Below, one piece after another: positions 1-52,210 of a DNA stretch of 52,210 nt. How positions within the stretch are numbered: the stretch's first letter is position 1; every line of letters starts with the position of its first letter. The stretch comes from Thiobacillus sp. GTDB lineage: Bacteria > Pseudomonadota > Gammaproteobacteria > Burkholderiales > Thiobacillaceae. A program made the position numbers and the translations under genes. The DNA lies in the NCBI GenBank assembly GCA_019459325.1, contig JAIBFA010000109.1:1-52210 (forward strand), given 5' to 3'. The notes beneath the pieces are model-generated. The model did not search any database. It had not been told where the DNA came from and worked only from the letters and a program-made list of their open reading frames with translations.

Positions 1-100
1 CCACAGGTCCTTTGCCGGTCTGCACCGAGATCGCGACGGCCTTGACGTCGCCGGTGGCGAACAATTGGAAACAACCCCCATGCCCCGGTAGTAGCACCCA
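1..100 (-). CDS. Unidentified partial reading frame at window edge
   Basis: Reading the minus strand from about 100 to the left edge gives an open frame of 33 codons (about WVLLPGHGGCFQLF, then ATGDVKAVAISVQTGKGPV) that looks coding and runs off the window. I see no start codon in this frame. On its upstream side it runs into the C-rich tract, where it would encode only glycine and arginine. I do not recognise the family; a MOSC-type start is one weak guess. It may belong to different DNA joined at the C-tract, so the link with the cassette array is not secure. Confidence 0.25.
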
Positions 101-137
101 GCGCCCCCCGCCCGCCCCCCCCCCCCCCCGCCCCCGC
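101..137. repeat. C-rich low-complexity tract with a 15-C run
   Basis: All 37 bases are C or G and only a handful are G. The longest run is 15 C at 115-129. It lies exactly where the variable hairpin part of an attC site should be. Runs of G on the opposite strand are a known failure mode of two-colour sequencing chemistry at strong hairpins, so this may be an assembly artefact rather than real sequence. Confidence 0.8.
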
Positions 138-155
138 TTGAATGATTGGTTGGGC
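131..155 (-). other. Truncated attC site (R'' end only)
   Basis: On the minus strand this begins with GCCCAAC, which fits the RYYYAAC core, followed by CAATCATTCAAGCGGG. That resembles the first arm of the isolated attC near 6.3 kb. It lies 25 bp past the stop of the cassette gene to its right, the expected place for that cassette's attC. The second arm (ending GTTRRRY) is not found in the remaining 130 bases; the C-rich tract interrupts the site. Confidence 0.6.
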
Positions 156-179
156 ATCATGCGAGATGATTGCAATGAG

Positions 180-653
180 CTAGCGCGTAGCATGATGAAT
201 GACTGGATCACCTTTCTTTTCAAGCTCTGGTCGCCAGAAGGTGACGTGCTCTGGGGAAAGGGAAGAGTCGTTACACAATAGCTGACGGGCTAGAAGCACC
301 AACTCGAAAGGACTCTTTGCGTCGGGTTGGTTCTGGAGCCGCTTGGATAGTTGAATCGCTAGCTCAGTAGGCAGCCAGAGTGTCGCTTGGAAGGACAGCT
401 TGTTTAGCAGATGTCGCTGTTCCCGCGGCATAGTTTCGCCCTGGGGTGTCTTCATGTATTCAGCGAGAAGGTCTGCTACGAGTTCGATTTTCTGCTTGCG
501 ATCAAGGTCGCGTTGGAATAACTCGAATTGCTGTTTGTACTCGTGCTCAATGGATGCCTTGAGTCGGGCAGTGATCCAACTTCGGCCCAAGTACGCAATT
601 GCTGCGACGGCCACGCCACTGGATAAGACAGCGGTCAAAATCGTTTCAAGCAT
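180..653 (-). CDS. Cassette-encoded membrane-anchored protein of unknown function
   Basis: A 157-residue protein. Residues 1-25 form one hydrophobic segment (LETILTAVLSSGVAVAAIAYL). A charged, probably helical region rich in Lys, Glu and Gln follows, suggesting an inner-membrane anchor with a cytoplasmic coiled segment. I recognise the general type (one N-terminal helix plus a helical stalk) as frequent among integron cassettes, but no function is known to me. No clear Shine-Dalgarno precedes the ATG, which is common in cassettes. The gene lies between a complete attC upstream and a truncated attC downstream, so it is the second cassette from attI. Its expression probably depends on a promoter near attI. 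Confidence 0.75.
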   Translation of the reverse strand: MLETILTAVLSSGVAVAAIAYLGRSWITARLKASIEHEYKQQFELFQRDLDRKQKIELVADLLAEYMKTPQGETMPREQRHLLNKLSFQATLWLPTELAIQLSKRLQNQPDAKSPFELVLLARQLLCNDSSLSPEHVTFWRPELEKKGDPVIHHATR

Positions 654-670
654 AGCGAGCTACCTCTGAC

Positions 671-757
671 GCCCAACGTTTGAGTTAACCGGCTGGACGC
701 CGCAGGCGGCCAGTCCGAGCGGAACGAAGTGGAGCGGTGTTGAACGAGTTGTTAGAT
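671..757 (-). other. attC recombination site (59-base element)
   Basis: On the minus strand the 87-bp site starts with ATCTAAC (RYYYAAC) and ends with GTTGGGC (GTTRRRY). Inside are the paired arms AACTCGTTCAAC and GGTTAACTCAAACG typical of attC, with a self-complementary GC-rich centre. It lies between the stop of the first cassette gene and the start of the second. As a single strand it should fold into the hairpin that IntI recognises. Confidence 0.9.
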
Positions 758-770
758 TGGAAAATCCTCA

Positions 771-1388
771 CTACGAACAACCTTTAAAGGTTTTATTTAA
801 TTTGTAGCCCCACTCATCGGGACTGCGCGGTATCGCTACCTGGAAGTATCCGTTACTAGTTTTTTCAACAGATTCGTTTTCTTGGGATATTTTGGCAGCA
901 GATTGGGGACTTCCTTTGCCAATACGATACTCATCGTAGAAAGCACTCAAATTGGTTTTTTTGAATTCTTTTGGAAATTGATCTGGACTAATTACTTCCC
1001 ATTTTTTGCCATCCAAACTTCTCATGAAAATATATGGGAAGCCTGCAATGCTGAATTCATTAATCTTCGCATCACACATCACGGGCTTCGCCACAACAAA
1101 CGCTATCCCATCCTTGAAATCAAGCATTATTGGCCCAAGTCCGAAGTCCCCCTCCCACTCCATCGTCTTGCCAGTATCAGGATACTTAGCCTCTATCTCA
1201 TAGGAAGTTGCCCGTCGATGCCCCAACTCTGCCGGAATACGTTCAACAGTCCGATTAACGATAATTGTTTGGCCCGAGCTCAGTAATGCTTCATCTTGCC
1301 AATGAATTGTTTCTGAGCATGCGCTTAGCAGGAGGCAAGAGACTAGCAAGGTTATTTTTACCGCGTCATATGCCATTCGGGTACCCAT
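771..1388 (-). CDS. Cassette-encoded lipoprotein of unknown function
   Basis: A 205-residue protein with a lipoprotein signal: after MAYDAVK comes a hydrophobic stretch ending LLLSACSE, where the Cys of LSAC would be lipidated. The mature part has no motif I recognise. The first ATG at 1388 lies 3 bp from the attI core; an internal ATG at 1376 (MAYDAVK) gives a more typical signal peptide and is equally possible. It is the first cassette after attI. The coding region is visibly more AT-rich than the chromosomal genes further right, consistent with acquisition from elsewhere. Confidence 0.75.
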   Translation of the reverse strand: MGTRMAYDAVKITLLVSCLLLSACSETIHWQDEALLSSGQTIIVNRTVERIPAELGHRRATSYEIEAKYPDTGKTMEWEGDFGLGPIMLDFKDGIAFVVAKPVMCDAKINEFSIAGFPYIFMRSLDGKKWEVISPDQFPKEFKKTNLSAFYDEYRIGKGSPQSAAKISQENESVEKTSNGYFQVAIPRSPDEWGYKLNKTFKGCS

Positions 1389-1502
1389 AAATCTAACGTA
1401 AAGTGTCCATCCTAAATGACGCTTTATAAACCGTCATTCGAGATTCAGTTTCAAAAATTGTGCTAGAAAACAATTTGTTATCAATTTTTAGGGCGTCCTA
1501 AC
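1389..1502. promoter_or_regulatory. attI region and divergent intI/cassette promoters
   Basis: At 1391-1397 the minus strand reads GTTAGAT, matching the GTTRRRY core where a cassette joins attI. A 7-bp inverted repeat, AATGACG (1415-1421) and CGTCATT (1432-1438) with a 10-bp spacer, lies within the region and could be an integrase or regulator site. The part next to intI is AT-rich and probably holds its promoter. I could not identify a convincing cassette promoter or LexA box. Confidence 0.55.
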
Positions 1503-2486
1503 ATGAACGCAAATGCGTCATTAACGCAGTCGCCACGGTTGCTGGACCAGGTACGGGGCAAGATTCGTCTCAAGCACTACAGCATCCGTACCGAGGAGGC
1601 TTATGTGGACTGGATTAAACGCTTCGTGCTGCATTTTGACAAGCGGCATCCTTCCGAAATGGGCGCTCGCGAGGTGGAGGCGTTCTTGACGCATCTTGCG
1701 GTGCAGGGCAGGGTGGCGGCGTCAACACAGAACCAGGCCAAGTCGGCTTTGTTGTTCTTGTATCGCGAGGTGCTCGAGCACGATTTGCCATGGCTCGAAG
1801 ACGTGGAGCGGGCCAAGGCGCCCAAGCGTCTGCCGGTGGTGCTTACCCAGGAGGAAGCGCAAACGGTATTGTCGAGGCTGAAAGGCACGCATTGGCTCGT
1901 TGCGGGTTTGCTGTATGGATCGGGCCTGAGAATCATGGAAGCGCTGCGGCTCAGGGTAAAAGATCTGGAATTCACGCGGGGCGAAATCTTGGTGCGTGAG
2001 GGCAAGGGATTCAAGGACAGGGTGACGATGCTGCCCGCGATGCTGGTTGAACCGCTCAAGGCGCACTTGAAACAGGTAAAAGTTTTGCACGATCAGGATG
2101 TCGCAGAAGGGTTCGGCGAGGTGTACCTGCCTTATGCACTTGACCGCAAGTATCCGAATGCGGCGAGGGAGTGGGGCTGGCAGTATGTGTTTCCCTCCAA
2201 GAACCGTTCTGTTGATCCGCGTTCGGGGCTAGTGAGGCGACATCATGTTCAGGATCAAGCGATTCAGCGGGCGATCCGCCAAGCGGTGCGCGACGCGGGA
2301 ATCGTGAAACCCGCAACGCCGCATACGTTGCGACATTCGTTTGCCACCCATCTGCTCACCAGCGGCTACGACATCCGCACGGTACAGGAACTGCTGGGCC
2401 ACAAGGATGTGGCGACGACGATGATCTACACCCATGTGCTGAACAAGGGCGGGCGGGGGGTTACGAGCCCACTGGACCGCTTTTGA
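1503..2486 (+). CDS. intI: Integron integrase (IntI-type tyrosine recombinase)
   Basis: A 327-residue tyrosine recombinase that excises and inserts cassettes at attI and attC. The N-terminal SAM-like core-binding domain spans about residues 12-95 and the catalytic domain about 110-315. Catalytic residues are visible: Arg143 (GLRIME), Lys171, His274 and Arg277 (PHTLRHSF), His300 (LLGHKD) and Tyr309 (MIYTHV). The stretch around residues 217-250 ([16 protein letters not shown] and following) is the extra segment that distinguishes IntI from XerC/D. All key residues are intact and the length is usual, so the enzyme is probably active. It starts at ATG next to the attI region and is oriented opposite to the cassettes. 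Confidence 0.95.
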
Positions 2487-2545
2487 ATGAACCGTTGCCG
2501 GCGGATGGGTTCTGATACTCAGGACGACTCCGGAGGCAATTCTTG

Positions 2546-3469
2546 ATGGCACACATTCCGAACGACACCCGCCGCAGGCTGCTGGGGGCCATCGTGGCGG
2601 CGCCTGTGCTTGGGCCGGCGATGGTCCGGGCACAGCAGCCACGCCGCACAACCCGCGCCATCCCGTCTAGCGGCGAGGCCATTCCGCTGGTCGGCCTGGG
2701 CAGCTGGATCACCTTCAACGTTGGCGACGACCGGGTAGCGCGCGACGCCAGCGCCGAGGTGATGCGCGCCTTCTTCCAGGCCGGCGGGCGCCTGATCGAC
2801 AGCTCGCCGATGTACGGATCGGCGCAGGAAGTCATCGGCTATGGCCTCAAAAAACTCGGCCGTCCGGCGAATCTCTTCGCCGTCGACAAGGTGTGGATTT
2901 CTGGCGGTGCCGAAGGCCGCGTGCAGATGGAAACCTCGCGCCGGCTGTGGGGCATTCCGCGCTTCGACCTGCTGCAGGTGCACAACCTGCTGTCGTGGCA
3001 GGCGCACCTGCCGACGCTGTTCGCGATGAAGGCGGCGGGTCAGTTGCGCTATGTGGGCATCACCACCTCGCACGGCCGCCGCCACGACGAGATGGAGAAG
3101 ATCATGGCCAGCCAGCCGCTGGATTTCGTGCAGCTGACCTATAACCTCATCGACCGTGAAGTGGAACAACGCCTGTTGCCGCTTGCGCGGGAACGCGGCA
3201 TCGCCATCATCGTCAACCGGCCGTTCCAGCAGGGCGCGCTGCTCGACCGTCTGGGGCGCCGGCCGCTGCCGTCGTGGGCGGCCGAGATCGACTGCACCAG
3301 CTGGGCCCAGTTCGCGCTCAAGTTCATCATTTCGCATCCGGCCGTCACCTGCGCGATTCCGGCCACCACCCGCGTTGCGCACGTGCGGGAAAACGTGGGC
3401 GCGGCGTCCGGCCGTCTGCCGGATCAGGCGATGCGTGCGCGCATGGCCGCATTCGTGGCAGCGCGCTGA
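2546..3469 (+). CDS. Exported aldo/keto reductase family protein
   Basis: A 307-residue protein with a twin-arginine-like signal (DTRRRLLGAIVAAPVLG, cleavage near residue 30). An aldo/keto reductase TIM barrel follows. It carries the usual opening VGLGSWITFNVG, the SSPMYGSAQEVIG segment with the conserved Tyr, the strand-4 Lys region (FAVDKVWI) and a QLTYNLIDRE segment. It probably reduces a carbonyl with NADPH; the substrate cannot be told. The ATG with GGAGG nine bases upstream decides the start. It overlaps the next gene by one base and lies 59 bp past intI, so it is probably resident chromosomal DNA rather than part of the integron. Confidence 0.85.
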   Translation: MAHIPNDTRRRLLGAIVAAPVLGPAMVRAQQPRRTTRAIPSSGEAIPLVGLGSWITFNVGDDRVARDASAEVMRAFFQAGGRLIDSSPMYGSAQEVIGYGLKKLGRPANLFAVDKVWISGGAEGRVQMETSRRLWGIPRFDLLQVHNLLSWQAHLPTLFAMKAAGQLRYVGITTSHGRRHDEMEKIMASQPLDFVQLTYNLIDREVEQRLLPLARERGIAIIVNRPFQQGALLDRLGRRPLPSWAAEIDCTSWAQFALKFIISHPAVTCAIPATTRVAHVRENVGAASGRLPDQAMRARMAAFVAAR

Positions 3470-4161
3470 TGTCGGAGTGGTGGACCTACGGTCCGCGCGA
3501 CCTGCTGCTGTTTTCGCAGCGCACGTATTACCGGCTGTTTGAGCTCTACAACCTCGAATGGTGGCCGCTGCAGATTGTAGCGCTCGCGCTCGGTGTGTCG
3601 CTCTGGGCGCTGTGGCTCAAAGGCGGCGAGCGGGCAGGGCGGGCACTCGCCGCGATCCTGGCGCTGTGCTGGCTGTGGGTTGCCTGGGCGTTCCACTGGC
3701 AGCGCTACGCCAGCATCAACCTGGCTGCCGGTTATTTCGCCTGGGCCTTCGTCGCGCAGGCACTGCTGCTGCTTTGGGTGGGCGTGGTGCGCGGGCGGCT
3801 CACGCCAGCCCCGGCCACCCGGCTGCAGCAGCGACTCGGCCCCGGCCTGCTGCTGTTCGCCGTGCTGATCTTTCCGTTGGCGGGGCCGCTGCGGGGGCGG
3901 AGCTGGACGCAGGCCGAAGTGTTCGGCATGGCGCCCGATCCGACTGCGCTGGCGACGCTCGGTGTCCTGCTGCTGGCCGGGGCGCGGCCGGCGTGGGCGC
4001 TATACCCGATCCCCGTGACGTGGTGCTTGATCAGCGGCGCCACGCTGTGGGCGATGGAAGCGCCCGACTTTGCGGTCGTTCCGCTCGCCGCACTGCTGGC
4101 AGTGAGCCTCGCAGCGGGCGGCGCCTTGATGCGTGCGGGATTGGGACGAGCTGGCGGCTAG
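3469..4161 (+). CDS. DUF6064-type integral membrane protein
   Basis: A 230-residue protein starting MSEWWTYGPRDLLLFSQRTYYRL, with about six hydrophobic segments and short loops. The opening with TYYRLFELYN is characteristic of the DUF6064 family, whose function is unknown. The ATG is formed by the stop of the preceding reductase gene (TGATG), indicating translational coupling in a two-gene operon. The pairing of an exported oxidoreductase with a small polytopic membrane protein suggests a joint role, but nothing more specific can be inferred. Confidence 0.8.
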   Translation: MSEWWTYGPRDLLLFSQRTYYRLFELYNLEWWPLQIVALALGVSLWALWLKGGERAGRALAAILALCWLWVAWAFHWQRYASINLAAGYFAWAFVAQALLLLWVGVVRGRLTPAPATRLQQRLGPGLLLFAVLIFPLAGPLRGRSWTQAEVFGMAPDPTALATLGVLLLAGARPAWALYPIPVTWCLISGATLWAMEAPDFAVVPLAALLAVSLAAGGALMRAGLGRAGG

Positions 4162-4217
4162 CGGATCGTATCGTGCGGCTGAGTGACCAGGCGCGCACCT
4201 GGCCACCCGAGCCGTTC

Positions 4218-4604
4218 TCACTTGATTTCAGCGCCTCTCGTTTCGAGAAGCGCTCTCAGGATCGATCGGTGACACCGGCTTTCGTCTTCGCAATAACAGC
4301 CGAGGGAGAAGTTGGCATGGTGCGAGAGCGCCGCGAGCAGATCCAGATCCCGCTTCGCTTCAGACGACTTCATTTCGGCAAGGAAGCGCCGCTTGAAGGT
4401 GCGCCAGGTTTTGTCGTCTGCCACAGGAAAAGCTTCCTTGAGGAGGGCTTCGCTCGGGGACAGGTTCGGAAACCACACGTCATACATGTTTTTCGACGCA
4501 TAGGCTTCTTTCCGCACACCGCGTGGGGGGCGCCGGACGGTTCCGATACGCAGCCCCTCGTCGTGTTCCCGGATGCTGCCCAGTCGTACGATCCGTATCG
4601 CCAT
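4218..4604 (-). CDS. DUF488 family protein
   Basis: A 128-residue protein from the ATG of MAIRIVRLGSIRE. The family fingerprints are visible: the VRRPPRGVRKEAYASKNMYDVWFPNLSPS block and the C-terminal CYCEDESRCHRSIL segment. DUF488 proteins are widespread and uncharacterised; the conserved CYC and RCHR residues suggest nucleotide or metal binding. The frame stays open 47 codons upstream, but that stretch lacks family similarity, so the internal ATG is preferred. It is convergent with the preceding membrane protein gene. Confidence 0.85.
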   Translation of the reverse strand: MAIRIVRLGSIREHDEGLRIGTVRRPPRGVRKEAYASKNMYDVWFPNLSPSEALLKEAFPVADDKTWRTFKRRFLAEMKSSEAKRDLDLLAALSHHANFSLGCYCEDESRCHRSILRALLETRGAEIK

Positions 4605-4762
4605 GGCATTGGTATCTAAGAAATGATGGGTCGATTTCTGATTCAAACCACGCTGAGTCACCGGGGGGCCAAGCCGCGACGATGACGCTGACCCCAAAAA
4701 ACATTTAAGTCGGGCCGCGGTCCGCGCGCTAAGGGTCCAGTTCAACGTCCCGCAACGCTTGC

Positions 4763-5281
4763 TCAGTAATGCAGGCTGATCTCCAGCCCCAGGTTTTGCC
4801 CGTCGTACTGAAAGCCGGCAGCAGAAAACGAAGGCGCGCCAAGCAAGCGTCTTGAATGGTTTGAAAAACCGTAGCCTTCCCTGGGGATGCCCAGCAGATT
4901 GGTGTCCAGCTTGCCGTTCATGTTTTCATCATGAATGACGGCAAGCGCATACGTTCCGGGCGGGATGTCCAGAAAGTCGCAACGCGCCTGGGTGTCACGA
5001 ATTTTGATCACCATGATATTGGTTGCGTAGCGCAGATACTCGATGGGGAAACCCTCTGGCGATTCGAAAAGCGCGCAGGCCACAGTTCCCGTGCTGTTCT
5101 TGATGTTCTGAATCTGCACGTGAATACCCGGGCAGGGTGATTGGGCAACGGCGAGCGCGGGAAGACTTGCAAACACGAGTGCCGCGAACCATGCGCAACA
5201 TCGGGTTGCCAGGGGCAGCCGTATCTGCGGGGTCCTGGCAGGGCAGGCGTTCGCTGACCTCAAAAAGCATGTTTTCTTCAT
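4763..5281 (-). CDS. DUF2141 domain secreted protein
   Basis: A 172-residue protein beginning MKKTCFLRS. The N-terminal export signal is long, with the hydrophobic part CAWFAALVFASLPALAVAQ and probable cleavage after AVA. The mature protein matches DUF2141: CPGIHVQIQNIKNSTGTVACALF, then PPGTYALAVIHDENMNGKLDTNLLG, a beta-sandwich family of unknown role. GAGG four bases before this ATG supports the start over the upstream TTG. It stands alone, followed by a non-coding stretch with no clear terminator. Confidence 0.85.
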   Translation of the reverse strand: MKKTCFLRSANACPARTPQIRLPLATRCCAWFAALVFASLPALAVAQSPCPGIHVQIQNIKNSTGTVACALFESPEGFPIEYLRYATNIMVIKIRDTQARCDFLDIPPGTYALAVIHDENMNGKLDTNLLGIPREGYGFSNHSRRLLGAPSFSAAGFQYDGQNLGLEISLHY

Positions 5282-5369
5282 GAATTCCTCGCCGCTCAAA
5301 TGTGCCTTTCCTCAATGAATCATAGTGCAACCCGGGGCTGCTTCCCGTGGTCGACAGCCAAGTCGAAAC

Positions 5370-6212
5370 TCATCGGGGCGACGCTTGCGGCGCGCCCGGC
5401 GGACTGGCGGGCTGGGTGATGTGGCCCGGCAGGGTCCCTATGGTTTGCTGAAGGCTCAGCATGCTGTCATGGCTCACTTGAATGACGCCGCGCCGGGGCC
5501 TGTCCAGGTCGATAATGAGGTAGACGACCAGGGCGATGAGTATCAACAGAACGAATGCCGCAAGGGTGACCCGATGCCCGGCAATTCCCGATGCATAGCC
5601 GAGCGTGGCCGTTGTCAGAACGATCGTCGCGATCATCAGGAACAACACGATTTCCGGCACCTGCCGGTTCAAGGCGGCATTCCGGGTGCTGGAGGTATCG
5701 ATGAGTTCATTCAGGGACTGGATGAAGAGCCCGCTTGTGACGACGCTCTTGTCCAGCTCCGCTGCCCTTACGGCATGGTTCCAGAGTTGTGCCTCCATCA
5801 ATTTCGCCTGGTGCAGCAGAGATTCGTGCAATTCGGGATCAGTGGCATCGACAAGGCCTTCCTGAATGCGAACATCCAGGTACTGGCGGAGCAGTGCCTG
5901 CACGTCATCCTGCATCCCCCCGGGAAGAAGTCGCGCCCTGAGATACGTGGTCCCGATGGCATTGGCCTCGGCCACGACCGTCTGGCTACGATCTTCATAG
6001 CGTTGCAGCGCCGCAGAAAAGGTGAAAGCCAGCAGCAGCGCCAGCAGCCCCAGCATCGAGACCAGAACGGAATTGGCTTGCGTGATCGCTTCGGCCACGC
6101 TCGCCTGTTTGCGACGGCCGCTTCGAAAGCCGATTTCCATGGCAAGCAGCATGAAAATGAAAAGACCCAATACGATCAAGGCGCTGCTTTGGCTGTACAT
6201 GATTTCTCTCAT
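5370..6212 (-). CDS. Four-helix membrane protein, DUF4239-like
   Basis: A 280-residue protein with two hydrophobic segments near the N-terminus (LIVLGLFIFMLLAME and SVLVSMLGLLALLLAFTFSAAL), a long soluble helical middle of about 110 residues, and two more near the C-terminus (EIVLFLMIATIVLTTAT and LILIALVVYLIID). This layout and the FTFSAALQRYEDR segment fit DUF4239 (bestrophin-like) proteins; the function is unknown. A start at 6200 (MYSQSS), preceded by GAGA, is an alternative to the first ATG. A degenerate attC lies 30 bp upstream, so this gene could be a former integron cassette. Confidence 0.75.
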   Translation of the reverse strand: MREIMYSQSSALIVLGLFIFMLLAMEIGFRSGRRKQASVAEAITQANSVLVSMLGLLALLLAFTFSAALQRYEDRSQTVVAEANAIGTTYLRARLLPGGMQDDVQALLRQYLDVRIQEGLVDATDPELHESLLHQAKLMEAQLWNHAVRAAELDKSVVTSGLFIQSLNELIDTSSTRNAALNRQVPEIVLFLMIATIVLTTATLGYASGIAGHRVTLAAFVLLILIALVVYLIIDLDRPRRGVIQVSHDSMLSLQQTIGTLPGHITQPASPPGAPQASPR

Positions 6213-6241
6213 GAAGTTATGGCTCTAATGGAGTGGGGGGC

Positions 6242-6301
6242 GCCCAAGGTTTGAGTTATGGGGCGCGCTTTGGCGCGACCCGCTTGAATGATGGGTTAAG
6301 T
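6242..6301 (-). other. Isolated degenerate attC site
   Basis: On the minus strand the 60-bp site opens with ACTTAAC (RYYYAAC) and the arm CCATCATTCAAGCGGG. It has a perfect CGCGCC/GGCGCG hairpin centre, the matching arm CCCCATAACTCAAAC, and it ends CTTGGGC. The end differs from GTTRRRY by one base (C for G), exactly next to the crossover point. It lies 3.8 kb to the far side of intI, with no cassette gene on its 5' side. Confidence 0.75.
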
Positions 6302-6359
6302 AACAATTCAGTCTCCATCCCGTGCATGCTGGCCGGCTGCCCCGGCCTTTCTGGCGTAG

Positions 6360-7417
<1,058 letters not shown>

Positions 7418-7604
7418 AGTGCCGGCCTGGGACAGGACGGTTTGACAGCGCCATCTGGAAGATGCCATGCAGGGGCGTTTGAAGCGGCGCGATCAATGAA
7501 GTCTGCACAGCCCTTTTTCGAAATGGGTTGGCTGAAAACTCGCTGGACGCCACGCTGCAAAAGGCTATAAAGACTGAACTCATTCCTTAATTAACAAGGA
7601 GACC

Positions 7605-7841
7605 ATGATGAGTTCGAACCTGAACGAAGTGGTGCTGCATCTGAAGGAAGCGCTGGACGACGATGCCCTGCACCAGATTGAAGACGGCGTGCGTCAGGAC
7701 GCGGGAGTGGTTTCGGTCGGGCACAACCCGGAAAACGCCCACATGATCATGGTGGTCTACGATTCCGAAACCACACGGGCGGTCAATCTGCTCCACACAT
7801 TCCAGGAGCGTGGGCTGCATGCGCAGGTCGTCGGCCTGTAA
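7605..7841 (+). CDS. Small protein, possible ferredoxin-like (HMA-like) fold
   Basis: A 78-residue protein preceded by AAGGAGA. Alternation of predicted helices and strands (NEVVLHLKEALDDDALHQIEDGV, VVSVGHNPENAHMIMVVYD, RAVNLLHTFQERGLHAQVVGL) suggests a beta-alpha-beta ferredoxin-like fold like that of heavy-metal-associated domains. No metal-binding CxxC motif is present. It stands alone, with 187 bp upstream and 338 bp downstream free of genes. The function is unknown. Confidence 0.7.
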   Translation: MMSSNLNEVVLHLKEALDDDALHQIEDGVRQDAGVVSVGHNPENAHMIMVVYDSETTRAVNLLHTFQERGLHAQVVGL

Positions 7842-8179
7842 AAACGCGGCTCTGGGCCGGGCCTTACTGGAAAGCAGCCCAATAGAATCGTGGGCCTGTT
7901 CCCGTCGCGGGGCGATGAGGTGGAGACAATTTAGACTGATAATATAATTAAATATCAACGTTGTGGATCGTGTTCTTAATGAAGTAAATGGTTTTGCTTC
8001 TCTGCTGGTCCTACTTGGAGAAGGTGGACGCGCCAAACCTGGCGGCGGTCCCACGAAATGCCAGTAATGGGGCGTCCGAAAACCCAGCATAATCAGGTGG
8101 CTACGGCACTACCTTCGGAATGCATCGCAATGAAATGTCCTTAGCATCCTTCAATCATGTTCATGCTGTGTAGCGCTGA
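7842..8179. other. Gene-free stretch with an AT-rich segment
   Basis: I see no convincing gene. A markedly AT-rich segment lies around 7930-7990, out of character with its surroundings. The first copy of a 50-bp repeat occupies 8027-8076. No clear terminator for the converging genes was found. Confidence 0.6.
8027..8076 (+). repeat. Imperfect 50-bp direct repeat, copy 1
   Basis: Matches the copy at 9177-9226 in the same orientation at 38 of 50 positions without gaps. The best-conserved core reads CGGTCCCAC, then AAAT, AGTAA and GGGGCGT. The two copies flank the FmdE-like gene. Confidence 0.8.
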
Positions 8180-9085
8180 CTACCGCTCAGGCACTTCCAC
8201 AACCGGCCTGCTGCGGTAGGGGTAGTTTTTCAGTCGCGTATCAGTACGCTCGTGCGGCTTGGCGACAATCTTGGCTGGGTCGATCCAGTCTTCCCATTTG
8301 AAGTTTTCGATGATCTGGGCCTGATAACTCGCTTCGAGCGGATGCTCGAGGATGTCGTTGATATGCGCCCATTGCTGGTAGCGCATGAGATCGACCTGAT
8401 AAGGCGTCGGCTTGCCGCCGGACTGCTTCACCACAGCCTTGAGCGCCTCCACATCCTTCATGGTAATCCTGGGTTGCCAGGCAACCTTGCCGGGCAGCAT
8501 GACCGGTTCGCCGGGGATGTTGTTGATGCCTGCTTTCCAGGTGGCGGCTACAGCGACATTCGTGTCCTCCCGGTAAAGGACGATGGCATGGCTGTAGCGC
8601 CTGTCCTTGAAGAATCCCAGGTTGCCGTATTGCAGCCGCGCGCCGGTGAGAAAGGCTACAGCATCAGACCAGCAGGGCGACTCGCCGCTGATGCCTCGTA
8701 GCACGCTGCGGTCGATGATGCCATCGGGGAACAGCGTCTTGAACGCCACCCAGGCAGCGTTCGCCGCGTGGCTCGTTCCCTCGCAATCGTGGCCGTGGAA
8801 ACGCACCAGATCCTTCAGGGTGACCGGGTAGGTGTAGGGATAATAACGACCTTGCGTACCCTGCGTGGCCAGCATCTCGAATACCGGCGCATACGGCCGG
8901 GCAACCATGGAGGCATACCAGGTCGGGTTGCGGTCAGGGGCTTCCACGCGGGTTTCGATAAAGATCGTTTCGCCTTCCTTGTAGGAAGGCTCGGCCCCGG
9001 TGGCGCTGGCCATGAAAAGCAGCAACAGTCCGAATGCCAGCCAGCGATCCGGGGAAAATGTAAATGTGCGTATGCAGTATTTCAT
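8180..9085 (-). CDS. Exported FmdE family protein
   Basis: A 301-residue protein with a signal peptide (about residues 1-31; LAFGLLLLFMASATGA, mature start near AEPSYKEG). The FmdE family hallmark FHGHDCEGTSHAANAAW, with His and Cys metal-binding candidates, is followed by GISGESPCWSDAVAFLTGARLQYGNLG. FmdE was named for formylmethanofuran dehydrogenase operons, but most bacterial members are unassigned and appear to bind metal. The ATG of MKYCIRTF with AAGGAG upstream is preferred over an earlier in-frame start. The gene stands alone between two copies of a 50-bp repeat, which suggests insertion as a unit. Confidence 0.8.
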   Translation of the reverse strand: MKYCIRTFTFSPDRWLAFGLLLLFMASATGAEPSYKEGETIFIETRVEAPDRNPTWYASMVARPYAPVFEMLATQGTQGRYYPYTYPVTLKDLVRFHGHDCEGTSHAANAAWVAFKTLFPDGIIDRSVLRGISGESPCWSDAVAFLTGARLQYGNLGFFKDRRYSHAIVLYREDTNVAVAATWKAGINNIPGEPVMLPGKVAWQPRITMKDVEALKAVVKQSGGKPTPYQVDLMRYQQWAHINDILEHPLEASYQAQIIENFKWEDWIDPAKIVAKPHERTDTRLKNYPYRSRPVVEVPER

Positions 9086-9176
9086 TGCAACTCCTTCCGA
9101 AAGGCAGAGCAATATGGGCTACACAGCTACTTCCTCGTGAGCCTGCCTTGTTTTGTATAGCAGGCTGAGTTGGTTC

Positions 9177-9226
9177 GATGGGGCACACTTGGTGTCGGTC
9201 CCACAAAATTCGAGTAACGGGGCGTA
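9177..9226 (+). repeat. Imperfect 50-bp direct repeat, copy 2
   Basis: Same orientation as copy 1 at 8027-8076 and 38 of 50 positions identical. It lies 92 bp upstream of the FmdE-like gene's start. Confidence 0.8.
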
Positions 9227-9509
9227 ATTGGAATCAAGAACTTAAGGTCAGGATTTGTGCCCAGGGGATGTCTTCTGAAGAAATCTCCGTGTAATCAATC
9301 GGATAGCCAAATTGTTATAGGAACGGTTTCGCACCATGGGCTGCCAAAGTTACTCATCGACCCTTACGGCCAGCAGTAAGTTGGGTGGGGGGTCTTAGCG
9401 TTGCCATTCAGTGTGTTGACTCGGGATTGGCTGCTGGAATTTCTCGGTGGTTAATGTAATTCCGTTGCCCCGACACCAGGCTGACCAAGGATGGGATCAG
9501 CTTGTCATT

Positions 9510-9537
9510 ATTTAACATAATATACATTATGCGAAGT
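9510..9537 (-). other. dif: dif site (chromosome dimer resolution, XerC/XerD)
   Basis: On the minus strand, 24 of 28 bases match my recollection of the E. coli dif sequence; the four mismatches are the first four bases. The XerC arm (ending CGCATAA), the 6-bp centre TGTATA and the XerD arm TTATGTTAAAT are all present, and the last 24 bases are identical. On the plus strand the XerD arm occupies 9510-9520 and the XerC arm 9527-9537. Such a match by chance is very unlikely. Confidence 0.9.
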
Positions 9538-9647
9538 CAGCCAGGCCGAGGGGAAAACGCTTCCCTCGGTATGAACCAGAGCAACCTGCTAAGGGATTGT
9601 GTCGATAGACTGCGGGCATGGTTCGCCCTTTCGCTTATCTGTCGTAA

Positions 9648-9761
9648 TCAGGCTTGCTGACTTCCTGGCGTTTTTTGCTGGATACGGAAAATGACGAACT
9701 CAGCCGGCTTCATGGATGCGGTGCCGATTTGGACGATCAACCGCCCGTTATCGATGTCCAT
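9648..9761 (-). pseudogene. Fragment resembling a phage tail-sheath C-terminus
   Basis: The minus strand has an open stretch of 37 codons ending in TGA that reads MDIDNGRLIVQIGTAS, then MKPAEFVIFRIQQKT. The pattern DxxNGRLIVxxGxAxxKPAEFVIFRI is, from my knowledge of the family, typical of the last part of contractile-tail sheath proteins of phages and phage-like tailocins. No start codon context or upstream domain exists; the frame runs into the 3' end of the Usp gene. It is therefore a remnant left beside dif. Confidence 0.5.
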
Positions 9762-9780
9762 CCCGAGTGGCCGACGGGTC

Positions 9781-10227
9781 TCAGCGATAAACCAGCACCG
9801 GTATCGTGCAGTGCGTCAAAACCTTCTGCGTTTCCGATCCCAGCAACAAGGCCCGCACTCCGTGACGGCCATGCGACGCCATGAAGATGAGGTCGCAGGC
9901 GCCGTCCTGCGCTGCCGCGATGATGCCTTCATAAGGCTCGTCACATTCAGTGCTGATGGCATCAAATGTCAGGCCCGCCTGGCTTGCCGCCTGCTTCGCG
10001 CTGTCCAGGATCGTTTCGGCCTTCTTGTCCATTGCAGCGCGATAGGCTTCGTTGGCTCCGGCAAAGTCAAACCCGCCCTCGGCGGCCAGCCCGTAGGGCA
10101 AGTAAGTGGGCTTTGCGTGATAAAACGTCAGCCAGGCACCGGCTTCCCGGGCAAAGGAACAGGCCCGATTCACGACGGCATGGGACACCTCGCTGCCATC
10201 GACGGGTACGAGTATGTGTTGGAACAT
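9781..10227 (-). CDS. Universal stress protein A family
   Basis: A 148-residue single-domain Usp. It begins MFQHILVPVDGSEVSHAV, with the Asp of the adenine-binding strand, and near the C-terminus it has MASHGRHGVRALLLGSETQKVL, which corresponds to the G-2x-G-9x-G-S/T nucleotide-binding motif of ATP-binding Usps. A perfect AGGAGG lies six bases from the ATG. It probably binds ATP and acts in starvation or stress survival. It is monocistronic, transcribed toward dif. Confidence 0.9.
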   Translation of the reverse strand: MFQHILVPVDGSEVSHAVVNRACSFAREAGAWLTFYHAKPTYLPYGLAAEGGFDFAGANEAYRAAMDKKAETILDSAKQAASQAGLTFDAISTECDEPYEGIIAAAQDGACDLIFMASHGRHGVRALLLGSETQKVLTHCTIPVLVYR

Positions 10228-10440
10228 GGTTACCTCCTTTTGTCTTCCTGAAGAATAGGCTATCCCGGTACCCTCCCCGCGACGAGGCCCGCGTCCGCGG
10301 GTCTCGATCGCTCTTTCCTCTTCCTGCTCCGTCGGCTATGGTTCGAACGAGAGGCAAAATGGGCGCGATTCTTGCCGTGCCCCGGCTCGAACCCCAGACC
10401 TCGTCACGCACCCATTCAGACTCCAAACCGGCCATTTGGT

Positions 10441-12165
10441 ATGCCCGTACACAACGCCGACATCGCCGCCCTGTTCGAAGAAATCGCCGACCGGCTGGAA
10501 ATCCAGGGCGCCAATCCGTTCCGCATCCGGGCCTATCGCAATGCCGCGCGCACGCTGGGCGAACTGCCGCAGGAGGCGCGCACGCTGCTGGACAACAGTG
10601 AAGATTTGACCCGTTTGCCCGGAATTGGCGATGATCTTGCAGCCAAAATCCAGGAAATTGTCACAACCGGACGCTGCAGCCTGCTCGATCGCCTGCGGCG
10701 CGAACTGCCGCCCGCCGTCACCGAACTTCTGCAGATTCCCGGCCTCGGGCCGAAGCGTGTCAAGGCGCTGTACCACGACCTCGAGGTGCAGACCGTCGAG
10801 CAACTGTACCGGGCGGCGCGCGACGGACGCATCCGCGCCCTGCCCGGCTTCGGTGAAAAGACCGAACTCAACATCCTGCAGGCGGTGGAGGCGCATGCCA
10901 GCCAGACGCATCGCGTCAAACTGGCGGTGGCGGCGCAATACGCCGAGGCGCTCACCGCGTATCTGCAGGCCGCCCCCGGCGTCGAGCAGGTGACGGTGGC
11001 CGGCAGCTTCCGGCGCATGCGCGAAACGGTGGGCGATCTCGACATCCTGGTCACCGCAACCGCCGGCAGCCCGGTGATGCAGCGCTTCACTGCCTACGAT
11101 GAGGTGGCCGAGGTGCTGTCCGCCGGCAGCACGCGCGCCAGCGTCGTCCTCAAGAGCGGCCTGCAAGTCGACCTGCGGGTGGTGGCGCAGCAGGCCTACG
11201 GCGCGGCGTTGCATTACTTCACCGGTTCCAAGGCCCACAACATCGCGATCCGCCGCATCGCGCAGACGCTCGGACTCAAGCTCAACGAATACGGCGTATT
11301 TCGCGGGAGCGAACGCATCGCGGGCGACGACGAGGCCTCCGTCTATAAAAGCGTCGGCCTGCCCTATATCCCGCCGGAACTGCGCGAAGATCGCGGCGAA
11401 ATCGAGGCGGCGCGCAACGGGCGTCTGCCCCGACTGGTCGAATTATCAGACCTGCGCGGCGACCTGCATGCCCATACCAAGGCCACCGACGGCCACGACA
11501 GCCTGCGCGAGATGGCGCTCGCCGCGAAGGCGCAGGGGCTGGAATATCTCGCCATCACCGAACACTCGCGTCACCTCGTCATGGCGCACGGCCTCGATCC
11601 GCTGCGCTTGGCGCGCCAGTGCGAGGAAATCGACCACCTTAATAGGGAGCTGGACGGCATCACGCTGCTGAAAGGCATCGAGGTCGACATCCTGGAAGAC
11701 GGCAGCCTCGACCTGCCCGACGACGTGCTGGGCAGGCTCGACCTGGTGGTAGGCGCGGTGCACAGCCAGTTCCATCTGTCACGCGCGAAGCAGACCGGAC
11801 GCATCCTCGCCGCGATGGATCATCCGCACTTCACGATGCTTGCCCATCCCAGCGGTCGTCTGCTCGAAAAGCGCGACCCCTACGACGTCGACATGCTGCG
11901 CATCATTCGCCACGCCAGGGCGCGCGGCTGCTTCCTCGAACTCAACGCCCACCCGGAACGCCTGGATTTGCTGGATACCCATTGCCAGATGGCAAAGGAG
12001 GAAGGCGTGCTGGTCAGCATCAATTCCGACGCGCACAGCCGCTTCGATTTTATCAATCTCAGGTATGGCGTCGGCCAGGCCCGGCGCGGCTGGCTGGAAA
12101 AGGACGACGTGCTCAACACCCGCCCGCTGGCCGCACTGCGGCGCCTGCTCAAGCGCACGATGTGA
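10441..12165 (+). CDS. polX: DNA polymerase X family protein with PHP domain
   Basis: A 574-residue protein, the usual size for bacterial PolX, which fills short gaps in base excision repair. The N-terminal helix-hairpin-helix region covers about 1-150 (LPGIGDDLAAKI, IPGLGPKRVKALY). The nucleotidyltransferase core has VAGSFRRMRETVGDLDIL with metal ligands Asp199 and Asp201 and a third, Asp244 (VDLRVV). The PHP phosphoesterase domain starts near 338 (GDLHAHTKATDG) and contains EHSRH and HPSGR metal-site segments. The ATG of MPVHNADIA matches family starts; no strong ribosome binding site is visible. A HhH glycosylase-like gene lies nearby on the same strand. Confidence 0.92.
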   Translation: MPVHNADIAALFEEIADRLEIQGANPFRIRAYRNAARTLGELPQEARTLLDNSEDLTRLPGIGDDLAAKIQEIVTTGRCSLLDRLRRELPPAVTELLQIPGLGPKRVKALYHDLEVQTVEQLYRAARDGRIRALPGFGEKTELNILQAVEAHASQTHRVKLAVAAQYAEALTAYLQAAPGVEQVTVAGSFRRMRETVGDLDILVTATAGSPVMQRFTAYDEVAEVLSAGSTRASVVLKSGLQVDLRVVAQQAYGAALHYFTGSKAHNIAIRRIAQTLGLKLNEYGVFRGSERIAGDDEASVYKSVGLPYIPPELREDRGEIEAARNGRLPRLVELSDLRGDLHAHTKATDGHDSLREMALAAKAQGLEYLAITEHSRHLVMAHGLDPLRLARQCEEIDHLNRELDGITLLKGIEVDILEDGSLDLPDDVLGRLDLVVGAVHSQFHLSRAKQTGRILAAMDHPHFTMLAHPSGRLLEKRDPYDVDMLRIIRHARARGCFLELNAHPERLDLLDTHCQMAKEEGVLVSINSDAHSRFDFINLRYGVGQARRGWLEKDDVLNTRPLAALRRLLKRTM

Positions 12166-12307
12166 AAGCCTGCCGGCGGGTGACAAGCACGCCCGACCGG
12201 AAACCTTGTTCGGGCCGGAAAGTCACCTACAGTGGGTAAGGTCGATGGCGCGCTGCATCGCGGCCGCCCATCGTGCCCTTGGGCAATCGATCACACAGGA
12301 GAGCCTC

Positions 12308-12646
12308 ATGAAATCAGGAAGCAGCCCAACCAAAACGCGACTTGCCGCCCTGCTGCTGGGCGGGGCGATGTTGCCTGCCTATGCCGTCGATCCTAAAGGG
12401 ATGCCCGAATCGGGTATGTCCTTCAAGGACTATGACAGCAACAGGGATGGTTATCTCTCCCTCGAAGAGTTCAAGGCTAAAGGCAAGGATGATCTGGCCT
12501 TCAAAGCGGCTGACATCGATGGGGATGAACGGCTGGACCGCAGCGAATTCGACAAATACCTCACCCGGAAAGCAAGCGATCAAGCGAAGCCCGCGACGGG
12601 AACCTCCGGGCAGCCGAAGCCGGGCCAGCCTCCAGCGGGGAATTAA
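12308..12646 (+). CDS. Exported EF-hand calcium-binding protein
   Basis: A 112-residue protein with a Sec signal (LAALLLGGAMLPAYA, cleavage near residue 26) and a pair of EF-hand loops: DYDSNRDGYLSLEEF and DIDGDERLDRSEFDKYL. Both have Asp at the first, third and fifth positions and Glu at twelve. The C-terminus is a Pro/Gly/Lys-rich tail. It probably binds calcium in the periplasm. AGGAG precedes the ATG. It sits just upstream of the HiPIP gene, but a co-function is not evident. Confidence 0.85.
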   Translation: MKSGSSPTKTRLAALLLGGAMLPAYAVDPKGMPESGMSFKDYDSNRDGYLSLEEFKAKGKDDLAFKAADIDGDERLDRSEFDKYLTRKASDQAKPATGTSGQPKPGQPPAGN

Positions 12647-12714
12647 GCCCGTGGCCTCCGCGGGCGCGTAGGTCAGCGGGCTGCAGCGGATTCAATGTCA
12701 CGAAAGGAGTGTGC

Positions 12715-12978
12715 ATGATGGACCCCCATGATCTAAACCGCCGCACGGTGTTGCGTGCTGCCCTTGCCGCAGGGTGCATGATGTGCCTGCCGGCAGTGGG
12801 CCACGCCCAGAGCGGCAAAGTGAGTAAGGCACAGGCCAAGTATCAGGACAAGCCCAAGGGCAACCAGGATTGTGCGAAATGCATGCAGTTCGTCGCAGCC
12901 GACAGCAGCTGCAAGGTGGTGGAGGGCAAAGTCAGTCCCCAGGGCTGGTGTCAACTCTGGGCCGCCAAACAAGGCTAG
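12715..12978 (+). CDS. High-potential iron-sulfur protein (HiPIP)
   Basis: An 87-residue precursor with a twin-arginine signal (NRRTVLRAALAAGCMMCLPAVGHAQ), as needed to export a folded [4Fe-4S] protein. The mature part has the four cluster cysteines in the family arrangement: DCAKC, SSC and GWCQLW. HiPIPs are periplasmic electron carriers that serve reaction centres or terminal oxidases and are frequent in sulfur-oxidising proteobacteria. AAAGGAG lies six bases before this ATG; an earlier in-frame GTG lies on the ribosome binding site itself and is rejected. Confidence 0.92.
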   Translation: MMDPHDLNRRTVLRAALAAGCMMCLPAVGHAQSGKVSKAQAKYQDKPKGNQDCAKCMQFVAADSSCKVVEGKVSPQGWCQLWAAKQG

Positions 12979-13025
12979 TCCCTGCCCCGCGGATCGGGCA
13001 ATGACGGGGCAGACAGGGTAAAGCC

Positions 13026-14018
13026 ATGCTGACCCTGGCCCTCGTCGGCGATGTCATGCTTGGGCGCGGCGTCGACGCGGCGCTCAAGAACATGCAGCCC
13101 CATGAGATGTGGGGCGATGTGCTGCCGCATCTGCTGCAGGCCGACCTGCGTATCGCCAATCTGGAATGCGCGCTGACCCGGCATGCGCAGCCGTGGGCCC
13201 GCAGTTGGAAGAGGTACCACTTCCGCGCCGATCCCGGCGCCGTGCGCTTCCTGCAGGCGGCGCACATCGACGCCTGCTCGCTCGCCAACAATCACACCCT
13301 GGATTTCGAGGTGCGCGGACTGCGCGATACGCTGCGCACGCTGGACGCCGCTGGCATCCGCCACGCCGGCGCCGGTCTCGATCTCACGCAGGCCGCCGCG
13401 CCCGCCCTTCTCGAGGTGTCCGGTGCATCGCCCTGCCGGGTGGCCCTGCTCGCCTGCACCGACAACCAGCCGGACTTCGCCGCCGCCGACCAGCACCCCG
13501 GCACCCACTATCTGGACGTGTCGATCGAAGCGGACACACTGATCCGGGTGGCGGACGCGATCGCCCGTGCGCGGGCGCACGGGGCGGACTGGGTGGTGTT
13601 CTCCAATCATTGGGGCGCCAATTTCGTCGAACGCCCTGCCCCGGATTTCCGCCGCTTTGCCCGGCACGTGATCGAACTCGGTGCGGATATCTATTACGGC
13701 CACAGTGCGCATCTCTGCCAGGGCATCGAGATTCACCAGGGCCGCCCCATTCTCTACGACACCGGCGACTTCATCGACGACTACGCCGTTGATCCGGTGC
13801 TGCGCAACGACCATTCCTGCCTGTTCAAACTGATGCTCGATCAGGGCCGGCTGCGGCGCATCGAACTGATCCCGGTGTGCCTTGCGGTGGCGCAGGTCAC
13901 GCTGGCGCACGGCGAGGATTTCGAGGTCATCGCCGCCCGCATGGAAAAGCTATGCGCCGAACTGGGCACCCCGCTCGAACGCCAGGCCGGCCGGATGGTA
14001 TACGAGCCTAGGCCATGA
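13026..14018 (+). CDS. CapA family metallophosphatase-like protein
   Basis: A 330-residue protein of the CapA/PgsA family (calcineurin-like fold). It starts with GDVMLGRGVD (metal ligand Asp), followed by ANLECALT, SLANNHTLDF, FSNHWGANF and YYGHSAHLCQGIEI, which supply the conserved Asn and His residues. Family members are linked to poly-gamma-glutamate export and capsule formation, but many are unassigned. No signal peptide is present, so a cytoplasmic role is likely. Its stop overlaps the next gene by four bases. Confidence 0.85.
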   Translation: MLTLALVGDVMLGRGVDAALKNMQPHEMWGDVLPHLLQADLRIANLECALTRHAQPWARSWKRYHFRADPGAVRFLQAAHIDACSLANNHTLDFEVRGLRDTLRTLDAAGIRHAGAGLDLTQAAAPALLEVSGASPCRVALLACTDNQPDFAAADQHPGTHYLDVSIEADTLIRVADAIARARAHGADWVVFSNHWGANFVERPAPDFRRFARHVIELGADIYYGHSAHLCQGIEIHQGRPILYDTGDFIDDYAVDPVLRNDHSCLFKLMLDQGRLRRIELIPVCLAVAQVTLAHGEDFEVIAARMEKLCAELGTPLERQAGRMVYEPRP

Positions 14019-14695
14019 GTGGAATTGCCCCGGGCGAATGGGTTAATCGCCGCGGCGGACGCTATGCCAACGCGCTCGGCATCGATCTCGGCGCGCCGGA
14101 TGCGGGCGAACGCTTCAAGTGGTTTCTCGCTGCCGTGCTGTATGGAACGCGCATATCCGAATCGATCGCCACCCGGACCTGGCGCGAATTCGCCGCACGA
14201 TCCGTGCTCACCCCGGAGCGCATCGTGGCAACCGGCTGGGACGGTCTGGTGGAGATTCTCGATGCCGGCGGCTATGTGCGCTATGACTACAAGACCGCGA
14301 CCAAGCTGCTCGAGGTGTGCGCTGCGCTGATGCGCGATTACGGTGGCAGCCTCGATGCCCTGCATGATGGCGCCGCCGACACGCGCGATCTCGAAAGCCG
14401 GCTCAAAGCCTTGGGCAAGGGGATCGGCGACACCACCGCCGGCATTTTTCTGCGCGAACTGCGCGGCATCTGGGCGAAGGCCGAGCCGCCGCTGGCGCCG
14501 CTGGCCCTGGCCGCGGCGAAGGCGCTGGGCTACCTGAAGCCGGCCATCGATGGCCCCGACCGCGCGCTTGCCGAATTGCGGCAAGCATGGGCAGCCGATG
14601 GACAGGCTGCAACGGGCTTCGCCGAGTTCGAGTCGGCGCTGGTGCGCGAAGGGCTGCGCTTGCGCCGCCTGGCCCCGCGCCACCTTGTTTCCTAG
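14015..14695 (+). CDS. HhH DNA glycosylase-like protein
   Basis: A 226-residue, mostly helical protein resembling the endonuclease III/HhH-GPD superfamily: the YGTRISESIATRTWREF segment resembles the N-terminal helices, and LKALGKGIGDTTAGIFLRELRGIW resembles the HhH motif (family form LPGVGPKTA). The usual catalytic Lys of the HhH and the four-Cys iron-sulfur loop are not evident, so it may bind DNA without full glycosylase/lyase chemistry. It is translationally coupled to the CapA-like gene. It converges with the HPF-like gene: the two stops abut. Confidence 0.7.
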   Translation: MSGIAPGEWVNRRGGRYANALGIDLGAPDAGERFKWFLAAVLYGTRISESIATRTWREFAARSVLTPERIVATGWDGLVEILDAGGYVRYDYKTATKLLEVCAALMRDYGGSLDALHDGAADTRDLESRLKALGKGIGDTTAGIFLRELRGIWAKAEPPLAPLALAAAKALGYLKPAIDGPDRALAELRQAWAADGQAATGFAEFESALVREGLRLRRLAPRHLVS

Positions 14696-15247
14696 CTACT
14701 CCGGCAGGTGGTGATGGCCGACGCTCACGCGCTTGGCCTGCAGGCCCTCGGCGGCAGCCATGTCTTCGATGAACTTCACGGCGTCGCCCTCGCTGAGCTG
14801 GTTGAGCGTGGTGTTCACCAGATTGTCGCCATTGAAATACAGTTCGTCGCCGTCGGCGCGGCGGATGAAGCCATAACCCTCGTCGGGAAAGAGGCGCACC
14901 ACCTCGCCGATGTATTCCGTGTCGTGCGTCTTGGTCTCGCGGCGCAGGCGCCGGGAATAGTCGTCGAGCTGGCGCTTGGCCGCATCGAACGCATCGCGCA
15001 GGGCGACATACACGTCTTCGTGCTGGTCGCGGTTCACCACGATTTCGCTGCCCGGCACGCCGATGTCAATGCGCACGTTGAAGAACTTGCCCTGATTCTT
15101 GTGCTGGTGGGGCATTTCGACCACCACCCGGCACGACATGATCGGCTCGAAAAAAGTCTCGAGCTTCTCGGCCTTTTCGCGGATATGCGTCTCAAGCGCG
15201 TCGGAATGTTCAATGTCGCGAAACGTGATTTGCAGCGGTGTTTTCAT
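14696..15247 (-). CDS. HPF/RaiA ribosome-hibernation domain fused to a cold-shock-like domain
   Basis: A 183-residue protein. Residues 1-105 match the short hibernation-promoting factor/RaiA fold (MKTPLQITFRDIEHSDALETHIREKAEKLE, VRIDIGVPGSEIVV, VALRDAFDAAKRQLDDYSRR). Residues 115-178 resemble a cold-shock/OB domain (GEVVRLFPDEGYGFIRRADGDELYFNGDNL) with the GYGFI and LYF RNA-binding motifs. It probably binds resting ribosomes and RNA. It is the last gene of the minus-strand run pncA, NAPRT, lon-like, usp-like. A paralogue at 30.6 kb lacks the second domain. Confidence 0.88.
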   Translation of the reverse strand: MKTPLQITFRDIEHSDALETHIREKAEKLETFFEPIMSCRVVVEMPHQHKNQGKFFNVRIDIGVPGSEIVVNRDQHEDVYVALRDAFDAAKRQLDDYSRRLRRETKTHDTEYIGEVVRLFPDEGYGFIRRADGDELYFNGDNLVNTTLNQLSEGDAVKFIEDMAAAEGLQAKRVSVGHHHLPE

Positions 15248-15316
15248 CTTGTCATCCTTCCGTTCAGGTTGGGGATCCAGCGGCCTGGGCCGATTTGTAT
15301 CCTGGTTTATTCCGTG

Positions 15317-16129
15317 TTATCCGGTCAGCACAATCGGACATTCGATCTCATCCAGTACCCGGTCCAGGCCTTCCTGCCCCAGAAAGCGCGCCTTGTCTGG
15401 AAGGACCAGGCAGCCTGCCGCTTCACGATGAGCCGCTTGAATCAAGTTAGACTCATTTGCCCCGGTTAGCCACACACATCGTCCGTTTGTTCTCGACATC
15501 TTCAGAACAGTCTGGGCAGCCACGCAGGCTGCCCGATACGCATCCTCGTTGTCGGCGTCGATCAACAGAAGCAGTTCGGCGCCGCTGCGTCTTGCCAGCA
15601 TGACGCCCAGCTCCAGACTCTGGGTGGAGGCCGGGTCCTTCCCGAACAGCACCAGCACCGGACCCCTCTGCGGGGGGGTACCCACCAGAGAGGGTGTGGT
15701 CTGTGAGACGGCGAGGACACGGATGCCCGAGCGCCTGCCCAGCACGATCAGGTCGAGTGCCTGCGCCAGGCTGTTCACTTCTGCAGACACTCTGCCGCGC
15801 GCCACATGGAACGACCAGCGCAGGCGCAAGGTTTCTGCAGCCTCGACCAGCAGGCGTTGCATGCTCCGCGCCTCGCTCCGCCAGGTGCTCTCCACTTCCC
15901 CCTGAGAAAGCGGGCGGCCTGATCCTGACAGCAGGCTGAATTCGCGCGCGAAGGGCAGGCCGATCAGGTGCTGCAGGTTGATGTCCTCGACGAACAGTCC
16001 TGCCAGTTCCGCGTCGAGTTCGGCCGCCAGGCCGGCAGCGGCCATCAGTGCTGCGGCGCTGCGTGGTGATTCGTCGAGCGCCACCCATATGCGGGCGACG
16101 GCAGGCCGCTCATGCATCGTCGTGGACAT
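15317..16129 (-). CDS. Universal stress protein-like, tandem domain
   Basis: A 270-residue protein. The first half (ARIWVALDESPRSAAALMAAAGLAAELDAELAGLFVED) looks like a Usp domain with an insertion; the second half (GPVLVLFGKDPASTQSLELGVMLARRSGAELLLLIDAD) looks like a second, degenerate one. The classical G-2x-G-9x-G motif is absent, so ATP binding is doubtful. The start at 16129 has GGAGG six bases upstream and lies within the 3' end of the Lon-like gene (20-bp overlap), so translation is coupled. I infer a stress role from family and context. Confidence 0.75.
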   Translation of the reverse strand: MSTTMHERPAVARIWVALDESPRSAAALMAAAGLAAELDAELAGLFVEDINLQHLIGLPFAREFSLLSGSGRPLSQGEVESTWRSEARSMQRLLVEAAETLRLRWSFHVARGRVSAEVNSLAQALDLIVLGRRSGIRVLAVSQTTPSLVGTPPQRGPVLVLFGKDPASTQSLELGVMLARRSGAELLLLIDADNEDAYRAACVAAQTVLKMSRTNGRCVWLTGANESNLIQAAHREAAGCLVLPDKARFLGQEGLDRVLDEIECPIVLTG

Positions 16130-18524
16130 GACTGCCTCCGGAGCCGCGCCCGGCCTTTTTTGCATAGGCGCGCCGCAGCTCGGCCAGATGCTTGAGCCGC
16201 TGGGCCACGCGCTGGTCGAAGCTGCCTTCGGTATCGGCGGCGCCAGCCGGGATGCCGGTCAGCAGTTCGAGCGCGTCATCCACCGTTTCCACCGCGTAGA
16301 CATGGAATCGTCCTGCCGCTGCCGCCTCCACCACGTCGCGGCGCAGCATCAGGTGCGACACGTTGGATGCGGGAATCAGCACGCCCTGCTGACCGGTGAG
16401 TCCGCGCTGCTTGCAGATGTCGAAATAGCCTTCGATCTTCTCGTTCACCGCGCCGATCGCCTGCACCCGGCCAAACTGATCGACCGAGCCGGTCACTGCC
16501 AGCGACTGGCGGATCGGCGCATTCGCCAGCGAGGACAAGAGCGCGCACAACTCGGCCACCGAAGCGCTGTCGCCTTCCACCTGGCCGTAGGTCTGTTCGA
16601 ACACCAGGCTGGCTGCCAGCGAGAGCGGCTGTTCGGCGGCATAGCGCGACGCCAGGAAGGAGGACAGGATGAGTACGCCCTTGGAGTGGATCGCGCCGCC
16701 CAGCTTGACCTCGCGCTGGATGTCGATCAGCTCGCCCTCGCCGAGGCGGGTGTTGGCGGTGATGCGCGAAGGCTGGGCAAAGCTGAAGTCGCCGAGCTGG
16801 AACACCGACAGGCCGTTGACCTGCCCTACCCGCTCGCCCTCGGTGTCGATGTGCAGGATGCCGCGCAGGATCGCTTCGTGCGAGCGTTCGCGCAGGCGAT
16901 CGGAGCGTTTGATCTGCGCCCCGATCGCACGCTCGACGTCGGCGCATTCCACCACCTCGCGCTGATCCTGGCCTGCCCAGTAATCGGCCTCGCGTACCAG
17001 ATCGGCCAGGCTTTCCATATGGGTGGAGAGTTTCTCCGCATCCTCGGCACGGCGCGCGCTGTGTTCGATCACCCGCGCCACCGCACCGCGATCGAACGGC
17101 CGCAACGTGTCCCGGCGCGCCAGGGTGGCGATCAGCCGGGCGTAGAGCAGATCGTTGTCGGCACTGCGCACCACCTCGTCCTCGAAGTCGGCCGCCACCT
17201 TGAACAGCTCGCCGAACTCCGGGTCGTATTGCGCGAGCAGGTAATACAGCAGGCGGTTGCCGATCAGGATCACCTTGGCATCGAGCGGAATCGGCTCAGG
17301 TTCCAGCGACACCGTACTGACCAGGCTATACATCTGGCCGAGCGACTCGATGCGGATTTCATGGGTGGACAACGCGCGCTTGAGGCCCTCCCATGAAAAC
17401 GGCTGGGACAGCAGCTTGAAGGCATCCAGCAGCAGGTAGCCGCCGTTGGCCTGATGCAGCGCCCCCGGCTTGATCAGCAGGAAGTTGGTGACCAGCGCGC
17501 CGAGTTGGGACACGTGCTCGACCCGCCCCAGCAGGTTCTGGTAGGTGGGATGGTCCTCGTAGATCACCGGGGCGGCTTCGGCCGCTTCGCGCGCCACCAG
17601 CAGGTTGACGCGAAAGCGGCTGAAATTGGGCAGTTCGCTGGTGAGGGCGGCCAGGCCGGACATGGCTTCCTTGGGATGGCGGAACTCGTCCATGCTCTCG
17701 ATGACGTTCTGCTGCACCTCGTTGAGATAGCTGCACACCGCGGGGTAGTCCGCATAATTGCTGCGCAGGTCGTCGATCAGGTGGCCGACGGCGAACAGCA
17801 CCGCCTCTTCGTTGAGCTTGTGCACGCGCTCGATGCGTTCGCGCCGCCACAGATGGACTTGGCGGATGACCTTCTCCAGCTGTTCCTGCAGGCTGGCAAT
17901 CGCCTGCTCGACGCGCGTTTTCTCCTCGGGCGGCAACTTCTCATACTCGTCCGGGCTCATCACCTCGTCGCCCTTGGCCGGCGCAAACGAGAATCCGTTC
18001 GGCGTGCGCAGCAGGGTGATGCCCTGCTTGTTGGCCTCATCGCCCACCTCGACGAAGGCTTGGGTCTGGCGTTCGCCGTATTCCTCGTCGATCTGGCTCA
18101 GGCGACGCCGGTACTCCTCGCCCTCGAACACCGCCGGTATCGTCGCCTGCAACTCCGCCACCAGTTGCTGCATGTCGGCATGGAAGCGGGTGCCCATTCC
18201 GGCGGGCAGCTGAATCGCGCGCGGTTTGTGCGGCTGGCTGAAATTGTGGACGTAGCACCAGTCGGCCGGTTTGGCCTCTTTGCCCGCGCGCTGGTCGAGC
18301 AGCTGGCGGATCAGCGTGCGCTTGCCGCTGCCGGGGGGACCCATGACGTAAAGGTTGTAACCCGCATGGCGCATGCCGATGCCGAAATGCGCCGCGTCCA
18401 TGGCGCGCATCTGGCCGATGCCTTCGGTCAGATCGTCGAGCTCGGCGGTGGTCGTGAACGTGAAACGGTCGATATCGCAGGCGCGATACAGGCGATCGGG
18501 GGACAGCGGCAAAATTTGAGTCAT
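16110..18524 (-). CDS. Lon family ATP-dependent protease
   Basis: An 804-residue AAA-protease of the group lacking the classical Lon N-domain (AAA_32/Lon_C type). The Walker A motif GPPGSGKR spans residues 62-69. The proteolytic domain has Ser653 (EGDSASVAE) and Lys696 (AVNEKIEGYF), 43 residues apart as in E. coli Lon. A charged insertion around 180-250 probably forms a coiled coil, and there is no transmembrane segment. It probably degrades damaged or regulatory proteins. It overlaps the NAPRT gene by four bases upstream and the Usp-like gene by 20 bases downstream. Confidence 0.9.
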   Translation of the reverse strand: MTQILPLSPDRLYRACDIDRFTFTTTAELDDLTEGIGQMRAMDAAHFGIGMRHAGYNLYVMGPPGSGKRTLIRQLLDQRAGKEAKPADWCYVHNFSQPHKPRAIQLPAGMGTRFHADMQQLVAELQATIPAVFEGEEYRRRLSQIDEEYGERQTQAFVEVGDEANKQGITLLRTPNGFSFAPAKGDEVMSPDEYEKLPPEEKTRVEQAIASLQEQLEKVIRQVHLWRRERIERVHKLNEEAVLFAVGHLIDDLRSNYADYPAVCSYLNEVQQNVIESMDEFRHPKEAMSGLAALTSELPNFSRFRVNLLVAREAAEAAPVIYEDHPTYQNLLGRVEHVSQLGALVTNFLLIKPGALHQANGGYLLLDAFKLLSQPFSWEGLKRALSTHEIRIESLGQMYSLVSTVSLEPEPIPLDAKVILIGNRLLYYLLAQYDPEFGELFKVAADFEDEVVRSADNDLLYARLIATLARRDTLRPFDRGAVARVIEHSARRAEDAEKLSTHMESLADLVREADYWAGQDQREVVECADVERAIGAQIKRSDRLRERSHEAILRGILHIDTEGERVGQVNGLSVFQLGDFSFAQPSRITANTRLGEGELIDIQREVKLGGAIHSKGVLILSSFLASRYAAEQPLSLAASLVFEQTYGQVEGDSASVAELCALLSSLANAPIRQSLAVTGSVDQFGRVQAIGAVNEKIEGYFDICKQRGLTGQQGVLIPASNVSHLMLRRDVVEAAAAGRFHVYAVETVDDALELLTGIPAGAADTEGSFDQRVAQRLKHLAELRRAYAKKAGRGSGGSHVHDDA

Positions 18525-19879
18525 GTTTCCAGTCTAGTTGTTCCGGCAAGGGTGTTCTGGTCGATTTGCGCCGCGAGTTCATGCAGTGCGGGCGCAATCT
18601 CCACCTGATAGGTGAATTCCTCCAGGCGGCGCAGCGGCTCCGGCAATCGGGCCAGGCTCCGGGCTGCGTGGCGGCGCACCTCCGCCAGAGCGGGAGGCGG
18701 CGCCAGGCGGCAGCCGCCGCGCATCACCGGAATGAGCAGGGGCTCGCCCGGCTGCGGGTCGGTTTCCAGTGTCACCACATCCCCGCCCATGCGGTCGTCG
18801 GCGTCGTGGCGGCGGTACACCTGCTTGCGGCCGGGCCAGGTGGCCTTGCCTTCTGAGCGCTTGCGGCGCGCGCGGCCGGCATATTCCTGCAGCTTGTAGA
18901 CGCAATCGAGGTAAGGCAGATCGCTCGACGTATCCAGATGGGTGCCGACGCCGAAGCCGTCCACCGGCGCGCCGGCGGCCAGCATGTCGCGCAGCGCATA
19001 TTCGTCGAGGTCGCCGCTGGCGAAGATGATCACGTGATCGAGCCCGCCCGCATCGAGGATGGTCCGCACCCGGCGCGCGTGCTCGGCGAGGTCGCCGGAA
19101 TCGATACGCACCCCCTTGATGCGGATGCCGGCGCGCGTCAGCTTCGGCGCCAGCGCCACCACCTTGTGTGCCGCCGCCTCGGTGTCCCAGGTGTCGATCA
19201 GCAGCACCACGTTGTCGGGCTGCGCATGGGCGAAATGCTCGAAGGCCAGCGCCTCGTCGTCGTGCGCCTGGATGAAGGAATGCGCCATGGTGCCGTAAAG
19301 TGGGATGCCGAACTGCTGACCGGCCAGCACCGCCGAGGTGCCGGAAAAGCCAGCGATATAGCTCGCGCGCGCTGCCAGCAGGCCGGACTCCGCCCCGTGG
19401 GCGCGACGCAGCCCGAAATCCACCAGCAGCCTGTTCGGCGCCATCAACACCGAGCGTGCGGCCTTGGAGGCGATCAGGGTTTGCAGATGCAGCAGATTGA
19501 TCAGCCGCGTCTCCACCAGCTGCGCCTGCGCGATCGGTGCCGTCACGCGCAGGATCGGCTCGTTGGGAAAGAACACCGTGCCTTCGGGCATCGCATGCAC
19601 GTCGCCGGTGAAGCGCAGGCCTTCCAGCGAGGCGAGGAATGCCTTGCTGAAGCGCCGGGTCGACGCCAGCCATTCCAGTTCTTCCGGGGTGAAGTGCAGC
19701 TGTTCCAAAAACGCCAGCGATTGTTCGAGCCCCGCCGCCAGCAGAAAGCCGCGCCCCGGGCGCAGCCTGCGCACGAAGAACTCGAACACGGCGGTGTCTT
19801 CCATGCCGAGGTCGTGATAACCCTGCAGCATGGTGAGCTGGTACAGGTCGGTGAGCAGGACGCTGGTTGCAGGATTCAT
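18521..19879 (-). CDS. pncB: Nicotinate phosphoribosyltransferase
   Basis: A 452-residue enzyme that makes nicotinate mononucleotide from nicotinate and PRPP in NAD salvage. Family features are visible: LLTDLYQLTMLQGY at the N-terminus, FFVRRLRPGRGFLLAAGLEQ, DFGLRRAHG, GTMAHSFIQAHDDEALAF with the catalytic His, and IRIKGVRIDSGDLAEHARRVR and ASGDLDEYALRDM for phosphate binding. The frame extends further upstream, but the ATG of MNPATSVLL, which overlaps the pncA stop by four bases, fits the family. A PRPP synthetase gene lies about 0.9 kb away on the other strand. Confidence 0.92.
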   Translation of the reverse strand: MNPATSVLLTDLYQLTMLQGYHDLGMEDTAVFEFFVRRLRPGRGFLLAAGLEQSLAFLEQLHFTPEELEWLASTRRFSKAFLASLEGLRFTGDVHAMPEGTVFFPNEPILRVTAPIAQAQLVETRLINLLHLQTLIASKAARSVLMAPNRLLVDFGLRRAHGAESGLLAARASYIAGFSGTSAVLAGQQFGIPLYGTMAHSFIQAHDDEALAFEHFAHAQPDNVVLLIDTWDTEAAAHKVVALAPKLTRAGIRIKGVRIDSGDLAEHARRVRTILDAGGLDHVIIFASGDLDEYALRDMLAAGAPVDGFGVGTHLDTSSDLPYLDCVYKLQEYAGRARRKRSEGKATWPGRKQVYRRHDADDRMGGDVVTLETDPQPGEPLLIPVMRGGCRLAPPPALAEVRRHAARSLARLPEPLRRLEEFTYQVEIAPALHELAAQIDQNTLAGTTRLET

Positions 19880-20490
19880 GCAGACAGGCCATCCAGCGAG
19901 ATGCGCTGGGCACCCAGCCTGGCCATTTCCGCCTCGGCACGCTGCCCGTCTCCGGTCCGGACGTCCACTGCGCGGATCGCATCCGTGAGCAGCAGCACCT
20001 CGTAGCCGAGCCGCAGGGCATCGCGCACGCTGTTGAGCACGCAATAGTCGGTGGCCAGCCCACCTACAAACAGCCGGCGGACGCCGGCGGCGCGCAGGCG
20101 ACTATCCAGGTACGTCCCCTGAAAACCGGAATAGGCATCCCGTTCCGCCGCGGTCGCCTTGGAAATCACGGTGGCGGCTGGGGGCAGCGTAAGCGCCGCA
20201 GAAAATTCCGCACCGTGCGTGTCGGCGACACAGTGCGGCGGCCACGGCCCACCCTGCGCGCGAAAGGAGCAATGCCGCTCGGGATGCCAGTCGCGCGTGG
20301 CATAGACCGGCAGGCCCTGCGACATGAACACGTCGATATAGCGGTTGAGAATCGGGATGATCGCGTCGCCCTGTGGCACCGCCAGGCTGCCGCCGGGCAG
20401 GAAATCGTTCTGCACATCGACGATCAGCAACGCATCCCCCGGACAGGCTTGCCAGCGCGCCCGGTCCTGCGACTCCGTTTCGGCGTTCAT
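19876..20490 (-). CDS. pncA: Nicotinamidase
   Basis: A 204-residue hydrolase converting nicotinamide to nicotinate. The Asp-Lys-Cys triad is visible: Asp25 (LLIVDVQNDF), Lys111 (VISKAT) and Cys150 (GLATDYCVLNSV). The metal-binding segment RDWHPERHCSF is present around residues 66-76. The stop overlaps the ATG of nicotinate phosphoribosyltransferase, the next enzyme in the pathway, so the two salvage steps are translationally coupled. It is the first gene of the minus-strand stress operon. Confidence 0.93.
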   Translation of the reverse strand: MNAETESQDRARWQACPGDALLIVDVQNDFLPGGSLAVPQGDAIIPILNRYIDVFMSQGLPVYATRDWHPERHCSFRAQGGPWPPHCVADTHGAEFSAALTLPPAATVISKATAAERDAYSGFQGTYLDSRLRAAGVRRLFVGGLATDYCVLNSVRDALRLGYEVLLLTDAIRAVDVRTGDGQRAEAEMARLGAQRISLDGLSA

Positions 20491-20540
20491 GTGGGCGTCC
20501 TTCCGATTCCCGATACAGGCGAAGCGTTTAGCGCGGTGTT

Positions 20541-20711
20541 CTAATGGAGTTCTTCATCTTCATCATGATGGAAGACCAGGTTTGCCAGCTCAACCTTGAC
20601 CGGCTCGCCCAGCGGTTTCTCTGTTACATCCACCGCCTGAAACAGCCACTGTTCATCCTCCAGCCAGCAGTAGCCGAATTGCTCCCTGTAAAAACATTCC
20701 TTGGGTTCCAT
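20541..20711 (-). CDS. Small acidic protein of unknown function
   Basis: A 56-residue protein from MEPKECFYREQFGYCWLEDEQWLF, with a C-terminal His/Asp/Glu-rich tail (FHHDEDEELH) that might bind metal. Aromatic residues are frequent, and a VDVTEKPLGEPVKVELANLVF segment suggests a small beta structure. The frame is open 11 codons further, to an ATG at 20744; GAGA five bases before the shorter start favours it slightly. It lies 50 bp upstream of pncA and may be in the same operon. I do not recognise the family. Confidence 0.55.
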   Translation of the reverse strand: MEPKECFYREQFGYCWLEDEQWLFQAVDVTEKPLGEPVKVELANLVFHHDEDEELH

Positions 20712-20802
20712 GGTTCTCGCTTTTCCTCTTGGCTGATGCTTCATTCAAGTCTGGCATATTATTAAAACGATGCCAGCATCCTTAATCCGCTTGGAGACCC
20801 CG

Positions 20803-21789
20803 ATGCCTCGAGGTGAGCTTTGTCTGTTTGCGCTCAACGCCAGCCGACCCTACGGCGAGCGCGTGGCCGCAGCGCTGGGGCTGACGCTGGCCCGCCACGA
20901 GGAGCGCGAATTCGAGGATGGCGAGCACAAGGCGCGGCCGCTGGATAACGTGCGCGGCCGGGACGTGTACGTGATCCACTCGCTCTATGGCGAACCGGGG
21001 ATGAGCGCCAACGACAAGCTCATCCGCCTGCTGTTCTTCATTGGCGCGCTGAAGGATGCCTCAGCCGCCCGGGTCACGGCCGTTTGCCCCTACCTCGCCT
21101 ATTCCCGCAAGGACCGCCGCACCAAACCGCGCGATCCGGTGGGCAGCCGCTATGTCGCCCAGCTGTTCGAGGCATTGGGTACCGACCGGGTGCTGACGCT
21201 GGACGTGCATAACCTGGCTGCCTACCAGAATGCCTTCCGTATCCCGGCCGAGCATCTCGAAGCCCGCGGCCTGTTCGTCGCCTGGTTCGCGTCACGTCTG
21301 CGGGACGAAGCCGTCGTGGTGGTGTCGCCGGACGCGGGCGGCGTCAAACGGGCGGATGCCTTTCGCGATTCCCTCGCCCACGCACTCGGCCGGCCGGTTG
21401 CCTCGGCCTTCATGGAAAAACGCCGCAGCGAAGGCGTGGTGTCCGGCGAAGCGGTGGTCGGCGAGGTCCGCGGCAAGACCGCAATCATCATCGACGACCT
21501 CGTCAGCAGCGGCACCACCCTGGCACGCGCGGCCGCCGCCTGCAAAACGCTGGGGGCGAAACGGGTGTTTGCCGCAGCCAGCCACGGCGTGTTTGCCGGC
21601 GCAGCGGCCGAGGTCTTGGCCGATCCGGCGCTGGAGAAGCTGCTGGTCACCGACGCCATTCCGCCGTTCCGCCTGCCGTCGCAGATGCTGGGCCACCGGG
21701 TCGAGGTGCTGGAGTCGGCCCCCTTGTTTGCCGAGGCCATTCGCCGCCTGCACAGCGACGGTTCGCTGGTCGAGCTGCTGCAGGACTGA
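20803..21789 (+). CDS. prs: Ribose-phosphate pyrophosphokinase (PRPP synthetase) family
   Basis: A 328-residue enzyme predicted to make PRPP from ribose 5-phosphate and ATP. The features are [48 protein letters not shown] for the ATP loop, [17 protein letters not shown], and the PRPP loop [19 protein letters not shown]. The sequence differs from housekeeping Prs in spacing, so it is probably a second, specialised copy. An ATG 33 bases earlier is possible, but GGAG seven bases before this start supports the shorter form. It is transcribed divergently from the NAD salvage operon that consumes PRPP. Confidence 0.88.
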
Positions 21790-21792
21790 GCG

Positions 21793-22839
21793 TCAGCCTG
21801 CTGCCGCTTCGGCATGCCGCAGCGCCCATTCGAGATAGTCCTGGGCCGTTGCGCGCCATTTCCCTGGCGGATGCCGGCCGTCGTCGCGCAGGTGCCAGAG
21901 GGCGAGCTTGGCGCGCAGCACTGCCCGGCAACTCTGATAGAAGTGAATCAGCGCCTCAGGCGGGGCATCGCCGCTTGCGTCGCGATACGCGTCCAGCAGC
22001 CAGCGCCCCACCTGCGGCGCATGCAGACGTTCGCATTCCAGCGCCAGGTAGCCGAGTTCGTCGGCCGGATCGAGGATGCGGAATTCACGTTTGAACTCCA
22101 GGCAATCGATGACGACCGGTTCTGCCAGCAGGCAGACGTGTTCCGGACGCAGGTCGCCATGCCCCTCCACAATGCGGCCCTGCTGCACGCGGCGATCGAA
22201 CCATTCCGCATGGCTTTGCAGGAAATCCGACTGGAGGCGGGCGAGGCGCTCCAGCACACTCCGGGACAGGCCGAACTCCGGACTCGCCAGTTCATGAAGG
22301 TTGTCCTCGATCCGCCCGGTCAGGCCTTGCCGATAGGTCGGCGCTGTGATGGCTTCCGCAACCGCTGCAGTGTAGAAGCGGGCGAGCCGCCGGGCCAGGT
22401 GTACGATTTCAGCCTGGTCGACCGTTCCGTCGCGCAGCAGATGATCGAGCATGCGATCCGCCGGCAGCCGCCGCATCTGCACCAGCCAGTCCACCGTCTC
22501 CCCTGCCTCGCCCAGGCGCAGGCGCCCTGCCGCATCGCGTACCAGGGGCATCACCCCGAGGTAGACCTCGGCGGCCAGCCGGCGGTTGAGCCGTACCTCT
22601 TCCTCGCAGTCCAGACGCCGCGCCTCGGCCGTGCTGAAGTCGAGATAGTCGTAGCGCACCGGCTTTTTCAGCTTGTAGGCATGGGTGTCGGTGAGGAAGA
22701 CCCAGGACATGTGCGTCTCCACCGCGTCCACCCGTGCGGGCGCGTCGGGATAGGCGTCCGGCGCTCCGAGAAAGCCGAGCTTGGCCTCGAGGGAGATGGC
22801 CTGTCGGGTTGAGGCCGGGGAGGAAGGCTTATTGTCCAT
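21793..22839 (-). CDS. Aminoglycoside phosphotransferase-like kinase
   Basis: A 348-residue protein of the APH/choline-kinase-like fold. The N-terminal part has ETHMSWVFLTDTHAYKLKKPVRYDYLDFST, with Lys candidates for ATP binding. The catalytic loop is HGDLRPEHVCLL, followed by VVIDCLEFKREFRILDPADELGYL, where Asp replaces the usual DFG-type metal ligand position. The real substrate is unknown; resistance is not implied. A longer paralogue with an added P-loop kinase domain lies near 31 kb. It is convergent with the PRPP synthetase gene, four bases apart. Confidence 0.8.
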   Translation of the reverse strand: MDNKPSSPASTRQAISLEAKLGFLGAPDAYPDAPARVDAVETHMSWVFLTDTHAYKLKKPVRYDYLDFSTAEARRLDCEEEVRLNRRLAAEVYLGVMPLVRDAAGRLRLGEAGETVDWLVQMRRLPADRMLDHLLRDGTVDQAEIVHLARRLARFYTAAVAEAITAPTYRQGLTGRIEDNLHELASPEFGLSRSVLERLARLQSDFLQSHAEWFDRRVQQGRIVEGHGDLRPEHVCLLAEPVVIDCLEFKREFRILDPADELGYLALECERLHAPQVGRWLLDAYRDASGDAPPEALIHFYQSCRAVLRAKLALWHLRDDGRHPPGKWRATAQDYLEWALRHAEAAAG

Positions 22840-23005
22840 CGTTCAATAATAAGCAGTGAGCCGCAACCCTGTTCTGTTGATATCCATCACACCCCCGCCC
22901 GATCCATGGCGCCAGCCCGGAATGCTATCTGCTATACATTGAAGTAAGCAGTGAGATCTCAAGACTCGCCCTTCGCCTGTAAGGCATCCACAAGCAGGAA
23001 TAGCC

Positions 23006-23506
23006 ATGACCCGTAATTCCATCGATGTTGCCAGCCGCGTCAGCCCGCACTTGTCGGCCCTGCTCAACAGCCGGGTTCGCAATCCGGAGTGCGAACAACC
23101 TGTCACGCTCATCGCGGTGCGGCGCTTTCTCGCCGACCTGCTACCCGGCGATTTCAAGGAGGCCGAGCGATTGCATCACTTTGACATCAGCGAATCGCTT
23201 CTCGACGAACTGGACGCCTTCATCGAGGAGTTCGGAGGGGGCGCGCTTGCAATCGATTTCGTGCAGGCCAACGCCAGCGAAGCCCTCTCGCGCGCGATCG
23301 AGTCGGTGGTCAACGACGAGAACCGGGAAAATCCCCCCACGCTCGGGGTGGTCCGGGATGCGCTCCTTGCCGGGCTGGGCGCACGCATGGTGGGCGACGG
23401 CGTCCTCGAAGACGACGAGGACGACACGCTGTTGTCGGAGATCGAATCGCTGATCGAACAGTTTGGCGTCGACACGCTCGCCGAAGAATTCATACGGTAC
23501 GAATAA
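23006..23506 (+). CDS. Unknown acidic protein with an internal duplication
   Basis: A 166-residue protein made of two similar halves. The first runs from TLIAVRRFLADLLP to SLLDELDAFIEEFGGGALAIDFVQ and the second from TLGVVRDALLAGLG to TLLSEIESLIEQFGVDTLAEEFIRYE. Both are helical and acidic, each ending in the pattern LLxExxxxIExFGxxxLAxxFI. No signal peptide or membrane segment is present, and I know no family for it. AGGAA precedes the ATG. It is followed by a tiny membrane protein gene and the DJ-1-like gene on the same strand. Confidence 0.75.
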   Translation: MTRNSIDVASRVSPHLSALLNSRVRNPECEQPVTLIAVRRFLADLLPGDFKEAERLHHFDISESLLDELDAFIEEFGGGALAIDFVQANASEALSRAIESVVNDENRENPPTLGVVRDALLAGLGARMVGDGVLEDDEDDTLLSEIESLIEQFGVDTLAEEFIRYE

Positions 23507-23533
23507 CCATCCTCCACGGCACAAGGAATCAAC

Positions 23534-23695
23534 ATGTTGGGAAAGAGGCGGTCGAGGCGTGTACTGGCCATATTTCTGGTGGTGCTGGGCGGTGTGCTGA
23601 TGTATCTGGCGCCCGAAATATGGGCCGGGTTGGCGGTGCTTGCGCTGGGAGTGGTCATCGAGCTGGTGGGCATTACGCTAGAACGCAAGGCCTAG
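23534..23695 (+). CDS. 53-residue membrane protein
   Basis: It begins MLGKRRSRRVLAIFLVVLGGV and ends LEVKA-like in LVGITLERKA, with two hydrophobic segments (about residues 10-25 and 30-48) separated by LAPEIW. The basic N-terminus predicts a cytoplasmic start and a hairpin in the inner membrane. AAGGA lies eight bases before the ATG. The gene fits neatly between its neighbours on the same strand and may form one transcript with them. The function is unknown. Confidence 0.65.
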   Translation: MLGKRRSRRVLAIFLVVLGGVLMYLAPEIWAGLAVLALGVVIELVGITLERKA

Positions 23696-23745
23696 CCTGC
23701 CACTGAAATTGACGTTTCCCTCAACAGGAACCCCAGGAGTTTTTC

Positions 23746-24258
23746 ATGAAGGCATTGATCATCAGCGCAGACCACTTCGAGGATAGCGAGCTTTTGTTTC
23801 CGTACTACCGTCTGCGGGAGGAAGGCCTGCAGGTCGACATCGCCTCGATCGCCCGGGGGAAAATCAATGGCAAGCACGGCTACGAGATCGTCGTCGACAA
23901 GGCACTGCGGGATATCGACCCGAAGGCTTACGACCTGCTCGTCCTGCCTGGCGGCAAGGCCCCCGCGAAACTCCGCAAGGAACCGGCCGCTGTCGCGATC
24001 GCGCAGGATTTCATGCGCAGCAACAAGCCGGTTGCCGCCATCTGCCACGGCCCGCAGATACTGATCACGGCAGGCGTGCTGGAGGGACGGCGCGCTACCT
24101 GCTACCCCTCGGTTGCCGAGGAACTGCAGGAATCGGGGGCGCTCTACGAAGACAATGAGGTGGTGGTGGACGGCAAGCTGGTCACGTCAAGACAACCCTC
24201 CGACCTGCCCGCCTTCATGCGTGAAATTGTCCGCCTGCTGGAAAAGACTCCAGCGTGA
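23746..24258 (+). CDS. DJ-1/PfpI family protein
   Basis: A 170-residue protein of the PfpI subfamily (glutamine-amidotransferase-like fold). It starts MKALIISADHFEDSELLFPYYRL, with the Glu that contacts the nucleophile, and has LVLPGGKAPAKLR and the nucleophile elbow AICHGPQ with Cys100 and His101. Members act as glyoxalase/deglycase-like or stress peptidases; the exact activity is not settled by sequence. AGGAG precedes the start. The position among stress genes fits a protein- or carbonyl-stress role. Confidence 0.88.
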   Translation: MKALIISADHFEDSELLFPYYRLREEGLQVDIASIARGKINGKHGYEIVVDKALRDIDPKAYDLLVLPGGKAPAKLRKEPAAVAIAQDFMRSNKPVAAICHGPQILITAGVLEGRRATCYPSVAEELQESGALYEDNEVVVDGKLVTSRQPSDLPAFMREIVRLLEKTPA

Positions 24259-24338
24259 ACCATTCATCTTGCATCGCGCGTCCTAGTATGAATAGAAAGA
24301 AGTCTTTCTAAAAATGATCAGGGTGCCGGTGTGACAAC

Positions 24339-25235
24339 ATGAAAAAAAGTCGGCTTGCGATCATCGGTTTGGGGAAACTTGGACGCAAATGCGTTGAAGC
24401 CATCAGTGGCGACCCGACCACCGACGTGGCAGGGGTGGTGCGGCGTCCAGAAAGCCCTCCCGCATCGTGGTTGAAAGCCCCTGCAGTGACCCATGTCAGC
24501 GAACTGAATCAAGTGGATGCCGCGCTTGTCTGCGTACCGCTCGATGCGGTCATGGGGACTGTCAAAGGCTTGCTGCAAGCTCACATTCCCGTGGTCGAAT
24601 GCGCCCGTCTTCATGGCGAGTCTTTCCTCGAACACAAATCGGAAATCCATCGGGCCGCGCTTCATCACAAGTTACCTGCCATTGTCGGCGCGGGATGCGA
24701 TCCGGGCGCCCTCTCGGTGTTCCGCGGCCAGTTCGCGCTGCTGGCGCCCCGCGGCCATACGGAAACCAGCCTGCATACCGGGTCCAGCTTGCACCACACC
24801 CTGGCCGCGGCCAGCATCGAGGGGGTGAGGAAGGCGCTGGCGACTGAACGCGCGTCCGGGGAGGGCATCCTCCAGCGTTATGTCTATGTCGAGCTGGAGC
24901 CTTCGGCAGATGCGGACGCTGTGGAGAAGGCCATCGTCAATGACCCGCTATTTCTCGATGAAGAGACCTTGGTATTTGCGGTTCCCAGCATTGCCGCGCT
25001 GGAAGAAACCGACCGCGGCGTGATGCTGGAACGTCGGGCTGCGCCGGGCGAGACCAGCCATGCTTCCTTGCTGCTGGAAGCTCGCTACGATGAGGCGGGG
25101 CTGGCTGCGCGGATGATGCTTGCCGCCGCGCGTGCATTGCCGTATTTGCAGGCAGGCGCCTATTCCTTGCTCGACCTGCCGCCGGGTGCGCTGTGGGGAG
25201 AACAGCGTCCTGTCGCGGAAAAAGAGTGGATGTAA
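24339..25235 (+). CDS. Diaminopimelate dehydrogenase-like NAD(P)-dependent oxidoreductase
   Basis: A 298-residue protein with an N-terminal Rossmann fold (MKKSRLAIIGLGKLGRKCVEAI; GxGxxG). A C-terminal domain follows with AIVGAGCDPGALSVFRGQF and SLHTGSSLHHTLAAASIEGVRKAL, resembling meso-diaminopimelate dehydrogenase (Ddh) and related Gfo/Idh/MocA proteins. If it is Ddh it would give lysine/peptidoglycan precursors in one step from tetrahydrodipicolinate; a related amino-acid dehydrogenase activity is equally possible. Its neighbours are stress genes, not lysine genes. Confidence 0.7.
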   Translation: MKKSRLAIIGLGKLGRKCVEAISGDPTTDVAGVVRRPESPPASWLKAPAVTHVSELNQVDAALVCVPLDAVMGTVKGLLQAHIPVVECARLHGESFLEHKSEIHRAALHHKLPAIVGAGCDPGALSVFRGQFALLAPRGHTETSLHTGSSLHHTLAAASIEGVRKALATERASGEGILQRYVYVELEPSADADAVEKAIVNDPLFLDEETLVFAVPSIAALEETDRGVMLERRAAPGETSHASLLLEARYDEAGLAARMMLAAARALPYLQAGAYSLLDLPPGALWGEQRPVAEKEWM

Positions 25236-25269
25236 GCAGATTTTTTTGTCATCGCTGAAGGAGCGCACT

Positions 25270-25764
25270 ATGAAAACCCGGTTCACTGACTTCCACCCCG
25301 TCCGGCGCGACCGTCTGGTCCAGGAAGACCGCCACGACACCTACAAGGCCAAGCACAAGCTGCCGGAACCCACGGTTTGCCCGCAATGCGGCGCCGTGTT
25401 CCATGATGGGCGCTGGCAATGGCTGGTGAAGCCTGCCGGGGCCCACGAGGAAATGTGCCCGGCGTGTCACCGCATCCATGACGAATTCCCGGCCGGCTAT
25501 GTGACCGTCGGTGGCGCGTTCTTCAAGGATCACCGCGAGGAAGTACTGCATCTGGCCAGGAACGAGGAAGCCCGCGCCAAGGCAGAGCATCCGTTGAAGC
25601 GGATCATGAAGATCGAGGATCAGGATGGCGGCGTCCAGATCACCACGACCGACATCCATCTCGCCCGCGGAATCGGTGAAGCGCTGCACCATGCCTACCA
25701 GGGCGAACTGGAGTATCACTACAACGAACAGGAGAACCTGCTGCGGGTGGTGTGGGAGCGTTAG
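25270..25764 (+). CDS. BCAM0308 family zinc-ribbon protein
   Basis: A 164-residue protein that opens MKTRFTDFHPVRRDRLVQEDRHDTYK, with a zinc ribbon CPQC...CPACHRIHDEFPAGYVTVGG and the segment HPLKRIMKIEDQDGGVQITTTDIHLARGIGEALHHAYQGEL. The BCAM0308 family resembles the archaeal/eukaryotic NMD3 ribosome-export factor N-terminus, so RNA or ribosome binding is plausible; it has not, to my knowledge, been characterised. GAAGGAG precedes the start. It lies directly before the C39-like peptidase gene. Confidence 0.85.
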   Translation: MKTRFTDFHPVRRDRLVQEDRHDTYKAKHKLPEPTVCPQCGAVFHDGRWQWLVKPAGAHEEMCPACHRIHDEFPAGYVTVGGAFFKDHREEVLHLARNEEARAKAEHPLKRIMKIEDQDGGVQITTTDIHLARGIGEALHHAYQGELEYHYNEQENLLRVVWER

Positions 25765-25898
25765 GCAGGGGTCTTGTCCATGAGGCACGGCTGATGCGGG
25801 CGGCCCGGGCGTGTCGGCCTGAGCCTCGGCTGTCTGGGATTGGGGCTGCCGACGTCAGCCTCACCTGAAAAACAAGACACTACTAGGCGAGGAGCCTT

Positions 25899-26633
25899 AT
25901 GCATCCCATCACGCTGCGCCTGCCGATCAGGATGCTGCCGCAACCGGACGAGACGACCTGCGGCCCCACCTGCCTGCAGGCCGTCTACACCTACTGGGGC
26001 GGCGGCGAGCAGCTTGCCGAGGTGATAGCCCGCACCCACAAGCTGGAGCACGGCGGCACCTTCGCGATCTTTCTGGCCTGCGACGCCCTGCGTCAGGGTT
26101 ACCAGGCCACCATCTATACCTACAACCTGACGGTGTTCGACCCCACCTGGTTTGCGCCGGGGGTAGACATCGCCGAGCGCCTCGAGCGCCAGCGCGAGGA
26201 AAAGAAACATGACGCCAGGCTGCAGCGTGTCACCGAGGGCTATCTTGAATTCCTGCGCCTCGGTGGGCGCCTGCGGCTGACCGATCTCTCGCGTCCCCTG
26301 ATCCGTGGCCTGCTGCGCCGCAACCTGCCCATCATCACCGGCCTGAGTTCCACCTACCTGTATCGCGCGGTACGCGAATATGGACCCAGCGACGAGCCTG
26401 ACGACATTCGCGGCCTGCCGTCCGGGCACTTTGTCGTGATCGCAGGCTACGACCGGAAAAAGCGCACGGTGCTGGTGGCCGACCCCTACTGGCGCCACCC
26501 CTACAGCCCGTCGCACGAATACTGGGTCAGCATCGACCGCATGATTGGCGCGGTGCTGCTCGGCATCGTTACCCATGATGCCAATCTGCTGGTGATTTAT
26601 CCGCCGCGGGCGGCACCGAAGGATGCGCAGTGA
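25899..26633 (+). CDS. C39-like papain-fold peptidase
   Basis: A 244-residue protein. The active site is recognisable: Cys21 in DETTCGPTC, His177 in SGHFVVIAGYD and Asp195 in VADPYW. This is the Cys-His-Asp arrangement of bacteriocin-processing C39 and C39-like (DUF3335-type) peptidases. There is no signal peptide or transporter fusion, so it acts in the cytoplasm. It overlaps the RimK-type ligase gene by four bases, suggesting that it cleaves or recycles an amide made by the downstream ligases, although a transglutaminase-like reaction cannot be excluded. GGAG lies seven to eight bases before the ATG. Confidence 0.82.
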   Translation: MHPITLRLPIRMLPQPDETTCGPTCLQAVYTYWGGGEQLAEVIARTHKLEHGGTFAIFLACDALRQGYQATIYTYNLTVFDPTWFAPGVDIAERLERQREEKKHDARLQRVTEGYLEFLRLGGRLRLTDLSRPLIRGLLRRNLPIITGLSSTYLYRAVREYGPSDEPDDIRGLPSGHFVVIAGYDRKKRTVLVADPYWRHPYSPSHEYWVSIDRMIGAVLLGIVTHDANLLVIYPPRAAPKDAQ

Positions 26634-28099
26634 GCATCCTCATCGTCGTCGAAAACCCACGCGACTGGCCGCTCGACCTTCCGGGCGTGAGCGTCGTCCC
26701 GGCACGGGCCTACCTGACCGACCCAGCCTATGGCGAGGGGCGTTCGGTCAAGGTTTTCAATTTGTGCAAATCCTATCGCTATCAAAGTCTGGGCTACTAC
26801 GTCTCTCTGCTGGCCGAGGCGCGGGGCCACAAGCCGATGCCCAGGGTGAACACGATGGAGGACCTGCAATCGCAAAACCTGGTGCGGCTGCTCACCGAGG
26901 ACCTCGATGACCTGGTGCAGAAATCGCTCGCGCCGATCAAATCGGACACGTTCGAGCTCAGCATCTACTTCGGCCGCAACGTGGCGAGCCGCCACGCTGC
27001 TTTGAGCCACCGGCTCTTCAGCCTGCTGCAGGCGCCCCTGCTGCGCGCGCATTTCGAGCGTCACCGCGACCAGTGGCACTTGCGTAGCGTGCGCGCCATC
27101 GCCGCCAGCGACATCCCTCCACCGCATCACGATTTTGTGGTGGAGGCCGCCACCGCCTATTTCATGGGTCGCCGCCGGCGCACGCACAAGCGCCCTGCGC
27201 CGCGTTTCGACCTTGCCATTCTGCACGACCCCGACAATCCGGAATCACCTTCCAATGCGCGTGCACTGCAAAAATTCGAAAAGGCTGCGGAGGACGTGGG
27301 CCTCGACGTGGAATTCATCACCCGCGCCGATCTTTCCCGGCTGTCCGAGTTCGATGCGCTGTTCATCCGCGACACCACGTTCGCCAGCCACTACACCTAT
27401 CGCTTCTCGCGGCGGGCCACCGCAGAAGGCCTGGTGGTGATCGATGATCCGGAGTCCATCCTCAAGTGCAACAACAAGGTTTATCTCGCTGAACTGCTCA
27501 CCCGCCACCACATTCCCGCGCCGCGTACGATGATGGTGCACCACGACAACGTGGGCCAGATCGTTTCCAACCTCGGACTGCCATGCGTGCTCAAGCAGCC
27601 GGACAGCTCGTTTTCGGTTGGGGTGGTCAAGGTGGAATCGGAGGCTGAATTGCTCGCGAAGGTGGGCGCGTTGCTGCAAAAGTCGGAACTGATCGTCGCG
27701 CAGGAATGGCTGCCCACCGAGTTCGACTGGCGGGTCGGCATCCTCGACCGGCGGCCGCTGTTCGTGTGCAAGTATTTCATGGCCGCCGGGCACTGGCAGA
27801 TCGTCAAGCGCAAGGCCGGCCGCACGGGCTATGAAGAAGGTCCGGTTCAGGCCGTGGCAGTGGCCGAGGTGCCCGAGGACGTGGTGAAGATCGCCCTCAA
27901 GGCAGCCAATCTCATCGGCGATGGCCTCTACGGCGTGGACGTCAAGCAGATCGGCAGCCGCTGCTATGTGATCGAGGTCAACGACAATCCCAACGTCGAC
28001 GCCGGCAACGAGGACGGCGTGCTGAAGGACGCCCTCTATCGCGAGATCATGGGCTCGTTCGTGCGCCGCATCGAAGTGCGCAAGCGGGTGAGCATCTGA
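26630..28099 (+). CDS. RimK-type ATP-grasp ligase with RLAN domain
   Basis: A 489-residue protein. The N-terminal part (about 1-150) is the RimK-like ATP-grasp N-terminal (RLAN) region. The middle has a RimK pre-ATP-grasp fold (FDLAILHDPDNPESPSN, FDALFIRDTTF). The ATP-grasp domain spans about 270-480, with LGLPCVLKQPDSSFSVGVVKV, AQEWLPTEFDWRVGIL and the metal-binding YVIEVNDNPNVDAGNEDG. It forms an amide or peptide bond with ATP, probably adding an amino acid to a carboxylate. It is coupled on both sides to a peptidase and a second ligase. Confidence 0.88.
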   Translation: MSILIVVENPRDWPLDLPGVSVVPARAYLTDPAYGEGRSVKVFNLCKSYRYQSLGYYVSLLAEARGHKPMPRVNTMEDLQSQNLVRLLTEDLDDLVQKSLAPIKSDTFELSIYFGRNVASRHAALSHRLFSLLQAPLLRAHFERHRDQWHLRSVRAIAASDIPPPHHDFVVEAATAYFMGRRRRTHKRPAPRFDLAILHDPDNPESPSNARALQKFEKAAEDVGLDVEFITRADLSRLSEFDALFIRDTTFASHYTYRFSRRATAEGLVVIDDPESILKCNNKVYLAELLTRHHIPAPRTMMVHHDNVGQIVSNLGLPCVLKQPDSSFSVGVVKVESEAELLAKVGALLQKSELIVAQEWLPTEFDWRVGILDRRPLFVCKYFMAAGHWQIVKRKAGRTGYEEGPVQAVAVAEVPEDVVKIALKAANLIGDGLYGVDVKQIGSRCYVIEVNDNPNVDAGNEDGVLKDALYREIMGSFVRRIEVRKRVSI

Positions 28100-29334
28100 T
28101 GAGTGCCGCCCCCGCGCTGCATGCGTTTGCGGGCTACGGCATCGAGCTCGAATACATGATCGTGGACCGGCAAACGCTCTCGGTCATGCCGATTGCCGAC
28201 AGGCTTCTGTCTGCCGCTGCGGGTGACAATGCATCGGAAGTCGGGCGCGGACGGTTCGGCTGGTCCAACGAGATCGTGCTGCACCTCGTCGAGGTCAAGA
28301 ACGCCCGCCCTGATCCTGCGCTCGAACCGCTTGCCACCGGTTTTCAGGCTGAAGTAAACAGCATCAATCGCCTGCTGCAATCCATGGGCGCCCGGCTCAT
28401 GCCCGGCGCCATGCATCCGTGGATGAATCCCGCCGCCGAAACGCGTTTGTGGCCCCACGAGAACGCGCCCATCTACCAGGCCTACGACCACATCTTCGAC
28501 TGCAGCAAACACGGCCAGGCCAATCTGCAGAGCATGCACGTCAACCTGCCCTTCGCCGACGATGACGAGTTCGCCCGCTTGCACGCCGCGGTCAGGCTGT
28601 TGCTGCCCATCCTGCCGGCGCTGGCCGCGAGTTCGCCCATCGCCGATGGCAAGCCCAGCGGCTTTCTCGACACCCGCATGGAGGGCTACCGCACAGCCGT
28701 CAGCAGAGTGCCGTCTGTGATCGGCCAGGTGATCCCGGAAACGGTCGACAGCTGCGGCGAATACCAGGACCTGGTCCTGGCGCCGATGTACCGGGACGTC
28801 GCACCGCTCGATCCGCACGGCGTGTTGCGGCACGAATGGCTCAACGCGCGCGGCGCGATTCCACGCTTCGACCGCAACGCCATCGAGATCCGCGTGATCG
28901 ACGTGCAGGAATGCCCACAGGCCGACCTCGCCATCGCCGCCGCCACCACGGCCGTCATCCGGGCGCTTTACGATGCCAGGTGGTTACCGCTTGCCGCGCA
29001 GCAGGCCATTACCACGGATGCCCTGGCGAAGATCCTCTCTGACTGCATCCGCGACGCCGAACAGGCGGTGATCGACGATGCAGGCTATCTGCAGCTAATG
29101 GGCTTTCCAGACCGGCAGTGCCGGGCCAGCGATCTCTGGCGCCACCTCGTTGAAACGACCTCGCTCGAACATTCCGCTATCTGGGGCGATCCGTTGCACG
29201 TGATGCTCGATCACGGACCGCTCGCTCGCCGCATCCTGCGCGCGCTGGGCCCGGCGTACGGCAAGGCGCGCCTGCACGAGGTCTACAAGGAACTGTGCGA
29301 CTGCCTCGAAGCGGGACGAATGTTCGTGGGCTGA
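28099..29334 (+). CDS. GCS2 family carboxylate-amine ligase
   Basis: A 411-residue protein of the glutamate-cysteine ligase type 2 superfamily. It starts AGYGIELEYMIVDR (metal-binding Glu-x-Glu), has EIVLHLVEVKNARP, QSMHVNLPF, and C-terminal AIEIRVIDVQECPQADLAIAA. The superfamily condenses an amine with a gamma- or alpha-carboxylate using ATP. Its ATG shares a base with the stop of the ATP-grasp ligase gene, and it is followed four bases later by the amidohydrolase gene. The true substrates are unknown. An EF-hand or redox role is not indicated. Confidence 0.88.
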   Translation: MSAAPALHAFAGYGIELEYMIVDRQTLSVMPIADRLLSAAAGDNASEVGRGRFGWSNEIVLHLVEVKNARPDPALEPLATGFQAEVNSINRLLQSMGARLMPGAMHPWMNPAAETRLWPHENAPIYQAYDHIFDCSKHGQANLQSMHVNLPFADDDEFARLHAAVRLLLPILPALAASSPIADGKPSGFLDTRMEGYRTAVSRVPSVIGQVIPETVDSCGEYQDLVLAPMYRDVAPLDPHGVLRHEWLNARGAIPRFDRNAIEIRVIDVQECPQADLAIAAATTAVIRALYDARWLPLAAQQAITTDALAKILSDCIRDAEQAVIDDAGYLQLMGFPDRQCRASDLWRHLVETTSLEHSAIWGDPLHVMLDHGPLARRILRALGPAYGKARLHEVYKELCDCLEAGRMFVG

Positions 29335-29338
29335 GGCC

Positions 29339-30055
29339 ATGGCAAGACCCGACCACATCCTGATCACCTGCGAGCACGGCGGGAACCGCATCCCGGCCCG
29401 CTATCGCGCCCTGTTTACGGGCTTCGAGCCCCTGCTGCAAAGCCACCGCGGCTACGATCCTGGTGCGCTTGCCCTTGCCAGAGAGCTGGCCGGCACCCTG
29501 GCCGCGCCGCTGTTCGTTTGCACCACCAGCCGCCTGCTGATCGATCTCAACCGCTCCATCGGCCATCCCTTCCTGTACTCCGAGTCCACCCGGAATGCGC
29601 CGGCAAGCGTCCGCCGCGAGATCCTGGAAAAGTACTTCCTGCCCTACCGAAACAAGGTCGAGACGCATATCGCCGAAGCGATTGCGGGCGGCAGCCGGGT
29701 GATTCATCTCTCCTCGCACAGCTTCACCCCCGTGCTCGACGGCAAAGTCCGCAATGCCGATGTCGGTCTGCTCTACGATCCGGCGCGGTCTGGCGAAGTC
29801 GAACTGTGCCGCCGCTGGCAGACCCGGCTCAAGGCATGGGCGCCTGAATGGAAGGTACGCCGCAATTACCCTTACACAGGCAGGTCGGACGGCTTCACCG
29901 CCTATCTGCGCCGCCGCTTCCCGGCTGATGTTTATGTGGGCATCGAACTGGAAATCAATCACAAGCATGTCTTGAACGGCGGCCCGCAATGGCACGCCTT
30001 GCGCAGCGACGTGATCGCGAGCTTGCGTCATGCCATGGCGGAATGCCGGCCTTGA
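29339..30055 (+). CDS. N-formylglutamate amidohydrolase family protein
   Basis: A 238-residue zinc hydrolase-like protein: ILITCEHGGNRIPARY with the His-containing N-terminal motif, SHRGYDPGALALAREL, LIDLNRS, and VIHLSSHSFTP and FTAYLRRRF further on; YVGIELEINHKHV is at the C-terminus. N-formylglutamate amidohydrolases remove N-formyl or similar acyl groups from Glu. No histidine-degradation genes are nearby, so here it probably hydrolyses a product or intermediate of the two ligases encoded just upstream. Confidence 0.88.
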   Translation: MARPDHILITCEHGGNRIPARYRALFTGFEPLLQSHRGYDPGALALARELAGTLAAPLFVCTTSRLLIDLNRSIGHPFLYSESTRNAPASVRREILEKYFLPYRNKVETHIAEAIAGGSRVIHLSSHSFTPVLDGKVRNADVGLLYDPARSGEVELCRRWQTRLKAWAPEWKVRRNYPYTGRSDGFTAYLRRRFPADVYVGIELEINHKHVLNGGPQWHALRSDVIASLRHAMAECRP

Positions 30056-30162
30056 TGCGGCGCGGACGACGCGGGCCGAGATTTGGCTTACGTTTGAAAC
30101 AGGAGCTTGCTATCCTGATAGTAAGTTAAGGGATTCATATCCAAACATACACAGGAGGTTTG

Positions 30163-30561
30163 ATGGCCGCACTCACCCAATCACAGCTTGATGAGCTGAC
30201 CAGGAAGCTGAAAGAAAACTACCGGGCATTGTTGCGTGAAGTGCGCGAAGAACTGGACAACTCGGGCAACCAGCATCGCATCGACCTGCTCAACAACGAA
30301 CCGGCCGACGCCGGTGATGAATCGCTGGCCAATGCGCTGGCGGATTTCAACCTGACCATTCTGGATCGCCATATCGATGAGATACGGGATATCGAAGCCG
30401 CGTTGCAGCGCGTCAAGAACGGGGAATACGGCATATGCATCGATTGCAGGGAGGATGTCGCGTTCCTCCGCCTGATGGCCTACCCCACCGCCAAGCGTTG
30501 CATCGTGTGCCAGGAACAGCGCGAAAAGCAATACGCCCAGGAGGGCCACCCTAAAATGTAA
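30163..30561 (+). CDS. TraR/DksA family zinc-finger protein
   Basis: A 132-residue protein with a long N-terminal coiled coil (about 5-85, with the DAGDE and LANALADF segment at the tip) and a C4 zinc finger (CIDCRED...CIVCQEQ). It resembles DksA-like factors that bind the RNA polymerase secondary channel and alter promoter output with or without ppGpp. AGGAGG lies four bases before the ATG; an in-frame TTG one codon earlier is less likely. The gene lies between the amidohydrolase and a hibernation factor, which suits a stress regulator. Confidence 0.9.
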   Translation: MAALTQSQLDELTRKLKENYRALLREVREELDNSGNQHRIDLLNNEPADAGDESLANALADFNLTILDRHIDEIRDIEAALQRVKNGEYGICIDCREDVAFLRLMAYPTAKRCIVCQEQREKQYAQEGHPKM

Positions 30562-30608
30562 GCGGAAGCTGGACGGTCCTGCTTCCATTCCAACCCAACG
30601 GAGTCATC

Positions 30609-30914
30609 ATGAAAACCCCGCTTCAAATCACCTTCCGCGACATTCCCCATTCGGACGCCCTCGACGCCCACATCCGCGAAAAGGTGCAGAAACTCGAACA
30701 GGTCTTTGCCGACATCATCAGTTGCCGGGTCGTGGTCGAACAGCCCGCCAAGCATCAGCAGCAGGGCAAACCCTTCAACGTCCGCATCGATCTCGGCGTG
30801 CCCGGTTCGGAAATCGTGGTGGACAAGCAGCAGAACGAGGATGCCTACGTCGCGCTGCGCGACGCCTTCGACGCCGCCAAGCGGCAACTGGAAGATTACG
30901 CGCGGCAGCTGTAA
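30609..30914 (+). CDS. hpf: Short ribosome hibernation-promoting factor (HPF/RaiA)
   Basis: A 101-residue protein, nearly the same as residues 1-105 of the HPF-cold-shock fusion at 14.7-15.2 kb (shared MKTPLQITFRDI, SDAL, HIREK, VRIDLGVPGSEIVV, YVALRDAFDAAKRQLEDYAR). It binds the 30S decoding region to keep ribosomes inactive in starvation. The short form promotes 100S or stabilises 70S depending on its partner. It is preceded by the DksA-like gene and followed 30 bp later by a kinase fusion gene. Confidence 0.92.
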   Translation: MKTPLQITFRDIPHSDALDAHIREKVQKLEQVFADIISCRVVVEQPAKHQQQGKPFNVRIDLGVPGSEIVVDKQQNEDAYVALRDAFDAAKRQLEDYARQL

Positions 30915-30944
30915 GCAACGCGCGCCTCGGCAGGGCAGGCAGTC

Positions 30945-32477
30945 ATGGACAGCAAGCCGGAAACGATGAATGGGTCGGCCGAACTGATCCAGAGCCTGCA
31001 CGACCCGGCCTGCTTCGACCACGCGGTCGGCCCGGTCCGGGTCATCGAAACCCATATCTCCTGGGTCCTGCTCACCGGCGAATTCGCCTATAAGATCAAG
31101 AAGCCGATCAACCTCGGCTTCCTTGATTTCAGCAGCCTCGACAAGCGCCTGCACGCCTGCTGCGACGAAGTGCAACTCAACCGGCGGCTCGCGCCGGCCA
31201 TCTACCTCGACGTCGTCCCCATCACCGGCACCCCGGCCGCCCCGCGCATTAACGGCAGCGGCGCGACCTTCGAGTACGCCGTGAAGATGAGACAGTTCCC
31301 GGTGGACGCCACGCTCGACCGACTCGACGCAGAGGGCGGCCTGACTGCGCACCACGTCGAAGCCATTGCCGCCACCCTTGCCCGCTTCCATCTCGCAGGC
31401 TGCGCGCGCGCCGCGCCAGACAGCCCCTGGGGCACGCCGGAAAAAATCCGGCAGCCGGTGGTGCAGAATTTCGAGCAGATCGCATCGCGCCTTGACGACC
31501 CGGCCGACCAACAAGGCCTCGACGCCCTGCAGCGCTGGAGCGAAACCGAACATATCCGGATCGCCCCGCTGATGGCTGCACGCAAGCGCGACGGTTTCGT
31601 GCGCGAATGCCACGGCGACCTCCACCTCGGCAACCTGGCCTGGGTCGATGACCAGCTGCTGGTGTTCGACTGCATCGAATTCAATCCTGAACTGCGCTGG
31701 ATCGACATCCAGTCCGAAGTCGCCTTCTGCTACATGGACCTGCTGCAGCGCGGCCACGCCGACTGGGCCTGGCTGTTCCTCAACCTCTCGCTGGAAGCCA
31801 CCGGCGATTACGCGGGGCTTGTGCTCTTGCGCTACTACGCCGTTTACCGCGCACTCGTGCGCGCCAAGGTGGCGGCCATTCGCACCGCGCAGACCACCGG
31901 CCGCGAGCGCGCTGCCGCACTCGCCGAAGTGCGTACGCTGCTGCAACTGGCCACCGCGCTTACGCGCCCCCTGCCCTTCCGACTCGACATCACCCATGGT
32001 CTGTCTGGCTCCGGCAAGAGCACTGTCACGCAAAAACGGATGCAGACCACAGGCGCCATCCGCCTGCGTTCCGACGTCGAGCGCAAGCGCCTCGCCGGCC
32101 TCGATGCCCTGGCGAAAAGCGGCTCCGGCGTCGGACGGGATTTATACGCAGCCGATGCCACGCGCCGCACCTATGCCCATCTGGCCAGGCTGGCGGGAGA
32201 AATCCTCGACGCCGGCTGGCCGGTCATCGTCGACGCCACCTTCACCGCCCGTTGGCAGCGTGACCTGCTGCGCGAAGTGGCGCGCATCCGCAACGTCGAA
32301 TTCAGTATCCTCGATTTCCCTGTCCCCGTCGCCACCCTGCGCGAACGCATCGTCCAGCGAGCACGCGCGGGCAACGACGCCTCGGAAGCCGACCTCGCGG
32401 TGCTGCAGCATCAACTCGATACCGAAGAGCCGCTTGCCGCCAACGAGCAGGCAGACATTGTCAGAATCGACGCGTAG
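30945..32477 (+). CDS. Aminoglycoside phosphotransferase-like/AAA P-loop kinase fusion
   Basis: A 510-residue two-domain protein. The first part (about 15-330) is APH-like with VRVIETHISWVLLTGEFAYKIKKPINLGFLDFS, the catalytic loop CHGDLHLGNLAWVDD and FDCIEFNPELRWID. The second part (about 345-510) is a zeta-toxin/AAA_33-type P-loop kinase with the Walker A GLSGSGKS at 352-359. Homologues are often annotated as bifunctional aminoglycoside phosphotransferase/ATP-binding proteins without a proven substrate. A single-domain paralogue lies at 21.8-22.8 kb. Confidence 0.87.
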   Translation: MDSKPETMNGSAELIQSLHDPACFDHAVGPVRVIETHISWVLLTGEFAYKIKKPINLGFLDFSSLDKRLHACCDEVQLNRRLAPAIYLDVVPITGTPAAPRINGSGATFEYAVKMRQFPVDATLDRLDAEGGLTAHHVEAIAATLARFHLAGCARAAPDSPWGTPEKIRQPVVQNFEQIASRLDDPADQQGLDALQRWSETEHIRIAPLMAARKRDGFVRECHGDLHLGNLAWVDDQLLVFDCIEFNPELRWIDIQSEVAFCYMDLLQRGHADWAWLFLNLSLEATGDYAGLVLLRYYAVYRALVRAKVAAIRTAQTTGRERAAALAEVRTLLQLATALTRPLPFRLDITHGLSGSGKSTVTQKRMQTTGAIRLRSDVERKRLAGLDALAKSGSGVGRDLYAADATRRTYAHLARLAGEILDAGWPVIVDATFTARWQRDLLREVARIRNVEFSILDFPVPVATLRERIVQRARAGNDASEADLAVLQHQLDTEEPLAANEQADIVRIDA

Positions 32478-32529
32478 TTGTGCCGGCGTGTGGGATCGAC
32501 ACCTTACTCGTGTTCATTCGCCGCATTAA

Positions 32530-34962
32530 TCAGCTACCAACCAGCATCTTCACCAGGTTGGGTAATCCTGCGCCCTGCTGGGTGCGCTCCCGTTTCAGGT
32601 CGGTGCAGGATTCAAACAGTTTTTCCTTGACCTTGTCGGGGTAGCCGATGAATTCGCTGTGAATGGACAGGAAGGCGGCAAGTTGCCCGGAAACGTGGGG
32701 GGCGGCCATGCTGGTTCCGCTCATTTCCACATAGAGTTCTTCGACGGTTTGCTTGCGGCCCACCGGTTTGTTGCGGCAGGACAGGATGCGCTCGCCGGGC
32801 GCGACCACATCGGGTTTCTGCCTGCCGTCTGCCGTGGGGCCTCTCGATGAAAAATAGGAGCCGCCATAAATGTGCGGGTTTTCCTTGTGGACGGAACCGA
32901 CGACGATGGCTTCTTCCAGATTGGCGGGGTCGCCAATGGTGAGGGGCAAGTTTGCCTGAATCTCCCCGGCTTCGGTTTCCATCAGTGCATAGCCTTCATT
33001 GCCGGCGGCAATGACGACCAGAACGCCTTGACGCCACAGACGCCGCAGTTCCCGGCACAAGGGTGAATGGCCGCAGGCATAGGCACTGGGGTCAAAGGGG
33101 CCGCCCAGGGAAAGATTGATGCCATGAATGACGATCCTGCCCGCTTCTTCATTGGTACGGGCGATATGATCAAGCGCCTTGATGATCCAGGAATCCTTGC
33201 CCTGGCCCACGTCATCCAGCACCTTGTAGATATGCAACTTGGATTCGGGCGCCATGCCCACCAGCGGACGATCGCCGATGGTGTGCTGGCCGGCAATGAT
33301 GCCGGCCACATGGGTGCCGTGACCATGTGCATCGTTGGCCGGGCCTTGCTTGAGCGGACCGGTTTTGGTGCAGTCGTACGTGGCGGCAATGTTGCGCAGC
33401 TTGCCCTTGTCATCAAGGAAGTGGGGGTGCTGGTCAAATACCCCGGAATCCAGCACGGCCCAATGGATTTTTTCGCCATTCGCGCGGTAGGCATTGTGCG
33501 CCGGGCGTATCTGCAAGGTGTTGATCGATTTCTCGATCAGCGCCTTCTTCTGTGCGTTTTTCCAGATACGTTTGATTGCCTTCGTACTTTGATCGCCCAG
33601 ATGCACGGCCAGATATTCCGTCTCACTGCGAGTCAAGCGTACCGACACAAAGCGCTCAAGCTCTTCAGCGCAATATTCCTCATCGTAGTCTGGCGATCCG
33701 GTGCCGCCGACCTTGCGCATCCTTTGAATGATTTCGACGACGGCTTCGCGAACCTTTTCAATCGGTTTTTGCGTATCGGCCAGCTCTGCCAGTTCAATGA
33801 GCACCTCATGACGCTGTTCCGGGGTGGCATTCTCAAGCGAGCGAGCCATATCGCGTGCAATGACAAAACTGCCAACCGGCTGGAACAAGGCAACGTCGAT
33901 TGCGTTGCGCACCGCCATCTGCACGGGATCGGTACGCAGGTAGCCCGTTGCGGAATGCGGGTGGCGGGGGCTGTCCGGATTGTCGACCGGGAAATCCTCG
34001 ACCTTCTCGTAGTCCCCCGCCAGATTGGCATCCAGCGCAACCGGGTCGAGGCCATCCGCCACGTTGATCCACTTCGCGGCAATGGCGGGAGCGACCAGCC
34101 TCTTCACGCCTAGTATTTTCTTCAACTGGTCCCGCACCTCTGTCAGTCCAAGCGGGGAGCCAATGGTGATAAACAGCGGCACCTTGATATCCGGATTATT
34201 GAGCATGGACAAGGCCAGGTAGGCAACGATCGATCCCTGGCTATGGCCGATGACAATAAAAGGGCCTCCGCCGACTTCTATCCGCTTCCTGACGGATTCA
34301 AGCATGATCTCCCGTCTTTCCGGCACGAACAGGAGGTCATGCACGTCTTTCAGAAATACCTTGGTGAGCCGGCGGGTAATCCATCGACGGATGGGGGCCG
34401 GCAAAGGCAGGACTTTTGCCTGTGTCCCACGTGCGGAAGGCCCCTTTGCCTTTTCTGTTTCGACCATTGCATTTTCAGCAAGCTTGCGCAGGATCGACAT
34501 TTCCTGTTCGTCAGTCGTCAGCGAGGCGATTTCATGGTCCAGCCAGGCCGACTGATCCACGTCCAGCGCAGAAATTTCCATGGACGCCGTCGAATCGGCG
34601 CCATCGGACAAGTCGCTCGAGCCGCAATTGCCGGATTCCGGGTTTGGATAGCGTTCCCGATTCACCCAATAGGCCAGACGACTTCGTTCGCCGAGATCGA
34701 ACCCGAATATGGCAGTGTCCCACTGGCATTTGAGGACCGAGGCGATGGGTTTATTGCCAATGCCGTGGACATAAACAACCCGGCTTGCGCCGGGCTGGGG
34801 TGCCGCAGCCTTTTCGGTTGTTCCGGTTATTTTTTTGATTTCCTTAACCGCATCCACCAGCAAGGAAGTCGAATCACGTGTTAACGCCTGCTTTTTGGCT
34901 TTGCTTGGTGGTTCGACACTGGTCTTGGCCTTCGTACTGCTCACCCGCTTTTTGGTTACCAT
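32530..34962 (-). CDS. Alpha/beta-hydrolase-subtilisin fusion protein
   Basis: An 810-residue protein joining two hydrolases. The N-terminal part is Lys/Ser/Thr-rich. The first domain (about 58-370) resembles a lipase-like alpha/beta hydrolase: VVYVHGIGNKP, then FIVIGHSQGSIVAYLAL with Ser241 in GHSQGS. After a helical linker the S8 protease domain follows (about 495-800) with a complete triad: Asp505 (AVLDSGVF), His548 (HGHGTHVAG) and Ser751 (SGTSMAAPHV), plus Asn655 (AAGNEG). No signal peptide is visible, so it is probably cytoplasmic. GGAGGG lies upstream of the ATG. It is convergent with the kinase fusion gene and stands alone. Confidence 0.88.
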   Translation of the reverse strand: MVTKKRVSSTKAKTSVEPPSKAKKQALTRDSTSLLVDAVKEIKKITGTTEKAAAPQPGASRVVYVHGIGNKPIASVLKCQWDTAIFGFDLGERSRLAYWVNRERYPNPESGNCGSSDLSDGADSTASMEISALDVDQSAWLDHEIASLTTDEQEMSILRKLAENAMVETEKAKGPSARGTQAKVLPLPAPIRRWITRRLTKVFLKDVHDLLFVPERREIMLESVRKRIEVGGGPFIVIGHSQGSIVAYLALSMLNNPDIKVPLFITIGSPLGLTEVRDQLKKILGVKRLVAPAIAAKWINVADGLDPVALDANLAGDYEKVEDFPVDNPDSPRHPHSATGYLRTDPVQMAVRNAIDVALFQPVGSFVIARDMARSLENATPEQRHEVLIELAELADTQKPIEKVREAVVEIIQRMRKVGGTGSPDYDEEYCAEELERFVSVRLTRSETEYLAVHLGDQSTKAIKRIWKNAQKKALIEKSINTLQIRPAHNAYRANGEKIHWAVLDSGVFDQHPHFLDDKGKLRNIAATYDCTKTGPLKQGPANDAHGHGTHVAGIIAGQHTIGDRPLVGMAPESKLHIYKVLDDVGQGKDSWIIKALDHIARTNEEAGRIVIHGINLSLGGPFDPSAYACGHSPLCRELRRLWRQGVLVVIAAGNEGYALMETEAGEIQANLPLTIGDPANLEEAIVVGSVHKENPHIYGGSYFSSRGPTADGRQKPDVVAPGERILSCRNKPVGRKQTVEELYVEMSGTSMAAPHVSGQLAAFLSIHSEFIGYPDKVKEKLFESCTDLKRERTQQGAGLPNLVKMLVGS

Positions 34963-35297
34963 CTTCCCTCCCCAGCTTGGTTAATTCGTGCGTTCGTCCC
35001 AATCAACACCGCATGACCCTGCTTGAGATGGGGCCCCTCTCAAGCAAGCACATCTCAATGGAAAAGCAATACGTAATTGCGCGCCCCCGGGCGCGACAAG
35101 TACGACTGATGGCCGTTTGAAGTCCGCTGAGCCGTGCCCTGAGTGACGAAGCGCCCTTAGTAGACCCGGTACTGCCGAAGTTTCACCCTGGGAGTAAGCG
35201 CTGTAAGACCGCTCGCACTGGCTGAGCGGACGTAGGACGAACAAGCCACGGCAGACTCTTCCGGGTCGACTCCTGACACCGAACAAGCCGAAAAATA
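34963..35297. other. Intergenic stretch between tRNA-Sec and the subtilisin fusion
   Basis: No gene is supported. It must hold the fusion gene's promoter, 5' to its strong ribosome binding site, and the 3' end of the sel operon. Short frames here lack coding character; I see no terminator or repeat. Confidence 0.55.
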
Positions 35298-35393
35298 TGG
35301 CGGAAGGGAGTGGGAGTCGAACCCACCCGGGAGCGACTGACACCCCCAACCGGATTTGAAGTCCGGCCGCACCACCAGGAACGCGTCCCTTCC
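35298..35393 (-). tRNA. selC: tRNA-Sec (anticodon TCA)
   Basis: The minus strand folds as a 96-nt tRNA with an 8-bp acceptor stem (GGAAGGGA with TCCCTTCC), discriminator G, encoded CCA, an anticodon stem CCGGA/TCCGG with loop CTTCAAA (anticodon TCA at 35357-35359), a long variable arm and a T arm with GGTTCGACTCC. The long acceptor, long variable arm and UGA-reading anticodon identify selenocysteine tRNA. It begins 3 nt after the selB stop. Confidence 0.96.
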
Positions 35394-35396
35394 AAT

Positions 35397-37301
35397 TCAA
35401 GCAGCATGTTCTGCCCTGCCGAACATGTCCGCATTGCGCAGTCGATGAGCCTCGCGCACGCGGCGCGTGTAGCCCACCCGATCGAAAAACTCCAGCACCT
35501 GGATCGCGCGCTTGCGGCTGAGGCCGCTGCGGTCGCGGAATTCCGCCGCGCGCGTCTCACCCGCCGCGTGCTCCAGTTCCTGCACCAGCGCCGCCAGTCG
35601 GGCCACGCTTTCCGGCAGGTAGAACAGGTCGCGCACCACTTGGTACAGCATGCCCTGGCGCGCCAGTTTCTGCAGCAGTCGACGCATCGAACCCTCATCC
35701 TTGCCGCTCATTCTGGCCAGGTCGCGCATCCACGGCGGGTCGAAAGGCGACTCGGCGAGCCAGGGACGGATGCTCTGGTAGAGCGCCTCTTCCTCGCGGG
35801 TGAGCGCGACGCTGTGCGTCGGCAGGTGTAACCAGGAGCCGCTGCGTTGCAATGTGCCTGCGGCCAGCAGGTGCTCGGTCAGCGCGGCGAATGCGGCGGC
35901 GGAAAGAGTCGGCAGGAACATGCGCCGGGCGCGTGCGGCGTCGGGGCCCAGTTCGTCGGGAAAGCGTTCGTGGAAGGCGGCGAGATCGGCGCGCAGCTTG
36001 TCCTGCAGACTTGCCCAATGCGCGGCGGAAAATGCCCAGGTCTCGTGGCCGGTGCGCACCCGTGTGCTGTCGTGCGGCAGATGTACGGCCGGATCCTTGC
36101 AGTTCCAGTGTAGAGCGAGGCGGTCGAGATCGAGCCCGCGCAGCTCGAGTAACTGGCGCAGGCGCGGCGCGATGTCTGCGATACCCAGCGCGGCCAGCTC
36201 GGCCAGCCGCAGCGGCGTCTTGCGCTTGCGCGCCGGCGCATCGGGATCGAGTACCACGCCGCCGCCGAGGGTGTGGCGCGCGTTGGCATCGCGCAGGATG
36301 AAGCGGTCGCCGTGAAGTGCACCGAGCGGGCGGTCGGCGACCAATTGCGCCCGCGCGCTGTCGCCCGATGCCAGGCTGTCGCCTTCCAGCAAGGCCACCC
36401 GCGCCATGACATGCGCCGCGCCCAGGTGCAGGTGCACCGGCGCCCAGTGCGTGAGCGGCGCAGACGCCTGCGGCGACAGTGTCAGGCGCACGTCGAAGCG
36501 CGCGGTGGGCGCGTGCAGGCGCGGTGAGACGATCCAGTCGCCGCGTGCGATCTCGTCCTTGCCGACGCCGGCCAGGTTGAGCGCGCAGCGCTGCCCGGCC
36601 TGTCCAGCCTGCGCCGGCCGGTTCATCACGTGCAGGCTGCGCAGGCGCACGGGTTTGCCGGACGGCGTCACCACCAGTTCGTCACCCACTTCGACGCGGC
36701 CGGCGAAGACGGTGCCGGTGACGATGGTGCCCGCGCCTTTCAGTGTGAAGCTGCGATCGACAGCCAGGCGGAAGCCCCCCGCCTCTTTTGCCTGCGGCAT
36801 TGATCGGGCAGCTTCGTGCAGATGCATGCGCAACGCATCGACGCCCTGCCCGCCCGTCGCCGAAAGCGGAAATACCGGCGCGCCGGCGAGCGCCGTTTCA
36901 GCCAGCAGTCGCCGCAGGTCGCGGTCGACTTCCGCAATACGCTCGGGCTCGATGCGGTCGATTTTGGTCAAGGCCACCGCGCCGCGTTCGATGCCCAGCA
37001 GATCGAGGATGTTGAGGTGCTCGCGCGTCTGCGGCATCACGCCGTCGTCGGCCGCCACCACCAGCAGCGCGAAGTCGATGCCCGCCGCGCCGGCAAGCAT
37101 GGTGTGGATGAAGCGCTCGTGGCCGGGCACGTCGACGAAACCCAGCACACCGCCATCGGCGAGCGGCTGGTAAGCATAGCCCAGCTCGATGGAAATGCCG
37201 CGCAGCTTCTCGGCGGCGAGGCGATCGGTGTCGACGCCGGTGAGCGCGTGCACCAGCGTAGTCTTGCCGTGGTCGATGTGTCCGGCGGTGCCGACGATCA
37301 T
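35397..37301 (-). CDS. selB: Selenocysteine-specific elongation factor
   Basis: A 634-residue GTPase that delivers Sec-tRNA(Sec) to UGA codons marked by a SECIS hairpin. The G domain starts at residue 1 with [17 protein letters not shown], then DVPGHERFI and a NKxD variant (LTKID). EF-Tu-like domains II and III follow. The C-terminal part (about 375-634) consists of winged-helix repeats that bind SECIS RNA ([50 protein letters not shown]). The length is normal. It overlaps the transglutaminase-like gene by four bases and is followed directly by selC. Confidence 0.96.
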
Positions 37302-38395
37302 GATTGCGTTGTGATCTCCTGCGAGGTGATGCGGTAGCTGAAGGTGCCGGGATCGAGGCTGTCCAGCAGGCCGGCTGCGGTTTCTCCCTGGGGATACATG
37401 AGGAAGGGCACCGTGACCTTGCGCGAGCCCGGCAGCGGCAGGTCGTGCGCGGTGTTGTAGGCCAGCCAGTTCATTTCCCAGGCCCCGAACAGGCGCTTGC
37501 GCACGTCGATCACCTTGTCATCGGTGAGACTGAGGCCGCCGGGCTGTTCTTCCAGCACCACCTTGCGCACGTCGGCAGGATCGACCGGCACCCAGCCGAA
37601 TCCCGACAGCCACACCTCGGCGCGGCAGTGCTGGGCTTTGCTGATGTCGCCGCTCTTGCCCAGGCTCTTGTAGCCGAAGCGCGAGTCCGCCACACGGATG
37701 CCGTAGACATCGCGTGCCGGCAAGCCTGCCGCGCGCGCGAGGCCGACGTAGAGCGCATTAAGGTCGGCACACTTGCCGGAGAGGTCGCCGGTGATCAGCA
37801 TGGTGCGAATGTCGCCGAGACCGCAGCCGCGGGTGGTCGGGTTGCGGAAGGTGTTGTCCACCACCCACTCGTAAATGGCGCGCGCCCTTGCCTCATCGGT
37901 TTTGGCGCCGCGGGTGATGTCGAGCGCGGTCTTCTTGACGATGCCGTCGGTGGGCAGCAGTGTCGTCGCCCGCGTATAGAGTCGACGATCCGCACGCGAT
38001 AGCGGAGCCGCCTGGCCGGGGCGAGCGAGGTCGATGGCGCGGTCGCGGGTGGCGATGCGGCTCGTCACTTCCAGCACCGGTTTCTCGCCGGGTGCCCATT
38101 CCGCATAGAGCATCTCGGCGCCGTATTCCGGATTGCGCAGTAGCCGGGCATGCGCGGCATTGCCCTGCCACAGGCTGCCCATGGGTCGGATCCAGTCCTG
38201 TTCCTGCATCGAGGGCAACGGCAGCCAGATGCGGGTCGCGCCCTCCGGTTTGAGCACCTCCACCCGCAAGGTCACTTCGAAGCTTCGCCAGCCATTGTCG
38301 GGAGACGGGTTGAAAGCCGCCATGCCCCGGTGGGCAGGCCACATCGCGCCGGCGGCGAGGGCCGCGGACGTCCACAGGAATTCACGTCGTTGCAT
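37298..38395 (-). CDS. Exported transglutaminase-like protein
   Basis: A 365-residue protein with a twin-arginine-like signal ([19 protein letters not shown]). The transglutaminase core has Cys in [26 protein letters not shown], His in AQHCRAEVW and Asp in [11 protein letters not shown], the usual catalytic order. Such proteins act as peptidases or amide-forming enzymes in the periplasm. Its position, between selA and selB with an ATGA overlap into selB, is unexpected, since no link with selenocysteine synthesis is known to me. It could assist maturation of the exported formate dehydrogenase, but that is a guess. Confidence 0.85.
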
Positions 38396-38417
38396 GCAAG
38401 ACTCCTTCTCTCAAGGC

Positions 38418-39824
38418 TTAGGCGGCCAGCTTCGCGAGCTGGATTTCAAAATCCGTCTCGTCGGTCGCCGACAGACAGCGCAGGTCGAGCCGCAGTGCGC
38501 CGTCTGCAATGCGCCCGACCACCGGCACCGGCAAACCGCGCAGCGCGGCCTCGATGGCGTACAGCACGCCGGTCCTACGCGTGGTGGGCCGCACCGCCAG
38601 TGCCCAGCTCTCCAGCCGATCGACCGGCAGCGAGCCGCTGCCGATCTGCGACAGCGCCGGCTCGGCTTCCACCGTCACCGGCCAGTCGACGAGTGCCTGC
38701 TGCATGGCCGGCAGCAGACGCTCTGCCTGCGCCTGGATGTCGTGCGGCAGCCGGGTGAGCAGGTGCAGAGTGGTGAGCCGATCGGCGAGGCGGTCGGGAT
38801 CGCGATACAAACGCAGCACGGCCTCCAGCGCCGCCAGCGTGAGTTTGCCGACGCGCAGTGCGCGCTTGAGCGGGTTTTTCCGGATGCGCTGGATCAGATC
38901 GCGGCGCCCCACCAGAATGCCGGCCTGCGGTCCGCCCAAGAGCTTGTCGCCGCTGAAGCTGACGAGGTCGGTGCCGGCCGCCAGCGATTCCTGCGGTGTC
39001 GGTTCGTGCGGCAGGCCGAAGCGCGTCAGATCGGTGAGCGTGCCGCTGCCCAGATCCACCACGAAGGGCAGCGCATGCGTGTGGGCGAGCTGCGCCAGTT
39101 CCGCTTCCGCCACGCTGGCGGTGAAACCCTGGATGGCGTAGTTGCTGGCATGCACTTTCATCAGCATGGCGCTGCGCGGGCCGATGGCGTCGGCAAAATC
39201 GCGCAGATGGGTGCGGTTGGTGGTGCCCACCTCCACCAGTCTGGCGCCGGCGCGGCTCATGATGTCCGGCACGCGAAACGCACCGCCGATTTCCACCAGT
39301 TCGCCACGCGAGACGATCACCTGTTTCCTCAGCGCCAGGGTGTTGAGCAGCAGGAACACCGCCGCGGCATTGTTGTTCACCACGGTGGCGGCCTCGGCGC
39401 CGGTGAGTTCGCACAGCAGGTCGTTCACGATGTCGTCGCGGTCGCCGCGCCCGCCGCTTTCGAGGTCGTATTCCAGCGCGCAAGGATGGCGTGCCGCCAT
39501 GCTCAAGGCTTCTACCGCCTCGTCCGGCAGCGGCGCGCGGCCGAGGTTGGTATGCAGCACGGTGCCGGTGAGGTTGAACACCCGGCGCAGACGCGGCGCA
39601 TGGTGCTGTGCAAGATGCGACGCGAGATGCGACGCCAGCGCGGGTTCGGTGTAATCGACCAGATCGCCCTGGCGTGCCGCCTGGCGGGCATGGTCGAGCA
39701 CGCTGCGCAATCCGGCGAGCACCGGTTCGCGGCCGTATTCGTCGAGCAGGGGTGCAACGGCGGCCCAGTTGAGGACGCGGTCGATCGAAGGCGGACGAGC
39801 TTGGGCGCTATGCACGATAGACAA
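38418..39824 (-). CDS. selA: L-seryl-tRNA(Sec) selenium transferase
   Basis: A 468-residue PLP enzyme that converts Ser-tRNA(Sec) to Sec-tRNA(Sec) with selenophosphate. Visible features: [60 protein letters not shown] and the PLP Lys in [18 protein letters not shown]. The length is usual. The start is uncertain: the first in-frame codon is a TTG at 39824, and a GTG at 39815 has AAAGGG at a better distance. It is followed by the transglutaminase-like gene in the same operon. Confidence 0.95.
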
Positions 39825-39869
39825 TCCCTTTGGGTTGACGAAGCAGCAGCTAGACGCCGCTGAGTCTTT

Positions 39870-40784
39870 TTATAGTTGACCCTGAATCAGATACCAGTTG
39901 ATCCCGCTTTTGGCATGGCCGGTTTCGTCCATCAGCAGGTCGAGCGTCAGGCTGGCGAGGTCGTCGGCCACCGGGTCGGCCAGCGGATCCTTGTCCTGGT
40001 GGACGGTTTTCAGATAGGTCTGGCATTCCGGGCAGCTTTCGGCCCGCACCACGGGGGGCTCGCCTTCCAGATGGTAGGAGGCGATGCCGCGGGTGTTGTC
40101 GCAGTTGCTGCACTTGGCTCGCACCACGTGCCATTCCGAACTGCACAGCGCGCAATGCAGGTAGCGCAGGCCGCTTTCGGCGCCGCCTATGCGTACCACC
40201 GAGCTAACCGGATGCGAGCCGCATACCGGGCACAGGTTGGGATGTTCGGGCCGCGCCACCTGGGCGGGATCGAGCTGGCGGGCGAGATGTACCCAGTGCA
40301 CCTGCAGGGCGGCGCCGATCACCGGTGCCGCGGCCGCATCCAGGTGCTGCGTCTCTGCTTCGAACAGTCGTCCGGCCTGCTCGTCGAGCCAGGCGTCCGC
40401 CTTGTCCAGAATTCGCTGCAGCGCCGCCCGGCCCGCCTCGGGCAGGCTGGGCTGAACCGTCCGCGCCAGATCGCGTGCCGTCGCGTGCCAGCCGTCCGGT
40501 CGTGCCAGCCCGGCGGGCGCCAGCGGCGGCATCGCGAATTCGCGGCACTGTGCCAGGGTTTCCGGGCTGGGCAGCTTCGCCGCAAGGCCGGCATCCAGAC
40601 GTTCCTGCTGTACCCGAGCAAGCCGGGCGACAAAGCGCAGGTAGTCGCCCATGGCGTGATGATCGGCCAACTGCTCCAGCCGCCGGGCACGCGCCAGAAA
40701 CAGGTCGGCGGGCGGCAATCGCAGTTCGGGAATGTTGCCGGCCGCTGCTTCGATCTGGCCGGGTTGCAGGAGCGTGGTCGTCAT
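39870..40784 (-). CDS. fdhE: Formate dehydrogenase accessory protein FdhE
   Basis: A 304-residue protein needed for assembly of respiratory formate dehydrogenase; it binds the catalytic subunit in the cytoplasm. The C-terminal zinc/iron-binding part has the CxxC series CPVCGSHP, HCALCSSEWH, KCSNCDNT and CPECQTYL, as in E. coli FdhE. The N-terminal half is helical. It lies between the cytochrome subunit and selA on the same strand, consistent with a single formate dehydrogenase maturation operon. Confidence 0.93.
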   Translation of the reverse strand: MTTTLLQPGQIEAAAGNIPELRLPPADLFLARARRLEQLADHHAMGDYLRFVARLARVQQERLDAGLAAKLPSPETLAQCREFAMPPLAPAGLARPDGWHATARDLARTVQPSLPEAGRAALQRILDKADAWLDEQAGRLFEAETQHLDAAAAPVIGAALQVHWVHLARQLDPAQVARPEHPNLCPVCGSHPVSSVVRIGGAESGLRYLHCALCSSEWHVVRAKCSNCDNTRGIASYHLEGEPPVVRAESCPECQTYLKTVHQDKDPLADPVADDLASLTLDLLMDETGHAKSGINWYLIQGQL

Positions 40785-40848
40785 GTGCGATCGGGCTTCT
40801 TTGTGAAGTCTTGAGTCTAGACAATTGATCCGGAACGGAAAGTCATGA

Positions 40849-41466
40849 TTACTTTCCAGTCATTTCGCGATACCAGGCGCGGTGGTGGTGCTTGGCCCAG
40901 GCGTCGGACACCGTGCCGCGCGTCATGGCGCGCATCGTGCCCCTGACCCAGAACAGCGCATAGACGTGCACGACGATGCCGAGAATCATGATCCAGGCCG
41001 CCAGCGCATGGATCACCACTGCCACGCGCAACAGCCAAACCGGGAAGTAAGGCGCAAACCACGGTTGCCAAATAACGATGCCGGAAATCAGCAGCACCGG
41101 AACGCTCACCACCAAGATCCAGAACAGGTATTTCTGCCCGGCGTTGTATTTGCCGAGTTCGGGCAGACCCTGGTCGCGATTCCGCATCACGTCGCCGATG
41201 CGCTTCATCCATTGGCGGTCGGCGGCGGTGATGTGGTTGAAGCGCCAGAAAAGTGCAGCCATGACGATGAAGAACAGGAACATCACCACGCCAATGAAGG
41301 GATGCAGGATGCGGGTCCAGGGACCGCCGCCGAACAGATGGACCAGAAAGAAAAACGCCGGGTGAAACAGCGCCAGCCCCGATAGCGCCGCGAGGACGAA
41401 GGCGATGGCCACCACCCAGTGGTTGATACGTTCGCGGCGGGTGTAACGTTGGATAAAGGTGCTCAT
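40849..41466 (-). CDS. fdnI: Formate dehydrogenase cytochrome b subunit
   Basis: A 205-residue membrane protein with four hydrophobic segments: INHWVVAIAFVLAALSGLAL, LHPFIGVVMFLFFIVMAALFW, KYLFWILVVSVPVLLISGIVI and VAVVIHALAAWIMILGIVVHVYALFW. Heme ligand candidates are the His residues in RINHW, LHPF and VIHALAAW/VHVYALF. As in FdnI, it would anchor the periplasmic enzyme and pass electrons from formate to quinone. The gene lies 42 bp after the iron-sulfur subunit. Confidence 0.93.
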   Translation of the reverse strand: MSTFIQRYTRRERINHWVVAIAFVLAALSGLALFHPAFFFLVHLFGGGPWTRILHPFIGVVMFLFFIVMAALFWRFNHITAADRQWMKRIGDVMRNRDQGLPELGKYNAGQKYLFWILVVSVPVLLISGIVIWQPWFAPYFPVWLLRVAVVIHALAAWIMILGIVVHVYALFWVRGTMRAMTRGTVSDAWAKHHHRAWYREMTGK

Positions 41467-41508
41467 GTTCGCTCCTTGTTGTCGGGGAAAGAAAGAAGAC
41501 GGACCGGT

Positions 41509-42387
41509 TCAATCCGTTTCCTCTTCCTCTTCCTCCACCTCCTTGGGGCCGGCCGTGACGAAATGGAAGAAGCCGGCAAAGACGGCCAGGCCGATACCCA
41601 GGCTCATCAGCGGCTTGGCGATGCCCGTCCACAGCCCGACCAGCGGGCTGATCGTCGGATCCTTCGGCAGGTTCGCGTACAGCTCCGGCTGGTCGGCGTG
41701 CTGCAGCACGTACATCACATGCGTGCCGCCGACGCCCTGCGGGTCGTATAGCGACGCATTGCTGTAGCCGCGTTCCTTGAGGTCGACGATGCGGCCTTCG
41801 GCGTGGTGGATCATGTCAACCTTGGAGCCGAACACGATGGCGCCGGTCGGGCAGGTTTTCACACAGGCCGGCTCCATCCCCACCGCCACCCGGTCGGAGC
41901 ACAGCGTGCACTTGTAGGCCTTGCTGTCCTTCTTCGAGATGCGCGGGATGTTGAAGGGGCAGCCGGTAAGGCAGTAGCCGCAGCCGATGCAGTGTTCCTC
42001 GTGGAAATCCACGATGCCGTTGGAATATTGAACGATCGCCCCCGGCGCCGGACAGGCTTTCAGGCAACCCGGGTCGGCGCAGTGCATGCAGCCGTCCTTG
42101 CGGATCAGCCATTCGAGCTTGCCCTGCTGCACTTCCACTTCGGAGAAGCGCATCACCGTCCACGACTGGTCGGTAAGGTCCATCGGGTTGTCGTATACGC
42201 CCACGTTGTTGCCGACCTCGTCGCGCAGATCGTTCCACTGCATGCAGGCCACCTGGCAGGCCTTGCAGCCGATGCACTTGGAAATGTCGATCAGCTTGGC
42301 GACCGGGATCGCGCCGTTGGCGCGTGCATCGGGTGATGGTGTGGTGGTGGCGGAACGGGCCTTGATGTCGAGTGATTGCAGTGCCAT
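41509..42387 (-). CDS. fdnH: Formate dehydrogenase iron-sulfur subunit
   Basis: A 292-residue ferredoxin-type subunit with four [4Fe-4S] cysteine groups: [35 protein letters not shown] (followed by P) and CTLCSDRV...[10 protein letters not shown]. Near the C-terminus is one transmembrane helix ([20 protein letters not shown]), after which it ends in an acidic EEEEEETD tail. It carries electrons from the molybdenum or tungsten subunit to the cytochrome b. It starts 10 bp after the catalytic subunit, as in fdnGHI. Confidence 0.95.
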
Positions 42388-42397
42388 GGTCGTCTCC

Positions 42398-45300
42398 TCA
42401 CACTTTCTCGACGTCGACCAGGAACGCCTTGAACTCCGGCGTCTGGGTATTGGCGTCGCCCACGAAGGGGGTCAGGGTATTGGTGAGGTAGCCGTTCTTG
42501 GCCACGCCCGTGAAGCCCCAGTGAATGGGAATGCCCACCGTGTAGGTCTTCTTGCCGCCTACCGTCAGGGTCATCAGGCGCCGGGTCACCACGGCCACCG
42601 CGACGATGAATCCACGTTTCGATTTCACCCGCACATGGTCGCCGGATTTGATGGCCTTCTCCTTCGCCAGGTCCTCGCCGATCTCCACGAACTGTTCAGG
42701 CTGGATGATGGCCGAGGATTTCACGTGCTTGGTCCAGAAGTGGAAATGCTCGGTGAGTCGGTAGGTGGTGGCGACAAACGGAAACTTGTCCGGTTTGCCA
42801 AAGCTTTCCCAGTCGCCCTTGAACACCCGCGCCGCCGGGCAGGCGCGTGCCACCGGGTTGTCGGGGAACATCGGGTTGGACACCAGCGGCGACTCGAAAG
42901 GCTCGTAGTGTTCCGGGAAGGGCCCGTCGTTCATCTTGTCCACCGCGAAAAAGCGCGCCACGCCCTCGGGATTCATGATGAAAGGGCTCATGCCCTCCTC
43001 CGGCGCCGAATCCGGCTTGAAGTCGGGGATGTCGGAGCCGCTCCATTTGCCGGTGCCGGCATCCCAGGCGATCAGCTTGCGCGTGGCGTCGTAGGGCTTG
43101 CCGGCCGGGTCGCAGGAGGCGCGGTTGTAGAGGATGCGGCGGTTGGCCGGCCAGGCAAAGGCCCAGTTCAGCGTCTGCCCGATGCCGAATGGATCGGCAT
43201 TGTCGCGCCGTGCCATCAGGTTGCCCTTCTCGCTCCAGGCGCCGGCAAAGATCCAGCAGCCGCATGCGGTGGAACCGTCGTCGCGCAATTCGGCAAAGCC
43301 GTTGATTTGCTCGCCGGCCTTGACCAGCACCTTGGTCGGGTCCTTGGGATCGGTCACGTCCTTCAGCGCCTTGCCGGAGAACTCCTTCGCCAGCTCTTCC
43401 GGCGAAGGGAAATCGGGGCGCCGGTGCTTCCAGCTCAGATTGAGAATCGGATCGGGGAAGGTGCCGCCGTCCTTCTTATACAGTTCGCGGATCCTGAGGA
43501 AGATGCCGGCCATGATCTCCTGGTCCGACAGCGCATCGCCGGGCGGCTCGGCGCCCTTCCAGTGCCATTGCAGCCAGCGTCCGGAATTGACCAGGCTGCC
43601 GTCCTCCTCGGCAAAGCAGGTCGACGGCAGGCGGAACACCTCGGTCTGGATCTTGGCGGGGTCGACGTCGTTGTACTCGCCGTGGTTCTGCCAGAACTCG
43701 GCCGTTTCGGTTGCCAGCGGGTCGATGGTGACGAGGTATTTCAGCTTCGCCAGCGCGCCCGACACCTTGACCTTGCACGGCGCCGACGCCAGCGGATTGA
43801 AGCCCTGGCAGACATAGCCGTTCATCATGCCGTTGTTCATGTTCTCGAACACCTGCAGGATGTCGTAGGTCTTGTCGAGCTTGGGCAGCCAGTCGTAGCA
43901 CCAGTTATTGTCCGCGGCGGCGGCGTCGCCATACCACGCCTTCATGGTGCTGACGAAGAACTTGCCGTAGTTCGACCAGTAGGACAGCTGGCCGGGCCGC
44001 AGCGGTTTGAAGGCACGCTTGTCGATGTAGGCCTGGTAATCCTGTTCCTTCTCGCCCGGCAGCGTCATGTAGCCCGGCAGCAGGTTGGACAGCAGGCCCA
44101 GATCGGTCAGCCCCTGGATGTTGGAGTGCCCACGCAGCGCATTCATGCCGCCGCCCGCCACGCCGATGTTGCCCAGCAGCAGCTGCACCATCGCGCCGGT
44201 GCGGATCATCTGCGAACCCTGCGAGTGCTGCGTCCACCCCAACGCGTACATGATGGTCATGGTCTTGTTGGAGGCCGAGGTCTCCGCGATCATCTCGCAC
44301 ACCTTGAGGAAGGCCTCCTTCGGCGTGCCGCAGATGGTCGACACCATGTCCGGCGTGTAGCGGCTGTAGTGCGCCTTCATCAGCTGGTAGACGCAACGCG
44401 GGTCCTGCAGCGTGGGATCGGTTTTGGCAAAGCCGTCCTCGCCGATCTGGTAGCCCCAAGTGGATTTGTCGTAGTTGCGCTTCTCCGCGTTGTAGCCGGA
44501 GAAGAGACCCTTCTCGAAGGTGTACGCCTCGTTCACCAGGAAGCTGAAGTCGGTGTAATTCTTCACGTATTCGTGATGAATCCTGTCGTTCGACAGCAGG
44601 TAATTGATGATTCCGCCCAGGAAGGCAATGTCGGATCCGGCACGGATCGGCGCATAGAAATCGGACACTGCCGCCGAGCGGGTGAAGCGCGGGTCGACCA
44701 CGATGAGCCGCGCCTTGCGGTGCGCCTTCGCCTCGGTCACCCACTTGAAGCCGCAGGGGTGTGCCTCGGCGGCGTTGCCGCCCATGATCAAAACCAGGTC
44801 CGTGTTCTTGATGTCAACCCAATGGTTGGTCATCGCTCCTCGGCCAAACGTCGGGGCAAGACTTGCCACCGTCGGGCCATGTCAGACACGTGCTTGATTG
44901 TCGAATGCGAGCATCCCCAGGCTACGGACGACTTTATGCGTCAGATAGCCGGTTTCGTTGCTGGAAGCGGACGCGGCCAGAAAACCGGTGGTGGTCCAGC
45001 GGTTCACCGTGGCGCCGTCCTGGTTCGTGGCCACGAAGTTCTTGTCCCGATCGTCCTTCATCAGCTTGGCGATGCGGTCTAAGGCCTCGTCCCACGAGAT
45101 GCGCGTCCATTCCTTGCCGCCGGGCGCGCGATATTCCGGGGTTTGCAGGCGATTGGGGCTGTGCACGAAATCGAGCAGGCCGGCACCCTTCGGGCACAGG
45201 GTGCCGCGATTCACCGGATGGTCCGGATCGCCTTCGATATGGATGATTTCGGTGTGAGCGTTTTTGGACTTGTCGCCCAGGCTGTATAGCAGGACGCCGC

Positions 45301-45469
45301 AGCCCACCGAGCAGTAGGGACAGGTGTTGCGGGTTTCGGTGGCGCGGGCGAGCTTGAAAGCACGCACCTGCGCCAGCGCCTCGCCGGGGGCAAACCCCAG
45401 CGCCGCCAGACTGGAACTGCCGACCCCGGCCGCGCAAATCCTGAAGAACTGTCTTCGAGTCACTTGCAT
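42398..45469 (-). CDS. fdnG: Formate dehydrogenase catalytic subunit, selenoprotein
   Basis: A 1023-residue molybdopterin enzyme read through an in-frame TGA at 44882-44884, residue 196, the same position as selenocysteine in E. coli FdnG. Before the TGA: a twin-arginine signal ([15 protein letters not shown]), the [4Fe-4S] motif CPYCSVGCG and ...[10 protein letters not shown]. After it: [24 protein letters not shown], continuing as a standard FdnG to the stop. Splitting it into two genes would be wrong. It oxidises formate in the periplasm. GGAGG precedes the ATG, just after an 11-bp inverted repeat. tRNA-Sec, SelA and SelB are encoded downstream in the same operon. Confidence 0.97.
44846..44884 (-). 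promoter_or_regulatory. Bacterial SECIS element downstream of the Sec codon
   Basis: On the minus strand, directly after TGA, comes CATGGCCCGACGGT, then an apical hairpin GGCAA-GTC-TTGCC. From memory, the sequence around GGCAAGTCTTGC closely follows E. coli fdnG (GCGAGUCUUGC). The distance from UGA to the apical loop is what SelB needs. It lies entirely within the coding sequence. Confidence 0.88.
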
Positions 45470-45484
45470 TTTGTCCCTCCTTTA

Positions 45485-45511
45485 TTTTTATGCGTCAGAA
45501 ACGCATAAAAA
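45485..45511. promoter_or_regulatory. 11-bp perfect inverted repeat upstream of fdnG
   Basis: Arms TTTTTATGCGT and ACGCATAAAAA flank a 5-bp centre, 16 bp before the fdnG ATG, abutting its ribosome binding site. In mRNA it would form a hairpin beside the GGAGG; in DNA it could be a dimeric regulator's operator. It lacks a U-tract in the right place for an intrinsic terminator. Confidence 0.6.
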
Positions 45512-45617
45512 AACTATAGAAACAAAAAGCAGTTATACAAACCTTCTATTGATTCACTGTATCTGCCAGCGGAGGCACCATGATTATTCTGGGCTTCGTG
45601 CGGTACCTTCGTGCCGG

Positions 45618-45896
45618 TTAGTGTTCCCCGGCCTGGAGTTGGGACAGGCTCACCCCCGCCGACACCAGATAATCCCGCACATGGCGCAGCTCTTGTTTGG
45701 TGCAGGTGTTGCTGTTGTGCGGGCGGTGAATGAAACCTTCCACGCCGTTCAGCACCACGCGGAAACTCGCTCCGTGATGCGGTTCCACCTTGGCACCCAG
45801 ATGCGTCAGCATCGATTCCACCTCGCGCCAGTGGACATTGCCGCTGACCGGGCCTTCAAAAATTGAGCGCAACAGGCTCTCATGTTTGTGACTCAT
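45618..45896 (-). CDS. HicA-like small protein without a HicB partner
   Basis: A 92-residue protein from MSHKHESLLRSIFEGPVSGNVHWREVESML, followed by THLGAKVEPHHGASFRVVLNGVEGFIHRPHNSNTCTKQELRHVRDYL. It has the dsRBD-like fold of HicA mRNA-interferase toxins, but the usual His of the G-S-H motif is replaced (HHGASFRV). No HicB antitoxin gene is adjacent. It is therefore probably not a functional toxin and may bind RNA. An in-frame start 10 codons earlier is possible. The gene is downstream of the large GGDEF/EAL gene on the same strand. Confidence 0.75.
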   Translation of the reverse strand: MSHKHESLLRSIFEGPVSGNVHWREVESMLTHLGAKVEPHHGASFRVVLNGVEGFIHRPHNSNTCTKQELRHVRDYLVSAGVSLSQLQAGEH

Positions 45897-45963
45897 GGCA
45901 GCACTCAAAGGGCATCCAACATGCATTCAGCATAGAACCTGAGCTGTCACAACGCGAATCGTG

Positions 45964-48900
45964 TTACAGGAGGGTGTCCGCCTTGCCGGCCGGCGCCATG
46001 CGTTCACGCAAAAATTCTTTCAGCGCTGCCGATGCAAGGGGGCGACTGAACAGGTAGCCCTGCACCCCCTGGCACCCCTCCCTACGCAGAAACGCCAGTT
46101 GCTCCTGCGTTTCCACGCCTTCGGCAACGGTATCCAGACGCAGACTATGCGCCAGCTGAATGACGGCGCGGACAATGGCTGCATTGTCCGGATCGGTATT
46201 GACGTCGCGTACAAAGGAGCGGTCGATCTTCAGCCGATCGACCGCAAAGCGCTTGAGGTAGCTGAGCGACGAATAGCCGGTGCCGAAATCGTCGATCGAC
46301 AGCCGCACGCCGAGCACCTTCAGCCGCCGTACCGTGTCCAGGGTGTTCTCCACGTCCTGCAACAGGATGGACTCGGTCAGTTCCAGTTCCAGCAGATGCG
46401 CCGGCAGGCCGCTCCGGTCGAGCGCACCCGCCACCATCTCGACCAGGCCGGCGCGGCGGACCTGCAGGGCAGACAGGTTGACCGACAGGGTCAGGTCGGG
46501 CCATCCGGCCTGACGCCAGCTCTGTGCCTGGCGACAGGCTTCTTCCATCACCCAGGCGCCGATCGACACAATGAGGCCGCAGTCTTCCGCCACCGGTATG
46601 AAGCGGGCCGGCACGACCTCGCCGAGTTCCGGATTGTGCCAGCGCAGCAAGGCTTCCATCCCGATCACCCTGCCGCTGCTGATCTCCATCTGCGGTTGAT
46701 AGTGCAGGTAAAACTCGGCCCGGAATAGCGCCTGGTTCAGACGGTTCTGCAGCAGCAGGTGCTCGTGTGCCTGCTGGTTCATCCTGTCGTCGAAGAAGCG
46801 ATAGATATTTCGGCCGGCGTCCTTGGCGTTGTACATCGCCGTATCGGCCTTTTGCAGCAGGCTGTCGAAGTCCTTGCCATCCTCGGGATAAATTGCGATG
46901 CCGATGCTGCCGGAGGTATTCAGCACATGGCCATTGATCTCCGCCGGCTCGGCCAGATGCACGAGGATCTTGCTGGCGATGCGCTCTACGGTTTCCAGGT
47001 CGGGGATGTCATTCAGCAGCAGGATGAATTCGTCACCGCCCTGCCGGCTGATGGTGTCGCTCTCGCGCATGCACTGGGACAGACGCGTGACGACCTCCAG
47101 CAGCAGCCGGTCGCCGGCCATGTGCCCCAGCGTATCGTTCACCACCTTGAAATTGTCGAGGTCGAGGAACAGCATGGCCACCCGCGACCGGGAACGCTCG
47201 GCCATGGCGAGGGCATGTTTGAAACGGTCGCGCAGCAGCACGCGGTTGGGCAGGCCGGTAAGCGCATCGTGGTGGGCCAGGAACTCGATGCGCGCCTCGG
47301 CCTGTTTGCGCTCGGTGATGTCGCGGTCCACCCCCTGAAATCCGATCAGTTCCCCGGTTTCGCTGAACAGCGCCGAAGCATTGGATTCGAAGGTGCGATA
47401 ACTGCCATCGCGATGGCGCCAGCGCAACACGATGTTTTGCCAGCCTTGTTGGGCTGACACCGCTCTTACAAATGTCTCGTGAAGCAAGGGCAAGTCATCC
47501 GGATGTACCAGGCTGTCGGAATCCATCACCAGGAATTCCTCTGCGCTATAGCCCAGATTGGCGAGGCCCCGCTGATTGCTGTAGGTATGCCGCCCCTGCA
47601 CGTCGATCGACCAGATCCAGTCGGCGGAGTGTTCCGCCATGGCACGGAAGCGCGCTTCGCTCTCGCGCAGGGCCTCTTCGGCTCGCCTGCGGTCGGTGAT
47701 GTCCACGAAATTGACGACCGCGCCCACCAGTTCGCCATTGTGGTACATGGGGTGGGACCAGTACTCCACCGGGAAGCTGCTGCCATCCTTGCGCCAGTGC
47801 ACCTCGCTGTCGACGTGCGTGGATTTGCCCTGCAGGGTGGAGTGGTGAAGATGACAGTCTTGCTTGGGGTACGGACGGCCGTCCGGATAGGTGTGATGAA
47901 TGAGCGGATGCACGCTCTTGCCGAGCATCTCTTCCTGCGTGTAACCCAGCATGTTGAGGCAGGCCGGATTCACGAAGGTGCAGAGTCCCTGGGTGTCGAC
48001 CCCAAAGATCGCCTCGGGGGAGGAATCCAGCAGCAGGCGGAAGCGCTCCTCGCTCTCGCGCAGGGCCGCCAGCGACGCGCGATGGCCCATGGCCACGCCA
48101 AGATCAGTGGCCAGTTTTTCCAGCAGCATCACTTTCTCCAGCCCGAACGTGTGCGGTTCGTGACTGTAGACATTGAGCGCGCCGACCACCCGCCCATTCA
48201 CCCGCAACGGTGTGGCAGCCGACGAACGGTAGCCCTGCGCGCGTGCGCGCTCCCGCCACGGCGCGAACCGCTGGTTGACTTCGGTATCGTTGTTGACCAC
48301 GGTGGTGCCCATGCGGATGGCGGTACCTGTCGGCCCCCGTCCTTGCGGCGAGTCGTCGCAACGGATATCCACCTGGCTGAGATAGTCCTGGGCAAATCCG
48401 GCCTCGGCCACCGGACGCACCGTCAGGCCGTCTTCATCCAGCAGGCCGATCCAGGCCATGCGAAACAGGTCGCCCCTGATCATTTCCTGGCAGATGCGCT
48501 CCATCAGTTCCTGCTCGGACAGATCCGCCATCAGCATCTGGTTGACCGCCGCGATCGTTTGCAGCAGCAGATTGCGCCGCTGCATGACCAGCGCCTCGCG
48601 CTTCTGTTCGGTCACTTCGCGCAGGCTGCCCACCATGCGCACAGGCTTGCCGCTTTCGTCGCGCTCCACCACTTTGCCGCGGTTTTGCACCCAGATCAGG
48701 CTGCCATCCATGTGACGGATGCGGTGTTCGCAATCGAAAGCTGGCTGCCCGCCCAGACAGCCCTGGATGGCCGCCATCACCGTTTCCCGCTCCGGGCCGT
48801 GTACGCGGGCGAGGGCCTTTTGCCAGGCGTGCTGATGCTGCCGCGGGTTCAGTCCCATCAGCCGTGCCCACTGCGCGTTATGTCGCACCCGCCCACTCGA

Positions 48901-49299
48901 GAGTTCCCAGTCCCATATGCCTTCACCGATGATGGCCAGGGCATGGGCCTGTTCATCCCCGGCGGCGGGCGGTTTGTGGATCGACCTGTCCGTCTTCTTC
49001 ACCGCGCCGGGGTCGCGCCCCTCAGCCAGCAAAGCCTTGGCGAGGCGGCGCTGCTTTCTCGCCTCGCCGAGCGAGATGTCCGGATAGACCCCCAACGCCA
49101 GGGTTTTGCGCTTGCCGCCAAAGCGGTAATCCAGTCGCCAGTAGCGTGAACCGTCCGGCCGCACCAGCAGATACATGCCGCCACCGTCTGCCAGTTTGAC
49201 CGGCTTGTCGCCCGGTTGGGTCTGGCGGATATGGCTATCGGTGAGGGGGGCAGCTGCACGGGCCATGAAGGCTTGGACGGGATAACGCGGTGGCGGCAT
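45964..49299 (-). CDS. Integrase arm-type DNA-binding domain fused to PAS/GAF/PAS/PAS-GGDEF-EAL
   Basis: A 1111-residue protein with an unusual layout. Residues 15-100 (LTDSHIRQTQPGDKPVKLADGGGMYLLVRPDGSRYW and LALGVYPDISLGEARKQR) are the DUF4102 arm-binding domain otherwise found at the N-terminus of P4-type phage integrases. Next come PAS (118-232), GAF (245-405), PAS (415-535) and PAS (545-660). GGDEF is intact (GGDEF at 754-758) and EAL likewise (EAL at 882-884, DDFGTG at 1003-1008), so both cyclase and phosphodiesterase activity are possible. There is no membrane segment. A start at 49266 (MARAAAPLTDS) is equally possible; no good ribosome binding site decides it. Confidence 0.92.
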   Translation of the reverse strand: MPPPRYPVQAFMARAAAPLTDSHIRQTQPGDKPVKLADGGGMYLLVRPDGSRYWRLDYRFGGKRKTLALGVYPDISLGEARKQRRLAKALLAEGRDPGAVKKTDRSIHKPPAAGDEQAHALAIIGEGIWDWELSSGRVRHNAQWARLMGLNPRQHQHAWQKALARVHGPERETVMAAIQGCLGGQPAFDCEHRIRHMDGSLIWVQNRGKVVERDESGKPVRMVGSLREVTEQKREALVMQRRNLLLQTIAAVNQMLMADLSEQELMERICQEMIRGDLFRMAWIGLLDEDGLTVRPVAEAGFAQDYLSQVDIRCDDSPQGRGPTGTAIRMGTTVVNNDTEVNQRFAPWRERARAQGYRSSAATPLRVNGRVVGALNVYSHEPHTFGLEKVMLLEKLATDLGVAMGHRASLAALRESEERFRLLLDSSPEAIFGVDTQGLCTFVNPACLNMLGYTQEEMLGKSVHPLIHHTYPDGRPYPKQDCHLHHSTLQGKSTHVDSEVHWRKDGSSFPVEYWSHPMYHNGELVGAVVNFVDITDRRRAEEALRESEARFRAMAEHSADWIWSIDVQGRHTYSNQRGLANLGYSAEEFLVMDSDSLVHPDDLPLLHETFVRAVSAQQGWQNIVLRWRHRDGSYRTFESNASALFSETGELIGFQGVDRDITERKQAEARIEFLAHHDALTGLPNRVLLRDRFKHALAMAERSRSRVAMLFLDLDNFKVVNDTLGHMAGDRLLLEVVTRLSQCMRESDTISRQGGDEFILLLNDIPDLETVERIASKILVHLAEPAEINGHVLNTSGSIGIAIYPEDGKDFDSLLQKADTAMYNAKDAGRNIYRFFDDRMNQQAHEHLLLQNRLNQALFRAEFYLHYQPQMEISSGRVIGMEALLRWHNPELGEVVPARFIPVAEDCGLIVSIGAWVMEEACRQAQSWRQAGWPDLTLSVNLSALQVRRAGLVEMVAGALDRSGLPAHLLELELTESILLQDVENTLDTVRRLKVLGVRLSIDDFGTGYSSLSYLKRFAVDRLKIDRSFVRDVNTDPDNAAIVRAVIQLAHSLRLDTVAEGVETQEQLAFLRREGCQGVQGYLFSRPLASAALKEFLRERMAPAGKADTLL

Positions 49300-49517
49300 C
49301 CTACGCGTCGGGCACCGGCCCGCATACCGTCAAACTGTCCTGTGCCGGCTGGTATAAATGGCAGAAAATCCCACAAAATCAGCAATGTTTTAGCGGTGCC
49401 GCAGCCGTCTGACGACCGCCGGCGTCGACGCCAGCGGCTGGCACGATGCGGGCGGCGGAGGGGGTCCGCCGACGCGGCGGCGGTTGGCGCAAACAGCCTT
49501 CCTCCGCCCCGCTATTT

Positions 49518-49976
49518 TTAGCGCGGCACCACGCGGGCGTTCTCGCCGCTGCCTTCAACCCGTACGCGCATGCCTTCCCGCAGGCGGTCATCCCGCGGCT
49601 GCGTAATCGTTACGCGGCCACCGGTCACCATGTTGACGGTGATCCGCTGCGCATCCCTTTTGGCGATTTTGCTCTCGGCATAGGTGCCAGCCACCCCGCC
49701 CAATACCGCACCTGCCACCGTGGCGGTGGTACTGTCGCCCACCCCGGCACCAAGCAGTCCGCCTGCCACCGCGCCAACGGCTGTCCCTACCCCCAACTTG
49801 TACTTGTCATCCACCTCGATATTTTCCAACTGCGCGATGGTGCCGTCGCGCTCCGACTGGCTCGTGGCCGTGCTGCCCGTTTCTCCATATTTCGTTCCAC
49901 CCAGGCTGCCCATGTCGGCACACCCCCCCACCAAGGCTACACACAACAATAATGGCACTGCAAGTCGCTGATTCAT
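49518..49976 (-). CDS. Glycine-zipper outer-membrane lipoprotein (SlyB/OmpA-linker type)
   Basis: A 152-residue protein with a lipoprotein signal (LLLCVALVGGCADMG). A glycine-zipper 2TM segment (GVGTAVGAVAGGLLGAGVGDSTTATVAGAVLGGVAGTYAESK) fits the family of envelope lipoproteins like SlyB and PcP. A short beta-rich C-terminus follows (ITVNMVTGGRVTI...GMRVRVEGSG). It probably stabilises the outer membrane. AAGGAGA precedes the ATG. It is divergent from the MscS gene. Confidence 0.87.
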   Translation of the reverse strand: MNQRLAVPLLLCVALVGGCADMGSLGGTKYGETGSTATSQSERDGTIAQLENIEVDDKYKLGVGTAVGAVAGGLLGAGVGDSTTATVAGAVLGGVAGTYAESKIAKRDAQRITVNMVTGGRVTITQPRDDRLREGMRVRVEGSGENARVVPR

Positions 49977-50079
49977 GGCGCATCTCCTTTTGGCATGTCA
50001 GCCATCAGTATAGGAAACAAGCGAAGCTTTAAAATCCCCCAGACGCCCTGCTAACCAACCCGGCAGCACAACCCTACTC

Positions 50080-51189
50080 ATGAATGATCTGGCACAACAA
50101 CTCAGTCTCTCCTTCCTGGCCGCATCCTGGCTTCCCCAGGTGCTCGCGGTCGTCGTCGTCGTTGTCGTCGTCAACCTCAGCGTCTACTACCTGCTGCGTC
50201 GTATCGAAAAGCTTGCTGCACGCACCGCGGCCGTTTGGGACGATGCCCTGATCAAGGCCGTCCGCAAGCCACTGACCCTCATTGTCTGGGTGACGGGCGT
50301 GGCCTTCGCCTTTCAGATCGTGCACGAGCACAGCGGCGCCCCCCTGTTCGGTTTCGTCGTTCCCACTCGCGACACCCTCATCATTGCCGCGCTGGCCTGG
50401 TTCCTGCTGCGGCTGATCGGTCAGACCTCCCGCACCTATCTCGCCCGCAGTGTGGCGACGGGGGACGCGGTGGATCGCACCACGGTCGATGCAATTTCCA
50501 AGCTGGGCCGCTTCTCGGTCATCATCGTCGCGGCCCTGGTCGTCCTGCAAACCCTCGGATTCAGCGTGTCCGGCGTGCTGGCCTTCGGCGGCATCGGCGG
50601 CATTGCAGTGGGCTTTGCCGCCAAGGACATGCTGGCCAACTTCTTCGGCGGCCTGACCATCTATCTGGACCGGCCGTTTGCGGTGGGCGAATGGATCCGT
50701 TCGCCGGAAAAGCAGATTGAAGGCACGGTGGAGCACATCGGCTGGCGCCATACGCGCGTGCGTGCTTTCAACAAGAATCCGATCTATGTGCCGAATGCCC
50801 TGTTCACCACCATCGTGGTGGAAAACCCCTCGCGCATGACCAACCGGCGGATCAAGGAAACCATCGGCATCCGCTATGCCGATCTCGATAAAATGACCGC
50901 CATCGTCGCCGACGTGAAGGCCATGCTGCAGGCTCACCCCGAGATCGATACCGGCGCCACCCTGATCGTCAACTTCAACCAGTTTGCCGCCTCGTCGCTG
51001 GACTTCTTCATCTACACCTTCACCAAAACGGTCGAATGGGTGCAGTACCATGAAGTCAAGCAGGATGTGCTGCTGAAAACGGCGGCCATCATCCAGGCCC
51101 GCGGCGCGGAGATTGCCTTCCCGACCCGCACCCTGCATATCGAGTCCGCCCCGGGCGAAGCGCACCTGGTTGATCCGCAGGGGACGTGA
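50080..51189 (+). CDS. MscS family mechanosensitive ion channel
   Basis: A 369-residue inner-membrane protein with four N-terminal hydrophobic segments (VLAVVVVVVVVNLSVYYLL, PLTLIVWVTGVAFAFQI, LIIAALAWFLLRLI, FSVIIVAALVVLQTLGF). The pore helix and beta domain come next: GVLAFGGIGGIAVGFAAKDMLANFFGGLTIYLDRPFAVGEWI, then the ASSLDFFIYTFT C-terminal domain. It releases solutes under hypoosmotic shock. No ribosome binding site is obvious. An inverted repeat follows the stop. Confidence 0.92.
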   Translation: MNDLAQQLSLSFLAASWLPQVLAVVVVVVVVNLSVYYLLRRIEKLAARTAAVWDDALIKAVRKPLTLIVWVTGVAFAFQIVHEHSGAPLFGFVVPTRDTLIIAALAWFLLRLIGQTSRTYLARSVATGDAVDRTTVDAISKLGRFSVIIVAALVVLQTLGFSVSGVLAFGGIGGIAVGFAAKDMLANFFGGLTIYLDRPFAVGEWIRSPEKQIEGTVEHIGWRHTRVRAFNKNPIYVPNALFTTIVVENPSRMTNRRIKETIGIRYADLDKMTAIVADVKAMLQAHPEIDTGATLIVNFNQFAASSLDFFIYTFTKTVEWVQYHEVKQDVLLKTAAIIQARGAEIAFPTRTLHIESAPGEAHLVDPQGT

Positions 51190-51497
51190 TGCCCATCCGA
51201 CCCTTGGCGGCGGCTTGAACGATCCAGGCAGGCCGCGCAACCGGCCTCAGCCCAGTCCTGCCGTGGGCTGAGGCGGCCTTCCTTGCCAAGGCAGGCCATG
51301 CCCTTCATACTGGGCCGACGAATTGGTCTTTTGGTCAGTCCTCCAGCCCTTCGCGGGCACACCGTCGGCTTTCCTCATTGGCATCCATCCGCGCGCAACC
51401 CGGGCGCGGTTGCCGCAGCCCCACTGCGATCTTTCGCCTATCCACCCACGCTGGCTACGGCATCGTCGCGCCAGCGGCCCACCATGAGAATCAAACC
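51190..51497. other. Intergenic stretch before the IF-1 paralogue
   Basis: Holds the strong hairpin next to the MscS stop and, presumably, the promoter and leader of the IF-1-like gene. No gene is supported. I recognise no riboswitch. Confidence 0.5.
51244..51274 (+). terminator. Strong hairpin after the MscS gene
   Basis: Perfect 11-bp arms GCCTCAGCCCA and TGGGCTGAGGC with a 9-nt loop, 54 bp past the stop. No U-tract follows, so it is a possible transcript-stabilising hairpin or Rho-assisted terminator rather than a canonical intrinsic one. Confidence 0.5.
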
Positions 51498-51761
51498 ATG
51501 TCGAAAGAAGAACTCGTAGAAATGGAAGGCGTCGTCAGCGAAGTGCTGCCGCAAACCCGCTTCCGCGTCACTCTGGACAACGGCTTCGAGATCACCGCCT
51601 ACGCTTCTGGAAAAATGCGCAAGCACCGCATTCGTATCCTGGCCGGTGACAAGGTCACCATCGAAATGTCGCCCTACGACCTCACCAAAGGACGTATCAA
51701 TTTCCGCCACAAGGACACCAATGCCCAACCGCGCCCCGCTACGCAGAGACGCTACAACTGA
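51498..51761 (+). CDS. infA: Translation initiation factor IF-1 paralogue
   Basis: An 87-residue S1-fold protein: [72 protein letters not shown] matches IF-1 throughout. It has about 15 extra residues ([15 protein letters not shown]) compared with the normal 72, a basic tail that could bind RNA. It is not in a ribosomal-protein operon here, and many betaproteobacteria carry a second solitary infA, so it is probably the accessory copy. Confidence 0.9.
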
Positions 51762-52000
51762 CGCGGAACCGCTCGCCAATCCAGTACTGCGTAAGGTGTC
51801 GCCTTGCTGGATACACGTTGACTTGGTCTGAAAATACCCCGACGTGCCATGAAACTATTGCATTGATCCCGCCCCTAAGTTGCGAGGCCATGCATTTAGT
51901 CATGGGGTTAGCCTTGAAAGTCGTCGAGTAGTAGGGATATTAGGCCTTGGACATCCCGGTAACGATTGGAATATTTGCAACCAAAACAGGAGATTTGCCC

Positions 52001-52210
52001 ATGAACGCACTTCGTAGAAACGTACTGAAAGGCGCCGCAGGCGCAGGCGCCGTGGCCGTGGCCGTGGCTGCCGGCCTGCTGAAGCCCACCCAGGCGATGG
52101 CCGCCTGGAACAAGTCGGCATTCGAGGCCAAAAGCGTCGGTGACGCGATGAAAGGCCTGGGCGTGTCCAGCCCGTCCGACAGCAAGGACATCACCATCAA
52201 GGCGCCGGAC
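52001..52210 (+). CDS. soxY: Thiosulfate-oxidation carrier protein SoxY, N-terminal part
   Basis: Seventy residues before the window ends. A twin-arginine signal (MNALRRNVLKGAAGAGAVAV, cleavage after QAMA) leads to AWNKSAFEAKSVGDAMKGLG, typical of mature SoxY. SoxY carries sulfur intermediates on a C-terminal GGCGG cysteine, which lies beyond the edge. AGGAGA precedes the ATG. The preceding 239 bp hold no gene. Sox genes probably continue to the right (soxZ, soxAXB), supporting a sulfur-oxidising host. Confidence 0.85.
   Translation, partial: MNALRRNVLKGAAGAGAVAVAVAAGLLKPTQAMAAWNKSAFEAKSVGDAMKGLGVSSPSDSKDITIKAPD

Follow-up and report, generated by a model that had tools for sequence, protein, structure and literature searches.

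Tyrosine integrases of the DUF4102 or P4 type (the IntSXT group) carry an arm DNA-binding domain, whose fold is represented by the structures 3ju0 (HAI7), 3jtz and 3rmp (both HPI), and tandem direct and inverted arm-type repeats lie just before their genes. Integrases are reported to repress their own promoters (PMC7286903, PMC2951348). A DNA-binding domain, in this case a LuxR-type HTH, is also joined to an EAL enzyme in PdeL of E. coli, which is reported to bind its own promoter and to autoregulate in a c-di-GMP-dependent manner (PMC5052742). Finally, there are PAS-GAF-GGDEF-EAL hybrids that have no arm domain, such as the homologues L047, L052 and L054.

The window, that is, the whole stretch of 52,210 nucleotides of Thiobacillus sp. 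analysed here, holds a minus-strand open reading frame (49299..45964) of 1111 aa with no internal stop. An earlier note had described its product as a DUF4102 arm fused to PAS-GAF-PAS-PAS-GGDEF-EAL, with intact motifs and no integrase catalytic domain, and Pfam and a motif check agree. In this frame, Arm-DNA-bind_3 (PF13356, DUF4102) matches residues 19-103 (E 1.9e-25; 89.2 bits, cut-off 27) near-completely, over profile positions 1-82 of 83, and is followed in that same order by the PAS_3, GAF_2, PAS, GGDEF (E 4e-50) and EAL (E 6e-76) matches. No core-binding or catalytic tyrosine-recombinase domain was matched by Pfam in the protein at E<=1, nor was a LuxR-type HTH. The true start is most likely ATG 49266 (residue 12 of the earlier numbering) and not 49299, because relatives have a MARxAxPLTD start in common; the ATG at 49299 overlaps a -10-like element. 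Features are listed in Table 1. The RESD-N5-GGDEF and EAL motifs are intact, with GGDEF and the I-site R and D in invariant alignment columns, as are E871, N930, E962, D992, D993, K1013, E1049 and Q1069, which we take to be catalytic in EAL. The arm domain was modelled by AlphaFold with a pLDDT of 88, and Foldseek matches it to the integrase arm structures mentioned above; the full-length model (pTM 0.38) served for domain boundaries alone.

Table 1. Features of the fusion gene and the region before it, in window coordinates
Feature	Position	Strand	Remarks
Second conserved upstream block, TTTATACCA	49350..49358	-	TTYGTACCA in most relatives
Direct repeat 1, arm-type, TTGACGGTA	49325..49333	-	exact
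Direct repeat 2 position, GGCCGGTG	49313..49320	-	decayed (TGACGGYA with 3 mismatches); most relatives have it intact
-10-like element, TAGGAT	49298..49303	-	TANNAT in most relatives
Possible inverted arm-type site, TGGCGGCA	49291..49298	+	1 mismatch
Fusion gene, 1100 aa	45964..49266	-	conserved ATG 49266; MARxAxPLTD start common to relatives
Arm-DNA-bind_3 (DUF4102), residues 8-92	48991..49245	-	Pfam, AlphaFold, Foldseek
Asp46 codon	49129-49131	-	invariant, 32/32 fusions
Arg53 codon	49108-49110	-	invariant, 32/32 fusions
Variable linker, residues 93-112	48931..48990	-	low aa identity; pLDDT <50 at 92-113
First PAS, residues 128-214	48625..48885	-	Pfam PAS_3; absent from some relatives
GAF, residues 249-393	48088..48522	-	Pfam GAF_2
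Second PAS, residues 407-523	47698..48048	-	Pfam PAS
Third PAS, about residues 530-650	47317..47679	-	Pfam PAS_3 in three stretches; boundaries from alignment
GGDEF, residues 664-820	46807..47277	-	Pfam; RESD I-site motif and GGDEF intact
EAL, residues 841-1076	46039..46746	-	Pfam; invariant columns

The fusion is far from a chance match and is conserved across species, which the earlier note had proposed to check. A fusion-type arm (150-178 bits) is present in 34 of 56 genomes of the sulfur-bacterial genus Thiobacillus, mostly at one locus, while all other matches listed at E<=1e-30 in these genomes score at most 135 bits and lie in frames of 412-510 aa. The alignment holds 32 of the 34 fusions (G008 was left out for its broken frame and G030, whose frame is open, because an upstream frame had been read), and each of the 32 matches Pfam's models of the arm, of GGDEF and of EAL (E<=0.001). 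At least one neighbour gene of the window's locus is common to 28 of the 34. A HicA-like gene lies behind the fusion in 25; in other cases, the shared neighbour is MscS only (L073) or a lipoprotein only (L093 and L094). The HicA-like gene was considered as a partner and left out of the unit, since fusion-less genomes have it too. Beyond the genus, the matches listed for overlapping samples (399 genomes of the order, 143 of the class and 299 of the phylum) include no GGDEF-EAL fusion, and one scan of viral contigs found no relative. Likewise, titles and abstract openings in open-access PMC, among the matches listed, contain no description of an arm/GGDEF-EAL fusion or of the residue code described below, and no paper that brings DUF4102 or Arm-DNA-bind together with GGDEF was found there.

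Two phylogenies bear on the origin of the gene. In a GGDEF-EAL tree of 41 rows, the armless L052 and L054 branch outside the fusions and L047 inside, so that two changes are needed, which are read as one gain and one loss of the arm; the fork that unites the fusions (with L047) and excludes L054 has a support of 86/72, and L054 and L047 are flagged long branches. The GGDEF-EAL parts of these three armless proteins are 70-76% identical to that of the fusion and have the PAS, GGDEF-EAL order in common with it (L052 also has GAF). The arm tree compares 24 fusion arms with 107 further arms over few columns and leaves 70 of its 125 inner branches open; in it, the fusion arms cluster together and form one group once rows of no class are left out. 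With all rows, the fusion label needs two changes, and the extra row seems to be L254, another flagged long branch. By identity outside columns 46 and 53, the closest integrase arms are of Lys-Glu types.

Summed dN/dS (Nei-Gojobori on 12 selected close pairs, or on fewer for domains that some of them lack) is 0.17 for the arm, 0.48 for the linker, 0.20 for GAF, 0.12 for GGDEF and 0.10 for EAL. The arm domain is under purifying selection by this measure, while the sensory domains behind it come and go. The linker, whose preservation the earlier note had named as a check, shows no such conservation (mean pairwise aa identity 0.42). The earlier note had also considered that the fusion might have come about accidentally where an integrase inserted, or be an error of annotation, with homologues that start behind the arm or have it in another frame. 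In most close homologues, however, the protein begins with the arm, in the same frame; the armless exceptions are L047 and, outside the fusion clade, L052 and L054. As regards origin, the gene probably did begin by joining to an integrase gene's 5′ end. The fusion-type arm was not found in 22 of the 56 genomes, some of them incomplete, and therefore the gene is probably dispensable; in G038, GAF/PAS remnants are retained at the locus (L143). Nevertheless, a join that has stayed functionless, or an artefact, is hardly credible, being contradicted by the occurrence in 34 genomes, the clustering of the fusion arms, the purifying selection and the conservation of a matched site, and the gene has been kept since.

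This site lies upstream of the gene, about 45-69 bp before the start codon in most fusion genes. It is a tandem repeat, TTGACGGTA-N4-TGACGGCATC, which resembles the arm-type repeats that precede DUF4102 integrase genes and is kept in 27 of 32 fusion promoters under a strict rule (<=2 mismatches). The window's promoter is one of the five without the pair. Its repeat 1 is exact and its repeat 2 decayed, the latter also in the sister L067, although both have the domain residues intact. The inverted site is exact, TGACGGCA, in L069, L071 and L085, and T59, T63, A64 and C65 of the second upstream block are invariant in 25 of 25 rows. Information amounts to 1.72 bits/base in repeat 1 and 1.37 in repeat 2, against 0.59 in the spacer and 0.10 in 12 far-upstream bases, as computed at automatic best-match positions on 24 of the 34 promoters (nine near-duplicates and L097, which has no pair, were dropped). 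Under a lenient rule, the pair occurs in 30 of 34 fusion promoters versus 2 of 34 controls taken at -500..-250, and in 17 of 2000 random windows, drawn from seven loci that contain true sites. It is found at none of 13 HicA loci that have no fusion next to them; armless homologues give one weak match in seven (with rough start positions), and no intact TGACGG pair was found upstream of L047, L052 or L054. The 21 matches with at most one mismatch to TTGACGGTANNNNTGACGGCATC in the 56 genomes are all at fusion genes. A wider regulon was considered and is not supported: at two mismatches, 20 further matches appear, of which 17 are away from fusion genes, each crossed on one strand by an open frame of at least 119 codons (weak coding evidence in such G+C-rich DNA).

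The residues of the arm domain correspond to this site. At the 75 arm-domain loci that could be classified, the repeat class is matched by residues 46 and 53, which are also the columns most informative on it: Asp/Arg goes with TGACGG (ACG, 14/14), Lys/Glu with TGGGGG (GGG, 40/40) and Ala, Ser or Asn plus Gln with TGTTGG (TTG, 14/14), while ATG loci have Asn-Gln (4/4). The 75 loci, 72 of them distinct and several in short frames, are those left of 107 after setting aside 27 without a unit present twice or more and five in singleton classes; L254 turned out to be an aminotransferase fusion. One of these five, L119, is an exception, being Asp-Arg but with the unit TGTCAGTA/TGACAGTA. In a separate sample of 29 loci (eight without a rule, ten without a repeated site), all 11 testable loci fit. 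Asp-Arg loci without a repeated unit number nine in the first set and four of six in the separate sample. This correlation is a candidate recognition code of a very common integrase family, and with such a code one could predict arm-type sites from the sequence of the protein. All 32 aligned fusions have Asp46/Arg53, as expected of TGACGG readers, and a specific, matching repeat upstream makes the arm look DNA-directed, in keeping with the earlier suggestion. Furthermore, the three fusions in which Arg48 or Lys52 is changed all have no intact pair, versus 2 of 29 with both kept; this co-loss amounts to two events (L087 with L098; L097), at positions picked after seeing the data.

With reasonable though not full confidence, we propose that the gene arose by capture of the 5′ end of an integrase gene together with its autoregulatory sites, and that the protein controls its own gene by binding to the promoter. 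In a single event, an ancestral Thiobacillus PAS/GAF-GGDEF-EAL enzyme would have gained a DUF4102 integrase gene's 5′ end, comprising the arm domain and the preceding arm-type repeats, and the recombinase part would have been lost. The arm has retained the residues matched to TGACGG(T/C)A repeats, and such repeats persist before most of the genes. Binding to the own promoter is inferred because site-matching residues and repeats are kept where the promoter would be; autoregulation as reported for P4-type integrases would now be coupled to a c-di-GMP enzyme with sensory domains, much as in the trigger enzyme PdeL, and c-di-GMP or PAS/GAF ligands may modify it. Since the repeats are placed where a -35 box would be, the sign could go either way, by occlusion (repression) or by activator-like recruitment. 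The fusion is a conserved example of an integrase arm domain seemingly at work outside recombination, with its target sites. Because the DNA target predicted for this c-di-GMP enzyme has an exact location, DNA-directed c-di-GMP signalling becomes directly testable.

The position of the repeats also admits another reading, in which they are kept as core promoter elements only and the arm for dimerisation, protein contacts or similar. TTGACG is near the sigma-70 -35 consensus and is followed downstream by TANNAT; therefore, part of the repeat conservation could be promoter function. As a full account this is rather unlikely, since the two elements are 23-25 bp apart (by eye), no sigma-70-type promoter is predicted in 49200-49520, the second repeat is conserved nearly as well as the first and yet is no promoter box, Asp46/Arg53 are invariant, and the armless homologues and unfused HicA loci have no intact pair. 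Alternatively, the arm may bind the att arms of resident mobile elements and restrain their integrases, its own promoter being secondary. In effect, 14 of 33 exact TGACGGTA-N4-TGACGGYA pairs in the 56 genomes are away from fusion genes, and nine of these 14 precede a common GAAACMATTGARTGGGA stretch resembling an element end. Nine of the 14 are in fusion-bearing genomes, however, about as 34/56 predicts, and the site conserved at a fixed position is the own promoter, which makes this alternative very improbable.

Compared with DUF4102 integrases, the fusion family has in common the arm fold, the upstream repeats and the 46/53 code; in contrast, it has no core-binding or catalytic domain, is joined to a sensory c-di-GMP enzyme, and is not adjacent to a tRNA gene but mostly kept at one conserved host locus. 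The earlier note had also raised the idea that the protein senses integration-site occupancy. Integrase arm domains do read att-flanking sites; nevertheless, this function is extremely doubtful for a gene without a recombinase domain, in an assembly with no other DUF4102 protein, with its conserved sites at its own promoter and the sole tRNA gene of the window (tRNA-Sec, 35302-35393) about 10 kb away. As for PdeL, it resembles the fusion in joining a DNA-binding domain to an EAL enzyme. The fusion has an unrelated DNA-binding domain and additional PAS, GAF and GGDEF domains, its sites are tandem direct repeats and not an imperfect palindrome, and its regulation is predicted from sequence.

Of the longer frames met in the search outside the genus, twelve were examined: three are aminotransferase fusions, eight are integrases by eye, and L349 has no arm match. 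The three (L345, L346 and L353) represent a second arm capture, by an alanine-aminotransferase-like enzyme, which suggests that arm capture is a recurring route. More tentatively, and with somewhat more doubt than trust, the arm domain and its repeats may be seen as a portable autoregulatory cassette: integrase 5′ ends would have been captured by host enzymes at least twice, each reading its own promoter via the two-residue code, and whether the Thiobacillus enzyme occupies its promoter would depend on c-di-GMP turnover and PAS/GAF input, making a bistable trigger enzyme from a phage part. Like the GGDEF-EAL fusion, the aminotransferase fusion has an arm on a non-recombinase enzyme and arm-type-like elements before the gene; these are GGGGTA elements of the Lys-Glu class, and the enzyme, the site class and the family of the order are all different.

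The fusion gene was taken to start at the ATG at 49266 (1100 aa), because its relatives share the N-terminus MARxAxPLTD, and residues are counted from this codon unless stated otherwise. Its open reading frame holds 1111 open codons. Pfam matches Arm-DNA-bind_3 (PF13356) to residues 19-103 counted from 49299 (E 1.9e-25, covering almost all of the profile), with PAS_3, GAF_2, PAS, PAS, GGDEF and EAL behind it, and finds no recombinase catalytic domain in this frame at E<=1. This agrees with the earlier note, which had described a DUF4102 arm domain that lacks the integrase catalytic part and precedes PAS-GAF-PAS-PAS-GGDEF-EAL. There is no second PF13356 match in the rest of the window's assembly (88% complete).

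The joining of an arm to GGDEF and EAL in one chain is indeed conserved across species. A profile of the fusion arms (A2) found a fusion-type arm, at 150-178 bits, in 34 of 56 genus genomes, including one (G008) where the frame is broken; all other A2 matches listed (E<=1e-30) reach at most 135 bits and lie in frames of 412-510 aa. The other 22 genomes, some of them incomplete, show no such arm. In G038 (L143), GAF/PAS remnants are all that is left at the fusion locus. No GGDEF-EAL fusion was present beyond the genus among the matches listed from 399 order, 143 class and 299 phylum genomes. One Thiobacillus fusion (L040) is carried by a MAG labelled Rhizobium sp., a label that is probably wrong. 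All 32 aligned fusions (808-1231 aa) match the Pfam arm, GGDEF and EAL models, while the middle is shuffled: some fusions are without the first PAS, without the GAF or without either, and others have additional PAS domains. The constant parts are the arm and the catalytic end.

Over chosen close pairs of fusion genes, the arm has a summed dN/dS of 0.17 and the linker one of 0.48; PASa, GAF, PASb and PASc have 0.23, 0.20, 0.13 and 0.16, and GGDEF and EAL have 0.12 and 0.10. The linker, whose preservation the earlier note had proposed to check, is poorly kept, with a mean identity of just 0.42 as against 0.76 for the arm. At least one neighbour is shared with the window's locus by 28 of the 34 fusion genes. 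A HicA-like gene lies behind 25 of them, most of these also having MscS and/or a lipoprotein in front; the only common neighbour is MscS at L073 and the lipoprotein at L093 and L094. At the remaining six loci, none of the ten neighbours sought occurs within the stretch fetched. The window's small HicA-toxin-like protein scores 25.8 bits, slightly below the Pfam cut-off of 27, and is at least 80% identical in 39 of the 56 genomes.

A GGDEF-EAL tree with 41 rows places two homologues without an arm, L052 (Thiobacillaceae) and L054 (Rhodocyclaceae), outside the fusions and a third, L047, inside. The two changes that this tree needs would most simply be one arm gain and one arm loss; the fork beside L054 has modest support (86/72). 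In the arm tree, the 24 fusion arms of A2 cluster together (SH-aLRT 96). With all rows included, the fusion label needs two changes, the extra row suggested being L254, which is flagged as a long branch.

Upstream of the gene, the alignment of 25 regions contains four conserved blocks: TTYGTACCA, TTGACGGTA, TGACGGCATC and TANNAT. Of the 34 promoters, 24 remained after thinning; in these, repeat 1 carries 1.72 bits of information per base and repeat 2 carries 1.37, compared with 0.59 for the 4-bp spacer and 0.10 for 12 bases far upstream. Under a lenient rule, the pair of direct repeats is present in 30 of 34 fusion promoters, in 2 of 34 control regions at -500..-250, in 17 of 2000 random windows and, as one weak match, among seven armless homologues; it is not found at any of 13 HicA loci with no fusion beside them (the fusion gene is missing from 11 of the genomes and lies elsewhere in 2). 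Under a strict rule, it is kept in 27 of 32. Across the 56 genomes, all 21 matches to TTGACGGTANNNNTGACGGCATC with at most one mismatch lie at fusion genes, as do 3 of 20 with two mismatches. TTYGTACCA, which stands some 15-20 bp ahead of repeat 1, was not noticed in the integrase upstream regions inspected.

Ordinary DUF4102 integrases have the same kind of direct repeats upstream, 12 bp apart, together with inverted copies up to the start codon; examples are TTGACGGTATATTTGACGGCAC (L109) and TTACCGTCATG (L110), and others use TGGGGGTA or TGTTGGTA in an unchanged layout. Many also have, by eye, a tRNA-3'-end-like sequence upstream. Several fusion genes still have CCGTC immediately ahead of the start codon. 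Exact TGACGGTA-N4-TGACGGYA pairs number 33 in the 56 genomes (reversed control 0), and the spacer is 4 bp in every case with 3-5 allowed. Nineteen stand at fusion genes and 14 elsewhere, and 9 of the 13 looked at among the latter (L148, L152, L157, L164, L166, L170, L173, L174, L175) show TGACGGTA-N4-TGACGGTA ahead of a common GAAACMATTGARTGGGA stretch and diverge beyond it, which resembles the end of a family of mobile elements in Thiobacillus. Five DUF4102 integrases of 622-677 aa (L100, L101, L102, L351, L352) share, by eye, a long C-terminal extension.

When 107 arm-domain loci were classed by the TG-xyz-G(T/C)A unit present at least twice upstream, residues 46 and 53 followed the site: Asp46/Arg53 in 14/14 ACG sites, Lys/Glu in 40/40 GGG sites, Ala, Ser or Asn with Gln in 14/14 TTG sites, Asn/Gln in 4/4 ATG sites, and, for GCG, Asp/Arg in two and Asn/Arg in one. 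These columns have the highest mutual information with site class (1.55 and 1.47 of 1.78 bits), with 55 next. In close pairs, residues and site change jointly; for instance, L200 (TTG, Ala/Gln) and L230 (GCG, Asp/Arg) are 87% identical elsewhere. An arm tree built without the code columns needs 19 to 21 class changes, but it is poorly resolved and its supported branches force just about two per class. The rules were then tried on 29 loci of a class-wide sample, where all 11 testable cases agreed with them (1 in 1,980 under label permutation, by our own arithmetic). No unit occurs twice at 9 Asp-Arg loci of the first set, nor at 4 of 6 from the class-wide sample. In the arm model, strand 41-49 contains residue 46 and strand 52-61 contains 53 and 55, so they could share one face. 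Asp46 and Arg53 are kept in 32/32 fusions and are the predicted readers of TGACGG, the repeat in most fusion promoters.

Autorepression is reported for P4-type integrases (PMC7286903), and IntS is reported to achieve it by binding beside the -10 box (PMC2951348). The fusion may have inherited this autoregulatory loop. Its repeats lie in the -35 zone, upstream of the TANNAT element, and no sigma-70-type promoter was found in the window's copy of the upstream region; thus, activation and repression are equally possible. Coupling of such autoregulation to c-di-GMP would resemble PdeL (PMC5052742).

In the window's promoter, repeat 1 is exact and repeat 2 reads GGCCGGTG; repeat 2 is also lost in the close relatives L067 and L068. 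An intact pair is missing from all three fusions with Arg48 or Lys52 changed (L087, L098, L097) and from 2 of the 29 with both kept (Fisher 0.002, for two events and positions chosen post hoc). In view of these losses, parts of the genus, the lineage of the window among them, may have lost autoregulation or keep a weaker form of it.

A Lys/Glu-type arm is fused to an aminotransferase in three genomes of the same order as the window, all from family f51. For L346, the one of the three analysed with Pfam and NCBIfam, the best NCBIfam match, alanine aminotransferase, falls under the cut-off. GGGGTAT and inverted ATACCCC elements stand, by eye, ahead of the start in all three, with one match to the complete TGGGGGTA unit, in L345. 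As this is a second case, the integrase 5' end and its sites have probably been captured at least twice.

Coordinates of features in the window and loci of the second arm-domain fusion
Feature	Position or locus	Sequence	Remark
Fusion gene frame	49299..45964, minus strand
TTYGTACCA consensus block	49350-49358	TTYGTACCA
Putative inverted arm-type site	49291-49298	TGGCGGCA	remains in window promoter
HicA-toxin-like protein	45618-45926
Formate dehydrogenase	42398-45469		split by stop between 44882 and 44869
tRNA-Sec gene	35302-35393		same window as split formate dehydrogenase
Aminotransferase fusion	L345 (G291:C17)		alanine-aminotransferase-like PLP enzyme
Aminotransferase fusion	L346 (G191:C12)		alanine-aminotransferase-like PLP enzyme
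Aminotransferase fusion	L353 (G321:C153)		alanine-aminotransferase-like PLP enzyme

Elsewhere in the window, the stop that splits the formate dehydrogenase probably encodes selenocysteine.
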